Shown here: positions 1 to 64,000 of the stretch, piece by piece
Numbering within the stretch: position 1 is the first letter of the stretch
How the letters are laid out: every line of letters starts with the position of its first letter
Source of the DNA: Microbacter sp. GSS18
Lineage (GTDB): Bacteria; Actinomycetota; Actinomycetes; Actinomycetales; Microbacteriaceae
Assembly (NCBI GenBank): GCA_029319145.1
Contig: CP119753.1
Location: forward strand, 2,666,001-2,730,000
Length of the DNA: 64,000 nt
Reading direction: 5' to 3'
Position numbers and translations under genes: made by a program
Notes under the pieces: model-generated
What the model was told of the DNA's origin: nothing
The model's database searches: none
What the model saw: the letters and a program-made list of their open reading frames with translations, nothing else

Positions 1-46
1 CGCCGACGGCGTGTGGACTGCTTTCCGCCGCCACGGCCTGATCTGA
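1..46 (+). CDS. possible C-terminal end of a gene cut by the window edge
   Basis: A reading frame open from the window edge ends with TGA and encodes only ADGVWTAFRRHGLI. It fits the spacing to the next gene on the same strand, but 14 codons are too few to recognise a family. It could be a chance open frame. Confidence 0.3.
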   Translation, partial: ADGVWTAFRRHGLI

Positions 47-92
47 CGCGTCCCGGCCCCGCCGACCGATCGTCGGCGTAGCGTGGAGGCCG

Positions 93-908
93 ATGGACGA
101 CGACGCCCGCGCCGAGCTCGAAGCGCTGCGCCGACGTGCGTACGGCCCGGATGCCGACATCGCCGACGATCCCGCGGCCGGCGCCCGCCTGGCGGAGCTC
201 GAGGATCGCGCCCGCGCGGCCCGCGGCAGCGTCGCGGCCACGGGGGCCGAGGACCCTCCCCATACGGATGCCCACCCGCGCCGATCGGACCTCGACGGCG
301 AACCCGTCACCGGCGACGAATCCACCACGGACGACACCTCTGCCTCCGCGGATGAGCCGGCCGTCGCAACGGGGCGCGCCCCCGCGCGGCACCGCCGAAC
401 GCTCATCGCGGCATCCGCCGGCGTCGCCGGGGCCCTCGCGATCGCCGCGGCCTTCTTCTGGGCCACCCGGCCCGAGCCGCTCAGCACGGCGGACCCCCTG
501 CCCACGGCGCCCGCCGCCGAGACGTACATCATCGACCGGATCGAGATCACCGGCCCGCTCGGCAACTCGCTCGAGGTGGATCTGGCCGAGTCCTGGCCGA
601 CGATCCCCGTCGTCGGCGACGTGGACTGGGCTTCGCTGCTGGGAGACGTCTTCGGGTGGGAGCTGTGGATCTACGGGATCGAGGCGCCGGACGGGCGCCG
701 GCACTGCCTGCTCCTGGAACGGCACGGCAACATCCGGCACTCGTGCGAGACCGTCGCGGATGCCGCGCAGGGGGCACTGCACCTGTACCTGCCCGTCGAG
801 GAGATCGCGGTCGCGCTGCGGCCGCCCCAGACGGAGCTGCTCGATCTGCAATGGCGCGCGGACGGCGTCGTGACCATCACCGCGATCGCCGTGCCGGTCG
901 TCGGCTGA
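93..908 (+). CDS. hypothetical single-pass membrane protein
   Basis: I do not recognise this 271-residue protein. The first ~105 residues are acidic, rich in Ala/Asp/Glu and probably disordered and cytoplasmic. One hydrophobic segment at about residues 108-130 (LIAASAGVAGALAIAAAFFW) follows an Arg-rich stretch, so the C-terminal ~140 residues should be outside the membrane. That outer part contains Trp-rich segments (VDWASLLGDVFGWELW) and two Cys (HCLLLERHGNIRHSC) that might pair. The ATG lies in a normal intergenic position and the gene converges on the SDR gene downstream. No function can be assigned. Confidence 0.7.
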   Translation: MDDDARAELEALRRRAYGPDADIADDPAAGARLAELEDRARAARGSVAATGAEDPPHTDAHPRRSDLDGEPVTGDESTTDDTSASADEPAVATGRAPARHRRTLIAASAGVAGALAIAAAFFWATRPEPLSTADPLPTAPAAETYIIDRIEITGPLGNSLEVDLAESWPTIPVVGDVDWASLLGDVFGWELWIYGIEAPDGRRHCLLLERHGNIRHSCETVADAAQGALHLYLPVEEIAVALRPPQTELLDLQWRADGVVTITAIAVPVVG

Positions 909-938
909 CGCGGACCGGCCGGCTCATCAACGGACGGG

Positions 939-1772
939 TCAGTCGAGGAAGATGTCGGGGAACAGCGCGGAATCGGGCGTGCCCGGTACGGCGGCGTAGC
1001 CCGAGAAGTCCGTGACCCCGGCGGCCTCGAGCACGTCCTCGACCACGAGCGTCTGACCGGTGTACTCGCGCGACGGCTTGACGAGGACCTCGTAGGCAGC
1101 ATCCGCGTACACCTCGGGAGTGCGGCTGACCTTCATCATGCGGTCCCCGCCGAGCGAGTGCTGCACCGCGGCGGTCGCGATCGTGGTGCGGGGCCAGAGC
1201 GTGTTTCCGGCGATGCCGTCTCCGGCGAACTCCGCGGCCATGCCGAGGGTCACCATCGTCATGCCGTACTTGGCCAGCGTGTACCCGGTGTGGCCCCCGA
1301 GCCACTTCGGCGAGAGGTTGAGCGGCGGCGAGAGCGTGAGGATATGCGGGTTCTCGGCATCCTTCAGCATCGGGATCGCGGCGCGCGACAGCATGAAGGT
1401 GCCGCGGACGTTGATGTCCTGCATCAGGTCGTACTTCTTCGCGTCGAGGTCGAGCGAGCCCGACAGGTCGATCGCGCTGGCGTTGTTGACCACGATGTCG
1501 ATGCCGCCGAACTCGCCCTGCACCGTCAGCACGGCTTCGGTGATGTCGTCGTCGTTGCGCACGTCGCCGACGATCGGCAGCGCCTGACCGCCGGCGGCGC
1601 GGATCTGCTCGGCGGCCGTGTGGACGGTGCCTTCGAGCTTGGGGTGCGGCGCGTCGGTCTTGGCGAGGATCGCGACGTTGGCGCCGTCGCGGGCGGCGCG
1701 CAACGCGATCGCGAGGCCGATGCCGCGGCTGCCGCCCGACATCAGGATGGTCTTTCCGTTGAGCGAGATCAT
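939..1772 (-). CDS. HSDL2-like short-chain dehydrogenase/reductase
   Basis: This is a 277-residue NAD(P)-dependent SDR of the hydroxysteroid-dehydrogenase-like 2 type. It has the Rossmann motif SGGSRGIG near residue 11, NNAS near residue 90 and the catalytic YTLAK. The segment GMAAEFAGDGIAGNTLWPRT, with its LWPRT signature, is characteristic of HSDL2-like proteins. I chose the ATG at 1772 because GAGAGGA precedes it; an upstream in-frame ATG would add nine residues without a better site. The enoyl-CoA hydratase and SDR genes upstream on the same strand suggest a role in acyl-CoA metabolism. The substrate is unknown. Confidence 0.85.
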   Translation of the reverse strand: MISLNGKTILMSGGSRGIGLAIALRAARDGANVAILAKTDAPHPKLEGTVHTAAEQIRAAGGQALPIVGDVRNDDDITEAVLTVQGEFGGIDIVVNNASAIDLSGSLDLDAKKYDLMQDINVRGTFMLSRAAIPMLKDAENPHILTLSPPLNLSPKWLGGHTGYTLAKYGMTMVTLGMAAEFAGDGIAGNTLWPRTTIATAAVQHSLGGDRMMKVSRTPEVYADAAYEVLVKPSREYTGQTLVVEDVLEAAGVTDFSGYAAVPGTPDSALFPDIFLD

Positions 1773-1854
1773 CCTCGTCCTCTCTTCTGGATGTCCCACA
1801 TTCTGCCGCCTGCGACGTCGCCGAGCGGCAGAAAGTGGGACACGGTCTGGGGGG

Positions 1855-2643
1855 TCAGCGGGAGCCCTTCGCGGCTCGGGCCGCGAAGGCGGCGATGCGG
1901 GCCTGGGCGTCGGGCGTCTCGAACGCGGCGCCGATCGAGCGCGCCTCCTCGGCGAGCTGCTCGGCGAACGTGCGCGCCGGCTGCGACCGGATCAGGCGCT
2001 TGGCCTGCCCGTAGGCGCCCGCGGCGCCCGCGATCCAGCCGCGTGCGATCTCCTCGGCCCGCATCCGGACCGCGTCCGGCGCCACGACCTCGGCGACCAG
2101 CCCCCACTCCTTCGCCTCGGCGGCGGAGAGCAGCCGGTCCTGCAGCACGAGCTGCAGCGCGCGCCGTTCGCCGACGGCGCGGGCGAGGTGGGCCGAGACC
2201 GACAGGTCCGGCGTCAGGCCGATGTTCGCGTAGAGGCTGCCGATGCGCGAGTCCTCCCCGACCACCGCGTAGTCGCTGCACATGAGGATGCCGAGTCCGC
2301 CGCCCGCGGTGGTTCCGTGCGCTGCGGCGACGACCGGGATCGCCGACTCGGTGAGCGCGCGAATGCCCGTGTTGATCACGCCCGCCAGGCGGTCGATGTC
2401 CGAACCCGACCCCATGGTCGTGGCCATCTCGACCACATCGCCACCGGCGCAGAACGCCGGGCCGGTCGCATCCAGCAGGATCGCCCGCACGTCGTCGCGG
2501 CTCGTCGCCTCGACGGTGGTCTCCGCCCACGCATGGGCGAGGTCGATGTTGAAGGCGTTGAGACGCTGCGGCCGGTTGAGGGTGAGCCTCGCCAGACCGT
2601 CGTCGACCGACAGCAGGACGGCGTCGTTCACGGGCGCGCTCAC
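1855..2643 (-). CDS. enoyl-CoA hydratase/isomerase family protein
   Basis: This 262-residue crotonase-fold protein should hydrate or isomerise an acyl-CoA in the cytosol. The oxyanion-hole segments are visible as FCAGGDV (about residue 60) and HGTTAGGGLGILM (about 105). The C-terminal helix region GYGQAKRLI-like is normal for the family. The GTG start overlaps the TGA of the upstream SDR gene in a GTGA arrangement, so the two are translationally coupled. At the usual catalytic Glu position the sequence reads YANIGLTPDLS, without a clear Glu pair, so a classical hydratase reaction is not assured and another crotonase activity is possible. Confidence 0.85.
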   Translation of the reverse strand: MSAPVNDAVLLSVDDGLARLTLNRPQRLNAFNIDLAHAWAETTVEATSRDDVRAILLDATGPAFCAGGDVVEMATTMGSGSDIDRLAGVINTGIRALTESAIPVVAAAHGTTAGGGLGILMCSDYAVVGEDSRIGSLYANIGLTPDLSVSAHLARAVGERRALQLVLQDRLLSAAEAKEWGLVAEVVAPDAVRMRAEEIARGWIAGAAGAYGQAKRLIRSQPARTFAEQLAEEARSIGAAFETPDAQARIAAFAARAAKGSR

Positions 2644-3401
2644 TTCGGCGCCATCCGGATCGCGCCGTCGAGCCGGATCGTCTCGCCGTTGAGGTAGCCG
2701 TTGGCGACGATGGCCGCGACGAGGTCCGCGTACTCGTCGGGGCGGCCGAGCCGCTGCGGATAGGGCACCTGCTGCCCGAGCGACTCCTGCGCAGCCGGCG
2801 GCAGGCCCTTGAGCATCGGGGTCTCCATGATGCCCGGCGCGATCGTGCACACGCGGATGCCGTAGCGCGCGAGCTCGCGGGCGATCGGCAGCGTCATCGC
2901 GTGGACGCCGCCCTTGCTGCCCGAGTACGCAGGCTGGCCGATCTGCCCGTCGAAGGCCGCGACGCTGGCGGTGTTGACGATGACGCCGCGATCGCCGCCG
3001 TCGGCGGGCTCGGTGCGGGCGATGACCGCGGCCGCCTGCTGGATGACGTTGAACGTGCCGATGAGGTTGACGCGGACGATGCGCTCGAAGGCCGCGAGCG
3101 GCGTCGGGCGACCCTCCCGATCCAGCACCTTCGCGGGCGGTGCGATGCCGGCGCAGTTGACGACGACCCGCAGGGGCCCGGCACCGGCGGCGACCTCGAC
3201 CGCCGCCGCGACCTGATCCGGATCCGTGACATCGGCGGCCGCGAACGTCCCGCCGATGGAGGCCGCGGCCTCGTCGCCGGCGGAGGTCGGCAGGTCGACG
3301 ATCGTGACATGCGCCCCGCCGGCGGCGAGCCGCTGGGCCGTCGCGAAGCCCAGGCCGCTCGCGCCTCCGGTGACGAGAGCGGATGCACCGGTGATGTCCA
3401 T
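2640..3401 (-). CDS. SDR, 3-hydroxyacyl-CoA dehydrogenase type 2-like
   Basis: This 253-residue SDR resembles the HSD10 / 3-hydroxyacyl-CoA dehydrogenase type 2 group. The NAD motif is VTGGASGLG, with an acidic residue after beta-2 (TIVDLP) favouring NAD(H). The catalytic serine and YSGSK are present, and APGIMETPM is the family's late signature. The ATG at 3401 has AAGGAGAA at good spacing. It is the first gene of a two-gene coupled unit with the enoyl-CoA hydratase, consistent with consecutive beta-oxidation-type steps on an unidentified acyl-CoA. Confidence 0.87.
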
Positions 3402-3460
3402 GCGTTCTCCTTCGAACTCTGTGGGATGCCGTCTCAGCATACGCGGGACTGCGTATCGCG

Positions 3461-5119
3461 TCACACCGTCTGCAGGTACTTGTGCACGAGGCTCACCGCG
3501 ACGGCGCCTTCGCCCACTGCCGAGGCGACGCGGCGCATGACGTCGTGCCGCACGTCACCCGCGGCGAAGATCCCCGGCACGCTCGTCTCGAGCAGGAAGG
3601 GGTCGCGCGCGGGCGCCCATCCGCGCGGCCGCCGGCCCTCGCGGATGAGGTCCTGCCCGGTCACCACGAAGCCGTCCTGCGTCTCGACGAGTCCGTCGAC
3701 GATGGCGGTGCAGGGGACGGCGCCGATGAAGACGAACATCGCGTCGGCATCCTCCTCCGTCTCCTCGCCGGTGCGCGCGTCCTTCAGGCGCACGCGCTCG
3801 AGGTGGTCGTCGCCGATCAGCTCGCGCACCTGGATGTGCGGGCGCACGGCGATGTTCGGCACCGCCTCGATCTGGTCGATGAGGTAGCGCGACATGCTGT
3901 GGGCGAGGGAGTCCCCGCGCACCAGGATGTCGACCTGCGCGGCGTACCGCGACAGGAACATCGCGCCCTGGCCGGCCGAGTTCGCGCCGCCCACGACCAT
4001 GACGTGCCGCCCCGCGTAGGCCGCCGCCTCGGACGCGGCGGCGCCGTAGTACAGCGACGCGCCCTGCAGTCGCTCGGCTCCGGGGACGTCGAGCGTGCGG
4101 ACCTTGACACCGGTGGCGAGCACGAGAGCGTGGCAGCGCAGCTCCGTGCCGTCGTCGAGGGTGATGATCTTGTAGTCGCCGTCCACGCGGACCGCCGTGA
4201 CCTCGACCGCGGCGAGCAGCTCGGCGCCCAGGCGCTTGGCCTGCGTGGCGGCGCGCCGGGCGAGATCCGCTCCCGAGATCCCGTTGGGGAATCCCAGGTA
4301 GTTCTCGATGCGCGAGCTCGTCCCCGCCTGCCCACCGGCGACCTCGCGCTCGATGACGACGGTGCGCAGCCCCTCGGACGCGCCGTAGACGCCGGCGGCG
4401 AGCCCCGCCGGTCCCGCGCCCACGACGATCAGGTCGTAGAAGGGCTGCTGGGCGGGCGCGCGGAGCCCGACCTTCTCGGCGAGCTGCGCCAGCGGCGGGT
4501 CGGCCAGCGTCGTGCCGTCGGGGAAGAAGATCACCGGGAGCCGGACCTGCTCGCCCGACGAAGCGTCCACCATGGCCGCGGCCTGGGCGTCCTTCTCGAT
4601 GTCGAGCCACTGGTACGGGATCTGCCCGCGCGCGAGGAAGTCCTTCACGGCGTGGCTGGCGGGCGACCACAGTGTGCCGGCGACGCGGATGCCGTCGTAC
4701 CCGACGGGCACGTTCGCCCGCCAGTCCCCCAGCAGCTCGTCGAGCACCGGGTACAGACGCTCCTCGGGCGGATCCCATGGCTTGAGCAGGTAGTAGTCGA
4801 GATCGATGGTGTTGATGCTGGCGATCGCGGCGTCGGTGTCGGCGTACGCCGTCAGCAGCACGCGCTTGGCATCGGGATAGAGCGCGATCGCCCGCTCCAG
4901 GAACTCCGTGCCGCTCATCCCCGGCATCCGCTGGTCGACCAGGAACAGCGCCACCGGCGTCCCGCGCCGCTTCAGCTCCTGCGCGGCCTCGAGCGCTTCG
5001 GCGCCCGACCCCGCGCGAACGATGCGGAAATCCTGCCGATAGTGCGCCTGCAGGTCGCGGGCGATGGCTCCGAGGACATGGGGCTCGTCGTCGACGCTGA
5101 AGATGACGGGCTTGACCAT
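3461..5119 (-). CDS. response regulator fused to glutaredoxin-like and thioredoxin-reductase-like domains
   Basis: This 552-residue protein has three parts. Residues 1-125 are a receiver domain with Asp9/Asp10/Glu12, phospho-acceptor Asp62 (LFLVDQRMPG), Thr90 and Lys113. Residues ~140-220 look like a glutaredoxin fold, with SPAS (152-155) where CxxC is expected and a cis-Pro LPV. Residues 225-552 are an FAD/NAD(P)H thioredoxin-reductase-like module with GAGPAG (234-239), GGANSAGQGA (377-386) and GDVR (521-524). The active-site CATC is replaced by YYGAAAS at 357-363, and the whole protein has only two cysteines. It lies 5 bp after the histidine kinase and GAGGAG precedes the chosen ATG; an in-frame GTG overlapping the kinase stop is the alternative. 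It is probably a flavin-based redox-sensing output. Confidence 0.9.
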   Translation of the reverse strand: MVKPVIFSVDDEPHVLGAIARDLQAHYRQDFRIVRAGSGAEALEAAQELKRRGTPVALFLVDQRMPGMSGTEFLERAIALYPDAKRVLLTAYADTDAAIASINTIDLDYYLLKPWDPPEERLYPVLDELLGDWRANVPVGYDGIRVAGTLWSPASHAVKDFLARGQIPYQWLDIEKDAQAAAMVDASSGEQVRLPVIFFPDGTTLADPPLAQLAEKVGLRAPAQQPFYDLIVVGAGPAGLAAGVYGASEGLRTVVIEREVAGGQAGTSSRIENYLGFPNGISGADLARRAATQAKRLGAELLAAVEVTAVRVDGDYKIITLDDGTELRCHALVLATGVKVRTLDVPGAERLQGASLYYGAAASEAAAYAGRHVMVVGGANSAGQGAMFLSRYAAQVDILVRGDSLAHSMSRYLIDQIEAVPNIAVRPHIQVRELIGDDHLERVRLKDARTGEETEEDADAMFVFIGAVPCTAIVDGLVETQDGFVVTGQDLIREGRRPRGWAPARDPFLLETSVPGIFAAGDVRHDVMRRVASAVGEGAVAVSLVHKYLQTV

Positions 5120-5124
5120 GGGCG

Positions 5125-7392
5125 TCACTCCTCGTCGGCCGGGCTGATGCCGATCGGCAGCCGCACGCAGAAGCACGTCGCGCCGGGCTCGCTCGTGACG
5201 GTGATCTCGCCGCGGTGCTTCTGGACGATGATGTTGTGCGAGATGTTCAGCCCCAGCCCTGTGCCCTCGCCCGGCGGCTTGGTGGTGAAGAACGGGTCGA
5301 AGATGCGCGAGACGTTCCCGGCCGGGATGCCGGGACCGTCGTCCTGGATCTGGACCTCGACCCAATCGTCCACGCGGTGCGCGCGGACGACGAGGGTCCC
5401 CTCACCGCCCATGGCGTCGATGGCGTTGTCGATGAGGTTCGTCCACACCTGGTTCAGCTCGCTCGCATAGGCCTGGATCTTCGGGAGGTCGTCGGCGTAC
5501 TCGCGCATCACCGTCACGCCGCGCTTGAGCTTGTTGTGGAGGATGATCAGCGTGTTCTCGAGCCCCGCGCGCACATCGACGTCCTGCACCGGCGCCTGGT
5601 CCATGTAGGTGTAGGTCTTCAGCGCCTTGACGAGCTCGACGATGCGGTTCGTTCCCACGGTGATCTCGGCGAGCAGCGTGTAGATCATGTACTTGTAGCC
5701 GAGCCACGGGGCGATGACGTCGAACTCGTCGGAGGTGAACCCCTCCTCGAGTTCGTCGAGCCCTTCCCTCGTCAGCCCCAGAGCGACGAGCGCGGGGGCC
5801 AGCTCGCCGCTGTCGTCGATGCCCCGCTCGTCGAGCCAGTCCTCGAGCTCCATCTCGCGATCGCTGCGATCGAGCGCGCTGATCGACAGGGGCTCGCGCG
5901 CGCGGTCCTCGGCGAGGCGGTCCAGCCGTGAGAGCCGCTTGAGCTTCGCCTCGTAGACACCGAGCGAGCCGAGGCTCAGCTGCGCCTGCTGCAGCTTGGA
6001 GAAGATCGCGATCGCCTGCGCGGCGCCGCGCTGAGCCGCCGCCGCGGGGTTGTTGATCTCGTGGGCCATGCCGGCGCTGAGCTTGCCGAGCGAGGCCATC
6101 TTCTCCTGCAGCACGAGCTGGTCCTGCATCTGGCCGATGCGCTCGAGCGTCGCCTGGAGTTCGGTGTTCTTGCGGCCCAGCTCGTCGCTCTTCTCACGCA
6201 GCTCCTGCTCGCTCAGGCGCAGCGCCTCCTCGGCCGCCTTGCGCTCGGCGATGTCGCGGATGATGCCGGTGTAGTAGCGGTCCTCGCGGACGGTCCACGT
6301 CGACAGCGACAGCTCGATCGGGATCTCGTCGCCCGCCTTCGTGATCGCCGACAGTTCGACGGTGGTGCCGATGACGTGCGGATCGCCGGTCTCGGTGTAC
6401 CGCTTCATGCCGGCGCGATGCAGGTCGTGATAGCGCTCCGGGATGATGAACTCGAGCCTGCGGCCCACCGCCTCCTCCTCGGTATGGCCGAGGATGCGCG
6501 TCGCCGCGGAGTTCCACGAGACGATGCACCCGGTGTGGTCCGCCGAGATGATGGCGTCGATGGCCGATTCGGTGACCGAGCGGAACTTCTGCTCGGCCTG
6601 CTTGCGCTCCGAGATGTCGCGGATGATGCCCGTGTAATACCGGTCCTCGTCGAGGAACCACGTCGCCAGCGACAGCTCGATGGGGAACTCCGAGCCGTCG
6701 GCGCGCACGGCCGCGAGCTCGACGGTCTGGCCGATCACGTGGGTCTCGCCGCCCGAGGAGACGCGGTGGACGCCGATGCGGTGCGCCTCGTGGAAGCGGT
6801 CCGGGATGATGAGCTCGAGTCGCTGCCCGACGGCCTCGGCCTCGCTGCGGCCGAACAGGGCCGCGGCGGCGCTGTTCCAGCTGCGGATGATGCCCTCGGC
6901 GTCCGCCGAGATGATCGCGTCGATCGCGGACTCCATGACCGAGCGGAATTTCGCCTCGGACTCGCGCAGCGCCAGGCGCACCTTCGAGACCGTCACCTGA
7001 CGCTCGATGCGCGTGAGCACCTCGCGGGCGTCCAGCGGGGTGACGATCAGGTCGTCGCCGGCCTCGAGACCGCGCACCCTGGTGTCGGCGTCGTCCTCGG
7101 CCGCGACGAAGACGACCGGCAGATCCTCGGCGACCGGCGTCCGACGCAGCTCTTCGACCAGCGCGAAGGAATCCACCTGGCGGAGGTACGCGCCGACGAC
7201 GATGAGGTCCGGCGAGCCGCGCAGGGCCGCCATCGTGTCGTCCGCGGCACCGGTGGCGGTGCGCACGTCGTAGCTGTTCTCCTCGAGGATCGCCGAGAGA
7301 GCATCGGAGATGTCCTCGTTCTCGATGATGAGCAGGATCAACCCGCGTTCGCGCACGGCAGCTCCCTCGTCCGGCGCGCGGTCGGTCCGCAC
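5125..7392 (-). CDS. double-PAS sensor histidine kinase with degenerate N-terminal receiver
   Basis: This 755-residue soluble kinase begins with a receiver-like domain (residues 17-135). The usual phospho-acceptor Asp is Gly67 (PDLIVVGAYL), so this domain probably cannot be phosphorylated. Two near-duplicate PAS/PAC domains follow at ~145-265 and ~268-385, each with SAIDAIISAD and DRYYTGIIRDI. A coiled coil (~385-430) leads to the H-box with His444 (MAHEINNP), and the ATPase has N (NLIDNAIDAM), G1 (DDGPGIP), F (FDPFFTTK) and G2 (GTGLGLN) boxes. No membrane segment is seen, so it senses a cytosolic signal. It is followed at once by its likely partner response regulator. Confidence 0.92.
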   Translation of the reverse strand: MRTDRAPDEGAAVRERGLILLIIENEDISDALSAILEENSYDVRTATGAADDTMAALRGSPDLIVVGAYLRQVDSFALVEELRRTPVAEDLPVVFVAAEDDADTRVRGLEAGDDLIVTPLDAREVLTRIERQVTVSKVRLALRESEAKFRSVMESAIDAIISADAEGIIRSWNSAAAALFGRSEAEAVGQRLELIIPDRFHEAHRIGVHRVSSGGETHVIGQTVELAAVRADGSEFPIELSLATWFLDEDRYYTGIIRDISERKQAEQKFRSVTESAIDAIISADHTGCIVSWNSAATRILGHTEEEAVGRRLEFIIPERYHDLHRAGMKRYTETGDPHVIGTTVELSAITKAGDEIPIELSLSTWTVREDRYYTGIIRDIAERKAAEEALRLSEQELREKSDELGRKNTELQATLERIGQMQDQLVLQEKMASLGKLSAGMAHEINNPAAAAQRGAAQAIAIFSKLQQAQLSLGSLGVYEAKLKRLSRLDRLAEDRAREPLSISALDRSDREMELEDWLDERGIDDSGELAPALVALGLTREGLDELEEGFTSDEFDVIAPWLGYKYMIYTLLAEITVGTNRIVELVKALKTYTYMDQAPVQDVDVRAGLENTLIILHNKLKRGVTVMREYADDLPKIQAYASELNQVWTNLIDNAIDAMGGEGTLVVRAHRVDDWVEVQIQDDGPGIPAGNVSRIFDPFFTTKPPGEGTGLGLNISHNIIVQKHRGEITVTSEPGATCFCVRLPIGISPADEE

Positions 7393-7461
7393 GCGAGCCC
7401 CAGCCTGCCGGTCAGACTATCCAGCGGTGCGGGCGGGCGGTAGCCCCAGGACGGCGGGTCT

Positions 7462-7758
7462 TCAGTCCGCGGGCCGCATCGGTGCGGCACCGTCGATCTC
7501 GAACACGAGTCTCTCCGGGTAGCACCACCACCACGACTCCCCGGGCTCGAACGACCGTACGAGGGGGTGATCCTCGTGCTCGTGCCAGTGGCCGGTGGCA
7601 TGCCTGCCCGGCGAGTTGTCGCAGCATCCGACGTGCCCGCAGGCCATGCAGATGCGCAGATGGACCCAGTGCCCGCCCGTGCGCAGGCATTCCTCGCAGC
7701 CGGCGCCCGACGGTGTGACGTCGCGGACGGTGTCCAGGTGGGTGCAGGTGCTCGCCAT
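7462..7758 (-). CDS. UBP-type zinc finger domain protein
   Basis: This 98-residue protein consists almost wholly of a UBP/ZnF-type zinc finger. Metal ligands are visible as CTHL, CEEC, CMACGHVGCC, and the His-rich stretch RHATGHWHEHEDH, followed by WWWCYPE. Bacterial members are small and of unknown role. It lies just upstream of and co-directional with the histidine kinase and the response-regulator fusion, 69 bp apart, so the three probably form one unit. To my knowledge this trio recurs in actinobacteria, but that association is from memory. A redox or metal-dependent protein interaction role is inference. Confidence 0.85.
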   Translation of the reverse strand: MASTCTHLDTVRDVTPSGAGCEECLRTGGHWVHLRICMACGHVGCCDNSPGRHATGHWHEHEDHPLVRSFEPGESWWWCYPERLVFEIDGAAPMRPAD

Positions 7759-7808
7759 CGATCCGCCTCTCGTCCTGCCCGGATGCTACCGAAGACGACG
7801 GATTCCGG

Positions 7809-8597
7809 TCACCCCGGGCCGAGGATGAAGTTCCACGTGCCCGCGGCGATCGCGGCTGCCACCGCCACGGCCGCGATGCCGGCGCCCAGGGCGATCAGCA
7901 CCCATTCGCGGCCGCCGAATCGCGACGTGCGCGCCCACGTCCGGCGGGCCGGGGCGCCGAAGCCGCGTGCCTCCATCGCCGTGGCCAGCTTCGCGCCCCG
8001 GCGGATCGAGAGGACGAGCAGGGCGAACGCCATCCCGACGAAGCGGCGGATGCGGCCGCGGTCTGCCACGCCGCGCGCACGCCGGGCCAGCTCGAGCGCG
8101 CGCCAGTCGTCGAGGAACAGTCCCACCATGCGAAGTCCGGCGAGGGCACCCAGCACGAACCGTGCGGGCAGCCGGAGGACCTGCGCGAGACCGTCGGCGA
8201 GGTCGGTCGGATCGACGGTGACGAACAGGACCACGGACGGCAGCGCGATCGCGAGCACGCGCAGCATCGTGGCGGCGGCCAGCAGCAGCGACCCGTCGCT
8301 GACGCGCACGGCGAGCCACTCCAGGTGGATCTCGCCGGAGGCCTCGCCGTACAGGGCGATCGTGAGGCCGGTCAGCGGCGCCGCGATCCACACCGGCCAC
8401 GTGCGCGTCCAGAACTCCCGCCACCCCAGACCCGCGAACGGCATGAGCGCCAGCTCGAGCATCAGAGCGACGGCGGCCGAGACGACGTCGAGCGTGAACA
8501 CGAGCGGCACGGCGATGATCGCCGCGGCGCCGAGCTTGGCGACCGGGTTGATCGCGGCGACGGCGCCGACGCGCGCGCGAGCGTCCAGCAGGGTCAC
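7809..8597 (-). CDS. ykoC: ECF transporter transmembrane component (EcfT/YkoC-like)
   Basis: This 262-residue membrane protein is the EcfT coupling subunit of an energy-coupling-factor importer. It shows several hydrophobic segments and the EcfT signature helices with Ala-Arg-Gly motifs (ARRARG near 175 and EARGFG near 215) that contact the ATPases. The GTG start overlaps the TGA of the ATPase gene upstream (GTGA). Gene order S component, fused ATPase, EcfT matches ykoE-ykoD-ykoC, and the TPP riboswitch at the head of the operon points to a thiamine precursor (HMP) or thiamine as substrate. Confidence 0.88.
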   Translation of the reverse strand: MTLLDARARVGAVAAINPVAKLGAAAIIAVPLVFTLDVVSAAVALMLELALMPFAGLGWREFWTRTWPVWIAAPLTGLTIALYGEASGEIHLEWLAVRVSDGSLLLAAATMLRVLAIALPSVVLFVTVDPTDLADGLAQVLRLPARFVLGALAGLRMVGLFLDDWRALELARRARGVADRGRIRRFVGMAFALLVLSIRRGAKLATAMEARGFGAPARRTWARTSRFGGREWVLIALGAGIAAVAVAAAIAAGTWNFILGPG

Positions 8598-10054
8598 GCC
8601 GCACCCCCGGCCAGCGCGTAGGTGCGGGCGTGGAGCGCCTCGACCACGTCGCGGTCGTGGGTGACCGCGACGACGGCGGCGCCGTCGTCGCGCAGACCCG
8701 CCAGGAGCGCCACGAGCTCGCCCCACGTGCGGGCGTCCTGCCCGAAGGTCGGCTCGTCCAGCACGAGCACCCGCGGGCGGGTGGCCAGCGCCGCCGCCAC
8801 CGTCAGTCGTCGCTTCTCCCCGCCCGAGAGGGTGTACGGATTCGCGCGGGCGAGATGCTCGAGCCGCAGCCGTTCGAGGAGCGCGTCCACGCGCCGTCGC
8901 GTCTCGCCCGCGTCGAGCCGCAGGGCGCGCGGCCCCACCTCGAGCTCCTCGCGCACGGTGCGGGACAGCAGCTGGTGCTCGGGGTCCTGGAAGACCGTGC
9001 CGATGCGCGTGAGCAGGTGACGCGACTTCCACCGCACGGGCCAGGCCCCCAGATCGCCGGCGAGGGCGGCCGTCGCGGACAGCTCGCCGGATGCCGGCGG
9101 CAGGAGCCCGGCGATCGTGAGGCCGAGCGTGGACTTGCCCGCGCCGTTCGGTCCGGTGATCGCGAGGGCCTCGCCGGCGCGGACGTCGAGGTCGATCCCC
9201 GCCGCGACAGGATGCCCCGTCACCCGCTGCACGGCGAGCGCGCTCGCCTCGAGCAGCGACTCACCGGGCGCGAGAGCGGGCGCCGCCGGATGCGCGGGCG
9301 GCATCCCGGGAACCCACACTCCCGCCTCGGCCAGGCGCCGGCCCTCGCCCCGCAGGACGCGGTCCGGCGGACCGTCGGCGATCACGCCCGAGGCGCCGAG
9401 CACGATGACGCGGGTGACGAGCGGGAGCCACACGTCGACCCGGTGCTCGACGACGACCAGCGTCGCGGGATGCGCCTCGAGCAGCGACCCGACGGCATCG
9501 CGCACTTCGGCGACGCCGTCGGGATCGAGGTTCGCCGTCGGCTCGTCGAGCAGGATCAGACCCGGGCGCATCGCGACGGCGCCGGCGAGCGCGAGACGCT
9601 GCTTCTGCCCGCCGGAGAGCGCCTTGGTCTCGCGGTCGAGCGGCACATCCAGGCCCACGGCCTCGAGCGCCTCGCGCACGCGCGGCCAGATCTCTTGCCG
9701 GGGAACCCCGAGGTTCTCGCAGCCGAACGCGACGTCGTCGCCGACGCGCGCGAGGATCACCTGCGCGTCGGGGTCCTGCAGGACCAGGCCCGCGCGCCCG
9801 CGCGAGGCCGACGCCGGCCGGCCGTCGACCAGGATCTCGCCCTGCGACTCGCCCTCCTCCTCACCGCCGACCACGCCCGCGAGCGCGTGCAGCAGCGTCG
9901 ACTTGCCCGAGCCCGATGCCCCGAGCAGCAGCACGCGCTCGCCGGGGTCGATCCGCAGCGAAACGTCGCGCAGCGCCCAGGCCCGACGCGACGCGTGGCG
10001 CCATCCCCAATCGCGCGCCTCGACGGCCGCCGCGCGGGGCGTCTCCGTGCCCAC
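8594..10054 (-). CDS. ykoD: ECF transporter duplicated ATPase (YkoD-like)
   Basis: This 486-residue protein carries two ABC ATPase domains in tandem. The first has Walker A GASGSGKST (about 46-54), Q-loop LQDPDAQ, signature LSGGQKQR and Walker B LILLDEP. The second has Walker A GPNGAGKST (about 300), Q-loop FQDPEHQ, signature LSGGEKRR and VLVLDEP. The DPDAQ and DPEHQ Q-loops are typical of ECF A subunits. It powers uptake together with the adjacent S and T subunits. The start lies 4 bp after the stop of the S-component gene. Confidence 0.92.
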   Translation of the reverse strand: MGTETPRAAAVEARDWGWRHASRRAWALRDVSLRIDPGERVLLLGASGSGKSTLLHALAGVVGGEEEGESQGEILVDGRPASASRGRAGLVLQDPDAQVILARVGDDVAFGCENLGVPRQEIWPRVREALEAVGLDVPLDRETKALSGGQKQRLALAGAVAMRPGLILLDEPTANLDPDGVAEVRDAVGSLLEAHPATLVVVEHRVDVWLPLVTRVIVLGASGVIADGPPDRVLRGEGRRLAEAGVWVPGMPPAHPAAPALAPGESLLEASALAVQRVTGHPVAAGIDLDVRAGEALAITGPNGAGKSTLGLTIAGLLPPASGELSATAALAGDLGAWPVRWKSRHLLTRIGTVFQDPEHQLLSRTVREELEVGPRALRLDAGETRRRVDALLERLRLEHLARANPYTLSGGEKRRLTVAAALATRPRVLVLDEPTFGQDARTWGELVALLAGLRDDGAAVVAVTHDRDVVEALHARTYALAGGAA

Positions 10055-10058
10055 GCGC

Positions 10059-10697
10059 TCAGACGCGGGCGCGAGCCTCGCGCCCCGACGCGAACCGGTC
10101 CAGCGCCCCCGTCGCCGCCAGGCCCCGGGCGAGCAGCCAAGACAGGAGGCCCGCGATGAGGGCGCCCGAGACCATGGCGCTCGCGAGGTACACCACGGTG
10201 AAGACGGTGTCGGCTCCGGCGTACCAGAGGATGAGGTTGTTCACGGCGCCGGCCAGCGCAGCGCCGACCCCCGCGAGGATCGCCACCGGCAGGTTCCACC
10301 GGCGGTAGAGGAAAAGCAGGAAGATCAGCTCGGCCCCGAGCCCCTGCACCAGTCCGGCTTCGAGCGTGAGGAAGCCGCCCCACTGGTTGCCGACGAGTGC
10401 CGACACGACGGCCGCGAGCGTCTCGGTGTAGATCGCCGCGCCCGGCTTGCGGATGATGAGCGCGCCGAGCACGCCGGCGAACAGCCAGGGTCCGTCGAGA
10501 AGACCCTGCAGGCCCGGCAGCAGCGGCTCGAGAAGCGCGGAGGGGCCGAGGTAGCCGACGTTCCACAGCAGGAAGATCAGCCCCGACGCGACGCCGATGA
10601 CGCTGGCGACCACGATGTCGACGACCCTCCAGCGCAGGCTGCGACGAGCGGAGGCGGTCCCCGTGGCGGGTGCGGACGTGGATGCAGACGTGTTCAT
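10059..10697 (-). CDS. ykoE: ECF transporter S component, YkoE family (thiamine/HMP)
   Basis: This 212-residue, highly hydrophobic protein matches the YkoE-type substrate-binding S component. It has about six membrane segments with a basic N-terminus, and the segments GFLTLEAGLVQGLGAELIF and AGAVNNLILWYAGADTVF fit the family. It is the first gene of the operon. Its SD sequence (AGGGAGGAG) forms the 3' end of the TPP riboswitch, so translation should be shut off when thiamine pyrophosphate binds. Family knowledge assigns hydroxymethylpyrimidine or thiamine uptake. Confidence 0.88.
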   Translation of the reverse strand: MNTSASTSAPATGTASARRSLRWRVVDIVVASVIGVASGLIFLLWNVGYLGPSALLEPLLPGLQGLLDGPWLFAGVLGALIIRKPGAAIYTETLAAVVSALVGNQWGGFLTLEAGLVQGLGAELIFLLFLYRRWNLPVAILAGVGAALAGAVNNLILWYAGADTVFTVVYLASAMVSGALIAGLLSWLLARGLAATGALDRFASGREARARV

Positions 10698-10705
10698 TTG
10701 ACTCC

Positions 10706-10790
10706 TCCCTGCGCCGGCATGATCCGGATCAGGTTCGACGGTCGAAGCGCGGTTCGCTTCCTCTCAGCCCGGCACGCCGGACTCCCGTGG
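10706..10790 (-). promoter_or_regulatory. TPP riboswitch (THI element) controlling ykoEDC
   Basis: On the minus strand I read GGGAGTCCGG, then GGCTGAGAGG, then GAACCTGATCCGGATCATGC and CGCAGGGA. These are the conserved helices and bulges of the thiamine pyrophosphate aptamer. The last conserved GGGA merges with the SD AGGGAGGAG six nucleotides before the ykoE ATG, which supports control of translation initiation by SD masking. Upstream, TATACT on the minus strand at 10805-10810 is a good -10 candidate, although a -35 is not clear. Confidence 0.95.
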
Positions 10791-10834
10791 TTTGTGTGGG
10801 TGCGAGTATAGCCCCGCACGCAGGGTATTTTCTT

Positions 10835-12493
10835 ATGGTGACCGTCGACGACGCCCCACCCCTGTCACGCCGCGAAGCCCGTGCGCGAGGCAGCCTGACT
10901 GCGCCGATCGACGCCGGGGGGACGGCACTCATGACGGCTGACGAGAACATGACGGACGACGACGTCGCACTCGACCGTGCGCCCGACGAGCACGGCGTCG
11001 TCGCCGCCGACACGGCCGCCCTGCCGGTCGCCGACGTCGAGACCGACGAGATGGTCCACGACGGGACCCCCCACGAGGCGGCGGACGAGCAGGCGGTCGA
11101 CGACGGGACCGTCGACGGGGAGAGCGCCGCGGGGGCGCCTGACACGTCCTCCTCGGAGGATGTCGAGGACGATCCCGACCGGCGGATGGCGCTGGAGTGG
11201 CTGGACGAGCGCACCCTGACGCCGCGCCCGATCACGACCCCCATGCTGATGTCGGCGGGGCTGCTCGACCGGCCGCCGCGACGCACGCTGCTGCGCCCGG
11301 GTGTGCTGGCGCCCACCGCTATCGCCCTGGCCGTGGTGGTCGCCTACTGCCTCACCACGCTGCTGTGGCCGCTGCACGCCATCGAACCGACGATCGCCGC
11401 CGACGAGGTCACGCCGCTGCCCGCGGCGGCCGCGGCTCCGGCGTGGCCCGAGAGCGGCAGCGCGGCGATCTCGGTCGCCGGCATCCGCGGGACGCTGTCG
11501 TCCGCCGACTCGCCCGACGCGATCGCGAGCATCACCAAGCTCGTCACCGCCCTCGTCGTGCTCGACGAGATGCCGCTCGCCGCCGGAGAGCAGGGCCCGG
11601 ACTACTGGTTCGGCTACAACGACACGCTGGCGTACTGGAACTACCGAGCCCGCGGCGAGTCGGCGCTCGACGTGCCCGTCGGCGGCAGCCTCACGCAGTA
11701 CCAGATGCTCGAGGGCATGCTGATCGGCTCCGCCAACAACTACGCCGACCGCCTCGCGAACCGGATCTGGCCGACCGACGCCGTCTACGCCTCGGCCGCA
11801 GGCGACTGGCTCGACACGCACGGCGTGCCCGGGATCACCGTCGTCGAGCCGACCGGGTTCGACGCGGGCAACACGGCCACGCCCGCCGCGCTCATCACGC
11901 TGGCACAGAAGGCGCTCGCGAACCCCGTCATCGCCGAGATCGTCGCGAAGCGGCAGGTGGACCTGCCCGGCGCCGGCAGCGTCGAGAACACCAATGAGCT
12001 CCTCGCCGACGACGGCGTCGTGGGCATCAAGACCGGCACGCTCGACACGTGGAACCTGCTGTCGGCGAAGGACGTCGTCATCGGCGACACCACGGTGCGG
12101 CTGTACGCGTCGGTGCTCGGGCAGCCCGACGACGACGCCCGCCTCGCAGCGTCCCGCGCGCTCTACGACCAGATGGAGGCCGAGCTCCAGCCCCGCCCGT
12201 CGGTGACGGCCGGGACGGTGGCGGGAACCGTCGAGACGCGGTGGGGAGAGCAGGTCGACGTGATCGCGTCGGGCGATGCCTCCGTGATCCTGTGGAACGG
12301 CGGATCGGGCACGGTCACGACCACGTTCGACCTCGGCGACAGCCGCACCGCCGGCGACCAGGTCGGGCAGCTCGACGTCGACGGGCCGCTCGATTCCACC
12401 TCCGTCGCGCTCACGCTCGCGCGGGACGTCGAGCCCCCCTCGGCCTGGTGGCGCCTGACGCATCCGCTGGTGCTGTTCGGCCTGGCCGACTGA
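10835..12493 (+). CDS. D-alanyl-D-alanine carboxypeptidase-like (peptidase S11) membrane protein
   Basis: This 552-residue penicillin-binding-type enzyme should act on peptidoglycan outside the cell. An acidic disordered N-terminal region of ~150 residues precedes a membrane segment (about 153-178). The outer domain has SITK (about 232-235), SANN (about 298) and KTGT (about 398), which match the SxxK, SxN and KTG active-site motifs. The family is normally ~400 residues, so the long cytoplasmic tail is unusual. The start is uncertain: ATG 10835 has no clear SD, and ATG 10931 would drop 32 residues. Confidence 0.82.
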   Translation: MVTVDDAPPLSRREARARGSLTAPIDAGGTALMTADENMTDDDVALDRAPDEHGVVAADTAALPVADVETDEMVHDGTPHEAADEQAVDDGTVDGESAAGAPDTSSSEDVEDDPDRRMALEWLDERTLTPRPITTPMLMSAGLLDRPPRRTLLRPGVLAPTAIALAVVVAYCLTTLLWPLHAIEPTIAADEVTPLPAAAAAPAWPESGSAAISVAGIRGTLSSADSPDAIASITKLVTALVVLDEMPLAAGEQGPDYWFGYNDTLAYWNYRARGESALDVPVGGSLTQYQMLEGMLIGSANNYADRLANRIWPTDAVYASAAGDWLDTHGVPGITVVEPTGFDAGNTATPAALITLAQKALANPVIAEIVAKRQVDLPGAGSVENTNELLADDGVVGIKTGTLDTWNLLSAKDVVIGDTTVRLYASVLGQPDDDARLAASRALYDQMEAELQPRPSVTAGTVAGTVETRWGEQVDVIASGDASVILWNGGSGTVTTTFDLGDSRTAGDQVGQLDVDGPLDSTSVALTLARDVEPPSAWWRLTHPLVLFGLAD

Positions 12494-12505
12494 GCCGGCT
12501 CCCCC

Positions 12506-13435
12506 TCACACGTAGCGCACGACGCGCTGCAGTCGCGTGCGCACGTCGAAGACCTCGTTGCCGCCGACGTCGCGCACCCCGGTGACGCCCCGCCGCAGCA
12601 CCGTCGACAGCGCGCTGCGCGCGACGACGGCCACCGGCATCCCGCGGACCTTCCCGAGCTCGTCGACGAGTTCGAGGACGTCCTCATCCGGCAGCACGAC
12701 GATGGCGCCGCTGAACCGTACCCGGGCCGCGCGCGCGATCACCCGCATCCGGGCGAGGAGGCCCGCGATGGGCGGATCGCCGACGCCGTCGCCGATGAGC
12801 TCGCCACGCCGAACGCGCACCGGGCCGCCGAAGTCCTCGGACAGGATGCCGTACAGGCCGCTGGGGCCCAGGACGATGTGGTCGAGCTTGTCGTCGGCGG
12901 TGCCGCCGCGCCCCGCCGCCTCGACGTCGTGCCACACGGTGTAGCCCATGCCGAGATCGGCGACGATGCGCGCGGTCGCCTCCTCGGCGAGCGCGTCGGC
13001 CAGCAGGCGCCGCACTTGATGGGGCGCCGAGCGCACGAGTGCGGGGTCGTACGGGTCGGCGAGCTCGACACCGCGGCCGGCCCACTCCCGGATGAGCGAC
13101 AGATAGCGCTCGCGGCGCCACCCACCGGGGTGGCCGTAGGAACGCGCGCGGGGGCGCGTGTCACGCGCCGGCGTGCGGGGCGCCTGCCACGGCGACCACT
13201 CCGGCGGCGCGGCGGTGCCGAAGCCGTGCCCGCGGTCGTAGGCGGCACGGGCATCCGGCGTGCCGACCAGCTCCCAGGCCCGCTGCACCTGGATGAACGC
13301 GGCGGCGTCGCCGCCGGTGTCGGGGTGGGTCTGGCGCTGCCGCAGGCGATACGCGCGGCGCAGGGCCTCGTCATCGGCATCCGGGGCGACGCCGAGAACG
13401 TCGTATGCGGACGCCGACAGCGGACTGTCGAACAC
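12506..13435 (-). CDS. J-domain protein with NERD-like C-terminal region
   Basis: This 309-residue protein starts with a DnaJ domain (residues ~9-68) that contains the HPD motif in THPDTGGD, so it should stimulate an Hsp70 ATPase. It lacks the Gly/Phe-rich and zinc-finger regions of true DnaJ. The C-terminal ~180 residues include DKLDHIVLGPSGLYGILSED, which resembles the core of NERD/restriction-fold domains (D-x-I-V-x-GP-G-hydrophobic). That second assignment is tentative. It converges with the carboxypeptidase gene, with only 12 bp between them. Confidence 0.75.
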   Translation of the reverse strand: MFDSPLSASAYDVLGVAPDADDEALRRAYRLRQRQTHPDTGGDAAAFIQVQRAWELVGTPDARAAYDRGHGFGTAAPPEWSPWQAPRTPARDTRPRARSYGHPGGWRRERYLSLIREWAGRGVELADPYDPALVRSAPHQVRRLLADALAEEATARIVADLGMGYTVWHDVEAAGRGGTADDKLDHIVLGPSGLYGILSEDFGGPVRVRRGELIGDGVGDPPIAGLLARMRVIARAARVRFSGAIVVLPDEDVLELVDELGKVRGMPVAVVARSALSTVLRRGVTGVRDVGGNEVFDVRTRLQRVVRYV

Positions 13436-13472
13436 GGATCACCCCTCTCGGCCGGATGCGGCCGATTCCAGG

Positions 13473-14015
13473 CTATCGGGGCGCAGGGGGCGCGTCGGCC
13501 GCGGGGCCGGGGCCGCGCTCGCGGCGCCGGGCGTAGGCGGCCGCCTCGCGGCTCGACAGGGCGAGCAGCAGCAGGACGTCGAGCCCGACCGAGATCAGCG
13601 TCGTCTCGATCGTGATGACCTCGTCGGCGAACCACCACCCGATGAACGCCGTGACGATGAAGAACGTCGCCCACGTCATCACCATCACGCGCGGCCAGTT
13701 CCAGCCGCGCAGGATCAGCACGGCGAGCACGATGTCGGCCGCGATGACGATCGCGCCGATCGCGACGAACAGCCACATGGCGGCCCCGAGCGCATCGGCT
13801 CCGCCCTCGATCAGGTCGAGGTCGACGCTCGCGACCACCTGCGGCCACAGCCCGGCGATCGACGCGACCCACAGCGCCCCCGCCAGGGCGCGCAGCAGCA
13901 CCAGCACCGCCCCGGCCGTCGTGGCCGGGGGCCGCGTCATGCCGGGGTCGTACTCGGTCCGCTTGATCAGCTCCGCGGCCGGCTCGAACGCGGGACGCTT
14001 GCGCTCCTGGCTCAC
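13473..14015 (-). CDS. hypothetical four-helix membrane protein
   Basis: This 180-residue protein has about four hydrophobic segments between residues ~32 and ~160 and a basic C-terminal tail. I do not recognise a named family. The GTG start overlaps the TGA of the LssY-domain gene upstream (GTGA), so the two are coupled and may form a membrane complex. An Arg/Ala-rich end (SSREAAAYARRRERG) probably lies in the cytosol. Confidence 0.75.
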   Translation of the reverse strand: MSQERKRPAFEPAAELIKRTEYDPGMTRPPATTAGAVLVLLRALAGALWVASIAGLWPQVVASVDLDLIEGGADALGAAMWLFVAIGAIVIAADIVLAVLILRGWNWPRVMVMTWATFFIVTAFIGWWFADEVITIETTLISVGLDVLLLLALSSREAAAYARRRERGPGPAADAPPAPR

Positions 14016-14833
14016 GCGATCACCGCCCGCAGGTCGATGATCGGCAGATCGCCGTCGGTGCGGATCGTGTCGCCGCCGCCGTTGCGGGCGTGGTAGCCGG
14101 TCGAGAAGTCCTCGATGACCTCGAGCCGCACGCGCTCGTCCGCCTCCCGCACGGTCTGGACGATGAAGTCCCGCTCGATGTCGGTGTTGGCGTCGATGCG
14201 GTGGGTGACCTGCAGCGTGAACAGCGACAGTCCGACGGCGGTGTCGAAGGTGCCTGCGGCCAGCCAGTCGACGCGATGACCGCCGGGGAGCGGCCAGTCC
14301 TCGGGGCACTTCCAGAACCGGACGTGGTGCCGCTTGGCGGGGTTGCCGTCGACCTCTTTCTGGTAGGCGACGTCCTGCTTGCGCTCGAAGAGGAACAGCG
14401 GGCTCACCGGCGCCTCGTCGTAGCTGCGCCGCGTGATGGTGGACGTGATGATGCGCCACGACGACCGCAGCGTCACGGGGTCGGCGCGGGTCCACCCCGC
14501 GGCGGCCATCGTGGCATCGAGCTGCTCGAACGTGCCGAGCACCGCGAGGTTCACGGGGTCTCCGAGCAGGCCGTCGCTGGTGCGGGCGCGACCGATGAAG
14601 TAGTGCGGGACGTAGATCGTGGTGAGGATGCGGTGCAGCCGAGGAAGCACGAGGTAGGCCAGCAGCACCCAGAACACGACGGCGACGAGGAACCCCCACC
14701 ATCCGACCTGGAACGTCGTGGTCAGGCCGAGGTACGCCAGCCACACGGCCGCGACGCCGGCGAAGACGAAGAAGAACCAATCGACCGCGAGGCCGATGGA
14801 GTAGCGCCGTCGCAGCTCCTGCCGGTCTTTCAT
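14012..14833 (-). CDS. LssY C-terminal domain membrane protein
   Basis: This 273-residue protein has two membrane segments near the N-terminus (about 15-40 and 45-70). It then has a soluble region with the LssY_C pattern: DWLAAGTFDTAVGLSLFTLQ, HRIDANTDIERDF, and a preceding DPVTLRSSW. The LssY C domain is found in Legionella and in many actinobacteria, with unknown function. I chose the ATG at 14833; the longer frame begins in the region between genes with an Arg-rich leader unlike a real N-terminus. It is coupled to the four-helix membrane protein downstream. Confidence 0.78.
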   Translation of the reverse strand: MKDRQELRRRYSIGLAVDWFFFVFAGVAAVWLAYLGLTTTFQVGWWGFLVAVVFWVLLAYLVLPRLHRILTTIYVPHYFIGRARTSDGLLGDPVNLAVLGTFEQLDATMAAAGWTRADPVTLRSSWRIITSTITRRSYDEAPVSPLFLFERKQDVAYQKEVDGNPAKRHHVRFWKCPEDWPLPGGHRVDWLAAGTFDTAVGLSLFTLQVTHRIDANTDIERDFIVQTVREADERVRLEVIEDFSTGYHARNGGGDTIRTDGDLPIIDLRAVIA

Positions 14834-14837
14834 CTCG

Positions 14838-15908
14838 TCACTCCCAGAGCGGCGTCTCCGGCACGTGCCGAAGAGCGCGCTGCGCGGCATCCTGCTCCAC
14901 GTCGGCCAGCGCGGCGGGGCGCCACGCCGGATTCCGGTCCTTGTCGACGAGCTGGGCGCGGATGCCCTCGACGAGGTCGGGCTGGGTCGTCGCGAACCAC
15001 ATCACCAGCCCGTACTCCTGCTCGAGCGCCGCACGCAGTCCGTCCCGTTCGCGGGCGCGGCGGACGGCGGCCAGCGTGACGGTGAGCGCCGTCGGCGAGA
15101 GCTCACCGAGCGTGTCCGCGGTCGCGCGGGCCTCGGGCTCGTCCCTCTCCCGCAGTCGATCGACGATCTCGGCCACCGTCGCCGCCGAGAACGCGTCGTC
15201 GATCCACGCCCGCGACGCCTCGAGCGTCGACGGCTCGGGGGTCTCGTCGAACAGCAGCACGAGCTCGGTGGGACCGGCAGGATCGGCTCGGGTCTCGAGA
15301 GCGTCGCGCAGGGCATCGAGGTGATCGGAGGGGACCAGGTGGTCCGCGAAGCCCGCGTACAGCGCATCGGCCGCATCCATCGCCGCTCCGGTGAGCCCGA
15401 GGTACTCCCCCACGCGCCCCGGCGCCCTCGCGAGCAGCAGGCTGCCCCCGACGTCGGGGGTGAGCCCGATGCGGGTCTCGGGCATCGCGAGCTTCGACCG
15501 CTCGGTCACGACGCGGATGGCGGCGTGGCCGGCGAGCCCGATCCCGCCGCCCATCGTGATGCCGTCCGCGACCGCCACGATGGGCTTGGGGTACTCGGCG
15601 ATGCGGGCGTTCAGCGCGTACTCGGCCCGGAAGAAGACCGATGTCTCCTCGGCGCGGCCGGCGCGGATCAGTTCCGCGAGCCCGCGCACGTCGCCCCCGG
15701 CGCACAGTCCCCGCTCGCCGGCGCCGTCCAGCAGCACCAGATCGACCTCGGGGTCGGACTCCCAGGAGTCCAGCGCAGCGGTGAGGTCGCGGATCATGCC
15801 GAGGTCGAGGGCGTTGATCGCCCGCGGCCGGTTGAGCGTGAGATGCCCGAGGCCGCCGCGCGTGCGGGCCAGGACGCGGGGTTCGTCGTCGACGGTCACG
15901 ATCGCCAC
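14838..15908 (-). CDS. 3-hydroxyisobutyryl-CoA hydrolase-like crotonase
   Basis: This 356-residue protein is a crotonase of the HIBCH type, which removes CoA from 3-hydroxyisobutyryl-CoA in valine breakdown. Seen are LCAGGDVRGL (oxyanion hole), TMGGGIGLAGHA, and PETRIGLTPDVGGS, where the Glu and Asp fit the HIBCH catalytic residues. The length fits HIBCH (~350) and not a plain enoyl-CoA hydratase (~260). The GTG at 15908 is my choice because the frame upstream is Arg-rich; GTG 15896 is possible. The final codons lie 4 bp before the LssY gene start. Confidence 0.85.
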   Translation of the reverse strand: MAIVTVDDEPRVLARTRGGLGHLTLNRPRAINALDLGMIRDLTAALDSWESDPEVDLVLLDGAGERGLCAGGDVRGLAELIRAGRAEETSVFFRAEYALNARIAEYPKPIVAVADGITMGGGIGLAGHAAIRVVTERSKLAMPETRIGLTPDVGGSLLLARAPGRVGEYLGLTGAAMDAADALYAGFADHLVPSDHLDALRDALETRADPAGPTELVLLFDETPEPSTLEASRAWIDDAFSAATVAEIVDRLRERDEPEARATADTLGELSPTALTVTLAAVRRARERDGLRAALEQEYGLVMWFATTQPDLVEGIRAQLVDKDRNPAWRPAALADVEQDAAQRALRHVPETPLWE

Positions 15909-15993
15909 GTTACCCGCCGCGCGTGAATCCCGGCGCCCGCGGGCGCCGTGCACCAGGATGGTGTGCGTCAGTCACCGATGACGAGAGGTTCGC

Positions 15994-17528
<1,535 letters not shown>

Positions 17529-17532
<4 letters not shown>

Positions 17533-18350
17533 GCCTCGCCGCAGCGACGCGCTCCGAGACGACCAAGCAGTTCGGCACCGCCATGTGGTGGGTGCTCATC
17601 GTGGTATTCGTCGGCTACGTCGCCTTCACCGCCGGCATCCTCGGCGCCGTGTTCGGCGCCTCCGCGACGGGCAGTCTGCCGGGCGGCACCACCGGTGGCG
17701 AACTGCCGTCGGAGGGGCTGCCGCAGATCCTCTACTCCACCGGAACCGCGATCGGCTACGTGTTCCCGCTGCTCATCGGAACCCTGATGGTCACCGGCGA
17801 GTTCCGGCACAAGACCCTCACCGCCACGTTCCTCGCGACGCCGCGGCGCGGCTTCGTGCTGCTGGCGAAGATCGCCGTGGGCATCGGGATGGGCGTGATC
17901 TACGGCGTCGCGGGCGTCATCGCATCGGTCGGGCCGTCGGCGCCCTTCCTCGCCGGATTCGGGCTCGACACCGAACTCGGCTCCCCCGACATCTGGGCTC
18001 TGCTCGGACGGATGCTGCTCGCGTCGGTGCTGTGGGTGCTCGTGGGCATCGGGGTGGGAGCGCTCGTGCGCAACCAGGTGGGCGCCATCGTGATCGTGCT
18101 CGTCTTCACACAGTTCCTCGAGCCGGTCGGCCGCGCGGCTGCAGCCTTCGTCGACGGCCTGTCCGATGCGATGCAGTATCTGCCGGGCGCCGCATCCGAT
18201 GCGCTCGTCGGCGCGAGCGTCTTCACGAGCATGCCGGGGAGCATGGCCTCCGCGCTGGACTGGTGGGTCGGCGGACTGGTGCTGCTCGCGTACGGCGTCG
18301 TGCTGATCGCGCTGGGTTACCTCATCAGCTGGCGGCGCGACGTCAGCTGA
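17529..18350 (+). CDS. ABC-2 type permease
   Basis: This 273-residue membrane protein has about six hydrophobic segments. Between helices 2 and 3 it has the ABC-2 signature [17 protein letters not shown], in which E-[FY]RHxT is the conserved coupling element. The ATG overlaps the ATPase stop as ATGA, so the two form an exporter. The last segments [24 protein letters not shown] are typical. Confidence 0.88.
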
Positions 18351-18362
18351 CCCGGCGGGCGC

Positions 18363-18767
18363 TCAGGCGTCTGCGACGATGTCGACGACGTCGGTGGGGG
18401 TGCGTTCGTGGACGTCGATCCGCAGCGCCTTGACCAGATCGAGTCCGTGGCGGGTCGTCAGCAGCACGCGCTGGAACTCGGGGTGCCCGTCCAGGTCGAT
18501 CACCACGCCCTGGCGGTGACGCCGGACGATGACGAAGTCGTCGGCGGTGGCCGAGCGCCACATGCCCATGGCGACGATGCCGCGCAGGTGCGTTCCCGGG
18601 CTCGGGATGCCGCGCAGCCACGTCCAGGCGTCGTCCACGAGCTGGATCTTGGCGATGGTGGAGCGCTCGATCTCCACATTCTTCTTGCGGAATGCCATCG
18701 CCTTCTCGGCGCCCGACAGCACGACCTCCAGCCGTGTGGAGTCGAGCATCAGCGTGACCATGCTCAT
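18363..18767 (-). CDS. hypothetical protein, PH-like fold suspected
   Basis: I do not recognise this 134-residue protein. It is a soluble beta-rich protein with alternating hydrophobic residues (LEVVLSGAEKAMAFRKKNVE) and a late VIVRRHRQGVVIDLDG strand pair, a pattern seen in bacterial PH-like domains. There is no signal peptide. It converges on the ABC permease gene with 12 bp between. The upstream side (18768-18869) holds only a short gap before the catabolic operon. Confidence 0.6.
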   Translation of the reverse strand: MSMVTLMLDSTRLEVVLSGAEKAMAFRKKNVEIERSTIAKIQLVDDAWTWLRGIPSPGTHLRGIVAMGMWRSATADDFVIVRRHRQGVVIDLDGHPEFQRVLLTTRHGLDLVKALRIDVHERTPTDVVDIVADA

Positions 18768-18869
18768 AGTCTGCCAGCGTGCGCAAGCGGGCGTGGACCG
18801 GTTTGCTCACAGGACGGCAACGATCATCCGACGCCGAGTCTCTGCCACCCGCGCGCGAGCGTCAGACGG

Positions 18870-19745
18870 TCATGCCCGCGTCCGGGCGGTGGACTGCCAC
18901 GCCGGATCGACGATCCGCAGCTTGTTGCGCAATGCGCCGATCCCCTCGATCGAGACCACCACCTGCTCGCCGTCGACGAGGTAGTCCGGCGGCGCGGACG
19001 CCTGCCCGACACCGGCGGGCGTGCCGGTCGCGATGACATCCCCGGGGTGGAGCGTGACGATGCGGGAGATGTAGGCGATCAGTGCCGCCGCATCGAACAC
19101 CAACCCGGCCGTCGAGGCCGACTGACGTCTGGCTCCCGAGACGAACGTCGTCAGACGAGCGTGCGCGGGCAGCTCATCCGGGGTGACCATGACGGGCCCG
19201 AGAGGAGTGCTGCTCTCGAACGTCTTCCCCTGGAGCCACTGCGTCGTCCGATACTGATACTCGCGGACGGTGACGTCGTTCATGACGGTGAACCCGGCGA
19301 TCGCACCGTCCGCGGCCGCTCCGGTGGCGAAGCGTGCGGTCCGGCCGACGACCACCGCCAGCTCGCCCTCCCAGTCGACGCTCCCCGCGACGTCGCGCGG
19401 GATGAGGATTTCGTCGCCGGCGCCGATCAGCGCATCGGCGAACTTCGCGAACAGCGTGGGATGCGTCGGCAGCTCCCGCCCCATCTCGAGGATGTGCGCC
19501 TGATAGTTCAATCCGACGCAGAAGATCTTGCCGGGACGGGGAACGACCGGCGCCCACGCATCGGACGCGAGGTCGGCGAGCATCCGCACCCGCCCGTCCG
19601 CCTCCGACGCGAGCTTCTCCCAGTCGGGCTGCCGCAGCAGGTCCCCCAGGTCCGGCCATTCCCCGATCTCGACAGCCGTGCCCGAAGCACTGTCGACGCG
19701 CACGGCGCGCGTGCCATCGCCGGTGCGCAGCGTCGCGAGTCTCAC
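18870..19745 (-). CDS. fumarylacetoacetate hydrolase-family hydrolase
   Basis: This 291-residue protein is of the FAH family, which cleaves C-C bonds or decarboxylates acyl-pyruvates in aromatic ring breakdown. The family blocks are FCVGLNYQAHILEMG, the metal-binding WEGELAVVVGR, DVTVREYQ and DVIATGTPAGVG. The N-terminal ~75 residues form the usual FAH cap. Its GTG start overlaps the RidA stop (GTGA), and it is the last gene of the seven-gene aryl-CoA operon. It is the likely final hydrolase, giving central metabolites; the exact substrate is inferred only. Confidence 0.88.
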   Translation of the reverse strand: MRLATLRTGDGTRAVRVDSASGTAVEIGEWPDLGDLLRQPDWEKLASEADGRVRMLADLASDAWAPVVPRPGKIFCVGLNYQAHILEMGRELPTHPTLFAKFADALIGAGDEILIPRDVAGSVDWEGELAVVVGRTARFATGAAADGAIAGFTVMNDVTVREYQYRTTQWLQGKTFESSTPLGPVMVTPDELPAHARLTTFVSGARRQSASTAGLVFDAAALIAYISRIVTLHPGDVIATGTPAGVGQASAPPDYLVDGEQVVVSIEGIGALRNKLRIVDPAWQSTARTRA

Positions 19746-20158
19746 GCGGCACCCCCCGACTCCGCGTGGGCCAGCACCGCGACGCCGGAGATCTCGATCA
19801 TCGCCTCCTCCTGCCACAGCCGGCTGATGCCGATGCCCGCCATGGCCGGGTAGTGCGCTCCGGCGAGCTCGCGCCACGCCGCGCCGATCTCACGACCGTG
19901 CGCCTGATAATCGGCGACATCGGTGAGGTAGATCGTGACGCTCACGAGATCCGTCGGCGACCCCCCGGCCGCCGACAGCGCCGCCAGCAGGTTCCCGAAG
20001 GCCTGGCGGAACTGCGCGACGATGCCGCCCGCGACGATGCTCCCGTCCGCGAGCATGGCGGTCTGACCCGCCAGGTGGACGGTGTCGCCCGCGACGACGG
20101 CGTGCGCGAAGCCGGACGGACGGGCCAACGTCCCGGGATTGACGAAGGTGTGCGGCAT
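19742..20158 (-). CDS. RidA-family protein (enamine/imine deaminase)
   Basis: This 138-residue protein shows the RidA/YjgF fold, with AGDTVHLAGQTAM, a conserved SVTIYLTDV and ISGVAVLAHAE at the end. RidA proteins hydrolyse enamines and imines to carbonyl compounds, and some in aromatic pathways deaminate 2-aminomuconate. At the position where RidA normally has the active-site Arg (near residue 105) the sequence reads YPAMAGIGISRLWQEE, which may shift the Arg. Position 15 bp after the monooxygenase-reductase gene suggests deamination of a ring-derived amino compound. Confidence 0.85.
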   Translation of the reverse strand: MPHTFVNPGTLARPSGFAHAVVAGDTVHLAGQTAMLADGSIVAGGIVAQFRQAFGNLLAALSAAGGSPTDLVSVTIYLTDVADYQAHGREIGAAWRELAGAHYPAMAGIGISRLWQEEAMIEISGVAVLAHAESGGAA

Positions 20159-20173
20159 GGTGGTCCCTCTCGA

Positions 20174-22546
20174 TCAGGCTGTCACGGGCGCCGCCGGTCG
20201 CCACCGGGCGGGCATCGCGGCGGCCGGTTCGGTTTCGCGAAGATGCAGGCGGGGGCGGACGGCGTCGGTTCGCGCCGAAGGCGGCTTGCGCCTGCCGGCA
20301 CGGAACGGCAATGGCCACGACACTCCGGCTCCGCGGTATTCCTGGTCTGCCGCGGCGTGCAGCGTCCACTGCGGGTCGTAGAGATGCGTGCGCCCCAGCG
20401 CGCACAGGTCGGCGCGGCCGGCGAGGATCAGCGAGTTGACGTCGTCGTATGAGGAGATGGCACCGACGGCGATCACCGGTATCCCCGCCCGTGCGGCGAC
20501 GCGGTTGCGGATCGCATCGGCGAAGGGCGCCTGGTAGCTGCGCCCGAAGCGCGGCTGCTCGTGCCCCACGACCTGCCCGCTGGAGACATCGATCGCGTCC
20601 GCGCCGTGAGAGATGAACGCGTCGGCGATCGCCACCGCATCGTCGACGTCGTTGCCGCCCTCGGCCCAGTCGACGGCGGACAGGCGCACCGTGACGGGCT
20701 TGTGCTTCGGGACGGCAGCGCGCACGGCGTCGAAGACCTCGAGCGGGAAGCGGAGCCTGTTCTCCATGGATCCGCCGTACTCGTCGGACCGCTGATTGCT
20801 CAGCGGCGACAGGAACGACGACAGGAGGTACCCGTGAGCGGCGTGGACCTCGATGAGGTCGAATCCGGCCTGATCCGCGCGCCGAGCGGCGTCGACGAAC
20901 TCGCCGATGACACCGTCCATGTCGGCGCGCGTCATCTCGCGCGGGACGAGCCCGCTCTCCTTGTAGGGCACGGGCGACGGGCCGAGCGGCTCCCAGCCGC
21001 CGTCGGCGAGCGGCTCGTCGATGCCCTCCCACATGAGCCGCGTCGATCCCTTGCGCCCGGAGTGCCCGACCTGCGCGCCGATCTTCGCCGGCGTGTGGGT
21101 GTGCACGTAGTCCACCACACGACGCCAGGCGGCGGCCTGCTCGTCGGTGTAGAGCCCGGTGCAGCCGAGCGTGATCCTGCCGGCCGCGGAGGTGCCGATC
21201 ATCTCCGTCATCACCAGCCCGGCGCCGCCCATCGCCTTGGAACCGAGATGCACAAGGTGGAAGTCGTTCGCCAGGCCGTCGACGGCGCTGTACATGTCCA
21301 TCGGCGACACCACGACGCGGTTGTCCAGGCTGAGCTCGCCGATCCGGATCGGCTGGAACATCGCCGGAGCGGCCCGGCCGTCGGGCACTGCATCCGCGAA
21401 GTGCGCGTCCGTCCTGGCGGCGAAGCCGGGATCGCGCACCTCGAGTCCGTCACGCGTGATGCGGCGCGAGCGCGTCAGGAGGTTGAAGGCGAACTGCATG
21501 GGGTCCTGCTCGACGTACTGGCCGATGTTCTCGAACCATTCCAGGCTCGCCTGCGCGGCTCGCTGCAGAGAGAGGACGACCGGGCGCCGCTGCGCGTCGT
21601 AGCGCTCGAGACCTTCGCCGACGTCTGCGGTCTCGTCGAGCGCTGCGGCGAGCGCGAGCGCGTCCTCGAGGGCGAGCTTCGTGCCCGAGCCGATCGAGAA
21701 GTGGGCCGTGTGGGCGGCGTCGCCCAGAAGGACCACGTTCTTGCGGTTCCAGTGCTCGTTCCGCACGGTCGTGAACGTGAGCCAGCGCGAGTTGTTCGCC
21801 ATCAGCCGGTGTCCGTCCAGTTCGTCGGCGAACAGCTCGCCGAGGAACGCGATCGAGCGCTCGTCGCTCTGCCCCGGCGGCAGAGCGGGGTCCGCCCATG
21901 CCGCGAAACCGGCGCGTTCCCAGACCGCGGGGTGCATCTCGACGATGAACGTGCTCTCGGTCGCGGAGTACGGATACCCGTGCACCTGCATCGTGCCGTA
22001 CGGCGTGTCCTTGATGACGAACGTGAACGCTTCGAAGACCTTGTCCGTCGCCAGCCAGATGTACTTCGACCGGCGGGGGTCGAGGGAAGCGCCGAAGTCC
22101 TCCGACCAGCGGTTGCGCGTGAGGGAGTTGAGCCCGTCGGAAGCGACGACCAGGTCGTACTCGGCCGCGAGCTGCTCGACATCCGGGGCGATCGTCCGGA
22201 AGTGCATCCGCACGCCCGCCGCGCGGCAGCGCTCCTGCAGCAACTCGAGCAGGCGCTTTCGACTCAATGCCGAGAAGCCCTGGCCGCCGACCTGCACGCG
22301 CTCGCCGGCGTAGTGCACGTCGATGTCGCTCCACCGGGCCATCTCCGCCGCCATCCCCTCGAACATGTCGGGATCGGCGGCGCGGATGCCCTCAATGGTC
22401 TCGTCGCTGAAGACGACGCCGAACCCGAAGGTGTCGTCCGGGGCGTTGCGCTCCCACACGGTGATGTCGTGGGCGGGGTCGAGCTGCTTCATCAGCGCGG
22501 AGAAGTACAGGCCACCAGGGCCTCCGCCGATCACGGCAATGCGCAC
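20174..22546 (-). CDS. two-domain aryl-CoA monooxygenase/reductase (2-aminobenzoyl-CoA monooxygenase/reductase or salicylyl-CoA 5-hydroxylase type)
   Basis: This 790-residue enzyme has a class A flavin monooxygenase at ~1-385 (GGGPGG at 7-12, GDAAHTAHFSIGSG) and an Old Yellow Enzyme-type reductase at ~395-765 (VVSPMDMYSA, HAAHGYLLSSFLSPLSNQR, DEYGGSMENRLRF). This fusion is known from 2-aminobenzoyl-CoA monooxygenase/reductase and salicylyl-CoA 5-hydroxylase. The first hydroxylates and reduces the ring of anthraniloyl-CoA. The kynureninase operon next door yields anthranilate, which favours the anthraniloyl-CoA reaction, but salicylyl-CoA cannot be excluded. The GTG start has AGGAG at 8 bp; no ATG is available in frame. 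Confidence 0.88.
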   Translation of the reverse strand: MRIAVIGGGPGGLYFSALMKQLDPAHDITVWERNAPDDTFGFGVVFSDETIEGIRAADPDMFEGMAAEMARWSDIDVHYAGERVQVGGQGFSALSRKRLLELLQERCRAAGVRMHFRTIAPDVEQLAAEYDLVVASDGLNSLTRNRWSEDFGASLDPRRSKYIWLATDKVFEAFTFVIKDTPYGTMQVHGYPYSATESTFIVEMHPAVWERAGFAAWADPALPPGQSDERSIAFLGELFADELDGHRLMANNSRWLTFTTVRNEHWNRKNVVLLGDAAHTAHFSIGSGTKLALEDALALAAALDETADVGEGLERYDAQRRPVVLSLQRAAQASLEWFENIGQYVEQDPMQFAFNLLTRSRRITRDGLEVRDPGFAARTDAHFADAVPDGRAAPAMFQPIRIGELSLDNRVVVSPMDMYSAVDGLANDFHLVHLGSKAMGGAGLVMTEMIGTSAAGRITLGCTGLYTDEQAAAWRRVVDYVHTHTPAKIGAQVGHSGRKGSTRLMWEGIDEPLADGGWEPLGPSPVPYKESGLVPREMTRADMDGVIGEFVDAARRADQAGFDLIEVHAAHGYLLSSFLSPLSNQRSDEYGGSMENRLRFPLEVFDAVRAAVPKHKPVTVRLSAVDWAEGGNDVDDAVAIADAFISHGADAIDVSSGQVVGHEQPRFGRSYQAPFADAIRNRVAARAGIPVIAVGAISSYDDVNSLILAGRADLCALGRTHLYDPQWTLHAAADQEYRGAGVSWPLPFRAGRRKPPSARTDAVRPRLHLRETEPAAAMPARWRPAAPVTA

Positions 22547-22569
22547 GTCGATGCTCCTTCGTTTCGGTG

Positions 22570-23433
22570 TCAGTGGGCGGAGCCGGCCAGGCGCCGGATC
22601 ATCCCCTGCTGGGCGACCGTGGCGACATGGGTGCCGTCCTCGGCGAAGAACTCGCCCTGCACGAGGGCGCGGCCGTGCGAGTGCGAGACGAGACGCAGCG
22701 CGCACAGCAGCCACCGATCGGCACGCAGTTCCTCGTGGAACCACAGCGAGTGGTCGAGGCTCGCCGTGACGAGTCCGGCGTCCGTCCACGCATAACCCTC
22801 GGCGCGCAGCGCAGGCTCGAGCATGGCGTAGTCGCACGCGTAGACCAGGGCGAGCCGGTGGGTGTCCGGGTCGTCGCCGAGCTCTTCGAGGGAGCGCAGC
22901 CACAGGCGCATCTCGCCGCTGGGCTCGCCGACGGGCTGCGCGTAGAGGGCCCTTCCGTCGTGACGGATATCGAAGCTGCGGCCCCGAGCCCAGTAGTCGA
23001 CGAATCCGGGGTCCTCGACACCGGCGAGACGGTCCGCCGCCGGCTCGAGAGTCGACGGATCCCCGGCAGGCGGGGCGATGGCCGAGCGACGAGGCGATGC
23101 CTCTCCCACATGGAAGGACAGCATGGCGCTCAGCACGACGCGCTCGCCCTCGCGGAGCGTGACGCGTCGCGTCGAATACGATCGGCCGTCCCGCAGACGC
23201 TCGACCTCGCATCGCAGCTCCGCGCCGATCGAGGCCGGCGCGACGAACAGCGAGTGGGTCGCGTGCAGCGCGCGGTCAGGGCCGACCGTGCGGATGGCGG
23301 CGGCCGCCGCCTGCGCGAGAAGGTCACCGCCGTAGGACTTCGGCCACGGCACAGGCTGTGTGCGCGCGACGAACACGTCGTCCCCGAGTGGCTCGAGGGC
23401 GACGGCGTCGCGGAATCCGGCGATGGCGCTCAC
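22570..23433 (-). CDS. acyl-CoA thioesterase II family protein (TesB-like)
   Basis: This 287-residue protein is a double-hotdog TesB-type thioesterase, with PKSYGGDLLAQAAAAA, LHATHSLFVAP and the second hotdog SLDHSLWFHEELRADRWLL...SHGRALVQGEFF. It hydrolyses a CoA ester to the free acid. The GTG start overlaps the cupin stop (GTGA). Its place between ligase and monooxygenase genes suggests that it frees the product acid from CoA before ring cleavage, or that it recycles stalled CoA esters. The frame upstream of the GTG is Arg-rich and not a real N-terminus. Confidence 0.87.
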   Translation of the reverse strand: MSAIAGFRDAVALEPLGDDVFVARTQPVPWPKSYGGDLLAQAAAAAIRTVGPDRALHATHSLFVAPASIGAELRCEVERLRDGRSYSTRRVTLREGERVVLSAMLSFHVGEASPRRSAIAPPAGDPSTLEPAADRLAGVEDPGFVDYWARGRSFDIRHDGRALYAQPVGEPSGEMRLWLRSLEELGDDPDTHRLALVYACDYAMLEPALRAEGYAWTDAGLVTASLDHSLWFHEELRADRWLLCALRLVSHSHGRALVQGEFFAEDGTHVATVAQQGMIRRLAGSAH

Positions 23434-23867
23434 GCGCGGCGGTATCCGGCGAGCGAGGAGTCGGGCACGTCGTCGAGGTTCACGACGATGTTGTCGGGGG
23501 TGCGGGCGGTCAGCCACACCAGCTCATCGGTCGCACTCATGTTGGCCTCGACGTGGGGCATGAACGGCGGGACGAACACGAAGTCGCCCGGCGCCATGTC
23601 GACCCACTCGGTGTAGTCCTCGCCGAAGTAGATGCGCGCGGTCCCGCGCAGGACATATCCGCCGGTCTCCGCCTCGCCGTGGTGGTGCGGCAGAGACCGG
23701 AAGCCCGGCTCGTTGCTGACGCGGCCGAACCAGATCTTCGTCGCGGGGGTGTGACCGATGCTGACGCCGGACACCCGATGCGCGCCTCCGGAGTCTGCGG
23801 TGTCGGCGCTCTCGTGTCCGGCGCGCGTGACGACGGGCGCGACGGCGGCGGTGCTGTCGATGGTCAT
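23430..23867 (-). CDS. single-domain cupin, possible ring-cleavage dioxygenase
   Basis: This 145-residue protein is a cupin with a complete metal site: His61, His63 and Glu67 (PHHHGEAETGGYVLRG) and His105 (GDFVFVPPFMPHVEAN). The length fits one cupin barrel. In its operon the likely roles are an extradiol-type dioxygenase (as in gentisate or hydroxyanthranilate cleavage) or an isomerase. Most gentisate dioxygenases are double cupins, so a match to those is not expected. The metal and substrate cannot be read from the sequence. Confidence 0.82.
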   Translation of the reverse strand: MTIDSTAAVAPVVTRAGHESADTADSGGAHRVSGVSIGHTPATKIWFGRVSNEPGFRSLPHHHGEAETGGYVLRGTARIYFGEDYTEWVDMAPGDFVFVPPFMPHVEANMSATDELVWLTARTPDNIVVNLDDVPDSSLAGYRRA

Positions 23868-23889
23868 GGCGGATCCTTTCTGCGGCGGC

Positions 23890-24093
23890 TCAGGCGCCGA
23901 GGTCGGTGAGATGCTCGAGCTCGATGCCGAGGTCGGCGACGGCGACGCCGAGCGGGGCGATGGCGGTGAGTGCCGCGGCGCGGGTCGAGGGCGCGAGGTC
24001 GTCGCGGGTCGCGAAGGCCTTGAGGCCCTCGTAGAGCCGCACGAGCTCGGTCTCGGCGTCGGTGAGCGGGGTGCCCAGCAGGTCGGTGGTCAT
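23890..24093 (-). CDS. hypothetical 67-residue acidic protein in the aryl-CoA operon
   Basis: I do not recognise this small protein. It is mostly helical by composition, acidic (net negative) and without Cys, His or a membrane segment. It lies 22 bp after the ligase gene's stop and 22 bp before the cupin start, so it is part of the operon. It could be a small subunit or a carrier-like accessory protein; its length is in the range of acyl carrier proteins, but there is no DSL motif. Confidence 0.65.
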   Translation of the reverse strand: MTTDLLGTPLTDAETELVRLYEGLKAFATRDDLAPSTRAAALTAIAPLGVAVADLGIELEHLTDLGA

Positions 24094-24116
24094 GGCGTCT
24101 TCTCCGTTCCGTCAGT

Positions 24117-25445
24117 TCAGCCGGCCGACCGGAGGTCGGTCAGGCGACGGGCCTTGAGTTCGAATCGCGGGAGCTCGCCGGCCGCGCGCCGGCGGATGTG
24201 GAAGCGAAGCCCCTCGTGCGCGTCCGCGAGCTCGGTCTGCAGCGACTCCGCGAGCGTCGGCCACCGCGCGTCGTCGAGTCCGCCGATCGTCTCGACGTGG
24301 AGGGTGATCTCGTCGCGGATCCCCTCCCGCGTGATCTCCACCTGGAACTCGTCGACGTCCGTGAACTGGCGGACGATGCCCTCGACGGCCCGGGGGTAGA
24401 CGTTCGTTCCGCGCACGAGCTTCATGTCGTCGACGCGGCCGAGGATGCCGCCCTCGTAGAGGTCCCAGGTGCGCCCGTTCGTCGCCGCGGTGTGCGGGAT
24501 CTTCACGACCAGATCCTTGGTCCGGTATCGCAGCAGCGGGATCGTGCCGCGACCGAAGGAGGTCGTGACGCGCTCCCCTGCCTCGCCGTACGGGACTTCA
24601 CGGCCGGTCTCCGGGTCGATCACCTGCTCGATGAAGTGGTCCTCGATGATGTGGCAGCCGCCGGGCTGGTCGGCCGGCTCGAACATGAAGATGGTCGAGA
24701 TCTCCGTCATTCCTGCCGTGTCGAACACCTTGGCGCCCCACTGCGCCTCGATGAGGTCGCGCGTCGCAGCGGGAGTGGGCTCCCCCGAGAGGATGATGAT
24801 GCGGACGGGCGACGCGGGCAGGTCGATGCCTAGGGACTCGGCCTCCTGCGCCATGCGGAGCGCGTAGGTGGGAGTCGACGCCACCACGGTCGCGCCGAAG
24901 TCGATGATCTGCTTCACGCGGGCGGGCGTGGCCTGCGCACCGCCGGGGATGGTGAGCGCGCCGAGCTTCTCGAGCCCGTTGTGGAGTCCCCAGAAGCCGA
25001 TGAAGGAGCCGTAGCCGAACGCGACGTACCCGATGTCGTGCGGCCGCACACCGGCGCCCCACAGCGAGTAGCACCACATCTCAGCCGCCCAGGACCAGTC
25101 CTTGCGCGAGTCCAGCGCGCGCAGCGGCTGCTTGCCGCTCGTGCCGCTGGTGGTGTGCAGCCGGATGGCGGCATCCGCGCCTGCCACGGGCAGCTCGCCG
25201 AAGGGCGGGTGCTCGGACTGGCTCTGCATCCACTCCTCGCGGGTGAGGAACGGGATGCGCTCGATGTCGGCCCAGGTGTTCAGCTGGTCGGGCGAGAAGC
25301 CCGCGGCCGAGAAGCTGCGCCGGTAGAACGGGCTGCGCGCGTTCGCCCACTCCGCGACGCGGCGGAGCTTCGCCAGCTGCAGCGCCCGCAGGTCCTCGCG
25401 AGCCATCGTCTCGGTCTTGGGGTTCCAGTACGGGGACGTGTCCAT
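24117..25445 (-). CDS. PaaK-type aryl-CoA ligase (anthranilate or related benzoate)
   Basis: This 442-residue protein belongs to the phenylacetate-CoA ligase family of ANL adenylating enzymes. It has the phosphate-binding motif HTTSGTSGKQP (about 96-106), IILSGEPTP, FDTAGMTE and the PaaK-type RVDDMKLVRGTNVYP hinge. It makes an acyl-AMP and then an aryl-CoA. Position beside the aryl-CoA monooxygenase/reductase and the kynurenine genes suggests anthranilate as substrate. It is the first gene of the operon; a regulatory motif lies 67 bp upstream. Confidence 0.88.
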   Translation of the reverse strand: MDTSPYWNPKTETMAREDLRALQLAKLRRVAEWANARSPFYRRSFSAAGFSPDQLNTWADIERIPFLTREEWMQSQSEHPPFGELPVAGADAAIRLHTTSGTSGKQPLRALDSRKDWSWAAEMWCYSLWGAGVRPHDIGYVAFGYGSFIGFWGLHNGLEKLGALTIPGGAQATPARVKQIIDFGATVVASTPTYALRMAQEAESLGIDLPASPVRIIILSGEPTPAATRDLIEAQWGAKVFDTAGMTEISTIFMFEPADQPGGCHIIEDHFIEQVIDPETGREVPYGEAGERVTTSFGRGTIPLLRYRTKDLVVKIPHTAATNGRTWDLYEGGILGRVDDMKLVRGTNVYPRAVEGIVRQFTDVDEFQVEITREGIRDEITLHVETIGGLDDARWPTLAESLQTELADAHEGLRFHIRRRAAGELPRFELKARRLTDLRSAG

Positions 25446-25511
25446 GGCACCTCTACTCGATCTCGGGGAACCCGCGGTTCCGGCGTGGAGTTGAATGTAT
25501 CGCGGACGTGA

Positions 25512-25535
25512 CGTTCGTCAGTTTTCTGGAATGTT
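25512..25535 (-). promoter_or_regulatory. putative shared operator (site 1) upstream of the ligase operon
   Basis: On the minus strand it reads AACAT, 11 bases, GACGAACG. The same spacing is found at three other operon heads of this region. Here CTGACG at the motif's end can serve as -35 with TACATT 16 bp further on as -10, so a bound protein would control the promoter. The regulator is unproven; the nearby PaaX-type protein is the best candidate. Confidence 0.65.
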
Positions 25536-25573
25536 AAGTTTGGATTTCATGGGACCGGCACCGCGGGCACGCT

Positions 25574-25606
25574 CGCGCCGCGGCACCTCGGAGGTGCCGC
25601 GGCGCG
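25574..25606 (-). terminator. strong inverted repeat after the flavin-reductase gene
   Basis: Two perfectly complementary 16-bp arms (CGCGCCGCGGCACCTC and its complement) are separated by one base. It lies downstream of the tryptophan-dioxygenase operon and before the ligase promoter. There is no T-run, so a hairpin-type terminator without a U-tract is the likely role, as is common in actinobacteria. A protein-binding palindrome is possible. Confidence 0.65.
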
Positions 25607-25645
25607 CAGTGTGGGACCGCTTGGGGCCGTCTCAGGAGGTTCGGT

Positions 25646-26149
25646 TCAGTCGGCGTCCTGAACCTGCCGGAAGCCCGAGCGGTGGAAGACGAGTGGGTTC
25701 AGATCGGGGTTCAGGCCGAGCCCGTCGACCTCGAGCAGCACAAGGTGGTGGTCGCCGGCGGGAACTTCGGAGTAGATGGTGCACTCGAGCCAGACGGGCG
25801 ACCCCATGAGCAGGAGCGCGCCCGATTCGGCGATGTGCGTATCGACTCCGTCGAAGCGCTTGGCCCGGTCCTTCGACGCGATCTGGCGGCAGATCGCGTC
25901 GTGATCCGATGCCATGACCGACACTCCGATGCGGCCGGCGCTGCGGATGATCGGCCATGTCTGCGACGAGTTCTGCACCGCGAATGACACCAGCGGCGGG
26001 TCCAGAGAGACGCCGACCGTGAACGAGGACGCCACGAGAGCCTCATTCGTGCCGTCGACCACGGCCCCGATGCACGCGACACCGGACGGGAAGAGGGCAA
26101 AGGTCTGTCGAAGCAGAGCCGGGTCGGGCAGCTTGCGTTCCAAGGTCAT
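25646..26149 (-). CDS. flavin reductase (HpaC/Fre-like) domain protein
   Basis: This 167-residue protein is of the flavin reductase-like (FMN-binding split-barrel) family, with FPSGVACIGAVVDG, ASSFTVGVSLDPPLVSFAVQ and DHHLVLLEVDGLG. It gives reduced FMN/FAD to two-component monooxygenases. The ATG overlaps the kynureninase stop (ATGA), which is odd for a kynurenine operon, because neither enzyme needs reduced flavin. Two acyl-CoA-dehydrogenase-fold monooxygenases in the neighbouring operon are its likely partners. Confidence 0.9.
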   Translation of the reverse strand: MTLERKLPDPALLRQTFALFPSGVACIGAVVDGTNEALVASSFTVGVSLDPPLVSFAVQNSSQTWPIIRSAGRIGVSVMASDHDAICRQIASKDRAKRFDGVDTHIAESGALLLMGSPVWLECTIYSEVPAGDHHLVLLEVDGLGLNPDLNPLVFHRSGFRQVQDAD

Positions 26150-27414
26150 GCGGCGCTCCTCGCATCGGGGGTCTGGGTCGGCATCCGATCCTTGAGGGCG
26201 CGCTCGATCGCCGCGACAGCCGCCTCCACTTCGGTGAAGGAGGTCGACAGCGGCGACATGCCGAGACGGATGCCGGTGGGCGGTCGGAAGTCGGGAATCA
26301 CGCCCGCCGCCCAGAGCTCGGAGATGAGCTCCGGGAACACCGGGTGATCGATCGTGACGTGCCCACCGCGCAGATCGGGCTCGCGCGGCGTACTCAGCAT
26401 CACGCCCAGCGGAGCGAGCCGCTCATCGACGAGGTCGATCGCGTAGGACGTGAGCGCCATCGACTTCGCGCGGATGGCGGGGATGCCGGCCTCGGCGATG
26501 AGCTCGAGCGTGGCCTGCATGGCGAGCATCCCGACGATCGGCGGCGTACCGCTGACGAATCGGCGGATGCCGTCGGCCGCCTCGTAGCCCTGCCCCATGC
26601 GGAATGAGTCTTTGACGCCCATCCAGCCTTGCACCGGCTGCGATGACGTCGGCAGGAGATCAGCGCGGACGTAGAGGAAAGCCGGCGAGCCGGGCCCGCC
26701 GTTGAGGTACTTGTACGTGCATCCCGTCGCGTAGTCGACCCCCCACGCGTCGAGCTCGATCGGGACGACCCCGACCGAGTGGCACAGGTCCCACACGACG
26801 AGGGCGCCCGCTTCGTGCGCGATCCGCGTGATCTCGGGCACATCGGCGACGTAGCCGGACCGATAGGCGACGTGGCTCAGCACGACGACGGCCGTCTCCG
26901 GGCCCACGGCCTCGGTGACGTGCTCCGGCGACACCCCCGCCCCCGCCTCGGTCTCGATCCACCGGACGGTTCGCCCGGTCTCAGCCGCGATGCCCTCGAC
27001 GACGTACCGGTCGGTCGGGAAGTTCCCCCGGTCGATGACGATCTCACTCCGGCCGGGCCGTGCCGCCAGCGCGGCGCGCACCAGCTTGTAGAGCGACACC
27101 GTCGTGGAGTCGCCGACCATGGTCTGGCCCGGGGCTGCGCCGAGCGTGAGTTCGGCGACGCGGTCGCCGAGGGTCAGCGGAAGGTCGAACCAGCCTTCGT
27201 CCCAGCCGCGGATGAGGCGCACACCCCACTCACCCCGGACGAAGGCGGCCATGCGCTCAGCGAGGACCGCGGGCGGGCGACCGAGCGAGTTGCCGTCGAG
27301 GTAGGCCGCTACGGCGGGGTCGTCCGCGGCGACGAAGCGCGCGCGGAAGGTCGCCAGGGGGTCGCGAGCGTCCAGCTCGGCCGCCAGGCTGACGGGATGC
27401 GTGGTCATGCTCAT
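26146..27414 (-). CDS. kynU: kynureninase
   Basis: This 422-residue PLP enzyme cleaves L-kynurenine to anthranilate and alanine. PLP contacts are visible in [22 protein letters not shown] (Asp for the pyridine nitrogen) and Lys235 in [27 protein letters not shown] and [11 protein letters not shown] are family blocks. Length (420) is normal. The ATG overlaps the TDO stop (ATGA), and a second ATG two codons in is possible. Together with TDO it makes anthranilate from tryptophan, but no formamidase gene is seen here. Confidence 0.95.
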
Positions 27415-28265
27415 CGTCCGATCTCGGTGCGCACGGAGAACAGCTCGGGGAAGAAGGTCAGCGACAGCGCGCGCTGCAGGAACTCCACGCCGCTGGATCC
27501 GCCGGTGCCCGTCTTCATCCCGATCGTCCGCCGGACCGTTCGCATGTGCCGGAAGCGCCAGGCCTGGAAGTTCTCCTCGATGTCGACGAGTTCCTCGCAC
27601 GCCTCGTACTCGGCCCAGAACTCCGACTCGTTCTCATAGATCCGCTTGAAGACCCCGACGAGGTCGGCGTTCTCCACGTGAGCCACCGTCACATCCCTCT
27701 CCAGCACCGCGCGCGGGACGGCGTGACCGCGACGGGCGAGAAGGCGGAGGAACTCGTCGTACAGGCTCGGCGCCTCGAGGAACTCCTCCAGCACGGCGCG
27801 CGTCCCGGGCTCTCCGTCGAAGACATCGAGCATGCGGGCGTTCTTGTTGCCGAGCACGAATTCGACGGCGCGGTACTGCCCCGACTGGAACCCCGAGGAG
27901 TTGGCGAGCGAGCCCCGGAACTGCGCGTACTCGGTCGGCGTCAGGGTGGCGAGAACGGACCACTGCTCGGTGAGCGTCTTCTGGATGTGCTTGACCCTGG
28001 CGATCATCTTCAGCGCTGCGGCGAGGTCATCGGCCGCCAGAGCGCTGCATGCGCCGCGCAGTTCGTGCAGTACGAGCTTGAGCCACAGCTCTGTGGTCTG
28101 GTGCTGGATGATGAACAGCAGCTCGTCGTGATGCTCGGGAGCGCTCAGTGGCTGCTGAGCGGAGAGCAGAGTGTCCAGCGACAGGTAGGACCCGTAGGTG
28201 AGCTGCTGTCGCAGGTCGGTGATGATTCCGTCTTCCAGGTCCCGCGTGTTGGCATTCCCGCCCAT
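27411..28265 (-). CDS. kynA: tryptophan 2,3-dioxygenase
   Basis: This 284-residue haem enzyme opens the indole ring of L-tryptophan to N-formylkynurenine. Family blocks are [56 protein letters not shown] and [20 protein letters not shown]. The motif GTGGSSG near the end binds the substrate carboxylate. I start at the ATG at 28265 because AGGAGG lies 5 bp upstream; the ATG seven codons earlier has no SD. It is the first gene of the operon and a regulatory motif lies 40 bp upstream. Confidence 0.95.
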
Positions 28266-28304
28266 GCGCACCTCCTGCTCGTCCATATGCGGTCATGATC
28301 GTGA

Positions 28305-28328
28305 CGCTCGTAACTTTTGTGAGATGCT
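28305..28328 (-). promoter_or_regulatory. putative shared operator (site 2) upstream of kynA
   Basis: The minus strand reads AGCAT, 11 bases, TACGAGCG, matching site 1 in spacing and in 10 of the 13 defined positions. TTACGA within it is a possible -35 with GCATAT 17 bp on as -10. It lies between divergent genes (kynA and the PaaX-type regulator). Confidence 0.62.
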
Positions 28329-28431
28329 ATCAGTCCCTCCGGCATTCGAAAGCACGCCGCCTGAGGGATGCCGGTTCCGCCCACAGCCGGCCTCGCAGGC
28401 CGGGAAGCACCCGCGACTCGCAGCGTTCCAC

Positions 28432-28464
28432 CGCCGATATCCAGGTTCCGCGCCGATATATACT
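28432..28464 (+). promoter_or_regulatory. promoter region of the PaaX-type gene
   Basis: A -10 candidate TATACT ends 19 bp before the ATG. Two copies of CGCCGATAT, at 28432-28440 and 28451-28459, start 19 bp apart (about two helical turns) and the second abuts the -10. This layout fits autoregulation. A -35 box is not convincing. Confidence 0.45.
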
Positions 28465-28483
28465 GCCGCCACGATGAGGCGCA

Positions 28484-29377
28484 ATGGCTGACATTCTCGA
28501 CGACCTGGACTCCCGCCCCGGGAGCACGACATCGCTTCTGCGTACGATCATCGGCGTCTATCTTCGCGAGCTGGGCGGCTGGATCGCCGTCGCGGACCTG
28601 CTCGTTCTGCTCGACGCACTCGAGGTTCCGCCGCCTCGGGCGCGCACGGCGATCGCTCGCCTCAAGAAGAAGGAGATCCTGATCCCGGAAGCCCGCGATC
28701 GGGTCATCGGCTACCGGCTCGCTGCCGACGCCGTCCCCATGCTCGAGAGCGGCGATCGCCGCATCTATCACCCTCGCGCCATGGACCTCGACAGCGAGTG
28801 GTGCCTCGTGTCCTTCTCCATCCCCGAGGAGGAGCGGCACCTGCGCCACCAACTGCGGCGTCGCCTGCACTGGATCGGCTGCGGCACGGTCTCCCAGGCA
28901 CTGTGGATAGCGCCGGCGTACCTGGTCGACGAGGTCGAGGACATCCTCGTCGACCTCGCGGTGCGCGATCGCGCCACCGTGTTCGTGGCACACCGGCCAC
29001 GGGTCGCGGGCGACCTCGCCGATGCTGTAGCGCATTGGTGGGATCTCGACGCGATCCGCTCGTACTACGACACGTTCATCACCGAGCACGCCCACCAGGT
29101 GGAGGCCGACGACATCCCGGGCCGCGAGGCTTTCGCCAGATATGTGCGAAGCATCGACACGTGGCGGATCATCCCCTACATCGATCCGGGCCTTCCGCGG
29201 GAGCTGCTGCCCCACGACTGGCCGGGAGAAGAGGGAAGCCGCCTGATGCTTCACCTGCGAGACCGGTACCGGGCTCCCGCGGCCGACTTCGTCTCGACGG
29301 TCACCGGAACGGGGCTCGGGAGCCACATCCGGGAGGGCTCCGGCGCCACACCGGAACCACTGCCGAGCGGGCCGTGA
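28484..29377 (+). CDS. PaaX-family transcriptional regulator
   Basis: This 297-residue protein matches PaaX: an N-terminal winged helix (SLLRTIIGVYLRELGGWIAVADLLVLLDALEVPPPRARTAIARL), a central domain with SEWCLVSFSIPEEER and a C-terminal helical domain with YDTFITEHA and WRIIPYIDPGLPRELLP. PaaX represses phenylacetate genes and is released by phenylacetyl-CoA. Here an aryl-CoA such as anthraniloyl-CoA is the likely inducer (inference). It is divergent to kynA. TATACT (28459-28464) is a good -10, and CGCCGATAT repeats 19 bp apart just before it may be its own operator. Confidence 0.9.
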   Translation: MADILDDLDSRPGSTTSLLRTIIGVYLRELGGWIAVADLLVLLDALEVPPPRARTAIARLKKKEILIPEARDRVIGYRLAADAVPMLESGDRRIYHPRAMDLDSEWCLVSFSIPEEERHLRHQLRRRLHWIGCGTVSQALWIAPAYLVDEVEDILVDLAVRDRATVFVAHRPRVAGDLADAVAHWWDLDAIRSYYDTFITEHAHQVEADDIPGREAFARYVRSIDTWRIIPYIDPGLPRELLPHDWPGEEGSRLMLHLRDRYRAPAADFVSTVTGTGLGSHIREGSGATPEPLPSGP

Positions 29378-29422
29378 CCGACGCGCCGTATGTCGCAGAC
29401 TTGACGAAGGTCACTGATGTGA

Positions 29423-29446
29423 AACATGGAGTTCATCGGACGACAT
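29423..29446 (+). promoter_or_regulatory. putative shared operator (site 4) upstream of the SDR operon
   Basis: The plus strand reads AACAT, 11 bases, GACGACAT, in the same spacing as sites 1-3 and in the orientation of the operon it precedes. A second half-match (CGTAT, 11 bases, GACGAAGG) lies 36 bp upstream at 29387-29410. Its TTGACGAAGGTCAC is close to CTGACGAACGTCAC at site 1. Confidence 0.58.
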
Positions 29447-29479
29447 GAGTCCGTGACATCCGCCCGATAGGAATTGGGC

Positions 29480-30262
29480 ATGGCATCTGTCGGGAACCCG
29501 CAGGACGATCCGCGCACGGCAGCCGGGCGCGTCGCCCTGATCGCAGGCGGCACGGGGCCGATCGGCGTCGCGACCGCGCGGGCGCTCTCCGCACGCGGCG
29601 CGCAGGTGGTCGTGCTCTACCGCAATCGCTCCGAGATCGCGGAGGGCCTTGTGGCCGAGCTCGGGGCGCAGAGCACAATGGCGATTCGTGCCGACGTCGG
29701 AGATCCCGGCGATCTGAATGCCGCCGTCGCGGCGGCGGAGGAGCGGTTCGGACCGGTGGAGATCGTGGTCAACGCCGCGCATCCGCACCAACCGCCCGTC
29801 GCCGTGGCCGATGCCACGACCGACCAGGTCCGGACCGAATTCGATGCCGTTGCGGCGCACGCGAGCCTGTGTTCGCGCGTGGTCCCCGCGATGCGCGAAC
29901 GTGGATACGGACGCATCGTCTACGTCTCGGGCGCTCTGATGTCACGAGCTGTGCCGGGATTCGGTCTCTACGGTGCGGCGAAGGCCGCCGCGACGACCCT
30001 GACCCGCTACGTGGCCCACGAGGAGGGCAGGCACGGGATCCTCGCGGGCATCGTCGCACCCGGCCGCGTCGTGGATCCCGCGGACGACCTGGAGCCCTCC
30101 CCCGAAATGGCCGAGGCCGCGCGTCACCTGCTCTCGCGCATGGCGCTGCCCGTCTTCCCCACCTCCGACGAGGTCGCGGAGGCGATCCTCGCCCTCGTGG
30201 AGACGACATCGCTGACCGGTCAGGTCCTCTGGGTCACCGGCGGCGAGCCGATCTGGTCATGA
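29480..30262 (+). CDS. SDR-family oxidoreductase
   Basis: This 260-residue SDR has the cofactor motif AGGTGPIG (variant of TGxxxGxG) near residue 24, VNAAHPHQP (in place of NNAG) near 99 and the catalytic YGAAK. The usual catalytic Ser lies in YVSGALMS. Arg after beta-2 (LYRNRSE) suggests NADP(H). I chose the ATG with AGGA upstream. It starts a four-gene operon with an unrecognised protein and two small TIGR04076-like proteins. Substrate unknown; regulation by the shared motif suggests a step in the same aromatic pathway. Confidence 0.85.
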   Translation: MASVGNPQDDPRTAAGRVALIAGGTGPIGVATARALSARGAQVVVLYRNRSEIAEGLVAELGAQSTMAIRADVGDPGDLNAAVAAAEERFGPVEIVVNAAHPHQPPVAVADATTDQVRTEFDAVAAHASLCSRVVPAMRERGYGRIVYVSGALMSRAVPGFGLYGAAKAAATTLTRYVAHEEGRHGILAGIVAPGRVVDPADDLEPSPEMAEAARHLLSRMALPVFPTSDEVAEAILALVETTSLTGQVLWVTGGEPIWS

Positions 30263-30294
30263 CCTCTGCGCCACCCTTCCGGAAGGATTCGACC

Positions 30295-31206
30295 ATGCTC
30301 GACCGAGCGCGCGCCCTTGCGGCAGAACGCGACCTCGACGACCCGGCGGAGGGCACGACCGCCGCGCCTCTGCAGCTTCCGGACCATCGCGACCTCGCCG
30401 CCGAGGACGCCGCGGGGATCCCGTTCGCCGACATTCTGGCAGCCGACTTCGATCCAGCCCCGCCGCGCGACCGGATCGAACATCCGTGGCTCGCGCCGGC
30501 CGGACTCGACTCAGCGGCCGAGCGCCTCATCGATTCCCTGCCCGTCTCGATCGGCCGCCACAACCGCTATCGCCCTGTTCCCGGCGAGGACGCGCTGAGC
30601 ACCGGCGATCTTCTGGACTTCGTCGCGTGGTACGGCCACGAGTACCAAGTGCTCGTCTTCCGGGCCGCGGACGTGCGCTCCGCGTCGCGGCTCGACATCT
30701 CGCGGCTGACAGAGGCAGGGATCGCGGCGGGTGCCCGCGTCTACTGGGACTGGACCGGTGCGGTCGACTGGGTCCGCAGCGCTCCGCCCCGGAGCGCGAG
30801 CGCCGTGTTCTGGTCCACGCACGCGTCGCTGTGGGACGGCCGTGCGATCCCGTCCGGCTGGTACCGCCCCGCCGAGGAGACCGCCCCCACGACGCTCTCA
30901 CCGGACGGGCTCGTCGGGGAGGATCGCGTCTGGCGCCTCGCCGCGTTCGCCTCGACCGTCGTCGGCGAGGCCCTCGAGGGCACCGGCGCAAGCCTGCTGC
31001 ACCCCGGCCCGAGCGAGGGCCTGCCCCTGCTCGTCCTGGAAGCCGGACAGCGGGCACAGCCGCTCGCCGCCGCGCTCGCCGCGACCTCGGGCTTCCGCTC
31101 TCTCGTCCGGTACGGCGGGCGCGTCGTCGCACTTCCGGACCCAGCCTCGACCTACGACGCGATCGTCGACTGCGCCGCCGCCCTGTCGGCGGCCGTGAGG
31201 AGCTGA
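30295..31206 (+). CDS. unrecognised 303-residue protein in the SDR operon
   Basis: I do not recognise this protein. It is soluble with no signal peptide and ends with alternating short hydrophobic and Ala-rich helices. Trp-rich motifs stand out: DFVAWYGHEYQVLVF, ARVYWDWTGAVDWV and FWSTHASLWDGR. One Cys is present near the C-terminus. GGAAGGA at 8 bp supports ATG 30295; ATG 30259 overlaps the SDR stop as ATGA and would add 12 residues. The next gene starts 1 bp after its stop. Operon context and the shared upstream motif tie it to the catabolic region. Confidence 0.65.
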   Translation: MLDRARALAAERDLDDPAEGTTAAPLQLPDHRDLAAEDAAGIPFADILAADFDPAPPRDRIEHPWLAPAGLDSAAERLIDSLPVSIGRHNRYRPVPGEDALSTGDLLDFVAWYGHEYQVLVFRAADVRSASRLDISRLTEAGIAAGARVYWDWTGAVDWVRSAPPRSASAVFWSTHASLWDGRAIPSGWYRPAEETAPTTLSPDGLVGEDRVWRLAAFASTVVGEALEGTGASLLHPGPSEGLPLLVLEAGQRAQPLAAALAATSGFRSLVRYGGRVVALPDPASTYDAIVDCAAALSAAVRS

Positions 31207-31207
31207 G

Positions 31208-31486
31208 GTGCTGCAGAACATCAGGGTCACCGTGGTGAAGGCCGAGAACGCCAAGCACGGTGCCGAAGTGGGCGACTGCTTCGAGATCCGCCCGCAGAAG
31301 ATCTCCATCCCCGAGGGCAAGGCCTTCCCGCTCTACCTGCTCAGCGCCGTCGTTCCGGTCCTGCTCGAGAAGCAGATGGCCGTGGACCCGACATCGTGGA
31401 TCAATCGAAAGCCGTTCCTGATCAGCCCCGACGCGAACGAGCAGGTCGTGGTGAAGATGGAGATCATCGAGGAGGTGGCGCCATGA
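31208..31486 (+). CDS. small TIGR04076-like protein (first of a pair)
   Basis: This 92-residue protein resembles the TIGR04076 family of ~90-residue proteins of unknown function. It starts with VRVTVVKAE-like strands and has the family pattern of GDCFEIRPQKISIPEGKAF followed by LYLLSAVVPVLLEKQM. It has one Cys (DCF). The GTG start has GAGGAG upstream. It overlaps the next gene, which is of the same family. Confidence 0.65.
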   Translation: MLQNIRVTVVKAENAKHGAEVGDCFEIRPQKISIPEGKAFPLYLLSAVVPVLLEKQMAVDPTSWINRKPFLISPDANEQVVVKMEIIEEVAP

Positions 31487-31767
31487 CCGGCGCGAAGGCA
31501 CAGCACATCAGGGCCGAAGTCGAGTCGACCAGCTACTCCATGTGCGGCTATGCAGCAGGAGACTCGTTCGACATCGTCGACGGCAAGCTCGTGGAGACCC
31601 CGCAGGGCGGAATCTGCCTCTACATCCTCAACCAGGTGCTCGGGCTGATGGCCGTGCGCCCGGAAGGCAAGACGACGGAGGAGTGGATACGCACCGAGCG
31701 GCCGGCGACGACGTGCGCGGACGGCCCGGAGCGGACCGTCGTCCGGCTCTCGATGGTCGACGACTGA
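31483..31767 (+). CDS. small TIGR04076-like protein (second of a pair)
   Basis: This 94-residue protein is a paralogue of the preceding one, with the same layout: a strand pair (RAEVESTSYSMCGYAAGDSF), VETPQGGICLYILNQVLGLMAV and a late CADG. It has three Cys (SMCGY, GICLY, TTCADG) and the first has one; conserved Cys could bind a metal. The ATG overlaps the previous stop (ATGA). The pair may form a heterodimer. Function unknown. Confidence 0.68.
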   Translation: MTGAKAQHIRAEVESTSYSMCGYAAGDSFDIVDGKLVETPQGGICLYILNQVLGLMAVRPEGKTTEEWIRTERPATTCADGPERTVVRLSMVDD

Positions 31768-31781
31768 CGCCCCGAACCGAA

Positions 31782-31824
31782 GCCGGCCCCTGCTCCGCGA
31801 AGGACTCGCGGAGCAGGGGCCGGC
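31782..31824. terminator. bidirectional hairpin between convergent operons
   Basis: A perfect 19-bp stem (GCCGGCCCCTGCTCCGCGA and its complement) encloses the loop AGGAC. It starts 15 bp after the second TIGR04076-like gene and lies 17 bp before the stop of the opposing ABM gene, so it can end both transcripts. There is no T-run on either side. Confidence 0.85.
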
Positions 31825-31841
31825 GGCATGACAGCGCGCGG

Positions 31842-32147
31842 TCAGCTGGTCTGCGGCTCCACGACGTCCACGTTGTAGCGCGTGCCGTCGAGCGGACCGG
31901 CCGCCCGCGACGGGATCCACGCGGCCCACTCCTCGACATGCGGCTGCGCGGTGTGCGCCTCATAGGCGTCGAGCGACTCCCAGTTCTCGACGAGGCGCAG
32001 GGTCGCCTCGTGCCCGAACTTCCAGGAGAGCACGTAGGCGATGCAGCCGTCCTCCGCGGTGCACGTCGCCGCGAACTGCTCGCCGCGTGCCTCCACCTCG
32101 GCCTTCATCTCGGGGCGGACGGGAAGCTCGGCGTGAACGATGATCAT
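31842..32147 (-). CDS. ABM-domain protein (antibiotic biosynthesis monooxygenase fold)
   Basis: This 101-residue protein has the ferredoxin-like ABM fold, with MIIVHAELPVRPEMKAEVEA, GCIAYVLSWKFG (family usually shows C-x-Y/F), LRLVENWESLDAYEAHTAQPHV. ABM proteins are cofactor-free monooxygenases, haem-cleaving enzymes or dimeric isomerases. It is the last gene of the ABC importer operon, so it may act on the product of the two monooxygenases there. The start ATG at 32147 was chosen because AGGAG-like AGGAGAACC lies just upstream; the longer frame is Pro/Arg-rich. Confidence 0.85.
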   Translation of the reverse strand: MIIVHAELPVRPEMKAEVEARGEQFAATCTAEDGCIAYVLSWKFGHEATLRLVENWESLDAYEAHTAQPHVEEWAAWIPSRAAGPLDGTRYNVDVVEPQTS

Positions 32148-32169
32148 TGCGGTTCTCCTAGGGTCGGGG

Positions 32170-33387
32170 TCAGAGGACCCAGTCGGCGTCGGCCGTGTCG
32201 AGGTGCGCCTTGGCGACCATCTGAAGTCCGGCCCGGCGGGTGCCGGCGTGGGCGAGCGCCGAGTAGCCATCACGCAGCACGCGCTGGAGAGGTTCCCGGT
32301 CGAGAATGTACGAGGACTGGGCGACTTCGCTGGTGAGGTTGAGCACCCGACGAAGCGCGATCGCCGCCTGCTGGTTGGCCGTGCTCATCCTGGCCAGGTC
32401 GAGCGGCTCGAGTGCCTTCCCGGGCGCGAACAGCACCTCGTCCACGGCATCCGCCGCCGCTCGCACGCCGGCGTAGGCGAACTCGGTCTCGACGGCGGCC
32501 TCACCGAGACACTGGAGCATGTTCGAATCGACTCGGTCCGGATTGGCGGCGTACCGCTCTCGCAGGAAGTCGGTCGCAAGCCGGACCGCGTGCTCCGCGA
32601 CTCCGAGACAGATGCCGGTGAGACCGAAGAAGGCGATGTGCACCGACTTGTTGAGCGGGTCCTTGCCGCCGTCATCGAGCGGATTCCGATCGAAGACGTG
32701 GCGATCCGGCACGAAGGTCGGCTCCGGCACCGAGTATGACGTGCTCCCCGACCCTCGGACGCCCAGCGTCTGCCAGTCGTTCGCAATCACGATCGCGTCC
32801 TTGGGGAGGTACATGCCGTAGAGCGCCTGCTTGCCGTTGGCGCCGGTCACCGGCTTCCCGTCCTTGAACAGAAGGCACCCGCCGACGATGTAGTCCGCCG
32901 AGTAGCTCCCGGACCCCCACCCCCAGTCACCCGTCACCATGTAGCCGCCCTCGACGACGTCGGCACGGCCCGGCGGGTGGAACGCCCCGCTCGTGGGATG
33001 GTCGAGGCTGTCACCGTAGAGCTCGTCGAACCCTTCCTGCGGGAGGCGCGTGGCGTAGTAGCCTCCGGCGTTCAGCACGCCGACGTTCCATCCCGCTGAC
33101 GCGTCGACCGCCGAGAGCTTCGCACACGCCTCGACCTGGTGGCGCAGCGTGCCTTCAACGCCGCCACGGTGGCGGGCGTAGCCGAGTTCGAAGACGCCCG
33201 CCGCGCGCATGACTCGCTCCGCGCGAGGCGAAAGGCGCGCGAGGCGCTCGATCTCGTCCGCCTCCTCTTCGATGATTCCGAGAATGCGATCCGCGTTGCG
33301 GAGGATCGCGTCAGCCGAGGTCTTCGGCTCCAGTCCCAGTTCCGCGAACTCGGACGGGGTGTCAACTGCGGTCTCGGTCATGCTCAT
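32170..33387 (-). CDS. acyl-CoA-dehydrogenase-fold flavin monooxygenase, copy 1
   Basis: This 405-residue protein has the acyl-CoA dehydrogenase fold (GYARHRGGVEG, ASAGWNVGVLNAGGYYA, GDWGWGSGSYSADY, CLGVAEHAVRLAT). The base Glu used by true acyl-CoA dehydrogenases is not evident, and the layout fits group D two-component monooxygenases (HsaA, DszC, HpaB-type) that use reduced flavin and oxygen. A flavin reductase gene ~6 kb away could be its partner. It is a paralogue of the enzyme encoded two genes upstream. The substrate is unknown; an aromatic or indolic compound is suggested by context. Confidence 0.82.
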   Translation of the reverse strand: MSMTETAVDTPSEFAELGLEPKTSADAILRNADRILGIIEEEADEIERLARLSPRAERVMRAAGVFELGYARHRGGVEGTLRHQVEACAKLSAVDASAGWNVGVLNAGGYYATRLPQEGFDELYGDSLDHPTSGAFHPPGRADVVEGGYMVTGDWGWGSGSYSADYIVGGCLLFKDGKPVTGANGKQALYGMYLPKDAIVIANDWQTLGVRGSGSTSYSVPEPTFVPDRHVFDRNPLDDGGKDPLNKSVHIAFFGLTGICLGVAEHAVRLATDFLRERYAANPDRVDSNMLQCLGEAAVETEFAYAGVRAAADAVDEVLFAPGKALEPLDLARMSTANQQAAIALRRVLNLTSEVAQSSYILDREPLQRVLRDGYSALAHAGTRRAGLQMVAKAHLDTADADWVL

Positions 33388-33428
33388 CAGGAATCCCTAC
33401 CTCTTGCTGTTCTGGCTCTCGACCGCGC

Positions 33429-34247
33429 TCAGTGGAGCACCGCGGAGATGAATGCCTTCGTACGCTCGTTCTTCGGATCGCCCAGGACCTGATCCGGGGG
33501 CCCGACCTCGACGATGCGGCCTGCGTCCATGAACACCACGCGGTCGGCGACTTCGCGGGCGAAGCCCATCTCGTGGGTCACCACGACCATCGTCTTGCCG
33601 CCGGTCCGCGCCAGATCCCTCATGACCGCCAGGACCTCGCCGACGAGCTCGGGGTCGAGCGCACTCGTCGGCTCGTCGAAGAGCATCACCTCCGGACGCA
33701 TCGCCATGGCTCGCGCGATGGCCACGCGCTGCTGCTGCCCGCCCGAGAGCTGCGGGGGGTAGCTCTCCTCCTTGCCGGACAGTCCGACCCGCTCCAGGAG
33801 CGAACGCGCATAGTCGACGCTCGGTGCGACCGCCTCGCCCTTGACCTTCCGCGGCGCGAGGGAGACGTTCTGCAGCGCGGTGAGATGAGGGAACAGGTTG
33901 AACTGCTGGAAGACCATCCCGATCTTCGCCCGCTGCGCGCCGATCTCCTTCTCACGGAGCTCGTGCAGCCGTCCGCGGCGCATCTTGTAGCCGACCAGCT
34001 CGCCGCCGGCGACGATGCTTCCGGTGTTGATCTTCTCGAGGTGGTTGATGCACCGAAGCAGGGTGCTCTTGCCCGAGCCCGACGGGCCGATGAGGCAGAC
34101 GACCTCCTCGTTCCTGACGTCCAGGTTGATGTCATGCAGCACCTGATGCTGGCCGTACCACTTGTCGACGTTCCGGATCGAGATCGCAACGTCCTCGGGG
34201 ACAGCCGAAACCGGGTCCGGGATGGGGGTGAGTTTCGCCACGTTCAT
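33429..34247 (-). CDS. polar amino-acid-type ABC importer ATPase
   Basis: This 272-residue ATPase has Walker [10 protein letters not shown] (about 52-60), Q-loop [10 protein letters not shown], signature LSGGQQQR and Walker [15 protein letters not shown]. These match the GlnQ/HisP group. The ATG overlaps the permease stop by ATGA. Together with the permease and the lipoprotein it forms an importer for an amino-acid-like compound. The two monooxygenase genes on either side suggest that the imported compound is oxidised. Confidence 0.93.
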
Positions 34248-35116
34248 CGCTCCTTGTTGATACGTCGCTCGAGGAAGTGCTGGCCCACCGAGAGAACGGC
34301 GACCACGATCAGGTACCAGATGGCGACGACCATGAGCATCTCAAGCGGGCGGAAGGTGTTGGCGCCGATCGCATTCGCGACGGTGAGGATGTCGCCTCCG
34401 CCGATGACGGACACCAGCGCCACCGCCTTGATGAGGCCGATGAACTCGTTCCCCATGGGAGGGATGAGGACCTTCATCGCCTGCGGGAGCACGATGAGTC
34501 GCAGGGTCTGACCGCGGCTCATGCCGAGGGACGAGGACGCCTCCCACTGTCCGTTGCTCACAGAGATGATCCCCGCGCGGATGAGCTCCGACACGTAGCC
34601 GGATCCGGCGAGGGTGAGGCCGATGACCGACGCCCAGAACGGGGTCATGACGTCTCGCACGGGGATGGAGAACACCGTGATCTCGGTGAACGGGATCGTG
34701 AACTCGAAGTTCTGGAAGAACAGGCCCAGGTTCCCGACGAAGATGAGCAGCACGATCATGGGCACGGCCCGGAAGAAGAACGAGTAGGCGGCGGCGAACC
34801 CGCTGAGCACCCAGCTCTTGGAGAGCCGCATCACGGCGATCACGATCGCGACGATGAGGATCAGAACCATGGAGACGATCGTGATGAGCAGCGTGCTCTG
34901 CAGGCCCTCCAGAATGGCGGGGCTGAACACGTACTCCCCGACGATCGACCACTCGAGGTTCGGGTTCTCCGCCAGGCCACGGATGGCGAGGAAGACGAGG
35001 ATGCCCACGACCACCGCGAACACGCCCCGGCCGTAGTGCCGCACGGGCACGACGTTGAGCTTCGGCGGCTTCAGCACCAAGCTGGCGTCGGTCTGCGGAA
35101 GCGCACTCGCGGTCAT
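34244..35116 (-). CDS. polar amino-acid-type ABC permease
   Basis: This 290-residue membrane protein belongs to the HisMQ/GlnP group. The EAA-loop is seen in [42 protein letters not shown]. About six membrane segments are present. The ATG overlaps the upstream monooxygenase stop (ATGA). A single permease gene implies a homodimer, unlike systems with two permeases. Confidence 0.92.
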
Positions 35117-36321
35117 CGGGTCATCCCTCTCGTCGGGTCGGAGTAGTGCTCCAGAACGGCATGGCCGGTGGAGACCCACATCGAGGGCTTGCCGGTGCCA
35201 TGGACGGCCAGCGGGTAGAGATCGCGCGCCAGCTTCTCGTAAGGGTTCTTGTCGTAGATGAACGCGGATCCCACGATGTCGGAGACGATGTGGACGACGC
35301 GCTGCGCGAGCTCGGTCGCGACGGTGCCCTCGGACCCGACCGCGTCGTACGGGGTCGGCACCTCTCCCGAGAACAGGAGGGCGTCGATGCGCTCGGCGCC
35401 GGCGATGACCGCGGCTCGCGCTGAGCGCACGAGAGACTCGCACTCGCCGAGCTGGCCGATGACGCGGGCATCGGGCTCTCTGCCGCGCTCCCGGTTGGCG
35501 ATGACCTTCGCGGCGGCCAGATCGACGGCGTGCTGCGCGATACCGACCGGGATGCCCTGCATGGAGTAGAAGGGAAGCTCGGGCAGCGTCTCGAGCGGAC
35601 CGCGGTACGTGCCGGGGGTGAAGTAGCGATCGAACGTGTGGCTCTCGGGAACGAAGCGGTCCCGCACCGCATAGCCGTTGCTGCTCGAGGCCCGCATCCC
35701 GAGGACGTACCAGTCGTCGAAGATCTCGACGTCCTCGGTGCGCAGCCACAGCGCGAGGACGAGCGGAGCACCGTTGTCTTTGAGCACCGGCTCGCCGTCG
35801 CGGAACACCTCGCAGCCGCCCAGGACGTAGGGGGCGGACTGCATCCCCGACCCGGTCTGCCAGGTGCCCGTGACGAGGTAGCCGCCGTCGACGATCTCGG
35901 CCCGGCCCCGCGGCCAGAAGCAGCCCGCGGTGGGCATGTTCAGGGTCGGATACAGCTCTGCGAACGCTTCGTCGCCCAGGCGCCCTGCGTAGAAGCCGGT
36001 CGCTGCGAGAACGCCGGCGTTCCACGCGATCCCGCCGTCGGCGGTCGCGATCTGCTCGATCACCTGAGTCTGGACGGCCAGAGGAGCCTCGACTCCGCCT
36101 CGATGGGCGGGGAAGGCCATCTGCAGGACGCCGGATGCCCGCATCGCGGCAGCCATCCGATCGCTCATCCGGCCGAGCCGCTCGCTCTCGGCAGCCTCCT
36201 CGGCGGTGATCGAGCGAAGGAGCCGCGAATTCTCAAGCACGAGCTCCGGCGTCTCCGGCGCGTGGAGCCCGAACTCCTCGAGGCTCGAGGGCGCCTCCTG
36301 TGGCGCGATGGCGGTTTCCAT
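35113..36321 (-). CDS. acyl-CoA-dehydrogenase-fold flavin monooxygenase, copy 2
   Basis: This 402-residue protein is a paralogue of the enzyme two genes downstream, sharing the pattern AFPAHRGGVEAPL, GGIAWNAGVLAATGFYAGRL, GYLVTGTWQTGSGMQSAPYVLGG and GIPVGIAQHAVDLA. The same group D monooxygenase assignment applies. The start ATG at 36321 has AAGGA at suitable spacing, and the extra residues of the longer frame are unlike a real N-terminus. The two copies differ in the substrate-binding segments, so they may act in sequence on one compound or on two. Confidence 0.82.
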   Translation of the reverse strand: METAIAPQEAPSSLEEFGLHAPETPELVLENSRLLRSITAEEAAESERLGRMSDRMAAAMRASGVLQMAFPAHRGGVEAPLAVQTQVIEQIATADGGIAWNAGVLAATGFYAGRLGDEAFAELYPTLNMPTAGCFWPRGRAEIVDGGYLVTGTWQTGSGMQSAPYVLGGCEVFRDGEPVLKDNGAPLVLALWLRTEDVEIFDDWYVLGMRASSSNGYAVRDRFVPESHTFDRYFTPGTYRGPLETLPELPFYSMQGIPVGIAQHAVDLAAAKVIANRERGREPDARVIGQLGECESLVRSARAAVIAGAERIDALLFSGEVPTPYDAVGSEGTVATELAQRVVHIVSDIVGSAFIYDKNPYEKLARDLYPLAVHGTGKPSMWVSTGHAVLEHYSDPTRGMTR

Positions 36322-36407
36322 GGGGACGTGTCCTTCCGGCGATTCGTGAGGGCTGTGCAGCGCGGGTCTCGCCGGGGCGGAGAGCTGGCTCCGCCCCGGC
36401 GAGCTCG

Positions 36408-37376
36408 TCACTCTGCGGTCTCGCCGACGGGCGTGTCGGTGAAGGGGTTGATCCGGAAGTACTCGGGCTGGATCACGTCAGTGCCGACTCCCCACTCGTC
36501 GAAGACGGCCTGGTAGTCGCCGCTGTCCCTGATCTCACCCATCGCGGCATACAGGGCCTCGGTCAGCCCGGCATTGTCCTTCAGAACGGCGATGCCGTTG
36601 AAGTTGCGCATCTCGAGGGGGGTCTCCTCGATGTCGAGCTCGACGGCGCCGAAGAAGTCATCGGTCTCGGCGACCTGGGCGATGGAGGAGTAGGAGTCGT
36701 ACCAGGCGTCGGTCGTGCCGGCCTTCACCGCGGCATACGCGTCGGCACCGCCCTGCAGCGCGATCAGCTCGATGGGGTCCTGCCCGGCGGCGACGCACGC
36801 CTCGTCGCTGACTGCCGAGACGATCTCGGCCGTGTTCGATCCATTGGCGACAGCCATCGTCAGGCCGCACATCGACGCGATGCTGTCGATTCCCTCGGGG
36901 TTCTCCGCAGGGATCAGCAGCCCGCCGACGCCGGCCATGAAGGGCACGAAGTCGAAGGCACTGCGCTCGCGCTCGGCGTTGTCCGAGATCTGGCCCCAGA
37001 GCACGTCGAGGTTGCCGGCCTGCACACCGGGAATCTGGTTCGGCCACTGCGTGTCGACGAACTCGATCTCGACCCCCAGGACCGGCTCCATGGCGGCGGC
37101 GAGGTCGGGGGCGATGCCGACCGCCACGCTCGGGTCGGCGGAATCGGCGCCCAGGACGGGAGGCGTCTGGAAGAGCCCGCCGGCCAGGATCACGCCGGAC
37201 TCCTTGATGCTGTCGGGAAGCATGTCGTAGATCGCGTTCTCCCCCTCGGCGGGGGCCTCGGCGGCGGCGGGCGCGCTCGACGGCTCTGACGAGCAGGCGG
37301 TCACGGCGAGCAGGGTCGCGCCGAGCAGCGACGCGGCGATCAGACGACCGCGCGAGCCATTCTTGATTTCGATCAC
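36408..37376 (-). CDS. amino-acid-type ABC substrate-binding lipoprotein
   Basis: This 322-residue protein has an N-terminal signal with lipobox LLAVTAC (Cys ~28) and a Pro/Ala-rich linker, then an SBP family 3 domain with GVILAGGLFQTPPVL, GIAPDLAAAMEPVLGVEIEFVDTQW and LDVLWGQIS. It captures an amino-acid-like ligand outside the cell for the importer downstream. The GTG start has AGGAG upstream. It is the first gene of the operon, and an 86-bp gap separates it from monooxygenase copy 2. Confidence 0.9.
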   Translation of the reverse strand: MIEIKNGSRGRLIAASLLGATLLAVTACSSEPSSAPAAAEAPAEGENAIYDMLPDSIKESGVILAGGLFQTPPVLGADSADPSVAVGIAPDLAAAMEPVLGVEIEFVDTQWPNQIPGVQAGNLDVLWGQISDNAERERSAFDFVPFMAGVGGLLIPAENPEGIDSIASMCGLTMAVANGSNTAEIVSAVSDEACVAAGQDPIELIALQGGADAYAAVKAGTTDAWYDSYSSIAQVAETDDFFGAVELDIEETPLEMRNFNGIAVLKDNAGLTEALYAAMGEIRDSGDYQAVFDEWGVGTDVIQPEYFRINPFTDTPVGETAE

Positions 37377-37740
37377 AGGGACTCCTGTAAGGGTTGTCGG
37401 CGAGGTCGCCGTCGGGTACGAGCGTGGAACACGATCGGGTCTCTGGTGCACGTCGCCACGATCAATCTCGTTTCTAGCCGCCGGGTGTCACAGCGACGTT
37501 TCACGGGATGTGCGCGATGTTACAATTTCGTGTCGGTCGACATGTGAATGACAGATCGGCATGCGGGTGCGACGAGCCTCTCTCTGCGACCCGTGACCGG
37601 GCGCGTGACCGGGCCCGCGCACCCCGGCGCCCACTCGCCTCGATCGCCCCACCCCGCAACGCACGAACGAGACCGACCCCGCACGAATGCGGGGTCGGCC
37701 AGGTGACGCCTGCGCGTCGATGGATGACGCGACGCGGTCG
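37377..37740. other. 364-bp region without a gene
   Basis: This region holds the promoter side of the importer operon and the terminator side of the LLM gene. Overlapping open frames here are Arg/Pro-rich and show no family traits. On the minus strand AACAT, 12 bases, GTGAAACG (37497-37521) is a poor match to the shared operator, with one extra base. TTCGTGTCGGTCGACATG at 37527 has partial similarity too. Both are weak. Confidence 0.5.
37673..37698. terminator. hairpin downstream of the LLM gene
   Basis: An 11-bp perfect stem (CCGACCCCGCA and its complement) encloses the loop CGAA. It lies 42 bp after the LLM gene's stop on the minus strand and could end that transcript. No T-run follows. 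Confidence 0.7.
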
Positions 37741-38769
37741 CTATGCGGCGGCCATTCGCCGCAGTTCCGGAATCACCTTGTCGCCGAGCAGCTTGATGGC
37801 CTCGACCTTCTGCGAGACCCCGGGCATGCCGAACGAGATGTGCTTGACGCCGGCCTCGATGAGCACGGCGCACTGATCGATCACCTCGGACGGCCCGCCG
37901 ACGAAGGCGAGCTCCATCATGCCGGGCGTCACGGCAGCCACCGCGTCCTCTTCACGGCCCTCGTTCAGCAGGGCTTGCACGTGCGCGAACTCGGCCGGAT
38001 CGAGCCCGCTGGACACGAGCGCGTCGGTCGAGAGCGAGCCGCTCATCATCGCGATGTGACGGCGCAACTCCGCCCGCGCCTGATCGGGCTCGTCCGAGAC
38101 ACCGCACCACACTCCGGCGGCGACGTCGATGTCGGCCATGTCCCGGCCGGCCTTGTCTGCCCCCACCTTCACGCTCTTGACGACCTCGAAGACGTACCTC
38201 GGCGGCAGTGCGAGGGCGATCACGCCGTCGGCGTAGCGACCGGACATCTCCAGCATCCTCGGCCCCATCGCCCCGACGTAGATCGGCACCGCGCGAGGGT
38301 GGTGCAGGTGAGCCGTCGCCGTCCAGGGCCCTCCCGCCAGCGTCTCCTGACTCAGGTCGCGCCCCTCGGTAAGCGCCCGGATCGCGAGCAGCGCCTCACG
38401 GGTGCGGGGCACGGGCTTCTGATGCGGAATGCTCGCCCACTTGTAGAACTCGTCGGACCCGGCCCCGATGCCGAGGACGAACCTGTCGTCCGACATCCAC
38501 TGCAGGCCCGAGGCGAACTGCGCGATCTGCCCGGGGTGCAGCGTCACCGGGTCGAGGACGCCCGAGGCGACCTTCAGCCGCTCGCTGGTCCACAGCATCG
38601 CCGTGATCGTCGCCAATCCCGCCGTGGAGAGGAAGTCGTTGCCGGCCCACACCATGTCGAATCCCGCATCCTCGATGAGTCGCGTGATCTCGATCAGACC
38701 CGACTTCCCGTCGGTCTCGATTCCGGCCACTCCGCGGATGCTGAAGGTGAGTTCGCCGACACTGTTCAC
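37741..38769 (-). CDS. LLM-class flavin/F420-dependent oxidoreductase
   Basis: This 342-residue protein is a luciferase-like TIM barrel of the Mer-like (methylene-tetrahydromethanopterin reductase) group. It has IEDAGFDMVWAGNDFL, SGVLDPVTLHPGQIAQFASGLQW, RFVLGIGAGSDEF and VPIYVGAMGPRMLEMSGRYADGVI. Such enzymes use F420 or FMN. F420 genes lie next to it, divergently. Its GTG start has GAGGAGA at good spacing, and the shared operator (site 3) is 66 bp upstream, which ties it to the tryptophan/aromatic regulon. Confidence 0.88.
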   Translation of the reverse strand: MNSVGELTFSIRGVAGIETDGKSGLIEITRLIEDAGFDMVWAGNDFLSTAGLATITAMLWTSERLKVASGVLDPVTLHPGQIAQFASGLQWMSDDRFVLGIGAGSDEFYKWASIPHQKPVPRTREALLAIRALTEGRDLSQETLAGGPWTATAHLHHPRAVPIYVGAMGPRMLEMSGRYADGVIALALPPRYVFEVVKSVKVGADKAGRDMADIDVAAGVWCGVSDEPDQARAELRRHIAMMSGSLSTDALVSSGLDPAEFAHVQALLNEGREEDAVAAVTPGMMELAFVGGPSEVIDQCAVLIEAGVKHISFGMPGVSQKVEAIKLLGDKVIPELRRMAAA

Positions 38770-38834
38770 GAGATCTCCTCTGTCGCGTGACGCCGCGCTG
38801 GACGCCGACGTTGGCTGATATGTCACAAGGCTAG

Positions 38835-38858
38835 CGTTCGTCGCAATTCCGACATGTT
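38835..38858 (-). promoter_or_regulatory. putative shared operator (site 3) upstream of the LLM gene
   Basis: The minus strand reads AACAT, 11 bases, GACGAACG, identical to site 1 in all defined positions. It lies in the 184-bp gap between the LLM gene and fbiC, so it could affect either. CATATC lies about 16 bp past GCGACG and is a possible -10 for the LLM gene. Confidence 0.65.
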
Positions 38859-38953
38859 TCGAGAATGGGTCGAGCGTGAAACCTCTGACGACCCGCGACC
38901 GATGCGCAACGGTTCCAGACGCCGCGCGCCCCGCTCGGTGCAAGACTGGTGCG

Positions 38954-41359
38954 GTGACACTGCTCGAGCCATCGCACGCGCAGCCCGCGACCATCGCAGA
39001 TCTCCTCGAACGCGCGGGCGCCGGCAAGACCCTGACGGCGGACGAGGCCGAAGCGCTGCTGGCCGCCGAGGGATCCGACTTCGAGGCCCTGCTCGAGACG
39101 GCTTCGGCCGTGCGCGACGCCGGGCTTGCGGCATCCGGTCGCCCGGGCGTCATCACCTACTCGCGCAAAGTCTTCGTCCCGCTGACCACTCTGTGCCGCG
39201 ACCGCTGCCACTACTGCGTGTTCGTCGACACTCCCAACCAGCTGCTGAAGAAGCACAAGCCGGCGTACATGTCGCCCGAGCAGGTTCTGCAGGTCGTGCG
39301 GCAGGGCCAGGCGCTCGGCTGCAAGGAGGCGCTGCTCACCCTCGGCGACCGCCCCGAGGACCGCTGGCCCGAAGCGCGCGCGTGGCTCGACGAGCACGGG
39401 TTCGCCTCGACCCTCGACTACGTCGGCCACATCGCGCGGCTCATCACCGCCGAGACCGGCATGCTCGCGCACCTGAACCCCGGCGTCATGCGCGAGGACG
39501 AGCTGCGGACACTGCGCCCGACCGCCCCGTCGATGGGCATGATGCTCGAGACGACGTCGCGGCGGCTGTACGACGAGCCCGGGCAGGTCCACTACGGCTC
39601 CCCCGACAAGGATCCCGACGTGCGCCTGGGTGTCATCGAGGACGCGGGGCGCGCCCGTGTTCCCTTCACCACCGGCATCCTCGTCGGGATCGGCGAGACG
39701 CTTCGCGACCGCGCCGAGTCGCTGATCGCGATCCGCGACGCCCACGACCGGCACGGTCACGTGCAGGAGGTCATCGTCCAGAACTTCCGCGCCAAGCCCC
39801 GGACCGCGATGCAGGGAGCACCGGATGCCGAGCTGCGCGAATACCTCGCCGCCGTCGCCGTCGCGCGGCTGGTGATGGGGCCGCGGATGCGGATCCAGGT
39901 GCCGCCGAACCTCTCGGACCCGGCCGAGCTCGGGCTCCTCGTGCGTGCCGGCGCCGACGACTGGGGCGGCGTGTCGCCGCTGACCGCCGACCACGTCAAC
40001 CCCGAGCGCCCGTGGCCGCACCTCGACGATCTCGCGCGCCTCACCTCCGACCTGGGCTTCGAGCTGCGCGAGCGCCTCACCGCGCACCCGGAGTACATCG
40101 CGGATCCGGACGGCTGGCTCGATCCCGCGATGCACGCGCCGGTCGCCGCGCTCGCGGACCCGGCGACGGGCCTCGCCGGGCGGCCCGGCGCGCAGAACTC
40201 CACGGATCCGCGCCGGCTCGGCGCCGAAACCGCCTCGCCGGTCCCCGCGCGCCCGGATCCGTGGACTTCTGCCCTGCCGCGGCCCGCAGCCTCGGACGAC
40301 CGCTCCGCGCGGCACCTCGCCGAGCGCGCGGCGGCCGACCCGCTGGCCCTCGACGACGCCGAGTGGGAGGCGCTGCTCTCCGCGACCGGCACCGGGCTCG
40401 AAGCCCTCGTCGAGACCGCCGACGACGTGCGCCGGTACACGGTGGGTGAGGCCGTGACCCTCGTGGTCAACCGCAACCTGACGTCGTCGGGATTCACGAC
40501 CGGCGTCGCCGCCGCGCCCGACCAGTTCACACTCGAGGACGCCGCCGCGATCGCCCGCGATGCCGTCGACCTCGGCGCCACCGAGATCTGCGTGCAAGGG
40601 CTCCTGCCCGAGACCGTCACACCGCAGGCCTACCTCGACATCGCCCGCGCCATCAAGAGCGCGACGCCCGGCATCCACCTGCACGCCTATCGTCCGCAGG
40701 ACGTGTGGGACCTCGCCGATCGGTCCGGCATCGACCTCGACGAGGCGCTCTCACGGCTGCGCGACGCCGGCGTCGACACCATGCCCGGCACCGGGGTGAA
40801 GGTGCTCAGCGAGCGCGTCCGCCGCCTCATCGCGCCCGGAGACCTCGAGATCGCACGGTGGATCGAAGGCATCCGCGCCGTCCACACCGCCGGTTTCCGC
40901 ACGACCTCGGTGCTCTTCTACGGCCACGTCGAGACCGCCGCGGAGCGCATCGACCATCTGCGCGCGCTCCGCGACATCCAGAGCGGCACCGGCGGCTTCC
41001 GCGAGTTCGTGCCGATCCCTCTGCCGGGCCCGGCCGGCGGCGTGCCGCTCGTGCCCGGGCGCACGGCGGTCGACGAGCACCGCGCCATGGTCGCCGTCTC
41101 GCGACTGCTGCTGTCGGGCAGGATCCCGCACATCCAGATCCCGTGGACGCGCGTCGGTCGCGACACCGCGGCGGTGCTGCTTCAGGCCGGCGGGGATGAC
41201 CTGGGCGGGACGCTGCTGGATGGCCGCGTCCGGCCCGAAACCGGTATCGAGCACGGCCAGGAGCTGCCCGTCGCCGTCGCGCGCGGCATCGCGGCGCGGC
41301 TGTTCCGGCCGTTCCGGCTGCGCACCACCGACTACCGCGACCCGGGAGCGACGGCATGA
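38954..41359 (+). CDS. fbiC: FbiC (CofG-CofH fusion) with CofH half lacking the iron-sulfur motif
   Basis: FbiC makes FO, the deazaflavin core of F420, from tyrosine and 5-amino-6-ribitylaminouracil. The CofG half has Cys81-x3-Cys85-x2-Cys88 (CRDRCHYC) for the [4Fe-4S] cluster. The linker holds an inverted repeat (about residues 413-440). The CofH half keeps VGEAVTLVVNRN (~500), ATEICVQG, a PGTGVKVLS block, TSVLFYGHVET, GGFREFVPIPL and GGDDLGGTLL. Where CofH normally has NVCYTGCRFCAF, it reads TSSGFTTGVAAAPDQ, with all three cysteines gone. QGLLPE replaces the usual QGGIHP. Total 801 residues, close to the family. The GTG start was chosen; the frame upstream includes an Arg-rich leader. Confidence 0.88.
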   Translation: MTLLEPSHAQPATIADLLERAGAGKTLTADEAEALLAAEGSDFEALLETASAVRDAGLAASGRPGVITYSRKVFVPLTTLCRDRCHYCVFVDTPNQLLKKHKPAYMSPEQVLQVVRQGQALGCKEALLTLGDRPEDRWPEARAWLDEHGFASTLDYVGHIARLITAETGMLAHLNPGVMREDELRTLRPTAPSMGMMLETTSRRLYDEPGQVHYGSPDKDPDVRLGVIEDAGRARVPFTTGILVGIGETLRDRAESLIAIRDAHDRHGHVQEVIVQNFRAKPRTAMQGAPDAELREYLAAVAVARLVMGPRMRIQVPPNLSDPAELGLLVRAGADDWGGVSPLTADHVNPERPWPHLDDLARLTSDLGFELRERLTAHPEYIADPDGWLDPAMHAPVAALADPATGLAGRPGAQNSTDPRRLGAETASPVPARPDPWTSALPRPAASDDRSARHLAERAAADPLALDDAEWEALLSATGTGLEALVETADDVRRYTVGEAVTLVVNRNLTSSGFTTGVAAAPDQFTLEDAAAIARDAVDLGATEICVQGLLPETVTPQAYLDIARAIKSATPGIHLHAYRPQDVWDLADRSGIDLDEALSRLRDAGVDTMPGTGVKVLSERVRRLIAPGDLEIARWIEGIRAVHTAGFRTTSVLFYGHVETAAERIDHLRALRDIQSGTGGFREFVPIPLPGPAGGVPLVPGRTAVDEHRAMVAVSRLLLSGRIPHIQIPWTRVGRDTAAVLLQAGGDDLGGTLLDGRVRPETGIEHGQELPVAVARGIAARLFRPFRLRTTDYRDPGATA
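40193..40271. repeat. inverted-repeat element inside fbiC (copy 1)
   Basis: The arms CAGAACTCCACGGATCCG (40193-40210) and its complement (40254-40271) match at 17 of 18 positions around a 43-bp GC-rich centre. It codes for the linker between the CofG and CofH halves and leaves the reading frame open. A second copy lies in cofC. Confidence 0.88.
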
Positions 41360-42837
41360 GCGCGCACGTCGAGATCGCCATCGTCGGTGCCGGGTTCGCC
41401 GGCCTCGGCATGGCCATCGCGCTCCGGCGCGCCGGTCGCGACGACTTCGCGATCCTCGAGCGAGGAGGCTCGGTCGGCGGGACCTGGCGCGACAACACCT
41501 ACCCGGGTGTCGCGTGCGACGTGCCCGCCCACCTCTACGGCTTCGCGAGCCACCCCAACCCCGACTGGTCGGGGCTGTTCGCGCGCGGCGACGAGATCCA
41601 CCGCTACCTGCGGGACGTCGCCGAGACCGAGCAGCTCGGCGAGCGCCTCCGCCTGGGCACGGCGCTCAGCGGCGCGGCATGGGACGACGAATGGGGCGTG
41701 TGGCGGCTCGAGACCTCGCGCGGGGCCCTCACCTCGGACGTGCTCGTCCTCGCGTGCGGCCGGCTCACCGAGCCGTCGATCCCCGACATCCCCGGGCTCG
41801 AGTCGTTTCCGGGTCCGATCTTCCATTCGGCGCGCTGGGACCACACGGCGGACCTCGCCGGCCTCAGGGTCGGCGTCGTCGGCACGGGCGCCAGCGCCGT
41901 CCAGCTCGTCCCCGAGCTTGCGCGCACGGCGTCGCACGTTGCGCTCTTCCAGCGGACGCCCGCGTGGATCGTCCCGCGCGATGCGCATCCCTATACGGAT
42001 GCGGACCGCGAGCGGTTCGCCACGCATCCCGGCGAGCTCGCGAGCCTGCGCGCCCGCCTGTACGCGGAGGGCGAGGCGCGCTTCGCGTCGCGCTCCGGCG
42101 ATGCCTCCGCCGCGCAGGCCGCTCGCGCGGTCGCACACGCTCACCTCGCCGCTCAGGTGGGCGACCCCGACCTTCGCCGGGCCCTGACGCCCGATTACGC
42201 CTTCGGCTGCAAGCGCGTGCTGCTCTCGGACGACTTCTACCCCGCGGTCGCCTCGCCCGCCGTGACGCTCGAAGCCTCGGCGCTCGCGGAGGTCGACGGC
42301 CGGACGCTCGTGTCGGCGAGTGGCGCGCGCCACGAGGTCGACGCGCTCGTCCTCGCCACCGGCTTCGCCACGACCCGACAGCCCTACGCCGAGTTGGTCA
42401 CCGGCGAGGACGGCGTCACACTCGACGAGCACTGGACACGCGGCATGACCGCGTTCGGGTCGACGGTGGTGTCGGGCTTCCCGAACATGTTCGTCCTCGA
42501 CGGACCCAACGCGGCCCTCGGCCACAACTCCTCCGTGCTGATGATCGAGGAGCAGGCGGCCTACGCCGTGCGGTGCCTCGTCCACCGCGATCGCACGGGC
42601 GAGCCTCTCCGGGTCGACCCGGCCGCCGAGGCCGCGTACACCGACGAGATCGCGGCCGCTGCGGCATCCACCCCGTGGATGACCGGCGGCTGCCGCAACT
42701 GGTACGTCGACGACCGGTCGGGGCGGCTGACGCTGCTGTGGCCGGGCACCGTCGACGCGTTCCGCGCGCGGCTCGCGCGCGCGGATGGATCCGAGTTCGC
42801 GCTCGCAGCCGCGGGCGCCGAGAAGGGAGCATCATGA
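41356..42837 (+). CDS. flavin-containing / Baeyer-Villiger-type monooxygenase
   Basis: This 493-residue protein has two Rossmann motifs, GAGFAGLG (11-18) and GTGASAVQ (~174), and the fingerprint FPGPIFHSARWD (~151-162), which follows the FxGxxxHxxxW(P/D) motif of type I Baeyer-Villiger monooxygenases. It uses FAD and NADPH. The ATG overlaps the fbiC stop (ATGA) and its stop overlaps the next start, so it is part of the F420 operon. No such enzyme is needed for F420 synthesis, so a linked F420-dependent oxidation pathway is inferred. Confidence 0.88.
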   Translation: MSAHVEIAIVGAGFAGLGMAIALRRAGRDDFAILERGGSVGGTWRDNTYPGVACDVPAHLYGFASHPNPDWSGLFARGDEIHRYLRDVAETEQLGERLRLGTALSGAAWDDEWGVWRLETSRGALTSDVLVLACGRLTEPSIPDIPGLESFPGPIFHSARWDHTADLAGLRVGVVGTGASAVQLVPELARTASHVALFQRTPAWIVPRDAHPYTDADRERFATHPGELASLRARLYAEGEARFASRSGDASAAQAARAVAHAHLAAQVGDPDLRRALTPDYAFGCKRVLLSDDFYPAVASPAVTLEASALAEVDGRTLVSASGARHEVDALVLATGFATTRQPYAELVTGEDGVTLDEHWTRGMTAFGSTVVSGFPNMFVLDGPNAALGHNSSVLMIEEQAAYAVRCLVHRDRTGEPLRVDPAAEAAYTDEIAAAAASTPWMTGGCRNWYVDDRSGRLTLLWPGTVDAFRARLARADGSEFALAAAGAEKGAS

Positions 42838-43847
42838 GCGTTCCGATCCGGTTCGGCTACAAGGCGTCGGCCGAGCAGTTCGGCCCCGCAGAGCTGCTGG
42901 ATTACGGCATCCTGGCCGAGGAGGTCGGGTTCGACTCGGTCTTCGTGTCCGACCACCTCCAGCCGTGGCTCCACGAGGGCGGGCACGCCCCGGCATCCAT
43001 TCCGTGGCTGGGCGCGCTCGGCGCCCGCACGTCGAAGGTCCTGATCGGCACCTCGGTGCTGACGCCGACCTTCCGCTACAACCCGACCGTCGTCGCGCAG
43101 GACTTCGCGACCCTCGGCGTCCTCAACCCGGGTCGCGTGATCCTCGGTGTCGGCACCGGCGAGGCGCTCAACGAGAAGAACCTCGGCATCACGTGGCCCG
43201 ATCCGCCCGAGCGCTTCCAGCGGCTCAAGGAGGCCATCACCCTCATCCGGCGTCTGTGGTCCGAGGACCGCGTGAACTTCGACGGCAACTTCTACCAGGC
43301 CAAGAACGTCACGATCTACGACAAGCTCGACCAGCCCGTGCCGATCTACATCGGTGCGGCCGGACCCGCCGCCACCCGCCTGGCCGGCCGGATCGCGGAC
43401 GGGTTCATCACCACGAGCGGCAAGAAGCGCGAGCTGTACACGGACACCCTGATGCCCGCGCTGCACGAGGGCCTCGACAAGGCGGGCCGCGCGCCCGACG
43501 CGATCGACACCCTGATGGAGATCAAGGTGTCGCTGGACGACACGGTCGAGAAGGCTCAGGAGAAGACGCGGTTCTGGGCTCCCCTCGCGCTCACGCCCGA
43601 CGAGAAGATGGGCGTCGACGACCCGATCGAGATGCAGCGCCTCGGCGAGCAGCTGCCGATCGAGCGCACCGCGTCCCGGTTCATCGTCTCGGACGACCCC
43701 GACGAGCACGTCGAGCGCATCGCATGGTACGTCGAGCTGGGCTTCCGCCACCTCGTCTTCCACGACCCCGGGCACGACCAGGAGACGTTCCTGCGCCGCT
43801 ACGGCACCGAGATCCTGCCGCGCCTGCGGGAGCGGTTCGGCGCGTGA
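42834..43847 (+). CDS. fgd: F420-dependent glucose-6-phosphate dehydrogenase-like enzyme
   Basis: This 337-residue LLM-type protein is close to mycobacterial Fgd1: FGYKASAEQFGP, SDHLQPWLHEGGHAP, GTSVLTPTFRYNPTVVAQ, VILGVGTGEALNE, TSGKKRELYTD, RFWAPLALT and HLVFHDPGHDQ. Fgd oxidises glucose 6-phosphate and makes reduced F420. The ATG overlaps the previous stop (ATGA) and the stop overlaps the cofC GTG. This gives the operon a source of F420H2. Confidence 0.92.
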   Translation: MSVPIRFGYKASAEQFGPAELLDYGILAEEVGFDSVFVSDHLQPWLHEGGHAPASIPWLGALGARTSKVLIGTSVLTPTFRYNPTVVAQDFATLGVLNPGRVILGVGTGEALNEKNLGITWPDPPERFQRLKEAITLIRRLWSEDRVNFDGNFYQAKNVTIYDKLDQPVPIYIGAAGPAATRLAGRIADGFITTSGKKRELYTDTLMPALHEGLDKAGRAPDAIDTLMEIKVSLDDTVEKAQEKTRFWAPLALTPDEKMGVDDPIEMQRLGEQLPIERTASRFIVSDDPDEHVERIAWYVELGFRHLVFHDPGHDQETFLRRYGTEILPRLRERFGA

Positions 43848-44569
43848 GCTCTGACGGGCCCGGGCCGAACTCCACGGATGCGCGGGGCGGCCCGCCCGAT
43901 CCGGGTGAATCCGCCGCCGGCCGCGCCGGATCCGTGGAGTTCGGCGCGGACCGGTGGGCGGTCGTCGTGCCGGTGAAGTCGCCGGAGCGCGGCAAGTCGC
44001 GTCTGGACGCCTCCGGAGTGGACCGGCGCGAGCTCGCCCGCGCGATCGCGCTCGACACCATCGCGGCGACGGCCGCCTGCGACGCGGTCGCCCAGGTGTA
44101 CGTCGTCACCGATGACGCACAGCTGCCCCTGCACGCGCACGACATCCCCGGCCTGCGCTTCGTGCCCGAGTCCGACGGCGCGCGGGGTCTGAACGGCGCG
44201 ATCGCGACCGGCGCGGCCCGCGCGGGAGAGCGGATGCCGCGGGCCGCTCTTCTCGGCGACGTGCCGGCGCTGCGGCCGGCGGATCTCGCGGCGGCGCTGC
44301 ACGTGGCGGCATTCGTGGATCGGGGTGTCGTGGCGGATACCGAGGGCACCGGTTCGACCCTGGTGACGGCGCGCGCCGGCGTCGCGTGGGACACCGCCTT
44401 CGGCACCGACTCGTTCGAGCGGCACCGCGCGCTCGGGTGCGAGCCGCTGGACGTGGCGCCGGAGTCCACGCTGCGCCGCGACGTCGACACGGCCGATCAG
44501 CTCCGCGCCGCCGCGGCACAGGGTCTCGGCCCCCGCACCGCTGCTCTCGTGCGGGAGCTGGTGCGCTAG
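43844..44569 (+). CDS. cofC: CofC/FbiD guanylyltransferase
   Basis: This 241-residue protein has the CofC start WAVVVPVKSPERGKSRLD, then VYVVTDDAQLP, DGARGLNGAIATGAA, ALLGDVPALRPADL and FGTDSFERHRALGC. It makes the lactyl- or phosphoenolpyruvyl-diphospho-guanosine used by CofD. The GTG start overlaps the fgd stop (GTGA). The first ~33 residues come from an inverted-repeat element and are not part of the normal domain. A later in-frame GTG (Val in VVVPV) could be the start, but it would cut the first strand. Confidence 0.92.
   Translation: MSSDGPGPNSTDARGGPPDPGESAAGRAGSVEFGADRWAVVVPVKSPERGKSRLDASGVDRRELARAIALDTIAATAACDAVAQVYVVTDDAQLPLHAHDIPGLRFVPESDGARGLNGAIATGAARAGERMPRAALLGDVPALRPADLAAALHVAAFVDRGVVADTEGTGSTLVTARAGVAWDTAFGTDSFERHRALGCEPLDVAPESTLRRDVDTADQLRAAAAQGLGPRTAALVRELVR
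43864..43945. repeat. inverted-repeat element inside cofC (copy 2)
   Basis: The arms GCCGAACTCCACGGATGCG (43864-43882) and its complement (43927-43945) match at 18 of 19 positions around a 44-bp centre. The core AACTCCACGGAT is the same as in copy 1, and the left arm encodes NSTD in both. It makes up the N-terminal extension of CofC. Confidence 0.88.
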
Positions 44570-44784
44570 CGAGGCGTCCTGCGTCGATCCTCGGTCGCAG
44601 CCGGCAGTCGGCGCGCCGAGCACGTCCGCTCGGTTGGCGATGTATGCCGATTCCCGCCGTGCGCGCGACCGTCGCCGCCAACCGCGCCACCGGCGCGCCC
44701 ATTCACGTGGCGCTGATCGCCACCGGAAGCATGGCATCCGGCATCGAGCGACACCTGATCGCGCGTCGGGTCCCGGGGAGCGGC
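44570..44784. other. 215-bp gap with a possible gene remnant
   Basis: This gap separates cofC from the convergent TSUP gene. On the plus strand an open frame from 44647 reads ANRATGAPIHVALIATGSMA and continues for about 65 codons into the TSUP gene. The part VALIATGSMASG resembles the start of a Rossmann fold (GxGxxxxG-like). It may be a remnant of a deleted dehydrogenase. It has no SD and no clear end. Confidence 0.3.
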
Positions 44785-45525
44785 TCAGAACAGCAGGTAG
44801 ACCGCACCGACGAGCGTGAACACGATCACGAGACGCTCGAACAGCTTCTGGTCGATGCGGTCGGCGATCCAGCGCCCGAGGAGCGCGCCGCCCACGACGA
44901 GGGGAACGAGCACCAGGTCCAGCAGCACGCTCGGAACCGTGATGAGCCCGAGCCCGATCGAGAACGGCATCTTGCTGATGTTGACCAGCGCGAAGAACCA
45001 CGCAGCGGTGCCGAGGAACTCCTTCACCGAGAACCGGGCCGCGAGGAAGTACATGGACATCACCGGACCCGCGGCGTTGGCGACCATCGTCGTGAAGCCC
45101 CCGAGCGTGCCGTACGTCGCGGCTGCGACGCGGTGGGGCTCCGCATCGGCGACCGTGCGCGACATCCGCCGACGCAGCAGTGTCAGCGCGATGACGCCGA
45201 GCAGGATCACCCCGATCACGCGCTTGACCCATGCGTCGTTCGCGACGGCCAGGAAGACGACGCCCAGGCCGAGCCCCACGACCACGGCGGGAGCGAGCCG
45301 CAGCAGTGCCCGCCAGTTCGCGTGGCGACGGTAGGCGAGCACCGCGAACACGTCGGCGACGATCAGCAGCAGCAGGATCGTGCCGGTCGACTGGCGTGCG
45401 GGCAGCACCGCGGCGAAGATCGCCACGGCGACCGTCCCGCCCCCCGGCACGGCGGTCTTGGACAGGCCGATGACGACGGCGGCGACGGCGAGCAGAGCCC
45501 ACGCGAGGACGGTCAGGTCGGGCAC
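44785..45525 (-). CDS. TSUP-family (TauE/SafE) membrane transporter
   Basis: This 246-residue membrane protein has about eight hydrophobic segments and two repeats typical of TSUP: GLSKTAVPGGGTVAVAIFA near the start and YGTLGGFTTMVANAAGPVMSMYFLA in the middle. TSUP proteins export sulfite, sulfoacetate or other organic acids. The GTG start is 1 bp after the cofD stop, so it belongs to the hemD-cofD operon. Its link to F420 is unclear. Confidence 0.88.
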   Translation of the reverse strand: MPDLTVLAWALLAVAAVVIGLSKTAVPGGGTVAVAIFAAVLPARQSTGTILLLLIVADVFAVLAYRRHANWRALLRLAPAVVVGLGLGVVFLAVANDAWVKRVIGVILLGVIALTLLRRRMSRTVADAEPHRVAAATYGTLGGFTTMVANAAGPVMSMYFLAARFSVKEFLGTAAWFFALVNISKMPFSIGLGLITVPSVLLDLVLVPLVVGGALLGRWIADRIDQKLFERLVIVFTLVGAVYLLF

Positions 45526-45526
45526 G

Positions 45527-46528
45527 TCACGCGTCCGCGGCCTTGAGGGCCCGCTCGGCGAGCGCGGCCGAGGCCTCGGCGTCGGTCATCCACAGCGGCG
45601 CAACGACCGGGCGGATGCCGAGCGCGGCCACGTCACCTGCCGACGCGGCGTCCTCCTCGGCGAGAAGCCACGCGTCGAGAAGGCCGCCCTGTGAGCGTGC
45701 GCCGTAGTGGGCGGCGACGGCGCCGGCCGAGGTCTCCACGCCGATCGCGGTGAGGCACACGTCGGCCATCCCGCGCACGACACGGCCGCCGATGATGGGC
45801 GACACGCCCACGACGGGCGCCGCGGCCTCGCGCAGCGCCTCACGGATTCCGGGGACGGCGAGGATCGGGCCGATCGAGACGACCGGGTTCGACGGGGCGA
45901 TCAGGACGACGTCCGCCGCGGCGATCGCCTCGGCGACGCCGGGCGCGGGCCGGGCCTGCTCGATCCCGGGGTTCTCGAAGCGAACCGGAGCGAGAGCGGC
46001 GCGGTGCCGTGTCCACCATTCCTGGAAGTGCAGGTCGCGCGTGTCATCGCCGTCGCGCACGATGACGTGCGTGTCGACCTCGGCGTCGGTCATCGGCAGC
46101 ATCCTGAGGCCGAGCGGCCAGCGACCGCCGAGGCGGGCGACCACCTCGGTGACCGACAGGCCGTCGCGCAGCCACCCCGTGCGGGCGAGGTGCGTGCCGA
46201 GGTCGAGGTCGCCGAGAGTGAACCACGGCCATCCGGCGCCCCACGCCTGAAGCTCGCCGCTCACCCGCTCGGTGTCGCCGTCACGGCCCCACCCGCGCCG
46301 CGTGTCGTTGACGCCCGCGAGCGCGTACAGGATCGAGTCGACGTCCGGCTGCAGCCGCACCCCCGACAGCCACAGGTCATCGCCGGTGTTGACGACGACG
46401 GTGAGGGCCCGCGCGGTGTCGTCGAGGCCGCGCGCCCGGAGCGCGCCGCGGACCCCCGCGACGAAGCGTGAGCCGCCGACGCCCCCGGCGAGCACGACGA
46501 CGCGGGGCGAGAGATCGGATGCCGTCAC
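45527..46528 (-). CDS. cofD: CofD/FbiA 2-phospho-L-lactate (PEP-type) transferase
   Basis: This 333-residue enzyme joins FO to the phospholactyl or phosphoenolpyruvyl group made by CofC. It has VVVLAGGVGGSRFVAG, VVNTGDDLWLSGVRLQPDVDSILYALAG, LGDLDLGTHLART, VLIAPSNPVVSIGPILAV and VGVSPIIGGRVVRGMAD. The GTG start overlaps the hemD stop (GTGA). The usual partner fbiB (CofE) is not in this window. Confidence 0.95.
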   Translation of the reverse strand: MTASDLSPRVVVLAGGVGGSRFVAGVRGALRARGLDDTARALTVVVNTGDDLWLSGVRLQPDVDSILYALAGVNDTRRGWGRDGDTERVSGELQAWGAGWPWFTLGDLDLGTHLARTGWLRDGLSVTEVVARLGGRWPLGLRMLPMTDAEVDTHVIVRDGDDTRDLHFQEWWTRHRAALAPVRFENPGIEQARPAPGVAEAIAAADVVLIAPSNPVVSIGPILAVPGIREALREAAAPVVGVSPIIGGRVVRGMADVCLTAIGVETSAGAVAAHYGARSQGGLLDAWLLAEEDAASAGDVAALGIRPVVAPLWMTDAEASAALAERALKAADA

Positions 46529-47325
46529 TGGACGTATTCGTCCGCGTCCTGCGGCACGGCGTATCGGGCGACGGCGTCGATCAGCGCGTCGACGCTCTGC
46601 TGGTCGGCGACGACGTCGATGGACAGTCCGGTGGCCCCGGCATCCTGGGCCGTGCGCGGGCCGATCGCCGCGATGAGGGTCGTGGGCGGGATGTCGGGGA
46701 ACTGCGAACGCACCTGCTCGGCCACCGAGCCGCTGGTGACCAGGATCGCGGTGATCCGGCCGGAACGGACGTCCTCGGCGACGCGATCGGAGACGGGGAC
46801 GCCCACCGTGCGGTACGCGACGACGCTGCGCACCTTGTGGCCGGCGCCGGTCAGACGGGTGCTGAGGATGGGCTTGGCGATCTCGCTGCGCAGACTCAGG
46901 ATCCGTCGCGAGCGGGGCTCGAGCGCGATGAGGTCCTCGGCGAGGCCCGCTGCGGAGTTGTCCCTCTGGGGAACGAGGTCGACCGTGTACCCGACGGCCT
47001 CGAGCGCCGCCGCGGTCGTCTCGCCGACAGCCGCGATGCGCGTCTTCGCCGGGATCGTCGCACGGTACGCGTGCAGGACGTCGACCGTCGTGGCGCTGGT
47101 CACGGTCAGCCAGTCGAAGGCGCCTCTGGACAGATCGTCGAGCGCGGTCAGGAGCGTCTCCTGATCGGTGCACGGCGCGAAGTTGATCAGCGGTGCGATG
47201 ACCGGGGTCGCGCCCTGACGGCGAAGCGACGCGGCGACCGAATCACCCCACGGTCCTCCACGCGGCACGAGCACGCGCCACCCGGTCAGGGGCTTGTCGG
47301 TGCTCAGGCGGGTCTGAGTGTTCAT
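46525..47325 (-). CDS. hemD: uroporphyrinogen-III synthase-like protein
   Basis: This 266-residue protein has the HemD pattern: a two-domain fold with RVLVPRGGPWGDSVAASLRRQGATPVIAPLI, DWLTVTSATTVD, IAAVGETTAAALE, SRRILSLRSEIAKPIL and ILVTSGSVAEQV...IAAIGPRTAQDA. It closes the tetrapyrrole ring in haem synthesis. It is followed by cofD. Other hem genes are not adjacent, except hemY about 1.4 kb away on the same strand. Confidence 0.88.
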   Translation of the reverse strand: MNTQTRLSTDKPLTGWRVLVPRGGPWGDSVAASLRRQGATPVIAPLINFAPCTDQETLLTALDDLSRGAFDWLTVTSATTVDVLHAYRATIPAKTRIAAVGETTAAALEAVGYTVDLVPQRDNSAAGLAEDLIALEPRSRRILSLRSEIAKPILSTRLTGAGHKVRSVVAYRTVGVPVSDRVAEDVRSGRITAILVTSGSVAEQVRSQFPDIPPTTLIAAIGPRTAQDAGATGLSIDVVADQQSVDALIDAVARYAVPQDADEYVQ

Positions 47326-47522
47326 GGGGGTTGCTGCTCTCACGGCGCGGTTCTCGGCCGCCCCACGTTCGAGCCAGCCGACGCGTCTCGGGTGTGACAC
47401 GGCGGCAGCATCCGCACCATCGCACTGCCTGCGAGTCCGAGCATACCCCCGCCTCAGCGCCGGCGCGCCAGGGCCATCGGTCCCGTGGCCGGAGCTGCGG
47501 CGGTTGGGAGCGCTCCTGCGAC

Positions 47523-47801
47523 TCAGCGCGTGTACAGGCGCACGATGCCCCACACAGCCGCACCCGCCGCCGCGGCGGCGGTGATCACGGCGACGGCGGC
47601 GAGCGCCGGACTGCTGCGCGCGAACGCGCGCGACGCGTCGATGCCCTTGTCGATCGCGATGCCGGCCCGGCGGGGCAGGTTCGCCTTCTCGTCGATGGCC
47701 GCGAGCGCCGCCTTGAGCTCGGCGCGAGCCCGCTCGACGGGGTCATCGATGTCCAGCGGCACGGCGGTGCGGGGCAGGGGGACGGGAGCCTCAGAGCTCA
47801 T
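47523..47801 (-). CDS. DUF3618-like small membrane protein
   Basis: This 92-residue protein has the DUF3618 pattern RAELKAALAAIDEKANLP, followed by a C-terminal membrane helix (about 66-88). It overlaps the stop region of the holin-like gene by 11 bp. The three small genes here are commonly found together in actinobacteria and may shape the cell envelope, but function is unknown. Confidence 0.8.
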   Translation of the reverse strand: MSSEAPVPLPRTAVPLDIDDPVERARAELKAALAAIDEKANLPRRAGIAIDKGIDASRAFARSSPALAAVAVITAAAAAGAAVWGIVRLYTR

Positions 47802-48192
47802 CGCGGACCTCCTTGACGTCCTGGGTGATGGACTGAACGGGGTTGGTGCGCTTGACGAGGCGGCGGAATCGCATCATGCCCAGCAGGGCCAGCACGATGA
47901 CGACGAGCAGCATCGCGAAGAACACCACGAGCGCCGACAGCCACACCGGCCACCACGACGAGAGGCCGGCGATGGCCCACGTGCCCAGCGCCGGCACGGA
48001 CCAGAACAGCACGAAGAGGGCTGCGAACACCCACAGCGCGCCCCACCCGCCGTCCTTCGCGCTTCGGGCCAGCCACGCCTTGGCCGCGTCGACCTCGGCG
48101 ATGACGAGGTTGCGGACCAGTTCGGGGATGTCGCCGATGACGGTGAGCAGACTGTCATCGGCGCGGTCGCGGAATCCGCGGATCGGAGGCAT
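47791..48192 (-). CDS. Phage_holin_3_6-like (actinobacterial holin superfamily) membrane protein
   Basis: This 133-residue protein has an N-terminal helix IPELVRNLVIAEVDAAKAWL and two long membrane segments (about 50-72 and 80-105). This matches the Phage_holin_3_6 family, which is chromosomal in actinobacteria and rarely a phage gene. It overlaps the DUF3618-like gene and lies 1 bp from the YtxH-like gene. Confidence 0.82.
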   Translation of the reverse strand: MPPIRGFRDRADDSLLTVIGDIPELVRNLVIAEVDAAKAWLARSAKDGGWGALWVFAALFVLFWSVPALGTWAIAGLSSWWPVWLSALVVFFAMLLVVIVLALLGMMRFRRLVKRTNPVQSITQDVKEVRDEL

Positions 48193-48193
48193 A

Positions 48194-48565
48194 TCAGGCC
48201 CCGCTGTCCTCGACGGCTTCCTCGGCCCCGTCCTTGACGGCCTTCGCCGAGGTCTCTGCCGCCTTCTCGACGTCGTCGGCCGAGTCCTTGGCGGTCTTGA
48301 TGGCCGCGTCGAGCCGCTGGCCCGGGGTTCCCTTCGACGCAGCGGCCTTGCTCACCTTGACCGCCGAGTCCCACAGCGTGCTCGGGAGCGCCATCGCGCT
48401 GGTCTTGGCGAAGTCCTTCGCCTTGCCGACCTGGGTCTGAACCGGTTCGAGCTCCCAGACCTTCAGCCACAGGCCTTTGATCTGCTCGTACCTCTCACGT
48501 CCGGCGCGCGCGCCGAGGACGTAGCCTACGGCGAGTCCGACGACGAGTCCTGCCTTGCCCCTCAT
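48194..48565 (-). CDS. YtxH-like protein
   Basis: This 123-residue protein starts with a short membrane helix GLVVGLAVGYVLGARAGRER, the glycine-zipper pattern of YtxH-type proteins. A Lys/Ala/Glu-rich helical tail follows (about 40-120), with repeats of (S/A)AKxxKD(A/S). It may be a stress or envelope protein. It is the first gene of the three-gene set. Confidence 0.8.
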   Translation of the reverse strand: MRGKAGLVVGLAVGYVLGARAGRERYEQIKGLWLKVWELEPVQTQVGKAKDFAKTSAMALPSTLWDSAVKVSKAAASKGTPGQRLDAAIKTAKDSADDVEKAAETSAKAVKDGAEEAVEDSGA

Positions 48566-48667
48566 GGGGTCTCCTCCCGCTCGGGTGGTGCTCCTGCTGG
48601 CTCTCCCAGGTTAGCCATACATGCCGCGCGCGGCATCCGGCGCGACGAATCAGGCCGGTCAGAAGCG

Positions 48668-50179
48668 TCACTCGGGCGTGTCGGACTCCCACAGCACCCC
48701 GCGGCGGACGCCGTCGGCCTCGGTCACGGTGTCGGCCACGGTGTGAGCGAGACCGCTGCCGGCGACCCACGCCCCGACGGCGGACAGGCCGGAGACGTCG
48801 CCGATCGCCGCGCGGACCGCCGCGGCGTCGTCGGCGTGCCCGAGGACGGAGGCCGGGCGCGCGAGGATGTGCCGCTCGCGCACGCCGTCGCGCACCGTGA
48901 GCTCGGCGCGCGCGATGCCGAGCAGCTCGGCCGCCGCATCCGCCGCCGCCTCGATGGCCTCGGCGTCGTCCAGCCCGGCGGTAGCCGGCGGCTCGTCGGC
49001 GGTGCCGAACGACAGGCGCAGCACATGGCGCCCGGCGCCCGCCGCCTCGGCGAGCCAGCCCCATCGCGCGGTCTCGTCCAGCATCGACGCGGCCGCGGCG
49101 GTTCCGGGGATCGGGTAGCACGCCGTCCCGCGGGGATGGGCGTCCAGCGCCGCCGACTCCACGATCAGCGTCACGGTCTCGAGATCGACCGGTCCACGCG
49201 TGGCGACCGCGGCGAGATCCGGGACGACCGGCTCCAGCAGCATCCGCGCCGCCTGCTCGTCGGTCGCGACGATGACGGCGTCCGCCGGCGCGATCGGCTC
49301 GGCGTGGCCCGTCGGGGCGTCGTCGTCCGTCGGGGCGTCGTCGTCCGCCTCGGCGACGTGCAGGATCCAGTGCCCGTCGTCATCGCGCTCCAGGCGCAGA
49401 GCCTCGGTGCCGGGCCGGACGTCGACCGACAGCTCCCCGAGACGCCCGACGAGCGCCGACACGAGCCTCGGCATGCCGCCCGCGAGGCTGCGGATGCCGC
49501 CCCCGCCGCGGCCCACGAGCGCCTCGGCCACCGCGCCGCCGAGCGATCCGGTGCGCGTCAAGGCGCCGTTGAGCCCGGGCGCGGCGACATCGATGTCGAT
49601 CTCCTCGGGACGGATGCCGTAGACGCCGACGGTCAGCGGCGCGACCATGCGCTCGAGCACCGTGCCCCCCATGCGCGAGCCGACCAGCCGCGCCAGGCTG
49701 CGCTCGACGCCGATGGTCATCGGCGGACGGAGGCGGTCCAGGTACGCGCGCCACGCGCCGCCCCAGCCGATGATGGCCCGCACGTCGTCGGCCCACGGGT
49801 TGGCCGGGATGCCGCGCACGGTCTCGCGCGGCATCGGCGCGGCGCCCGACGACAGGCCCGAGATCCACACCGACGAGGCCGAGGGTTCGACGACGGCATC
49901 GGCGATGCCCAGTTCGTCGACGAGCCGGTCGACCGCGCCCCCGGCCGTCGCCCAGCACGTGACGCCCGTGCCCACCGGCATCCCGTCCAGCTCGGCGTCG
50001 CCGATCGTGCCGCCCGGGCGCGCATCCGCCTCGACGAGGGTGACCGTGAGCCCGACTTTGGCGCACTCGTAGGCGGCGACGAGGCCGGCGATGCCGCCGC
50101 CGACCACGACGACGTGCCGCTCGTGCGCGTGCGCGACCAGATCGGGGATGGCTCCGGGTGCGTCTTCCACGGCATCCAT
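48668..50179 (-). CDS. hemY: protoporphyrinogen/coproporphyrinogen oxidase (HemY/HemG type)
   Basis: This 503-residue FAD enzyme has GGGIAGLVAAYECA (about 26-39), LVEADARPGGTIG, GGMPRLVSAL and a late GLAHTVADTVTEADG. It oxidises a porphyrinogen in haem synthesis. In actinobacteria the coproporphyrin route is known, so CgoX is the more exact role (family knowledge). A tandem 18-bp duplication near 49313-49348 gives DDDAPTDDDAPT in a loop. Location near hemD supports the role. Confidence 0.86.
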   Translation of the reverse strand: MDAVEDAPGAIPDLVAHAHERHVVVVGGGIAGLVAAYECAKVGLTVTLVEADARPGGTIGDAELDGMPVGTGVTCWATAGGAVDRLVDELGIADAVVEPSASSVWISGLSSGAAPMPRETVRGIPANPWADDVRAIIGWGGAWRAYLDRLRPPMTIGVERSLARLVGSRMGGTVLERMVAPLTVGVYGIRPEEIDIDVAAPGLNGALTRTGSLGGAVAEALVGRGGGGIRSLAGGMPRLVSALVGRLGELSVDVRPGTEALRLERDDDGHWILHVAEADDDAPTDDDAPTGHAEPIAPADAVIVATDEQAARMLLEPVVPDLAAVATRGPVDLETVTLIVESAALDAHPRGTACYPIPGTAAAASMLDETARWGWLAEAAGAGRHVLRLSFGTADEPPATAGLDDAEAIEAAADAAAELLGIARAELTVRDGVRERHILARPASVLGHADDAAAVRAAIGDVSGLSAVGAWVAGSGLAHTVADTVTEADGVRRGVLWESDTPE

Positions 50180-50232
50180 CCTCGCATCGGCCGCGCATCG
50201 CGCGGCGCGGCGGCGGGTGCGAGACTGGCGTC

Positions 50233-50805
50233 ATGACGCTCCACATCACCGGCGACGCCGACGCCGACCAGCTCCTCACCGACGACCCGCTCGCGCTGCT
50301 GATCGGGATGCTGCTGGATCAGCAGGTCGCCATGGAGACGGCCTTCGCGGGCCCGCTGAAGATCCGGGAGCGCGTCGGGTCGATGGACGCGGCGACGCTG
50401 GCGGGCTTCGACCCCGACGCGTTCACCGAGGCGTTCAAGCAGACGCCCGCCGTCCACCGGTTCCCGGGGTCGATGGCCGGGCGCGTGCAGTCGCTGTGCG
50501 AGGCGATCGCGCGGGACTGGGACGGCGATGCGGCCGCGATCTGGACGCGGGACGCCCCCGACGGCGCCACGGTCCTGAAGCGCCTGAAGGCGCTCCCCGG
50601 CTTCGGCGAGCAGAAGGCCAGGATCTTCCTCGCGCTGCTGGGCAAGCAGTACGGCTACACCGGCGACGGCTGGCGGCAGGCGGCGGGTTCGTACGGCGAC
50701 GAGGGCTCGTTCCGCTCGGTCGCCGACATCACCTCGCCGGAGTCGCTGACCAAGGTGCGCGAGTACAAGCGCGAGATGAAGGCCGCGGCGAAGGCGAAGG
50801 GCTGA
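50233..50805 (+). CDS. HhH-GPD-type base-excision DNA repair protein
   Basis: This 190-residue protein has the HhH-GPD layout: LLIGMLLDQQVAMETAF, then the helix-hairpin-helix LKALPGFGEQKARIFLALLGK. A catalytic Asp downstream of the hairpin is found in EEGSF-like positions but is not certain (YGDEGSF). The start is ATG 50233. The following gene begins 1 bp later. No iron-sulfur cysteines are present. Confidence 0.85.
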   Translation: MTLHITGDADADQLLTDDPLALLIGMLLDQQVAMETAFAGPLKIRERVGSMDAATLAGFDPDAFTEAFKQTPAVHRFPGSMAGRVQSLCEAIARDWDGDAAAIWTRDAPDGATVLKRLKALPGFGEQKARIFLALLGKQYGYTGDGWRQAAGSYGDEGSFRSVADITSPESLTKVREYKREMKAAAKAKG

Positions 50806-50806
50806 C

Positions 50807-51229
50807 ATGGAGCGGACGGGCGGCAGCGTGGCCGGCTTCGTCGCCGGCGTCGCACCGGCGAAGCGGCAGCGGGACGCCGAGACGCTGATCGCGATGATGC
50901 GCGACATCAGCGGCCGCGAGCCGGAGCTGTGGGGCACGATCATCGGCTTCGGCGCCTGCCACTATCGCTACCGCACCGGGCACGAGGGCGACATGCCGCT
51001 GATCGCTTTCGCTCCGCGGAAGACCGCCTCGACGATCTACCTCGACTCGATCGCTGCGCACGAGGAGGAGCTCGCCCGCCTCGGCCCGCACTCGTCGGGC
51101 GTCGGCTGCCTGTACATCAAGGATCTCGAGAAGGTGGACGAAGCCGTGCTTCGCGACATCGTCGAGGGCGCGTACGCCTATGCCGCGGGCGGCGGCGGCG
51201 AGTACGCCACGATCACGGTCCTCGACTGA
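50807..51229 (+). CDS. DUF1801-domain protein
   Basis: This 140-residue protein has the DUF1801 pattern: AKRQRDAETLIAMMRDISGREPELWG, GFGACHYRYRTGHEGDMPLIAFAPRK and VGCLYIKDLEKVDEAVL. Function is unknown; members are soluble and often lie beside DNA-repair or stress genes. It starts 1 bp after the HhH-GPD gene, so the two are co-translated. Confidence 0.9.
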   Translation: MERTGGSVAGFVAGVAPAKRQRDAETLIAMMRDISGREPELWGTIIGFGACHYRYRTGHEGDMPLIAFAPRKTASTIYLDSIAAHEEELARLGPHSSGVGCLYIKDLEKVDEAVLRDIVEGAYAYAAGGGGEYATITVLD

Positions 51230-51275
51230 CGCGCGCTCCGGATTCCGGCGCGAACGGGGCGCGCGAGACTCGGCG

Positions 51276-52661
51276 TCAGGCGCCCTTGAGGCGCTCCGAC
51301 AGGTACGCGGTGAGGGCCTCGAGCGGCACGCGCTCCTGGCCCATGGTGTCGCGGTCGCGCACGGTGACGGCGCGGTCGTCGAGGGAGTCGAAGTCGATCG
51401 TGACGCAGAAGGGCGTCCCGATCTCGTCCTGGCGACGGTAGCGGCGGCCGATGGCGCCGGCGTCGTCGAAGTCGATGTTCCACTCGCCGCGCAGCGAGTC
51501 GGCGACCTCGCGCGCCAGGGGCGACAGCTTCTCGTTGCGCGACAGCGGCAGGATCGCGACCTTGACCGGCGCGAGGCGCGGGTCGAGCTTGAGCACCGTG
51601 CGGGTGTCGGTGCCGCCCTTCGCGTTCGGCGCCTCCTCCTCGTGGTAGGCGTCGATGAGGAACGCCATCATCGCGCGCGTCAGGCCGAACGAGGGCTCGA
51701 TGACGTACGGGATGTACTTCTCGCCCGAGGCCTGGTCGAAGTAGGTCAGCGACTGGCCGGACGCCTCGGTGTGGCTGCCGAGGTCGTAGTCGGTGCGGTT
51801 GGCGACGCCCATGAGCTCGCCCCACTCCTTGCCCGGGAACCCGAAGCGGTACTCGACGTCGATGGTGCCGTCGGAGTAGTGCGCGCGCTCGTCCTCGGGG
51901 ACGTCGAAGCGGCGCATGTTGTCGGCCTCGATGCCGAGGTCGATGAACCAGTCCCAGCACGCCTCGACCCAGTGGTCGAACCACTCCTGGGCGTCGGCCG
52001 GCGGCACGAAGAACTCGATCTCCATCTGCTCGAACTCGCGCGTGCGGAAGATGAAGTTGCCCGGCGTGATCTCGTTGCGGAAGGCCTTGCCGACCTGGCC
52101 GATGCCGAACGGCGGCTTCTTGCGGCTCGCGGTGAGGACGTTGGTGAAGTTCACGAAGATGCCCTGCGCGGTCTCGGGGCGCAGGAAGTGCAGACCGGTC
52201 TCGTCGTCGACGACGCCGAGGAACGACTTCACCAGGCCCGAGAACGCGCGCGGCTCGGTGTACTGGCCCTTCGTGCCGCAGTTGGGGCACGGGATGTCGG
52301 CGAGGCCGTTCTCGGCCTTGCGGCCCTTGCGCGCCTCGAAGTCCTCGACGAGGTTGTCGGCGCGGAAGCGCTTGTGGCACTGCAGGCACTCGACGAGCGG
52401 GTCGGTGAAGGTCGCGACGTGGCCCGAGGCCTCCCACACGCGCTTGGGGAGGATGACCGAGGAGTCAAGCCCCACCATGTCGCCGCGGCCGCGCACGAAC
52501 GTCTTCCACCACTGCCGGCGGATGTTCTCCTTCAGTTCCGTGCCGAGGGGGCCGTAGTCCCAGGCAGAGCGCGAACCGCCGTAGATCTCACCGGCCTGGA
52601 AGACGAACCCGCGGTGGCGGGCGAGGCTGATGACTTTGTCGAGGCGGGACTGCTCGGCCAC
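51276..52661 (-). CDS. glyS: glycyl-tRNA synthetase (class II, archaeal/eukaryal type)
   Basis: This 461-residue enzyme charges tRNA-Gly. It has motif 1 in [17 protein letters not shown], a zinc site (CLQCHKRF and CPNCGTKG), motif 2 in [19 protein letters not shown] and motif 3 in GLTRAMM. The GTG start has GGAG at good spacing; the frame upstream is Arg-rich. It is a single-chain alpha2 GlyRS, not the bacterial alpha2beta2 type. Essential housekeeping gene. Confidence 0.96.
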
Positions 52662-52788
52662 GGTGGCTCCAATGGTCGGGAGGGGGGTGTGGATCGCGCG
52701 GATACGCGCAGGATGCCGCGAGCGGCGGCATCCGACGATTCTAGTCGTCCGGACGCCGTCACTCCGCTCCGGGCCCGCCAGGCCGCCG

Positions 52789-53130
52789 TCAACGCGGGAA
52801 CCACGGCGACAGCGCGAACTCCGCGATGAGGAACACCACGAACAGCCCGCACAGCACGTACGCCGCGAGCACCAGGATCGACCGGTCGGTCCGCGCGAAG
52901 AACGCCACGAGACCGGTGATCGTCGCGGCGAGCGCACTCAGCATCGCCGCGAGCATCGGCAGCGCCACGACGGGCCGGGCCAGGATGTCGCCCCAGATGG
53001 TGTCTGCGGCCGGCCCCTCCGCCAGAGTCGCGGTGAACGCCCCGACGGCCAGCAGCACGGGAACGGCGACGCCGAGCCCGACGGACCAGCCGCCGATCGG
53101 CGTCCGGGGGACGATCGTCCAGGAGCGCAT
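52789..53130 (-). CDS. hypothetical four-helix membrane protein
   Basis: This 113-residue protein has four hydrophobic segments (about 17-38, 52-70, 72-82 and 88-108). It ends in ALSPWFPR. I do not recognise a family. It lies alone on the minus strand between glyS and the FG-GAP protein. Confidence 0.65.
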
Positions 53131-53258
53131 GTCCGACCCCCTTTCGTCGGCGCCGACGGGGTGGCCGGCGTCACCTTCACGGTAGGCGCTGCCTCGGCGC
53201 CGGCATCAGTGCCGAACGGCCCGCGACGTGAACGGGGACGATCCCGACGACGCCTGGA

Positions 53259-55721
53259 TCAGGGGCTGCTCGACGCCTCAGGGCCCGGCGGGCACGCGAT
53301 CAGCGTGTTCCGCCCGGTGAAGCATGCGATCTTCCAGCCGTCGAGGCTCCGGAACACCGATTCCTTCGGCACATGCAGGTTGCAGGTGGCGGGGTCCCAC
53401 GCGGCCCGGCACCCCGCGTCGGTCCGTTCGAACAGCTGATCCCGGATCTTCTTCCCGACGTCGAAATGGAAGATGTCCTTGTGGACGAGGCTCCAGCCTC
53501 CGCGGGTGTCCCAGTACATCCTGCTGTCGGACCACGCGCCCACCTCCCACATGTGCGGGGTCAGCAGCTGCCACACCCACACGGAGTACTGTCTGAGCGC
53601 CGCGGCGAGCGCGGTCCCGTCGGCGGGCGTGGGCTCCCACACGGCCGAGTCGACCAGCTCTGCGACGGCGCGAAGGAGGCCGAGGTCCGTGACCGCCGCC
53701 CGCTTGGCCGCCTGGACACCGTCGAGCGCGTCCTGGAACGCCTGCTCGAGCAGCCCGTCGACGTCCAGGTATGCCTTCTCGAACGAGTTGAGCTCTGCGG
53801 TCGTGGCGAACGCCACCCCCGCCGAGATCAGCGAGGCGATCGCCGCGCCCATGCCGTTGCCCTGCGGGCCCAGGGTCGAGGCGAGCGCGTGGATCATGCC
53901 GCCGAACGCGTCGAACACCGACCCCTCGAGCTTGGTCGAGCGGTTCTTGTCGTACGACAGAAGCTCGCGCGTCGGGTCCATCGACCGGCCCTCGTAGAGC
54001 GTGTGGACGTTCGCGCCGACGGTGGCGTACCAGCCGGCGACCTGCTTCACCGCCTCGACTTCGTCGATGAGCTCGCTCGTCACGGCCGTGAACGGCGCAG
54101 TCGGCATCCCCGGCGGCGGCGTCATCGCGGCGATGGCGGACTTCCAGCTGTCGAGCTGGGTGCTGTCTGCCGTGGGATAGAGGGCGCGCAGGTCGAAGTC
54201 CGGGTTCAGACTCCCGCCCAGCGTCGTGTTCACGTAGTCGTAGGCGTTGTGGTAAGCCCCCGCACTGGGCTGATCCCAGTCCGCGAAGACCGCGGTCGGC
54301 GAGACCCACGTACGGGCCTGCGGATCCCACCGATACGTCTGCACTCCGGTGGGCCCGCGCCCCAGCAGCTCTGCACGCGGCTCGGTGAGCTTCCCCGACT
54401 TCTGCAGCGGCGTGAAGCCGTCGATATTCGCCGTCTGGATGCTGGGGTACGCCAGCGCGCGGCTCCAGCCGAGGTCGTCGGCGAACGGGCCGGCATCCGC
54501 CCACGGCTGCCACTTCTGCCCCGAGTTCGTCAGTGCCCAGACGTGCATGCCGTGGACGCCCCGTCCCAGGATCTCGGCCTGACCGTCGCCGTCGATGTCG
54601 GCTGCCCGGATGGTCGCGTAGTAGGCGGCGCTGCTCGCCCAGTGATCCGGGTCGGTGTCGCCGAAGTCGCCGGTCAGTGCGCGCAGGGGCTCCCACCCCG
54701 ACGGCGCGTCGGTGCCGTAGGCCACGATCCCGTGCTTGTCGCGCCCGAACACCTCCGCCCGGCCGTCGCCGTCCAGATCGGCGGTCTGGATCGTCTCGTA
54801 CGACGACGGCAGATCCCACGGGTCGGCATCGATGAACTGCGCGAGCGAGGGCTCCTGCGGCCAACTGCTCCCGTCCGCGGCGAGCCCGTAGACGACCACG
54901 CCCGTCTTCGAGCGGCACAGGATCTCGTCCCGGCCGTCGCCGTCGACATCGGCCGTCTGGAACGTCGAGGAGTACGGGATCGGCTTGAACCCGTTGTCGT
55001 CCGACAGCGCGCGGAGGAGCGTCAGCGGCACCCACGTCTCCGTCGCGGCGTAGAAGTCCCACGCCTCGACACCATCGCGTCCGCGGCCGAGGACCTCGGC
55101 GTCCCCATCGCCGTCGAGATCCGCGGTCTCGATCGTCGTGAAGTACCGTGCCTCGTCCCAGAACGCCCCGGTGAAGGCCGCCGGAGCGCCCTCCTTCGCC
55201 CAGGCGTTCCTGGACGTGTCGAGGCTCCACACCTCGAACCCCTTCGGGCCCCGACTGAGCGCCTCGGCCCGTCCGTCGCCGTCGACATCGGCGATGCGGA
55301 TCGTGGCGTAGTACTGCTCGGCCTCCCAGCCGTCGGCGTCCGAGAACGGCCATGGCCCCGGTCCGGCTGGGATGGGAAGCCATTGCCCCAGGTCGCCGTC
55401 GAAGCTGTTCGCCTCGAGTCCGTACGGACCTCGGCCCGCGAGGTCTGCGAGACCGTCCCCGTCGAGGTCGCCGGTGTGGATCGTGGTCCCGTACTCGGGT
55501 GCGCCCCACTGCGTATCGGACCACGCCGGCAGCGCGAGCCCCGGTGTCGCGAAGGCGGCCTCGGCGCCCGCCGCCGCGACGCGGGCCGGAGCCGGGGGCG
55601 TCACGGCCGCAGCGGGGGAGGGAGCAGCGAGCGCGGCAGACGGAGCGGCCACCGTCATCGAGACGATCAGGCCCGCGGATGCGATGGCGGCGGCGCTCGC
55701 GCGAACTCGCAATCGGGTCAT
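53259..55721 (-). CDS. secreted FG-GAP/VCBS-repeat protein
   Basis: This 820-residue protein has a signal peptide (about 1-32, ending AALAAPS) and an Ala/Pro-rich stretch. It then has about six FG-GAP/VCBS repeats (about 65-440), each with a calcium loop DxDGDG(x)A(D/E) such as TADLDGDGRAEVFGR. These form a beta-propeller. The C-terminal ~350 residues are helical and Trp-rich, without a known domain, and end with several Cys (GCRAAWDPATCNLHVP, IACFTG, IACPPG). The start is the ATG at 55721; upstream residues are Arg-rich. No anchor is seen, so it is released or bound to the wall. Confidence 0.88.
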   Translation of the reverse strand: MTRLRVRASAAAIASAGLIVSMTVAAPSAALAAPSPAAAVTPPAPARVAAAGAEAAFATPGLALPAWSDTQWGAPEYGTTIHTGDLDGDGLADLAGRGPYGLEANSFDGDLGQWLPIPAGPGPWPFSDADGWEAEQYYATIRIADVDGDGRAEALSRGPKGFEVWSLDTSRNAWAKEGAPAAFTGAFWDEARYFTTIETADLDGDGDAEVLGRGRDGVEAWDFYAATETWVPLTLLRALSDDNGFKPIPYSSTFQTADVDGDGRDEILCRSKTGVVVYGLAADGSSWPQEPSLAQFIDADPWDLPSSYETIQTADLDGDGRAEVFGRDKHGIVAYGTDAPSGWEPLRALTGDFGDTDPDHWASSAAYYATIRAADIDGDGQAEILGRGVHGMHVWALTNSGQKWQPWADAGPFADDLGWSRALAYPSIQTANIDGFTPLQKSGKLTEPRAELLGRGPTGVQTYRWDPQARTWVSPTAVFADWDQPSAGAYHNAYDYVNTTLGGSLNPDFDLRALYPTADSTQLDSWKSAIAAMTPPPGMPTAPFTAVTSELIDEVEAVKQVAGWYATVGANVHTLYEGRSMDPTRELLSYDKNRSTKLEGSVFDAFGGMIHALASTLGPQGNGMGAAIASLISAGVAFATTAELNSFEKAYLDVDGLLEQAFQDALDGVQAAKRAAVTDLGLLRAVAELVDSAVWEPTPADGTALAAALRQYSVWVWQLLTPHMWEVGAWSDSRMYWDTRGGWSLVHKDIFHFDVGKKIRDQLFERTDAGCRAAWDPATCNLHVPKESVFRSLDGWKIACFTGRNTLIACPPGPEASSSP

Positions 55722-55848
55722 TCCGGAACCCCCATCGACGTCGATGCGCCCCTCCCGGGCGACGCTCACGCTAGACCCACGACGCCCGCTCGGCAAGGCC
55801 CCGGACCGCGCGGCATCGCCGCCGGCCGCCGGGACGTGTCCGGCGGGG

Positions 55849-56874
55849 TCAGGACCGGGGCGGATGCTGCTCGTCGCCGGCCGCGTCGAATGCGCGCTGC
55901 CAGTCCTGCAGCTCCTTGCGCCCGCCCATGAGGCCGTCGAGCGAGACCTGGAAGTGCAGGGCGCGGCGCGCATTGACCTGCTTGATGTTCTCGATCACCT
56001 CGTGCGAGACGGCGTCGAGAGCGCTCTGCACCTCGCGCACGCGCTCGGTGGGGTCGTCCCACAGATTCGGATGCGTGAGGATGTCGAGGAGGTACTCGCG
56101 CTCGAGAGCCGCGTTGAGCTTGCGCAGCTTGTCGCCGTACTCGACGGCCGCGATGCCGGTCTGTGAGCCGTCACGACCGCGGGCGAGCCGCAGGAAGAGC
56201 TCCTCGACATTCGTCGACAGCGCCGCGATCTTCTGACTCGTCTGGAGCGCCGTCGGATTGCCCGCCGCACCGACGGCCGCGTACGCGCCCGTCAGCTCGC
56301 GCAGCGCCGTGACGCGGGGACGGATCTCAGCGGGGATGCCTCGAGCAGCACGGGCGCGGCGGCGCGAGCGGCGCACCGCGATGAGCGTGCCGATGCCGGC
56401 GACGACGACGGCGACCGCGACGACGATGCCGATCAGCAGGCCCGCGTCGAAGCCCCCGCCGACGTCGGGGCCCGTGCCGCTGACGGCCACCACCTCGTCG
56501 ACCGTGGTCACGAGCGCTCCCTGGAGCGAGTCGGCGGAGGCCTCGGCCTCGTTCGCGATGCGGGGCGCCTCGCCCTGGGCGAGCACGTACGAACCCGCCG
56601 ACAGATCGTCGCCGACGGCGATGATGATCGTGTCGTACGAGGTCTGGTCGGCCAGCTGCTGGAGGATCTCGCTGTTCGAGGCTTCGAGGGCGGCGTTGTC
56701 CGAGAAGACCGCGACGCCGATCGACGCGTCGCCGACGTGCTGCTCGAGCAGCGCCTGCAGTTCGGAGCTCGAAGCCACCTCACTCGATACGTAGACGTTC
56801 GAACCCTGGAGTGCCTCCGCGGCGTCGTCGACATACCCTCCGGCGGAGGCCGCTGCGGCGTTCACCTGGTTCAT
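55849..56874 (-). CDS. membrane-anchored protein of unknown function
   Basis: This 341-residue protein has an N-terminal soluble domain (~1-135) with regular strands (GVAVFSDNAAL, DTIIIAVGDDL), a Gly-rich linker, one membrane helix (about 145-168) and a basic stretch (RRSRRRARAARG). A long helical domain (180-340) follows. It resembles the group of actinobacterial proteins with a TPM-like outer domain, but that is weak. GAGGGGAG precedes the ATG. It lies 12 bp after the VWA lipoprotein gene, so the two are probably coupled. Confidence 0.7.
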   Translation of the reverse strand: MNQVNAAAASAGGYVDDAAEALQGSNVYVSSEVASSSELQALLEQHVGDASIGVAVFSDNAALEASNSEILQQLADQTSYDTIIIAVGDDLSAGSYVLAQGEAPRIANEAEASADSLQGALVTTVDEVVAVSGTGPDVGGGFDAGLLIGIVVAVAVVVAGIGTLIAVRRSRRRARAARGIPAEIRPRVTALRELTGAYAAVGAAGNPTALQTSQKIAALSTNVEELFLRLARGRDGSQTGIAAVEYGDKLRKLNAALEREYLLDILTHPNLWDDPTERVREVQSALDAVSHEVIENIKQVNARRALHFQVSLDGLMGGRKELQDWQRAFDAAGDEQHPPRS

Positions 56875-56886
56875 CGGCTCCCCTCG

Positions 56887-58737
56887 TCAGAAGTTGTTGA
56901 TGACCGAGGCGAACACGAGGTCGATCTTGGCGGCGTCGGATGCGTCGAACCACTGCCCGCCGGTCGCGTCGGCGATGCGTGCGAGCGCGCCCGTGTCGGC
57001 ACCCTCGCCGTAGGCGATCGGGAAGATGCGCACCGGGGCCTGGTCGCCGCCCTCGCGTGATGTCGCGCCGATCTTGGCGATCAAGGAGTCCAGCGACATG
57101 CGCGAGTCGGTGTCCTGCCCGTCCGAGAGCACGACGATCGCGTTGATGCGACCGGGCTCGGCGCGCGCCGTCATCTCGTCGTACGCCGCGGCGATCGCGT
57201 CGTACAGCGGCGTCCCCTCGCGCTGGGCGTAGCGCAGATCGTCCAGCGACGTCTGCAGCCGCTCGAGATCGCTCCCCAGCGGCGCGATGGGTCGCAGGAT
57301 GCCGATGCCCGGGCCGGCCGCCGACGACAGCCCCGTGGTGAAGACCCACACGCCGACCTCGTCGGTGCGGCGGAAGTGCGCGAGCGTGGTCTGCGCGCCC
57401 TCGATCGCGCCGTCGAGCTTGGACCGGCCGTCGCCGATCCCCTCGTCCATCGATCCCGAGATGTCGATCAGCTCGAGCACCGACGAGGGCTTGCGGATCT
57501 CGGTCCACTGGTCGATCGCGGCCGACACGACGGCGACCTCGGGCTTGGGGAGGGTCGTGACCGGCTGGTCCGCGATGATGCCGTTCTCCACCGTGAACAG
57601 CTCGCCGAGAGAGACCCCGTCGGCGAGCGGCCGGAAGCCGAACTCGGGCAGGATGCGCTGGGCGGCGTCGGTCTGCAGGAACCGCGCGAACGCCTCGCCG
57701 GCGGTGCGCTGCTCATCGGTCACCCAGGAGGCGCCGAGCACCGTGATCGGGTTGTCCGACCACATCGAGCCGCCGTCCGGGTACACCGCGACGAGCTTCT
57801 CGCGCGGCGGCGTGAGCGTCTCGCCCGGCTGCACCGTGTGCGAATCGGGATTGCCGAGGTTGTAGTTGATGAGCGACGTCTCTTCCAGCGCCACGGCCGA
57901 GACGTAGCCCGAACCGGACGTGCCGGTCTGCGCCTCGTCGTACAGGCGCGTGAGCACCTTGCCCGTCGTGTCGCCGTAGTGGATGACGCACTCCTCGAAG
58001 ATGCGCGAGAAGTCCGCGGCATCCGCCACATCGGCTGCCGTGAGATCGGCGGTCTTGCCCGCGGCCTCGTAGGACTGCATGAGGATCGTCGACAGTCCGG
58101 TCGTCGAGGTGTTGGGGTTCGTCTTCGAGATCTTGAACGAGCCCCACAGCGGCTTGCCGACGCTCGCCCAGCCGTCCGGATCCGTGCACAGGTCCGCGAA
58201 GTCGGTGATGCCGATCTCGGCGTCCGGCCATCCGAGGGCGCGGGCCATCGTCTCGGGCATCCCGAAGATGATCGGCGTGTGCGTGAACGACTCCGGCTCC
58301 CCGACGAGGGAAGGGGATGCCGCGGCGGCGACGCGGTCGGTCCACACCGTCGACGCGGGCGACCACATCGTCGGCCACCGGCGCACATCGTCGTCGGGCC
58401 AGTCCTCGCCCGACGAGAGGAACCGCGCGCCGTTGCCCGACGAGACGTCGATCGGGCGCACCGTCGCGCACGTGTCGAGGGCCTCGGCCTCGGGCGACTC
58501 CTTGAACGCGTCGGCGAGGGCGTCGAGCATGTTGACCTTCTCGGACGACGTCGCCACCACCACGCTCGTGCAGCCGTCGTCGGCGAAGTCGCCGCCGCCG
58601 TCGGAGCCCCCGTCGTCGAACGAGATCGGGAAGCAGCCCGCCAGAAGCACGAGCGCGGCGGCGAGCGCGGTCGCCGTCAGTGCGCGGCGGCGCGTCGGGC
58701 GGCGCGGAGCGTCATTGCGGAGCGGGTCCCCAGGCAT
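56887..58737 (-). CDS. solute-binding/VWA two-domain lipoprotein
   Basis: This 616-residue protein has a basic N-terminus, a signal with lipobox VLLAGC (Cys ~36) and an acidic linker. A periplasmic-binding-like domain (about 50-400) follows, with TEAEALDTC-like strands and GASWVTDEQRTAGEAFARFL. The C-terminal VWA domain (about 415-616) has the MIDAS motif DISGSM (~425), a Thr in RRTDEVGVW and AIVVLSDGQDTDS. It should bind a metal-dependent ligand outside the cell. The cognate is unknown. Confidence 0.85.
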   Translation of the reverse strand: MPGDPLRNDAPRRPTRRRALTATALAAALVLLAGCFPISFDDGGSDGGGDFADDGCTSVVVATSSEKVNMLDALADAFKESPEAEALDTCATVRPIDVSSGNGARFLSSGEDWPDDDVRRWPTMWSPASTVWTDRVAAAASPSLVGEPESFTHTPIIFGMPETMARALGWPDAEIGITDFADLCTDPDGWASVGKPLWGSFKISKTNPNTSTTGLSTILMQSYEAAGKTADLTAADVADAADFSRIFEECVIHYGDTTGKVLTRLYDEAQTGTSGSGYVSAVALEETSLINYNLGNPDSHTVQPGETLTPPREKLVAVYPDGGSMWSDNPITVLGASWVTDEQRTAGEAFARFLQTDAAQRILPEFGFRPLADGVSLGELFTVENGIIADQPVTTLPKPEVAVVSAAIDQWTEIRKPSSVLELIDISGSMDEGIGDGRSKLDGAIEGAQTTLAHFRRTDEVGVWVFTTGLSSAAGPGIGILRPIAPLGSDLERLQTSLDDLRYAQREGTPLYDAIAAAYDEMTARAEPGRINAIVVLSDGQDTDSRMSLDSLIAKIGATSREGGDQAPVRIFPIAYGEGADTGALARIADATGGQWFDASDAAKIDLVFASVINNF

Positions 58738-58783
58738 GGCCCCAGCCTACGTCCGGCGCGGTCGCCGCACGCGACCGTGTGCA

Positions 58784-59377
58784 TCATTCCGGCCGTGCTG
58801 TTGCGGCCCCGAGGACGGCATCGAGCAGGCGCTCCACTTCGTCGGAGACGTTGCCCGGTGGTGTGCGCAGCAGGACACGGAGCACGAACGCGCCGGCGAT
58901 CGCCTCCGCGATCGTCTGCGTCGGCGAGCCCGGAGGCAGGTCTCCGTCCACCACCCCCTGGTCGAGCCGGCGTCGGAGCAGTCCGTCGGCGCTCAGCGCC
59001 TGCCGCACGCGATCGGCGATCGCGGGATTGTCGGTCGCCGCGGCGATCAGCGAGCGCAGCAGCGAGGCGTGGGCCGCATCGTCGGCGAAGGCGAACTGCG
59101 CCGTCAGGGCGCGGCGCAGGTCGTCGCGCAGGTCCGCGGTCGAGCTGACCGTCAGGTGGCCGGCCAGCAGATAGCCCTCGACCATGCATTCGGCGACCAG
59201 CTCGCTCTTGTCGGACCACCAGCGGTAGATCGTCTGCTTTCCGACGTGCGCGTCGGCGGCGATGCCCTCGACGGTCATGTGCGCGAACCCGCGCTCGACC
59301 ACCTGGCGCGCCGTCGCCTCGAGGATCGCGATGCGCGCCGCCTCGCTGCGCGGGGCCCCACCACGTCGAACGGTCAT
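58784..59377 (-). CDS. TetR-family regulator
   Basis: This 197-residue protein has the TetR helix-turn-helix (about 15-60: AILEATARQVVERGFAHMTVEGIAADAHVGKQTIYRWW). The C-terminal part matches the TetR_C 33-like ligand domain. It is divergent from the MMPL exporter gene, so it probably represses that gene and itself. Its ligand is a likely export substrate. Confidence 0.93.
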   Translation of the reverse strand: MTVRRGGAPRSEAARIAILEATARQVVERGFAHMTVEGIAADAHVGKQTIYRWWSDKSELVAECMVEGYLLAGHLTVSSTADLRDDLRRALTAQFAFADDAAHASLLRSLIAAATDNPAIADRVRQALSADGLLRRRLDQGVVDGDLPPGSPTQTIAEAIAGAFVLRVLLRTPPGNVSDEVERLLDAVLGAATARPE

Positions 59378-59387
59378 GGATTCATCC

Positions 59388-59414
59388 TACGTTCAGAAAG
59401 CGAGACGCAACGTA
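59388..59414. promoter_or_regulatory. candidate TetR operator
   Basis: TACGTT and AACGTA (6-bp arms) flank 15 bp in the 103-bp gap between the TetR gene and the MMPL gene. ATCGTATGCTTA follows and could carry a -10. TetR operators often have longer arms, so this is only a candidate. Confidence 0.35.
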
Positions 59415-59480
59415 TCGTATGCTTACCCCGCCGCCGCCGACGTCGGCCCCTCCCCCGCGATCCCCGAAGGACACGTCACC

Positions 59481-62072
59481 ATGGCAGAACTGCTCTACAG
59501 ACTCGGCAAGGCCTCGGCCAGACGCGCCTGGGTGGTGATCGCGTCGTGGATCGCCGTGCTCGCGATGGCCGGGGGCGCCTTCGCCATCGGGTTCGGCTCG
59601 CTCGCGACGAGCTTCGACGTCCCCGGCACCGCATCCGGCGAGGTCGTCGACGAACTGGCCGAGAAGCTCCCCGAGTACTCCGGCGCGAGCGGTCAGGTCA
59701 TCTTCCACACCGAGGACGGCGAGCCGTTCACCGCCGACCAGCAGGCCGCGATCGCCGGGCTCGCGGACGGCGCGGAGGACCTCCCCGACGTCGCCGAGAT
59801 CGCCGAGCCGTTCGCCTCTCAGCAGGAGCTCGAAGACAGCCGCCAGGACATCGTCGACGGCCGGACCGAGGTCGCGGACGGCGAGCAGCAGATCGCCGAC
59901 GGGCGCGAGCAGATCGACGAAGCGCTCGCACAGCTGGACAGCGGGCAGGAGCAGCTCGACGCCGGGCAGGAGCAGCTCGACGCCGCCCGCGCCCAGGCCG
60001 AGGAGTTCGGCGCTCCCGCCGCCCAGATCGCGGCCCTCGATGCCCAGCAGGCGCAGCTGGACGCCCAGCAGCAGCAGATCGACGACGCCCGAGCCGAGAT
60101 CGCCGCGAACCTGCAGGACCTCGACGACGGCGCGGCGGAGCTCGCCGACGCCGCCGTGCAGCTCGACCGGGGCGAGGCGCTGCTGGCGCTCGCCGACGGC
60201 ATCCGCCTCGTGTCCGAGGACGGCTCGACCGCGATCCTCAACGTCGCATTCGACGTGCCGCTGCTCGAGCTCGACCCCGCCTCGAAGGAGGCGGTCATCG
60301 CCTACTTCGAGGACAACCCCGTCGACGGCGTCGAGATCGCCTTCTCGACGACCATCTCCCAGACGACGCCGAACCTCATCGGCCCCGGCGAGATCGCCGG
60401 TGTCGTGCTCGCCGGCATCGTGCTCCTGGTGATGCTTGGCAGCATCATCGCGGCATCGCTGCCGATCGTCACGGCGCTCGTGGGCGTGGGCATCGCCGTG
60501 CTCGCGTCGCTGTCACTGTCGGGCGTCGTCGACATGTCGTCGGTCACGCCGGTCCTGGGCGTCATGCTCGGACTCGCGGTCGGGATCGACTACTCGCTGT
60601 TCATCGTCAACCGGCACCGGCGGCAGCTCCTCGAGGGCGCGGACGTCCAGGAGTCGATCGGCCTCGCCAACGGCACCGCCGGCAACGCGGTGGCCTTCGC
60701 CGGCTCCACCGTGATCATCGCGCTGCTGGCACTGAACGTCGTCGGCATCCCGTTCCTGGGCCTCATGGGGACCGTCGGCGCGTTCGCCGTGCTCGTCGCG
60801 GTGTTCATCGCGGTGACGCTGACGCCCGCCCTTCTGGGGCTCCTCGGCACGTGCCTGCTCGGCAAGCGCGACCGCGCGCGCATGGGCACGCTGCACCACG
60901 AGGACACCGGCGCCAAGCCCATGCCCACGTGGCGCGCCGTCATCACCGCCGTCGGCGCCGTCGTCGCACTGCTGGTCATCGCGATCCCCGCCCTGTCGAT
61001 GCGCGTGGGGCTTCCCGACGGCGCCAGCGAGCCCGAGGGCTCGTACGCGTACGAAGCGCACATGATCACCGAGGATGCGTTCGGCGCCGGTGCGAACGGA
61101 CCCTTCCTGGTCACCGCGACCCTTCCGGGCGATCTCGACGAGGACGAGCAGCTCGCCGCCCAGCTCGACATCGCCACGACGATCGCCGAGCAGGACTCCG
61201 TGTTCGCGATCGCGCCGGTCGCGATCTCGGACGACGGCAGCCTCGCCGTCTTCCAGGTGATCCCCGACGAGGGCCCGAACTCCGTGTCGACCGATCAGCT
61301 CGTGCGCGACCTGCGCGCCCTGCCTCCGGTCGACGGCGAGTACGCGCTCGGCGTCGCGGGACAGGCGGCGATCAACATCGACATCTCCGAGAACCTCGCC
61401 GATGTGCTGCCGCTGTACATCTCGGTGGTCGTGGGACTGTCGCTGCTGATCATGATCGTCGTGTTCCGCTCGCTGCTGGTCCCGATCATCGCCACGGGCG
61501 GCTTCATCCTGTCGCTGCTGGCGACCTACGGGGCGACCGTCGCGGTCTTCCAGTGGGGCTGGGGCGCCGAGATCATCGGCCTGCACTCGACCGGTCCGAT
61601 CCTGAGCTTCCTGCCGGTGATCCTCGTGGGCATCCTGTTCGGGCTGGCGATGGACTACCAGCTGTTCCTGTCGTCGGGCATGCGCGAGGCGTACGTGCAC
61701 GGGTCGCCGGCGAGGCTCGCGGTGATGAAGGGCGTGCGTGCCGGCCGTGCGGTCGTGACGGCGGCGGGGCTGATCATGGTGGCGGTCTTCGGCGGGTTCA
61801 TCTTCGCCGAGTCGACCATGATCCGCTCGATCGGGTTCGGGCTGGCGTTCGGCGTCCTCGTCGACGCGTTCGTGGTGCGGATGCTGCTGATGCCCGCCCT
61901 GATGCACCTGCTCGGCCGGTCGGCCTGGTGGCTGCCGAGGTGGCTGGACCGCATCATCCCGAACGTCGATGTCGAGGGCGCGCAGCTCGAGCGCGCACAC
62001 CACGCCCCATGGGTCGACGAGAGCGAGGACGAGCTCGACGAGCACCGGCCCTCGACGCCCACCCCGGCGTGA
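59481..62072 (+). CDS. MMPL-family exporter
   Basis: This 863-residue RND-type membrane protein has two halves of about six membrane segments each. A first outer loop (about 40-290) holds a long coiled coil with GQEQLDAGQEQLDA-type repeats (about 110-240). VGIDYSLFIVNRHR and GLAMDYQLFLSSGMRE are the two proton-relay motifs of the family (Asp in GxDYxLF). It probably exports lipids or lipophilic compounds. AAGGA precedes the ATG. TetR is divergent. Confidence 0.93.
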   Translation: MAELLYRLGKASARRAWVVIASWIAVLAMAGGAFAIGFGSLATSFDVPGTASGEVVDELAEKLPEYSGASGQVIFHTEDGEPFTADQQAAIAGLADGAEDLPDVAEIAEPFASQQELEDSRQDIVDGRTEVADGEQQIADGREQIDEALAQLDSGQEQLDAGQEQLDAARAQAEEFGAPAAQIAALDAQQAQLDAQQQQIDDARAEIAANLQDLDDGAAELADAAVQLDRGEALLALADGIRLVSEDGSTAILNVAFDVPLLELDPASKEAVIAYFEDNPVDGVEIAFSTTISQTTPNLIGPGEIAGVVLAGIVLLVMLGSIIAASLPIVTALVGVGIAVLASLSLSGVVDMSSVTPVLGVMLGLAVGIDYSLFIVNRHRRQLLEGADVQESIGLANGTAGNAVAFAGSTVIIALLALNVVGIPFLGLMGTVGAFAVLVAVFIAVTLTPALLGLLGTCLLGKRDRARMGTLHHEDTGAKPMPTWRAVITAVGAVVALLVIAIPALSMRVGLPDGASEPEGSYAYEAHMITEDAFGAGANGPFLVTATLPGDLDEDEQLAAQLDIATTIAEQDSVFAIAPVAISDDGSLAVFQVIPDEGPNSVSTDQLVRDLRALPPVDGEYALGVAGQAAINIDISENLADVLPLYISVVVGLSLLIMIVVFRSLLVPIIATGGFILSLLATYGATVAVFQWGWGAEIIGLHSTGPILSFLPVILVGILFGLAMDYQLFLSSGMREAYVHGSPARLAVMKGVRAGRAVVTAAGLIMVAVFGGFIFAESTMIRSIGFGLAFGVLVDAFVVRMLLMPALMHLLGRSAWWLPRWLDRIIPNVDVEGAQLERAHHAPWVDESEDELDEHRPSTPTPA

Positions 62073-62076
62073 CACA

Positions 62077-62112
62077 CGACTGCGCCCCGCCCTTCGAGGC
62101 GGGGCGCAGTCG
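62077..62112. terminator. bidirectional hairpin between the MMPL and DUF4870 genes
   Basis: A perfect 15-bp stem (CGACTGCGCCCCGCC and its complement) encloses CTTCGA. It starts 4 bp after the MMPL stop codon and ends 6 bp before the opposing gene's stop. TTC follows on the plus strand, but there is no long T-run. Confidence 0.88.
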
Positions 62113-62118
62113 TTCAGC

Positions 62119-62493
62119 TCAGGAGACGAATCGGATCGTCATCGGGTACTGGTACCACTGGCCCTGGTGCGCCTTGACCGCGGCGATGATCGAGAACACC
62201 AGGGCGAGGATGCCCGCGGCCATGAGGACGAAGAAGCCGATGATCACGAACGCCAGGATGTAGCCGGCGACGTACACGATCAGCAGCGTCAGCTGGAAGT
62301 TCAGCGCGGTGGCCGTGTGCGCGCGGACGAACGGACCGCGATCCTTGAGCACCAGATAGCCGATGAGCGGCGCGAGGAAGCCGAAGAAGAGACCCCCCAG
62401 GTGGATGAGGGTCGCCCACAGCTTCTCGTCGGCCGGGCTCATGCTCGGCGTCGGCGGCGGTCCGTAGGGCGGATACGGCGGGTACGAGGTCAC
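62119..62493 (-). CDS. DUF4870-domain membrane protein
   Basis: This 124-residue protein has a Pro/Tyr-rich N-terminus (SYPPYPPYGPPPT), then DEKLWATLIHLGGLFFGFLAPLIGYLVLKDRGPFVRAHTATALNFQLT, which is the DUF4870 (Tic20-like) core. It has three or four membrane segments. The GTG start was chosen; the frame upstream overlaps the HAD gene in another frame. Function unknown. Confidence 0.88.
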   Translation of the reverse strand: MTSYPPYPPYGPPPTPSMSPADEKLWATLIHLGGLFFGFLAPLIGYLVLKDRGPFVRAHTATALNFQLTLLIVYVAGYILAFVIIGFFVLMAAGILALVFSIIAAVKAHQGQWYQYPMTIRFVS

Positions 62494-62554
62494 GACGCCC
62501 AGCGTACGGGCTTCGCGACGCGCGGTCGGCGGCGAACGCGCAGCGCGCGACCGC

Positions 62555-63334
62555 TCATCGACCGGCCCACCACCCGGGCAGCTCAGCGATCGAGTCGATG
62601 ACCGCGTCGGGGGTGACGGCGCCGTCGAGGTCCGCCGGCGAGAACTTGCCCGTGCGCACGAGCACGCCGGTGAGGCCGGCATCCTGTGCTCCGCCGACGT
62701 CGGTGCGCACATCGTCGCCGACCATGACGGCGGCGCCCGGATCGACCCCGAGCGCCGCCACGGCAGCGCCGTAGAACCGTGCATCGGGCTTGCCGAGCAC
62801 GACCGCGTCACGACCCGTCGCGTACTCCAGGGCCCGGACGAACCCGCCCGCGTCCATGCGCAGACCGTCTTCGGCTCGCCAGTACCGGGTCAGGCCGAGG
62901 GCGATCAGCGGCGTCTCCGGATCGCTCATGAGCAGTCGGAACGCCCGGTTGAGCGTGGCGAAGTCCCACGCGGGCCCGAGGTCGCCGACGACGACGGCGC
63001 CCGCGCCCGCCTCGGCATCCGGCTCCGGGACGTCGAGGCCGGCGAACTCCGCCGCTGTGGCCTCCGGCACGAACAGGGCCGGCGTGCGGATGCCGCGCTC
63101 GCGCAGCCAGTCGGACGCCGCGACGGCCGGAGTGAGGATCTCGGCGGCATCGGCGTCGATGCCGAGTCGGCGCAGCTTCTCGACGATGGCGCTGCGCGGT
63201 CGGGAAGTGGTGTTCGTGAGGTATCGGTGGGGGATCCCCTCGGCCGCGAGCCATGCCACGGCGTCGGCGGCGCCGGGCACCGCCTCGTCGCCCACGTACA
63301 GGACACCGTCGAGGTCGAGCAGCACACCGGCCAT
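62555..63334 (-). CDS. HAD-IIA family phosphatase
   Basis: This 259-residue protein has the HAD nucleophile DLDGVLY (Asp7, Asp9), LTNTTSRPR (motif II), a cap, VLGKPDARFYGAAV (motif III Lys) and MVGDDVRTDVGGAQDAG (motif IV). The IIA cap lies between motifs II and III, as in NagD and 4-nitrophenyl phosphatases. It dephosphorylates a small metabolite, unidentified. Confidence 0.93.
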   Translation of the reverse strand: MAGVLLDLDGVLYVGDEAVPGAADAVAWLAAEGIPHRYLTNTTSRPRSAIVEKLRRLGIDADAAEILTPAVAASDWLRERGIRTPALFVPEATAAEFAGLDVPEPDAEAGAGAVVVGDLGPAWDFATLNRAFRLLMSDPETPLIALGLTRYWRAEDGLRMDAGGFVRALEYATGRDAVVLGKPDARFYGAAVAALGVDPGAAVMVGDDVRTDVGGAQDAGLTGVLVRTGKFSPADLDGAVTPDAVIDSIAELPGWWAGR

Positions 63335-63390
63335 GTCTCCATGATGCGCCCGCCGAGCGAGCGGCGCGCGGTCACCCGCTCGCCGGATCC

Positions 63391-64000
63391 CTACGGCACG
63401 ATGCTGGCGTTGATGGCCTTGATGTCGACGTAGTTGTCGAACACCTCGGGACCCTGCTCGCGCCCCAGGCCCGACGCCTTGTAGCCGCCGAACGGGCTGG
63501 CGAGGTCGGGAGCGTAGCCGTTGACGCCGACCGTGCCGGTCTGGATGCGGCGCGCGATCCCGAGCGCACGGTCGCGGTCCTGCGAGAAGACGGCGCCGCC
63601 GAGGCCGTACACCGAGTCGTTCGCCAGGGCGACCGCGTCGTCGTCCCCCGTGTGCTCGAGCACCGTGACGACCGGTCCGAACACCTCTTCCTGCGCGATC
63701 TGCGAATCCGGCGATGCGCCGGTGAGGATCGTCGGCTCGTAGAAGGTGCCCTGCTCGCCCGGCAGGTCGCGGCCGCCGGTGAGGATGCTCGCCCCCTCGG
63801 CGCGCGCCCGGTCGACCATCGACCGCACGCGGGAGCGGATGCGCTCGGACACCAGCGGTCCGAGCTCGGTGTCCTCGCGATGAGGATCGCCGTGGCGGAA
63901 CGAGCGCGCGATGTCGACGAGGCCGTCGACGAACTCGTCACGCCGGCCGCGCGGCACGAGCACGCGGGAGAGCAGGAAGCACGTCTGGCCCGAGTTCATG
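63391..64000 (-). CDS. aldehyde dehydrogenase, C-terminal part (cut by the window edge)
   Basis: The frame is open to the window edge and the visible 202 residues are the C-terminal 40% of an ALDH. NSGQTC at the edge holds the catalytic Cys, followed by VSERIRSRV, PTILTG, EEVFGPVVTVLEH and GTVGVNGYAPDLASPFGGYKASGLGREQG. The upstream Glu of the active site lies off the window. It oxidises an aldehyde with NAD(P). The type is close to betaine/aryl-aldehyde dehydrogenases, not resolved further. Confidence 0.93.
   Translation of the reverse strand, partial: MNSGQTCFLLSRVLVPRGRRDEFVDGLVDIARSFRHGDPHREDTELGPLVSERIRSRVRSMVDRARAEGASILTGGRDLPGEQGTFYEPTILTGASPDSQIAQEEVFGPVVTVLEHTGDDDAVALANDSVYGLGGAVFSQDRDRALGIARRIQTGTVGVNGYAPDLASPFGGYKASGLGREQGPEVFDNYVDIKAINASIVP

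Follow-up and report, generated by a model that had tools for sequence, protein, structure and literature searches.

The locus raises the question of how FO, the deazaflavin precursor of F420, could be made in a bacterium whose FbiC protein carries a CofH half devoid of the [4Fe-4S] cluster motif expected of a radical SAM enzyme. The window, that is, the whole stretch of 64,000 nucleotides that was analyzed, corresponds to positions 2666001-2730000 of a closed 4.03 Mb genome rated 100% complete. It contains fbiC with the following features (a CofH that lacks the motif is called Cys-less below):

38954..41359, + strand: fbiC, CofG half fused to a Cys-less CofH half, by TIGR03550 and TIGR03551 scores; GTG start at 38954 tentative
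39194..39217, + strand: intact CofG [4Fe-4S] motif C81-R-D-R-C85-H-Y-C88 (C81-x3-C85-x2-C88)
40268..41356, + strand: Cys-less CofH half, by profile scores, model and alignment; boundary approximate
40478..40525, + strand: 16-residue loop LTSSGFTTGVAAAPDQ in place of the canonical CX3CX2C segment
40595..40612, + strand: QGLLPE, canonically QGGIHP
40691..40693, + strand: R580, present in 54/54 Cys-less CofH; Ser in canonical CofH
40931-40933, + strand: class-switching site E660
41222-41224, + strand: class-switching site G757
41234-41236, + strand: class-switching site P761

The fbiC frame is open over its whole length (801 aa), the longest ORF beginning at 38876. The first-pass annotation had reported that CX3CX2C is lost from the CofH half and kept in the CofG half, and that QGGIHP is changed to QGLLPE; both observations were confirmed on the translated frame. 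The loop, counted there as 17 residues, has 16 upon recount; it lies between VVNRN (residue 504) and FTLED (525), and at this site canonical FbiC of Microbacteriaceae has INFTNVCYTGCRFCAFAQ..., the segment with CYTGCRFC. The sole Cys of the CofH half, C546, is common to canonical CofH. The frame is intact, as had been stated, and no alternative frame restoring the Cys residues is needed, since relatives have the same aligned gap. The CofG half exceeds its cut-off (TIGR03550, 470.2 bits vs 213.35), while the CofH half stays under the curated TIGR03551 cut-off of 374.1 (274.5 for the half alone, 311.3 for the whole protein), and the FbiC fusion model NF006687 gives 925.7 bits, below its cut-off of 1018. 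As the curated models give a sub-threshold CofH, annotation may call this step present or absent, either of which would be misleading. The CofH_C region is present (PF19288, 33.9 for the half and 35.7 for the whole protein; cut-off 27), and the radical SAM family PF04055 matches the CofH half from profile position 25 on (39.6; cut-off 29.5); a standalone Cys-less CofH (L161) is under both Pfam cut-offs (25.3 and 17.8). The Cys-less half was modelled with high confidence (pLDDT 91.1) as a barrel of the radical SAM type, with MqnE as the best structural match.

The same loss was found in many other genomes. All 58 genus and family loci collected first (L004-L061, the window's own included), 43 of which had been caught by one sequence pattern, are without the CofH Cys motif. 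In the comparison by position, CX3CX2C is present in the CofH half of 0/54 Cys-less and 66/66 canonical rows, the latter including near-copies, and in 120/120 CofG parts. FbiC matches were obtained in 103 of the 198 genomes of the window's genus and in 69 of 299 family genomes. The canonical CofH motif, written as a degenerate DNA pattern, matched none of 196 genus genomes; such a pattern is able to find the motif, since a similar one matched 18/299 family genomes. The 20-kb neighbourhoods of 40 family loci comprise 32 Cys-less and eight canonical ones. Within the order, Cys-less CofH also occurs in three further families (f8, f9, and f15, which holds Kineococcus), and besides these in Promicromonospora, Gordonia, and f45, a family of the class. 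Of 394 genomes in the class search, 276 matched the CofH profile, with only the best 30 loci and 13 fetched stretches sorted into Cys-less and canonical.

Cys-less and canonical CofH have 53 strongly conserved positions in common, and four positions switch between the classes, being fixed or nearly so in Cys-less CofH. Lost from the latter are the QGG motif and the Glu of AAEIL, and 52 positions conserved at 98% or more in canonical CofH, the MEETIS stretch included, are kept in less than 20% of Cys-less rows; because of this loss of near-invariant positions, the substrate pocket of Cys-less CofH may be partly different. Cys-less CofH is under purifying selection, with dN/dS of 0.36 in the CofH half vs 0.27 in CofG. 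In the CofH tree, built from the 54 Cys-less and 28 canonical rows of the loci available at the time, the two classes lie on opposite sides of one branch (SH-aLRT 100%); some Cys-less branches are very long (L097, L089, L104). Thus the view of the first-pass annotation that the loss is not random decay is upheld by the shared branch, the common conserved positions and purifying selection, and its proposal to look for a clade sharing the loss under such selection has been borne out (54/54 on one side; 0.36). A sequencing error or a pseudogene, the chance of which is practically nil, is refuted by independent genomes: the same loss is found in all 54 rows, selection is purifying, and the fold of the Cys-less half was modelled with confidence.

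A straightforward solution, also offered in the first pass, would be a separate CofH making FO. Within the reach of the family model, it can be excluded here: a profile search of the closed genome for another CofH matched only the CofG half of fbiC and a MoaA-type ORF, and none of ten named genomes with Cys-less CofH, their completeness being unstated, has a CofH match over the family cut-off. The MoaA-type ORF (L003), a weak match so classed on reading of its sequence, was rejected as a radical SAM stand-in. These searches reach CofH-family proteins, not radical SAM proteins unlike CofH; within this range, an undetected canonical enzyme is hardly to be expected, given the closed genome and the ten named ones. 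Since certain radical SAM systems occur in split form, a separate radical SAM protein might supply the CofH activity or lend its cluster in trans; nevertheless, in view of the search results just given and the absence of the canonical motif from the 196 genus genomes, we regard this as very improbable.

The observation made in the first pass was right, but it missed both the spread of the clade over several families and an accompanying gene for a flavin monooxygenase of the Baeyer-Villiger type (BVMO), located immediately downstream of fbiC (residues are aligned to those of phenylacetone monooxygenase, PAMO):

41356..42837, + strand: BVMO-type flavin monooxygenase gene; start overlaps the fbiC stop (ATGA)
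41476..41520, + strand: BVMO motif GGTWRDNTYPGVACD with D55, aligned to PAMO D66; position hand-counted in the alignment
41806..41841, + strand: BVMO fingerprint FPGPIFHSARWD
42214..42216, + strand: BVMO R287, aligned to PAMO R337; position hand-counted in the alignment

According to tblastn, 74 of 75 distinct Cys-less loci have a BVMO gene on the same strand, no more than 2 kb downstream, as against none of 69 canonical ones, three of which hold less than 2 kb of downstream sequence (153 loci in total, 144 after nine duplicates were dropped). The single Cys-less exception (L085) is a contig end, 154 bases past CofH, and a second contig of the same genome carries a matching BVMO at its start. 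As the CofH-BVMO linkage has one gene-tree origin, the 75 Cys-less loci are not independent. Among the family neighbourhoods, the downstream same-strand BVMO is found in 31/32 Cys-less and 0/8 canonical loci, and among 80 named loci BVMO is within the stretch for 26/26 Cys-less and 0/54 canonical ones. Loci L004-L061, which have short flanks and stand outside the 144-locus tally unless refetched, contain a BVMO match in 56 of 58 cases and none in two. Six f45 loci were chosen for a shorter-than-usual CofH match (990-1083 nt): five of them, with matches up to 1008 nt, are Cys-less, all with BVMO, and the sixth (1083 nt) is canonical without BVMO; these five are included in the linkage tally and absent from the trees. 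The gap between the CofH and BVMO alignments is 120 nt or less in 58 of 74 pairs; ten pairs are separated by 473-1190 nt, some of them with an alpha/beta hydrolase gene in between. In Kineococcus, family f8 and Gordonia, Cys-less CofH is a separate gene beside BVMO and hence not a passive remnant of a fusion.

Two other kinds of association were considered and dropped. The presence of any BVMO in a genome was rejected as evidence, since 257/299 family genomes have some match, and for this reason the analysis was based on linkage and clade. The gene for F420-dependent glucose-6-phosphate dehydrogenase (fgd) was tried as the linked partner; it is adjacent in most Microbacterium loci and often not elsewhere. 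The former adjacency would fit a BVMO that is an F420-linked passenger merely standing beside fbiC. However, BVMO is missing from all 69 canonical loci, adjoins Cys-less CofH even when there is no nearby fgd match and CofG is on the opposite strand, and has its partial correlation with CofH (see below), which makes a passenger quite improbable.

The closest solved relatives of the window BVMO are cyclohexanone and phenylacetone monooxygenases; the Foldseek match to 7v8o has an E-value of 4.2e-40 and a TM-score of 0.85, and all 50 matches listed are of the Baeyer-Villiger type. D55 and R287 are present in 53/53 linked BVMOs; titles of PDB entries name variants of PAMO Asp66 and Arg337 in studies of catalysis, and we take these to be the catalytic residues. 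In the FxGxxxHxxxW fingerprint, F, G, and H are found in 53/53 and W in 52/53 linked BVMOs, and the GxWxxxx[FY]P[GM]xxxD fingerprint in 73/73 BVMOs tested; the strict second fingerprint (final D, P or N) is found in 39/53 linked and 15/20 unlinked proteins. The BVMO tree places the 53 linked proteins on one side and 20 high-scoring unlinked family paralogs on the other, these 20 being most of the top unlinked matches, with two that score above the weakest chosen left out. PAMO converts phenylacetone to benzyl acetate; therefore, formation of a p-hydroxybenzyl ester is suggested for the linked BVMO. Two genomes without an FbiC match (L288 in G317 and L289 in G248) encode a BVMO about 51% identical to that of the window, falling in the unlinked group.

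The history of CofG is a different one. On the CofG tree, the Cys-less and canonical labels need four changes, and a single Cys-less clade is rejected (log-likelihood lower by 142.7, p-AU 0.00025, on a quick tree). Cys-less loci of f8 stand beside a canonical f8 member, those of the Kineococcus group beside a canonical group (with K. xinjiangensis, Mumia, Arsenicicoccus, and Luteipulveratus among its members), and Gordonia, on a long branch, among canonical Mycobacteriales; long branches are present in the CofH, BVMO and CofG trees alike. Pairwise distances of CofH and BVMO correlate with r of 0.77, or 0.63 as a partial correlation given CofG, whereas the partial correlation of CofG and BVMO given CofH is only 0.15 (n = 53 in each case); CofG distances also correlate with those of CofH and BVMO (0.65 and 0.57, respectively). 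Since the CofG partners of Cys-less CofH fall in different lineages, we infer that Cys-less CofH and BVMO entered several lineages as a module and displaced CofH, the resident CofG being kept. The strongest hint at function is that the module would do the job of CofH for CofG of different origin.

Several individual loci may be mentioned here. In Gordonia sp. ABSL49_1 (L223/L327), the order is CofH (Cys-less)-BVMO-CofG on one strand, its kin in Mycobacteriales having canonical FbiC. Kineococcus xinjiangensis (L216/L177, GTDB g122) has canonical fused FbiC, and in loci L161-L169 of g99, to which K. rubinsiae belongs, Cys-less CofH is a standalone gene accompanied by BVMO, providing a natural comparison inside one family. 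Locus L199, from the BOG_194 MAG labelled Acidobacteriaceae, has Cys-less CofH and BVMO; as it clusters with Promicromonospora, its contig may be mis-binned. Locus L210, from a MAG labelled Melainabacteria, is CofH-like and was counted as canonical without BVMO.

The first-pass annotation had left two further options, a scaffold or FO made in another way. Both stand, the second being favored, with the barrel still working. A Cys-less CofH serving only as a scaffold or CofG chaperone, with BVMO alone making the CofG precursor, would agree with the loss of the cluster, QGG, the Glu of AAEIL and the 52 canonical positions, and relaxed constraint would fit both the long CofH branches and the higher dN/dS of the CofH half compared to CofG. 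Still, Cys-less CofH keeps to BVMO, not to CofG, in gene order and distances, and 53 positions have remained near-invariant, with four new ones fixed or nearly so; a pure scaffold is thus rather unlikely.

Other genes of the F420 pathway were identified in the window:

42834..43847, + strand: F420-dependent glucose-6-phosphate dehydrogenase gene fgd (TIGR03554, 445.6 bits, cut-off 420); ATGA overlap with BVMO
43844..44569, + strand: cofC/fbiD (TIGR03552, 115.8 bits, cut-off 105); GTG start chosen by us; GTGA overlap with fgd
45548..46501, - strand: cofD/fbiA (TIGR01819, 316.8-317.4 bits, cut-off 257.45)

The four-nucleotide overlaps at each junction of fbiC, BVMO, fgd, and cofC (ATGA, ATGA, and GTGA) suggest a coupled four-gene operon. 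CofE is encoded outside the window, about 46 kb ahead of it; CofC, CofD, CofE, and Fgd are all over their cut-offs. Divergent from fbiC, within ORF 37741-39156 (- strand), is a gene for a luciferase-like (LLM) oxidoreductase, recognized by sequence reading only and possibly an F420 user. A module whose product is another deazaflavin or some unrelated metabolite, with FO either not made or taken up, could account for the four switched sites and the 52 lost canonical positions, but CofG, CofC, CofD, CofE, and Fgd are intact, partly in the same operon, and the module replaces CofH beside different CofG lineages; we find this explanation improbable.

Taken together, loss of the motif, genetic linkage, matching clades, co-evolution, the separate history of CofG, absence of a canonical CofH from the searches, and presence of the other F420 pathway genes argue that Cys-less CofH and BVMO have probably replaced the radical SAM reaction of CofH in FO synthesis, CofG keeping its own radical SAM step. 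The module would then supply the same adduct, 5-(4-hydroxybenzyl)-diaminouracil, to the resident CofG. The evidence speaks for the replacement of CofH as such, the chemistry being only proposed. Canonical CofH, as described in a 2021 review, forms a p-hydroxybenzyl radical from tyrosine and adds it to the diaminouracil, the product being oxidized (PMC8498797). In the proposed scheme, BVMO would oxidize a tyrosine-derived ketone, e.g., 4-hydroxyphenylpyruvate, to a 4-hydroxybenzyl ester, which would break down to p-quinone methide; the Cys-less barrel would bind the latter together with 5-amino-6-ribitylaminouracil, and polar attack by C5 would give the same adduct as CofH. This would be a two-electron equivalent of the radical addition and oxidation by CofH, at the cost of NADPH and O2 rather than SAM and an electron. 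We put this sequence of steps forward tentatively and consider it somewhat unlikely as written. In more general form, a second, oxygen-dependent and non-radical deazaflavin route to the key C-C bond, in which BVMO turns a tyrosine-derived ketone into a p-hydroxybenzyl electrophile and the barrel stripped of its cluster acts as a polar C-alkyltransferase coupling this to diaminouracil, is possible if doubtful.

Among known systems, canonical CofH (TIGR03551) is nearest: it forms the sister group, belongs to the same barrel family, has the same place beside CofG, and shares the near-invariant positions, while the Cys-less form has neither CX3CX2C nor QGG nor the AAEIL Glu, is under the curated cut-off, and has BVMO as a neighbor. 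Aminofutalosine synthase MqnE (PDB 6xi9, 6xig) is a radical SAM enzyme, unlike Cys-less CofH with no cluster motif. Type I BVMOs, such as phenylacetone (1w4x) and cyclohexanone (7v8o) monooxygenases, have the same fold, fingerprints and residues aligned to PAMO D66 and R337, but the linked BVMO is tied genomically to deazaflavin synthesis and stands apart from the 20 family paralogs chosen for the tree. HemF/HemN and AcsF/BchE are pairs of oxygen-dependent and oxygen-independent enzymes, in which likewise a radical SAM enzyme has an O2-using substitute; in contrast to them, here the old barrel is retained, with its cluster gone, beside the O2-using enzyme.

According to the 2021 review, FO is produced in all F420 producers studied through one universal mechanism that relies on two SAM-radical domains (PMC8498797). 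A second solution seems to exist for this step, and the module has the look of a natural exception, found in several families of actinobacteria; in many soil bacteria, one F420 radical enzyme appears to have been exchanged for an O2-using enzyme paired with a cluster-less relative of the enzyme lost. No description of the Cys-less CofH and BVMO module was found among the matches listed in open-licence literature, which is part of the whole literature. Retention of a radical SAM fold in its old pathway step after loss of the cluster would be rare, and the module yields a clear prediction, that FO synthesis needs BVMO and O2. The module may be relevant to FO production as well: in a 2025 paper, more FO was obtained under low oxygen, which according to its authors might reflect oxygen sensitivity of FO synthase (PMC11917521).

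Two minor observations concern neighboring enzymes. First, genes for alpha/beta hydrolases, which often accompany Baeyer-Villiger enzymes, lie, in some genera, between Cys-less CofH and BVMO, as in L082 (2686-3390), L090 (11100-11996), and L084 (11197-11850), the Pfam score being over the cut-off in L082 and L090 and under it in L084; in L197 and L202 such a gene was seen by tblastn only. Second, weak matches were obtained to TIGR04043 (MSMEG_0568 radical SAM; scan of A2 members) and TIGR04046 (MSMEG_0569 flavin oxidoreductase; BVMO scan), the names of which suggest another pair of neighboring radical SAM protein and flavoprotein.
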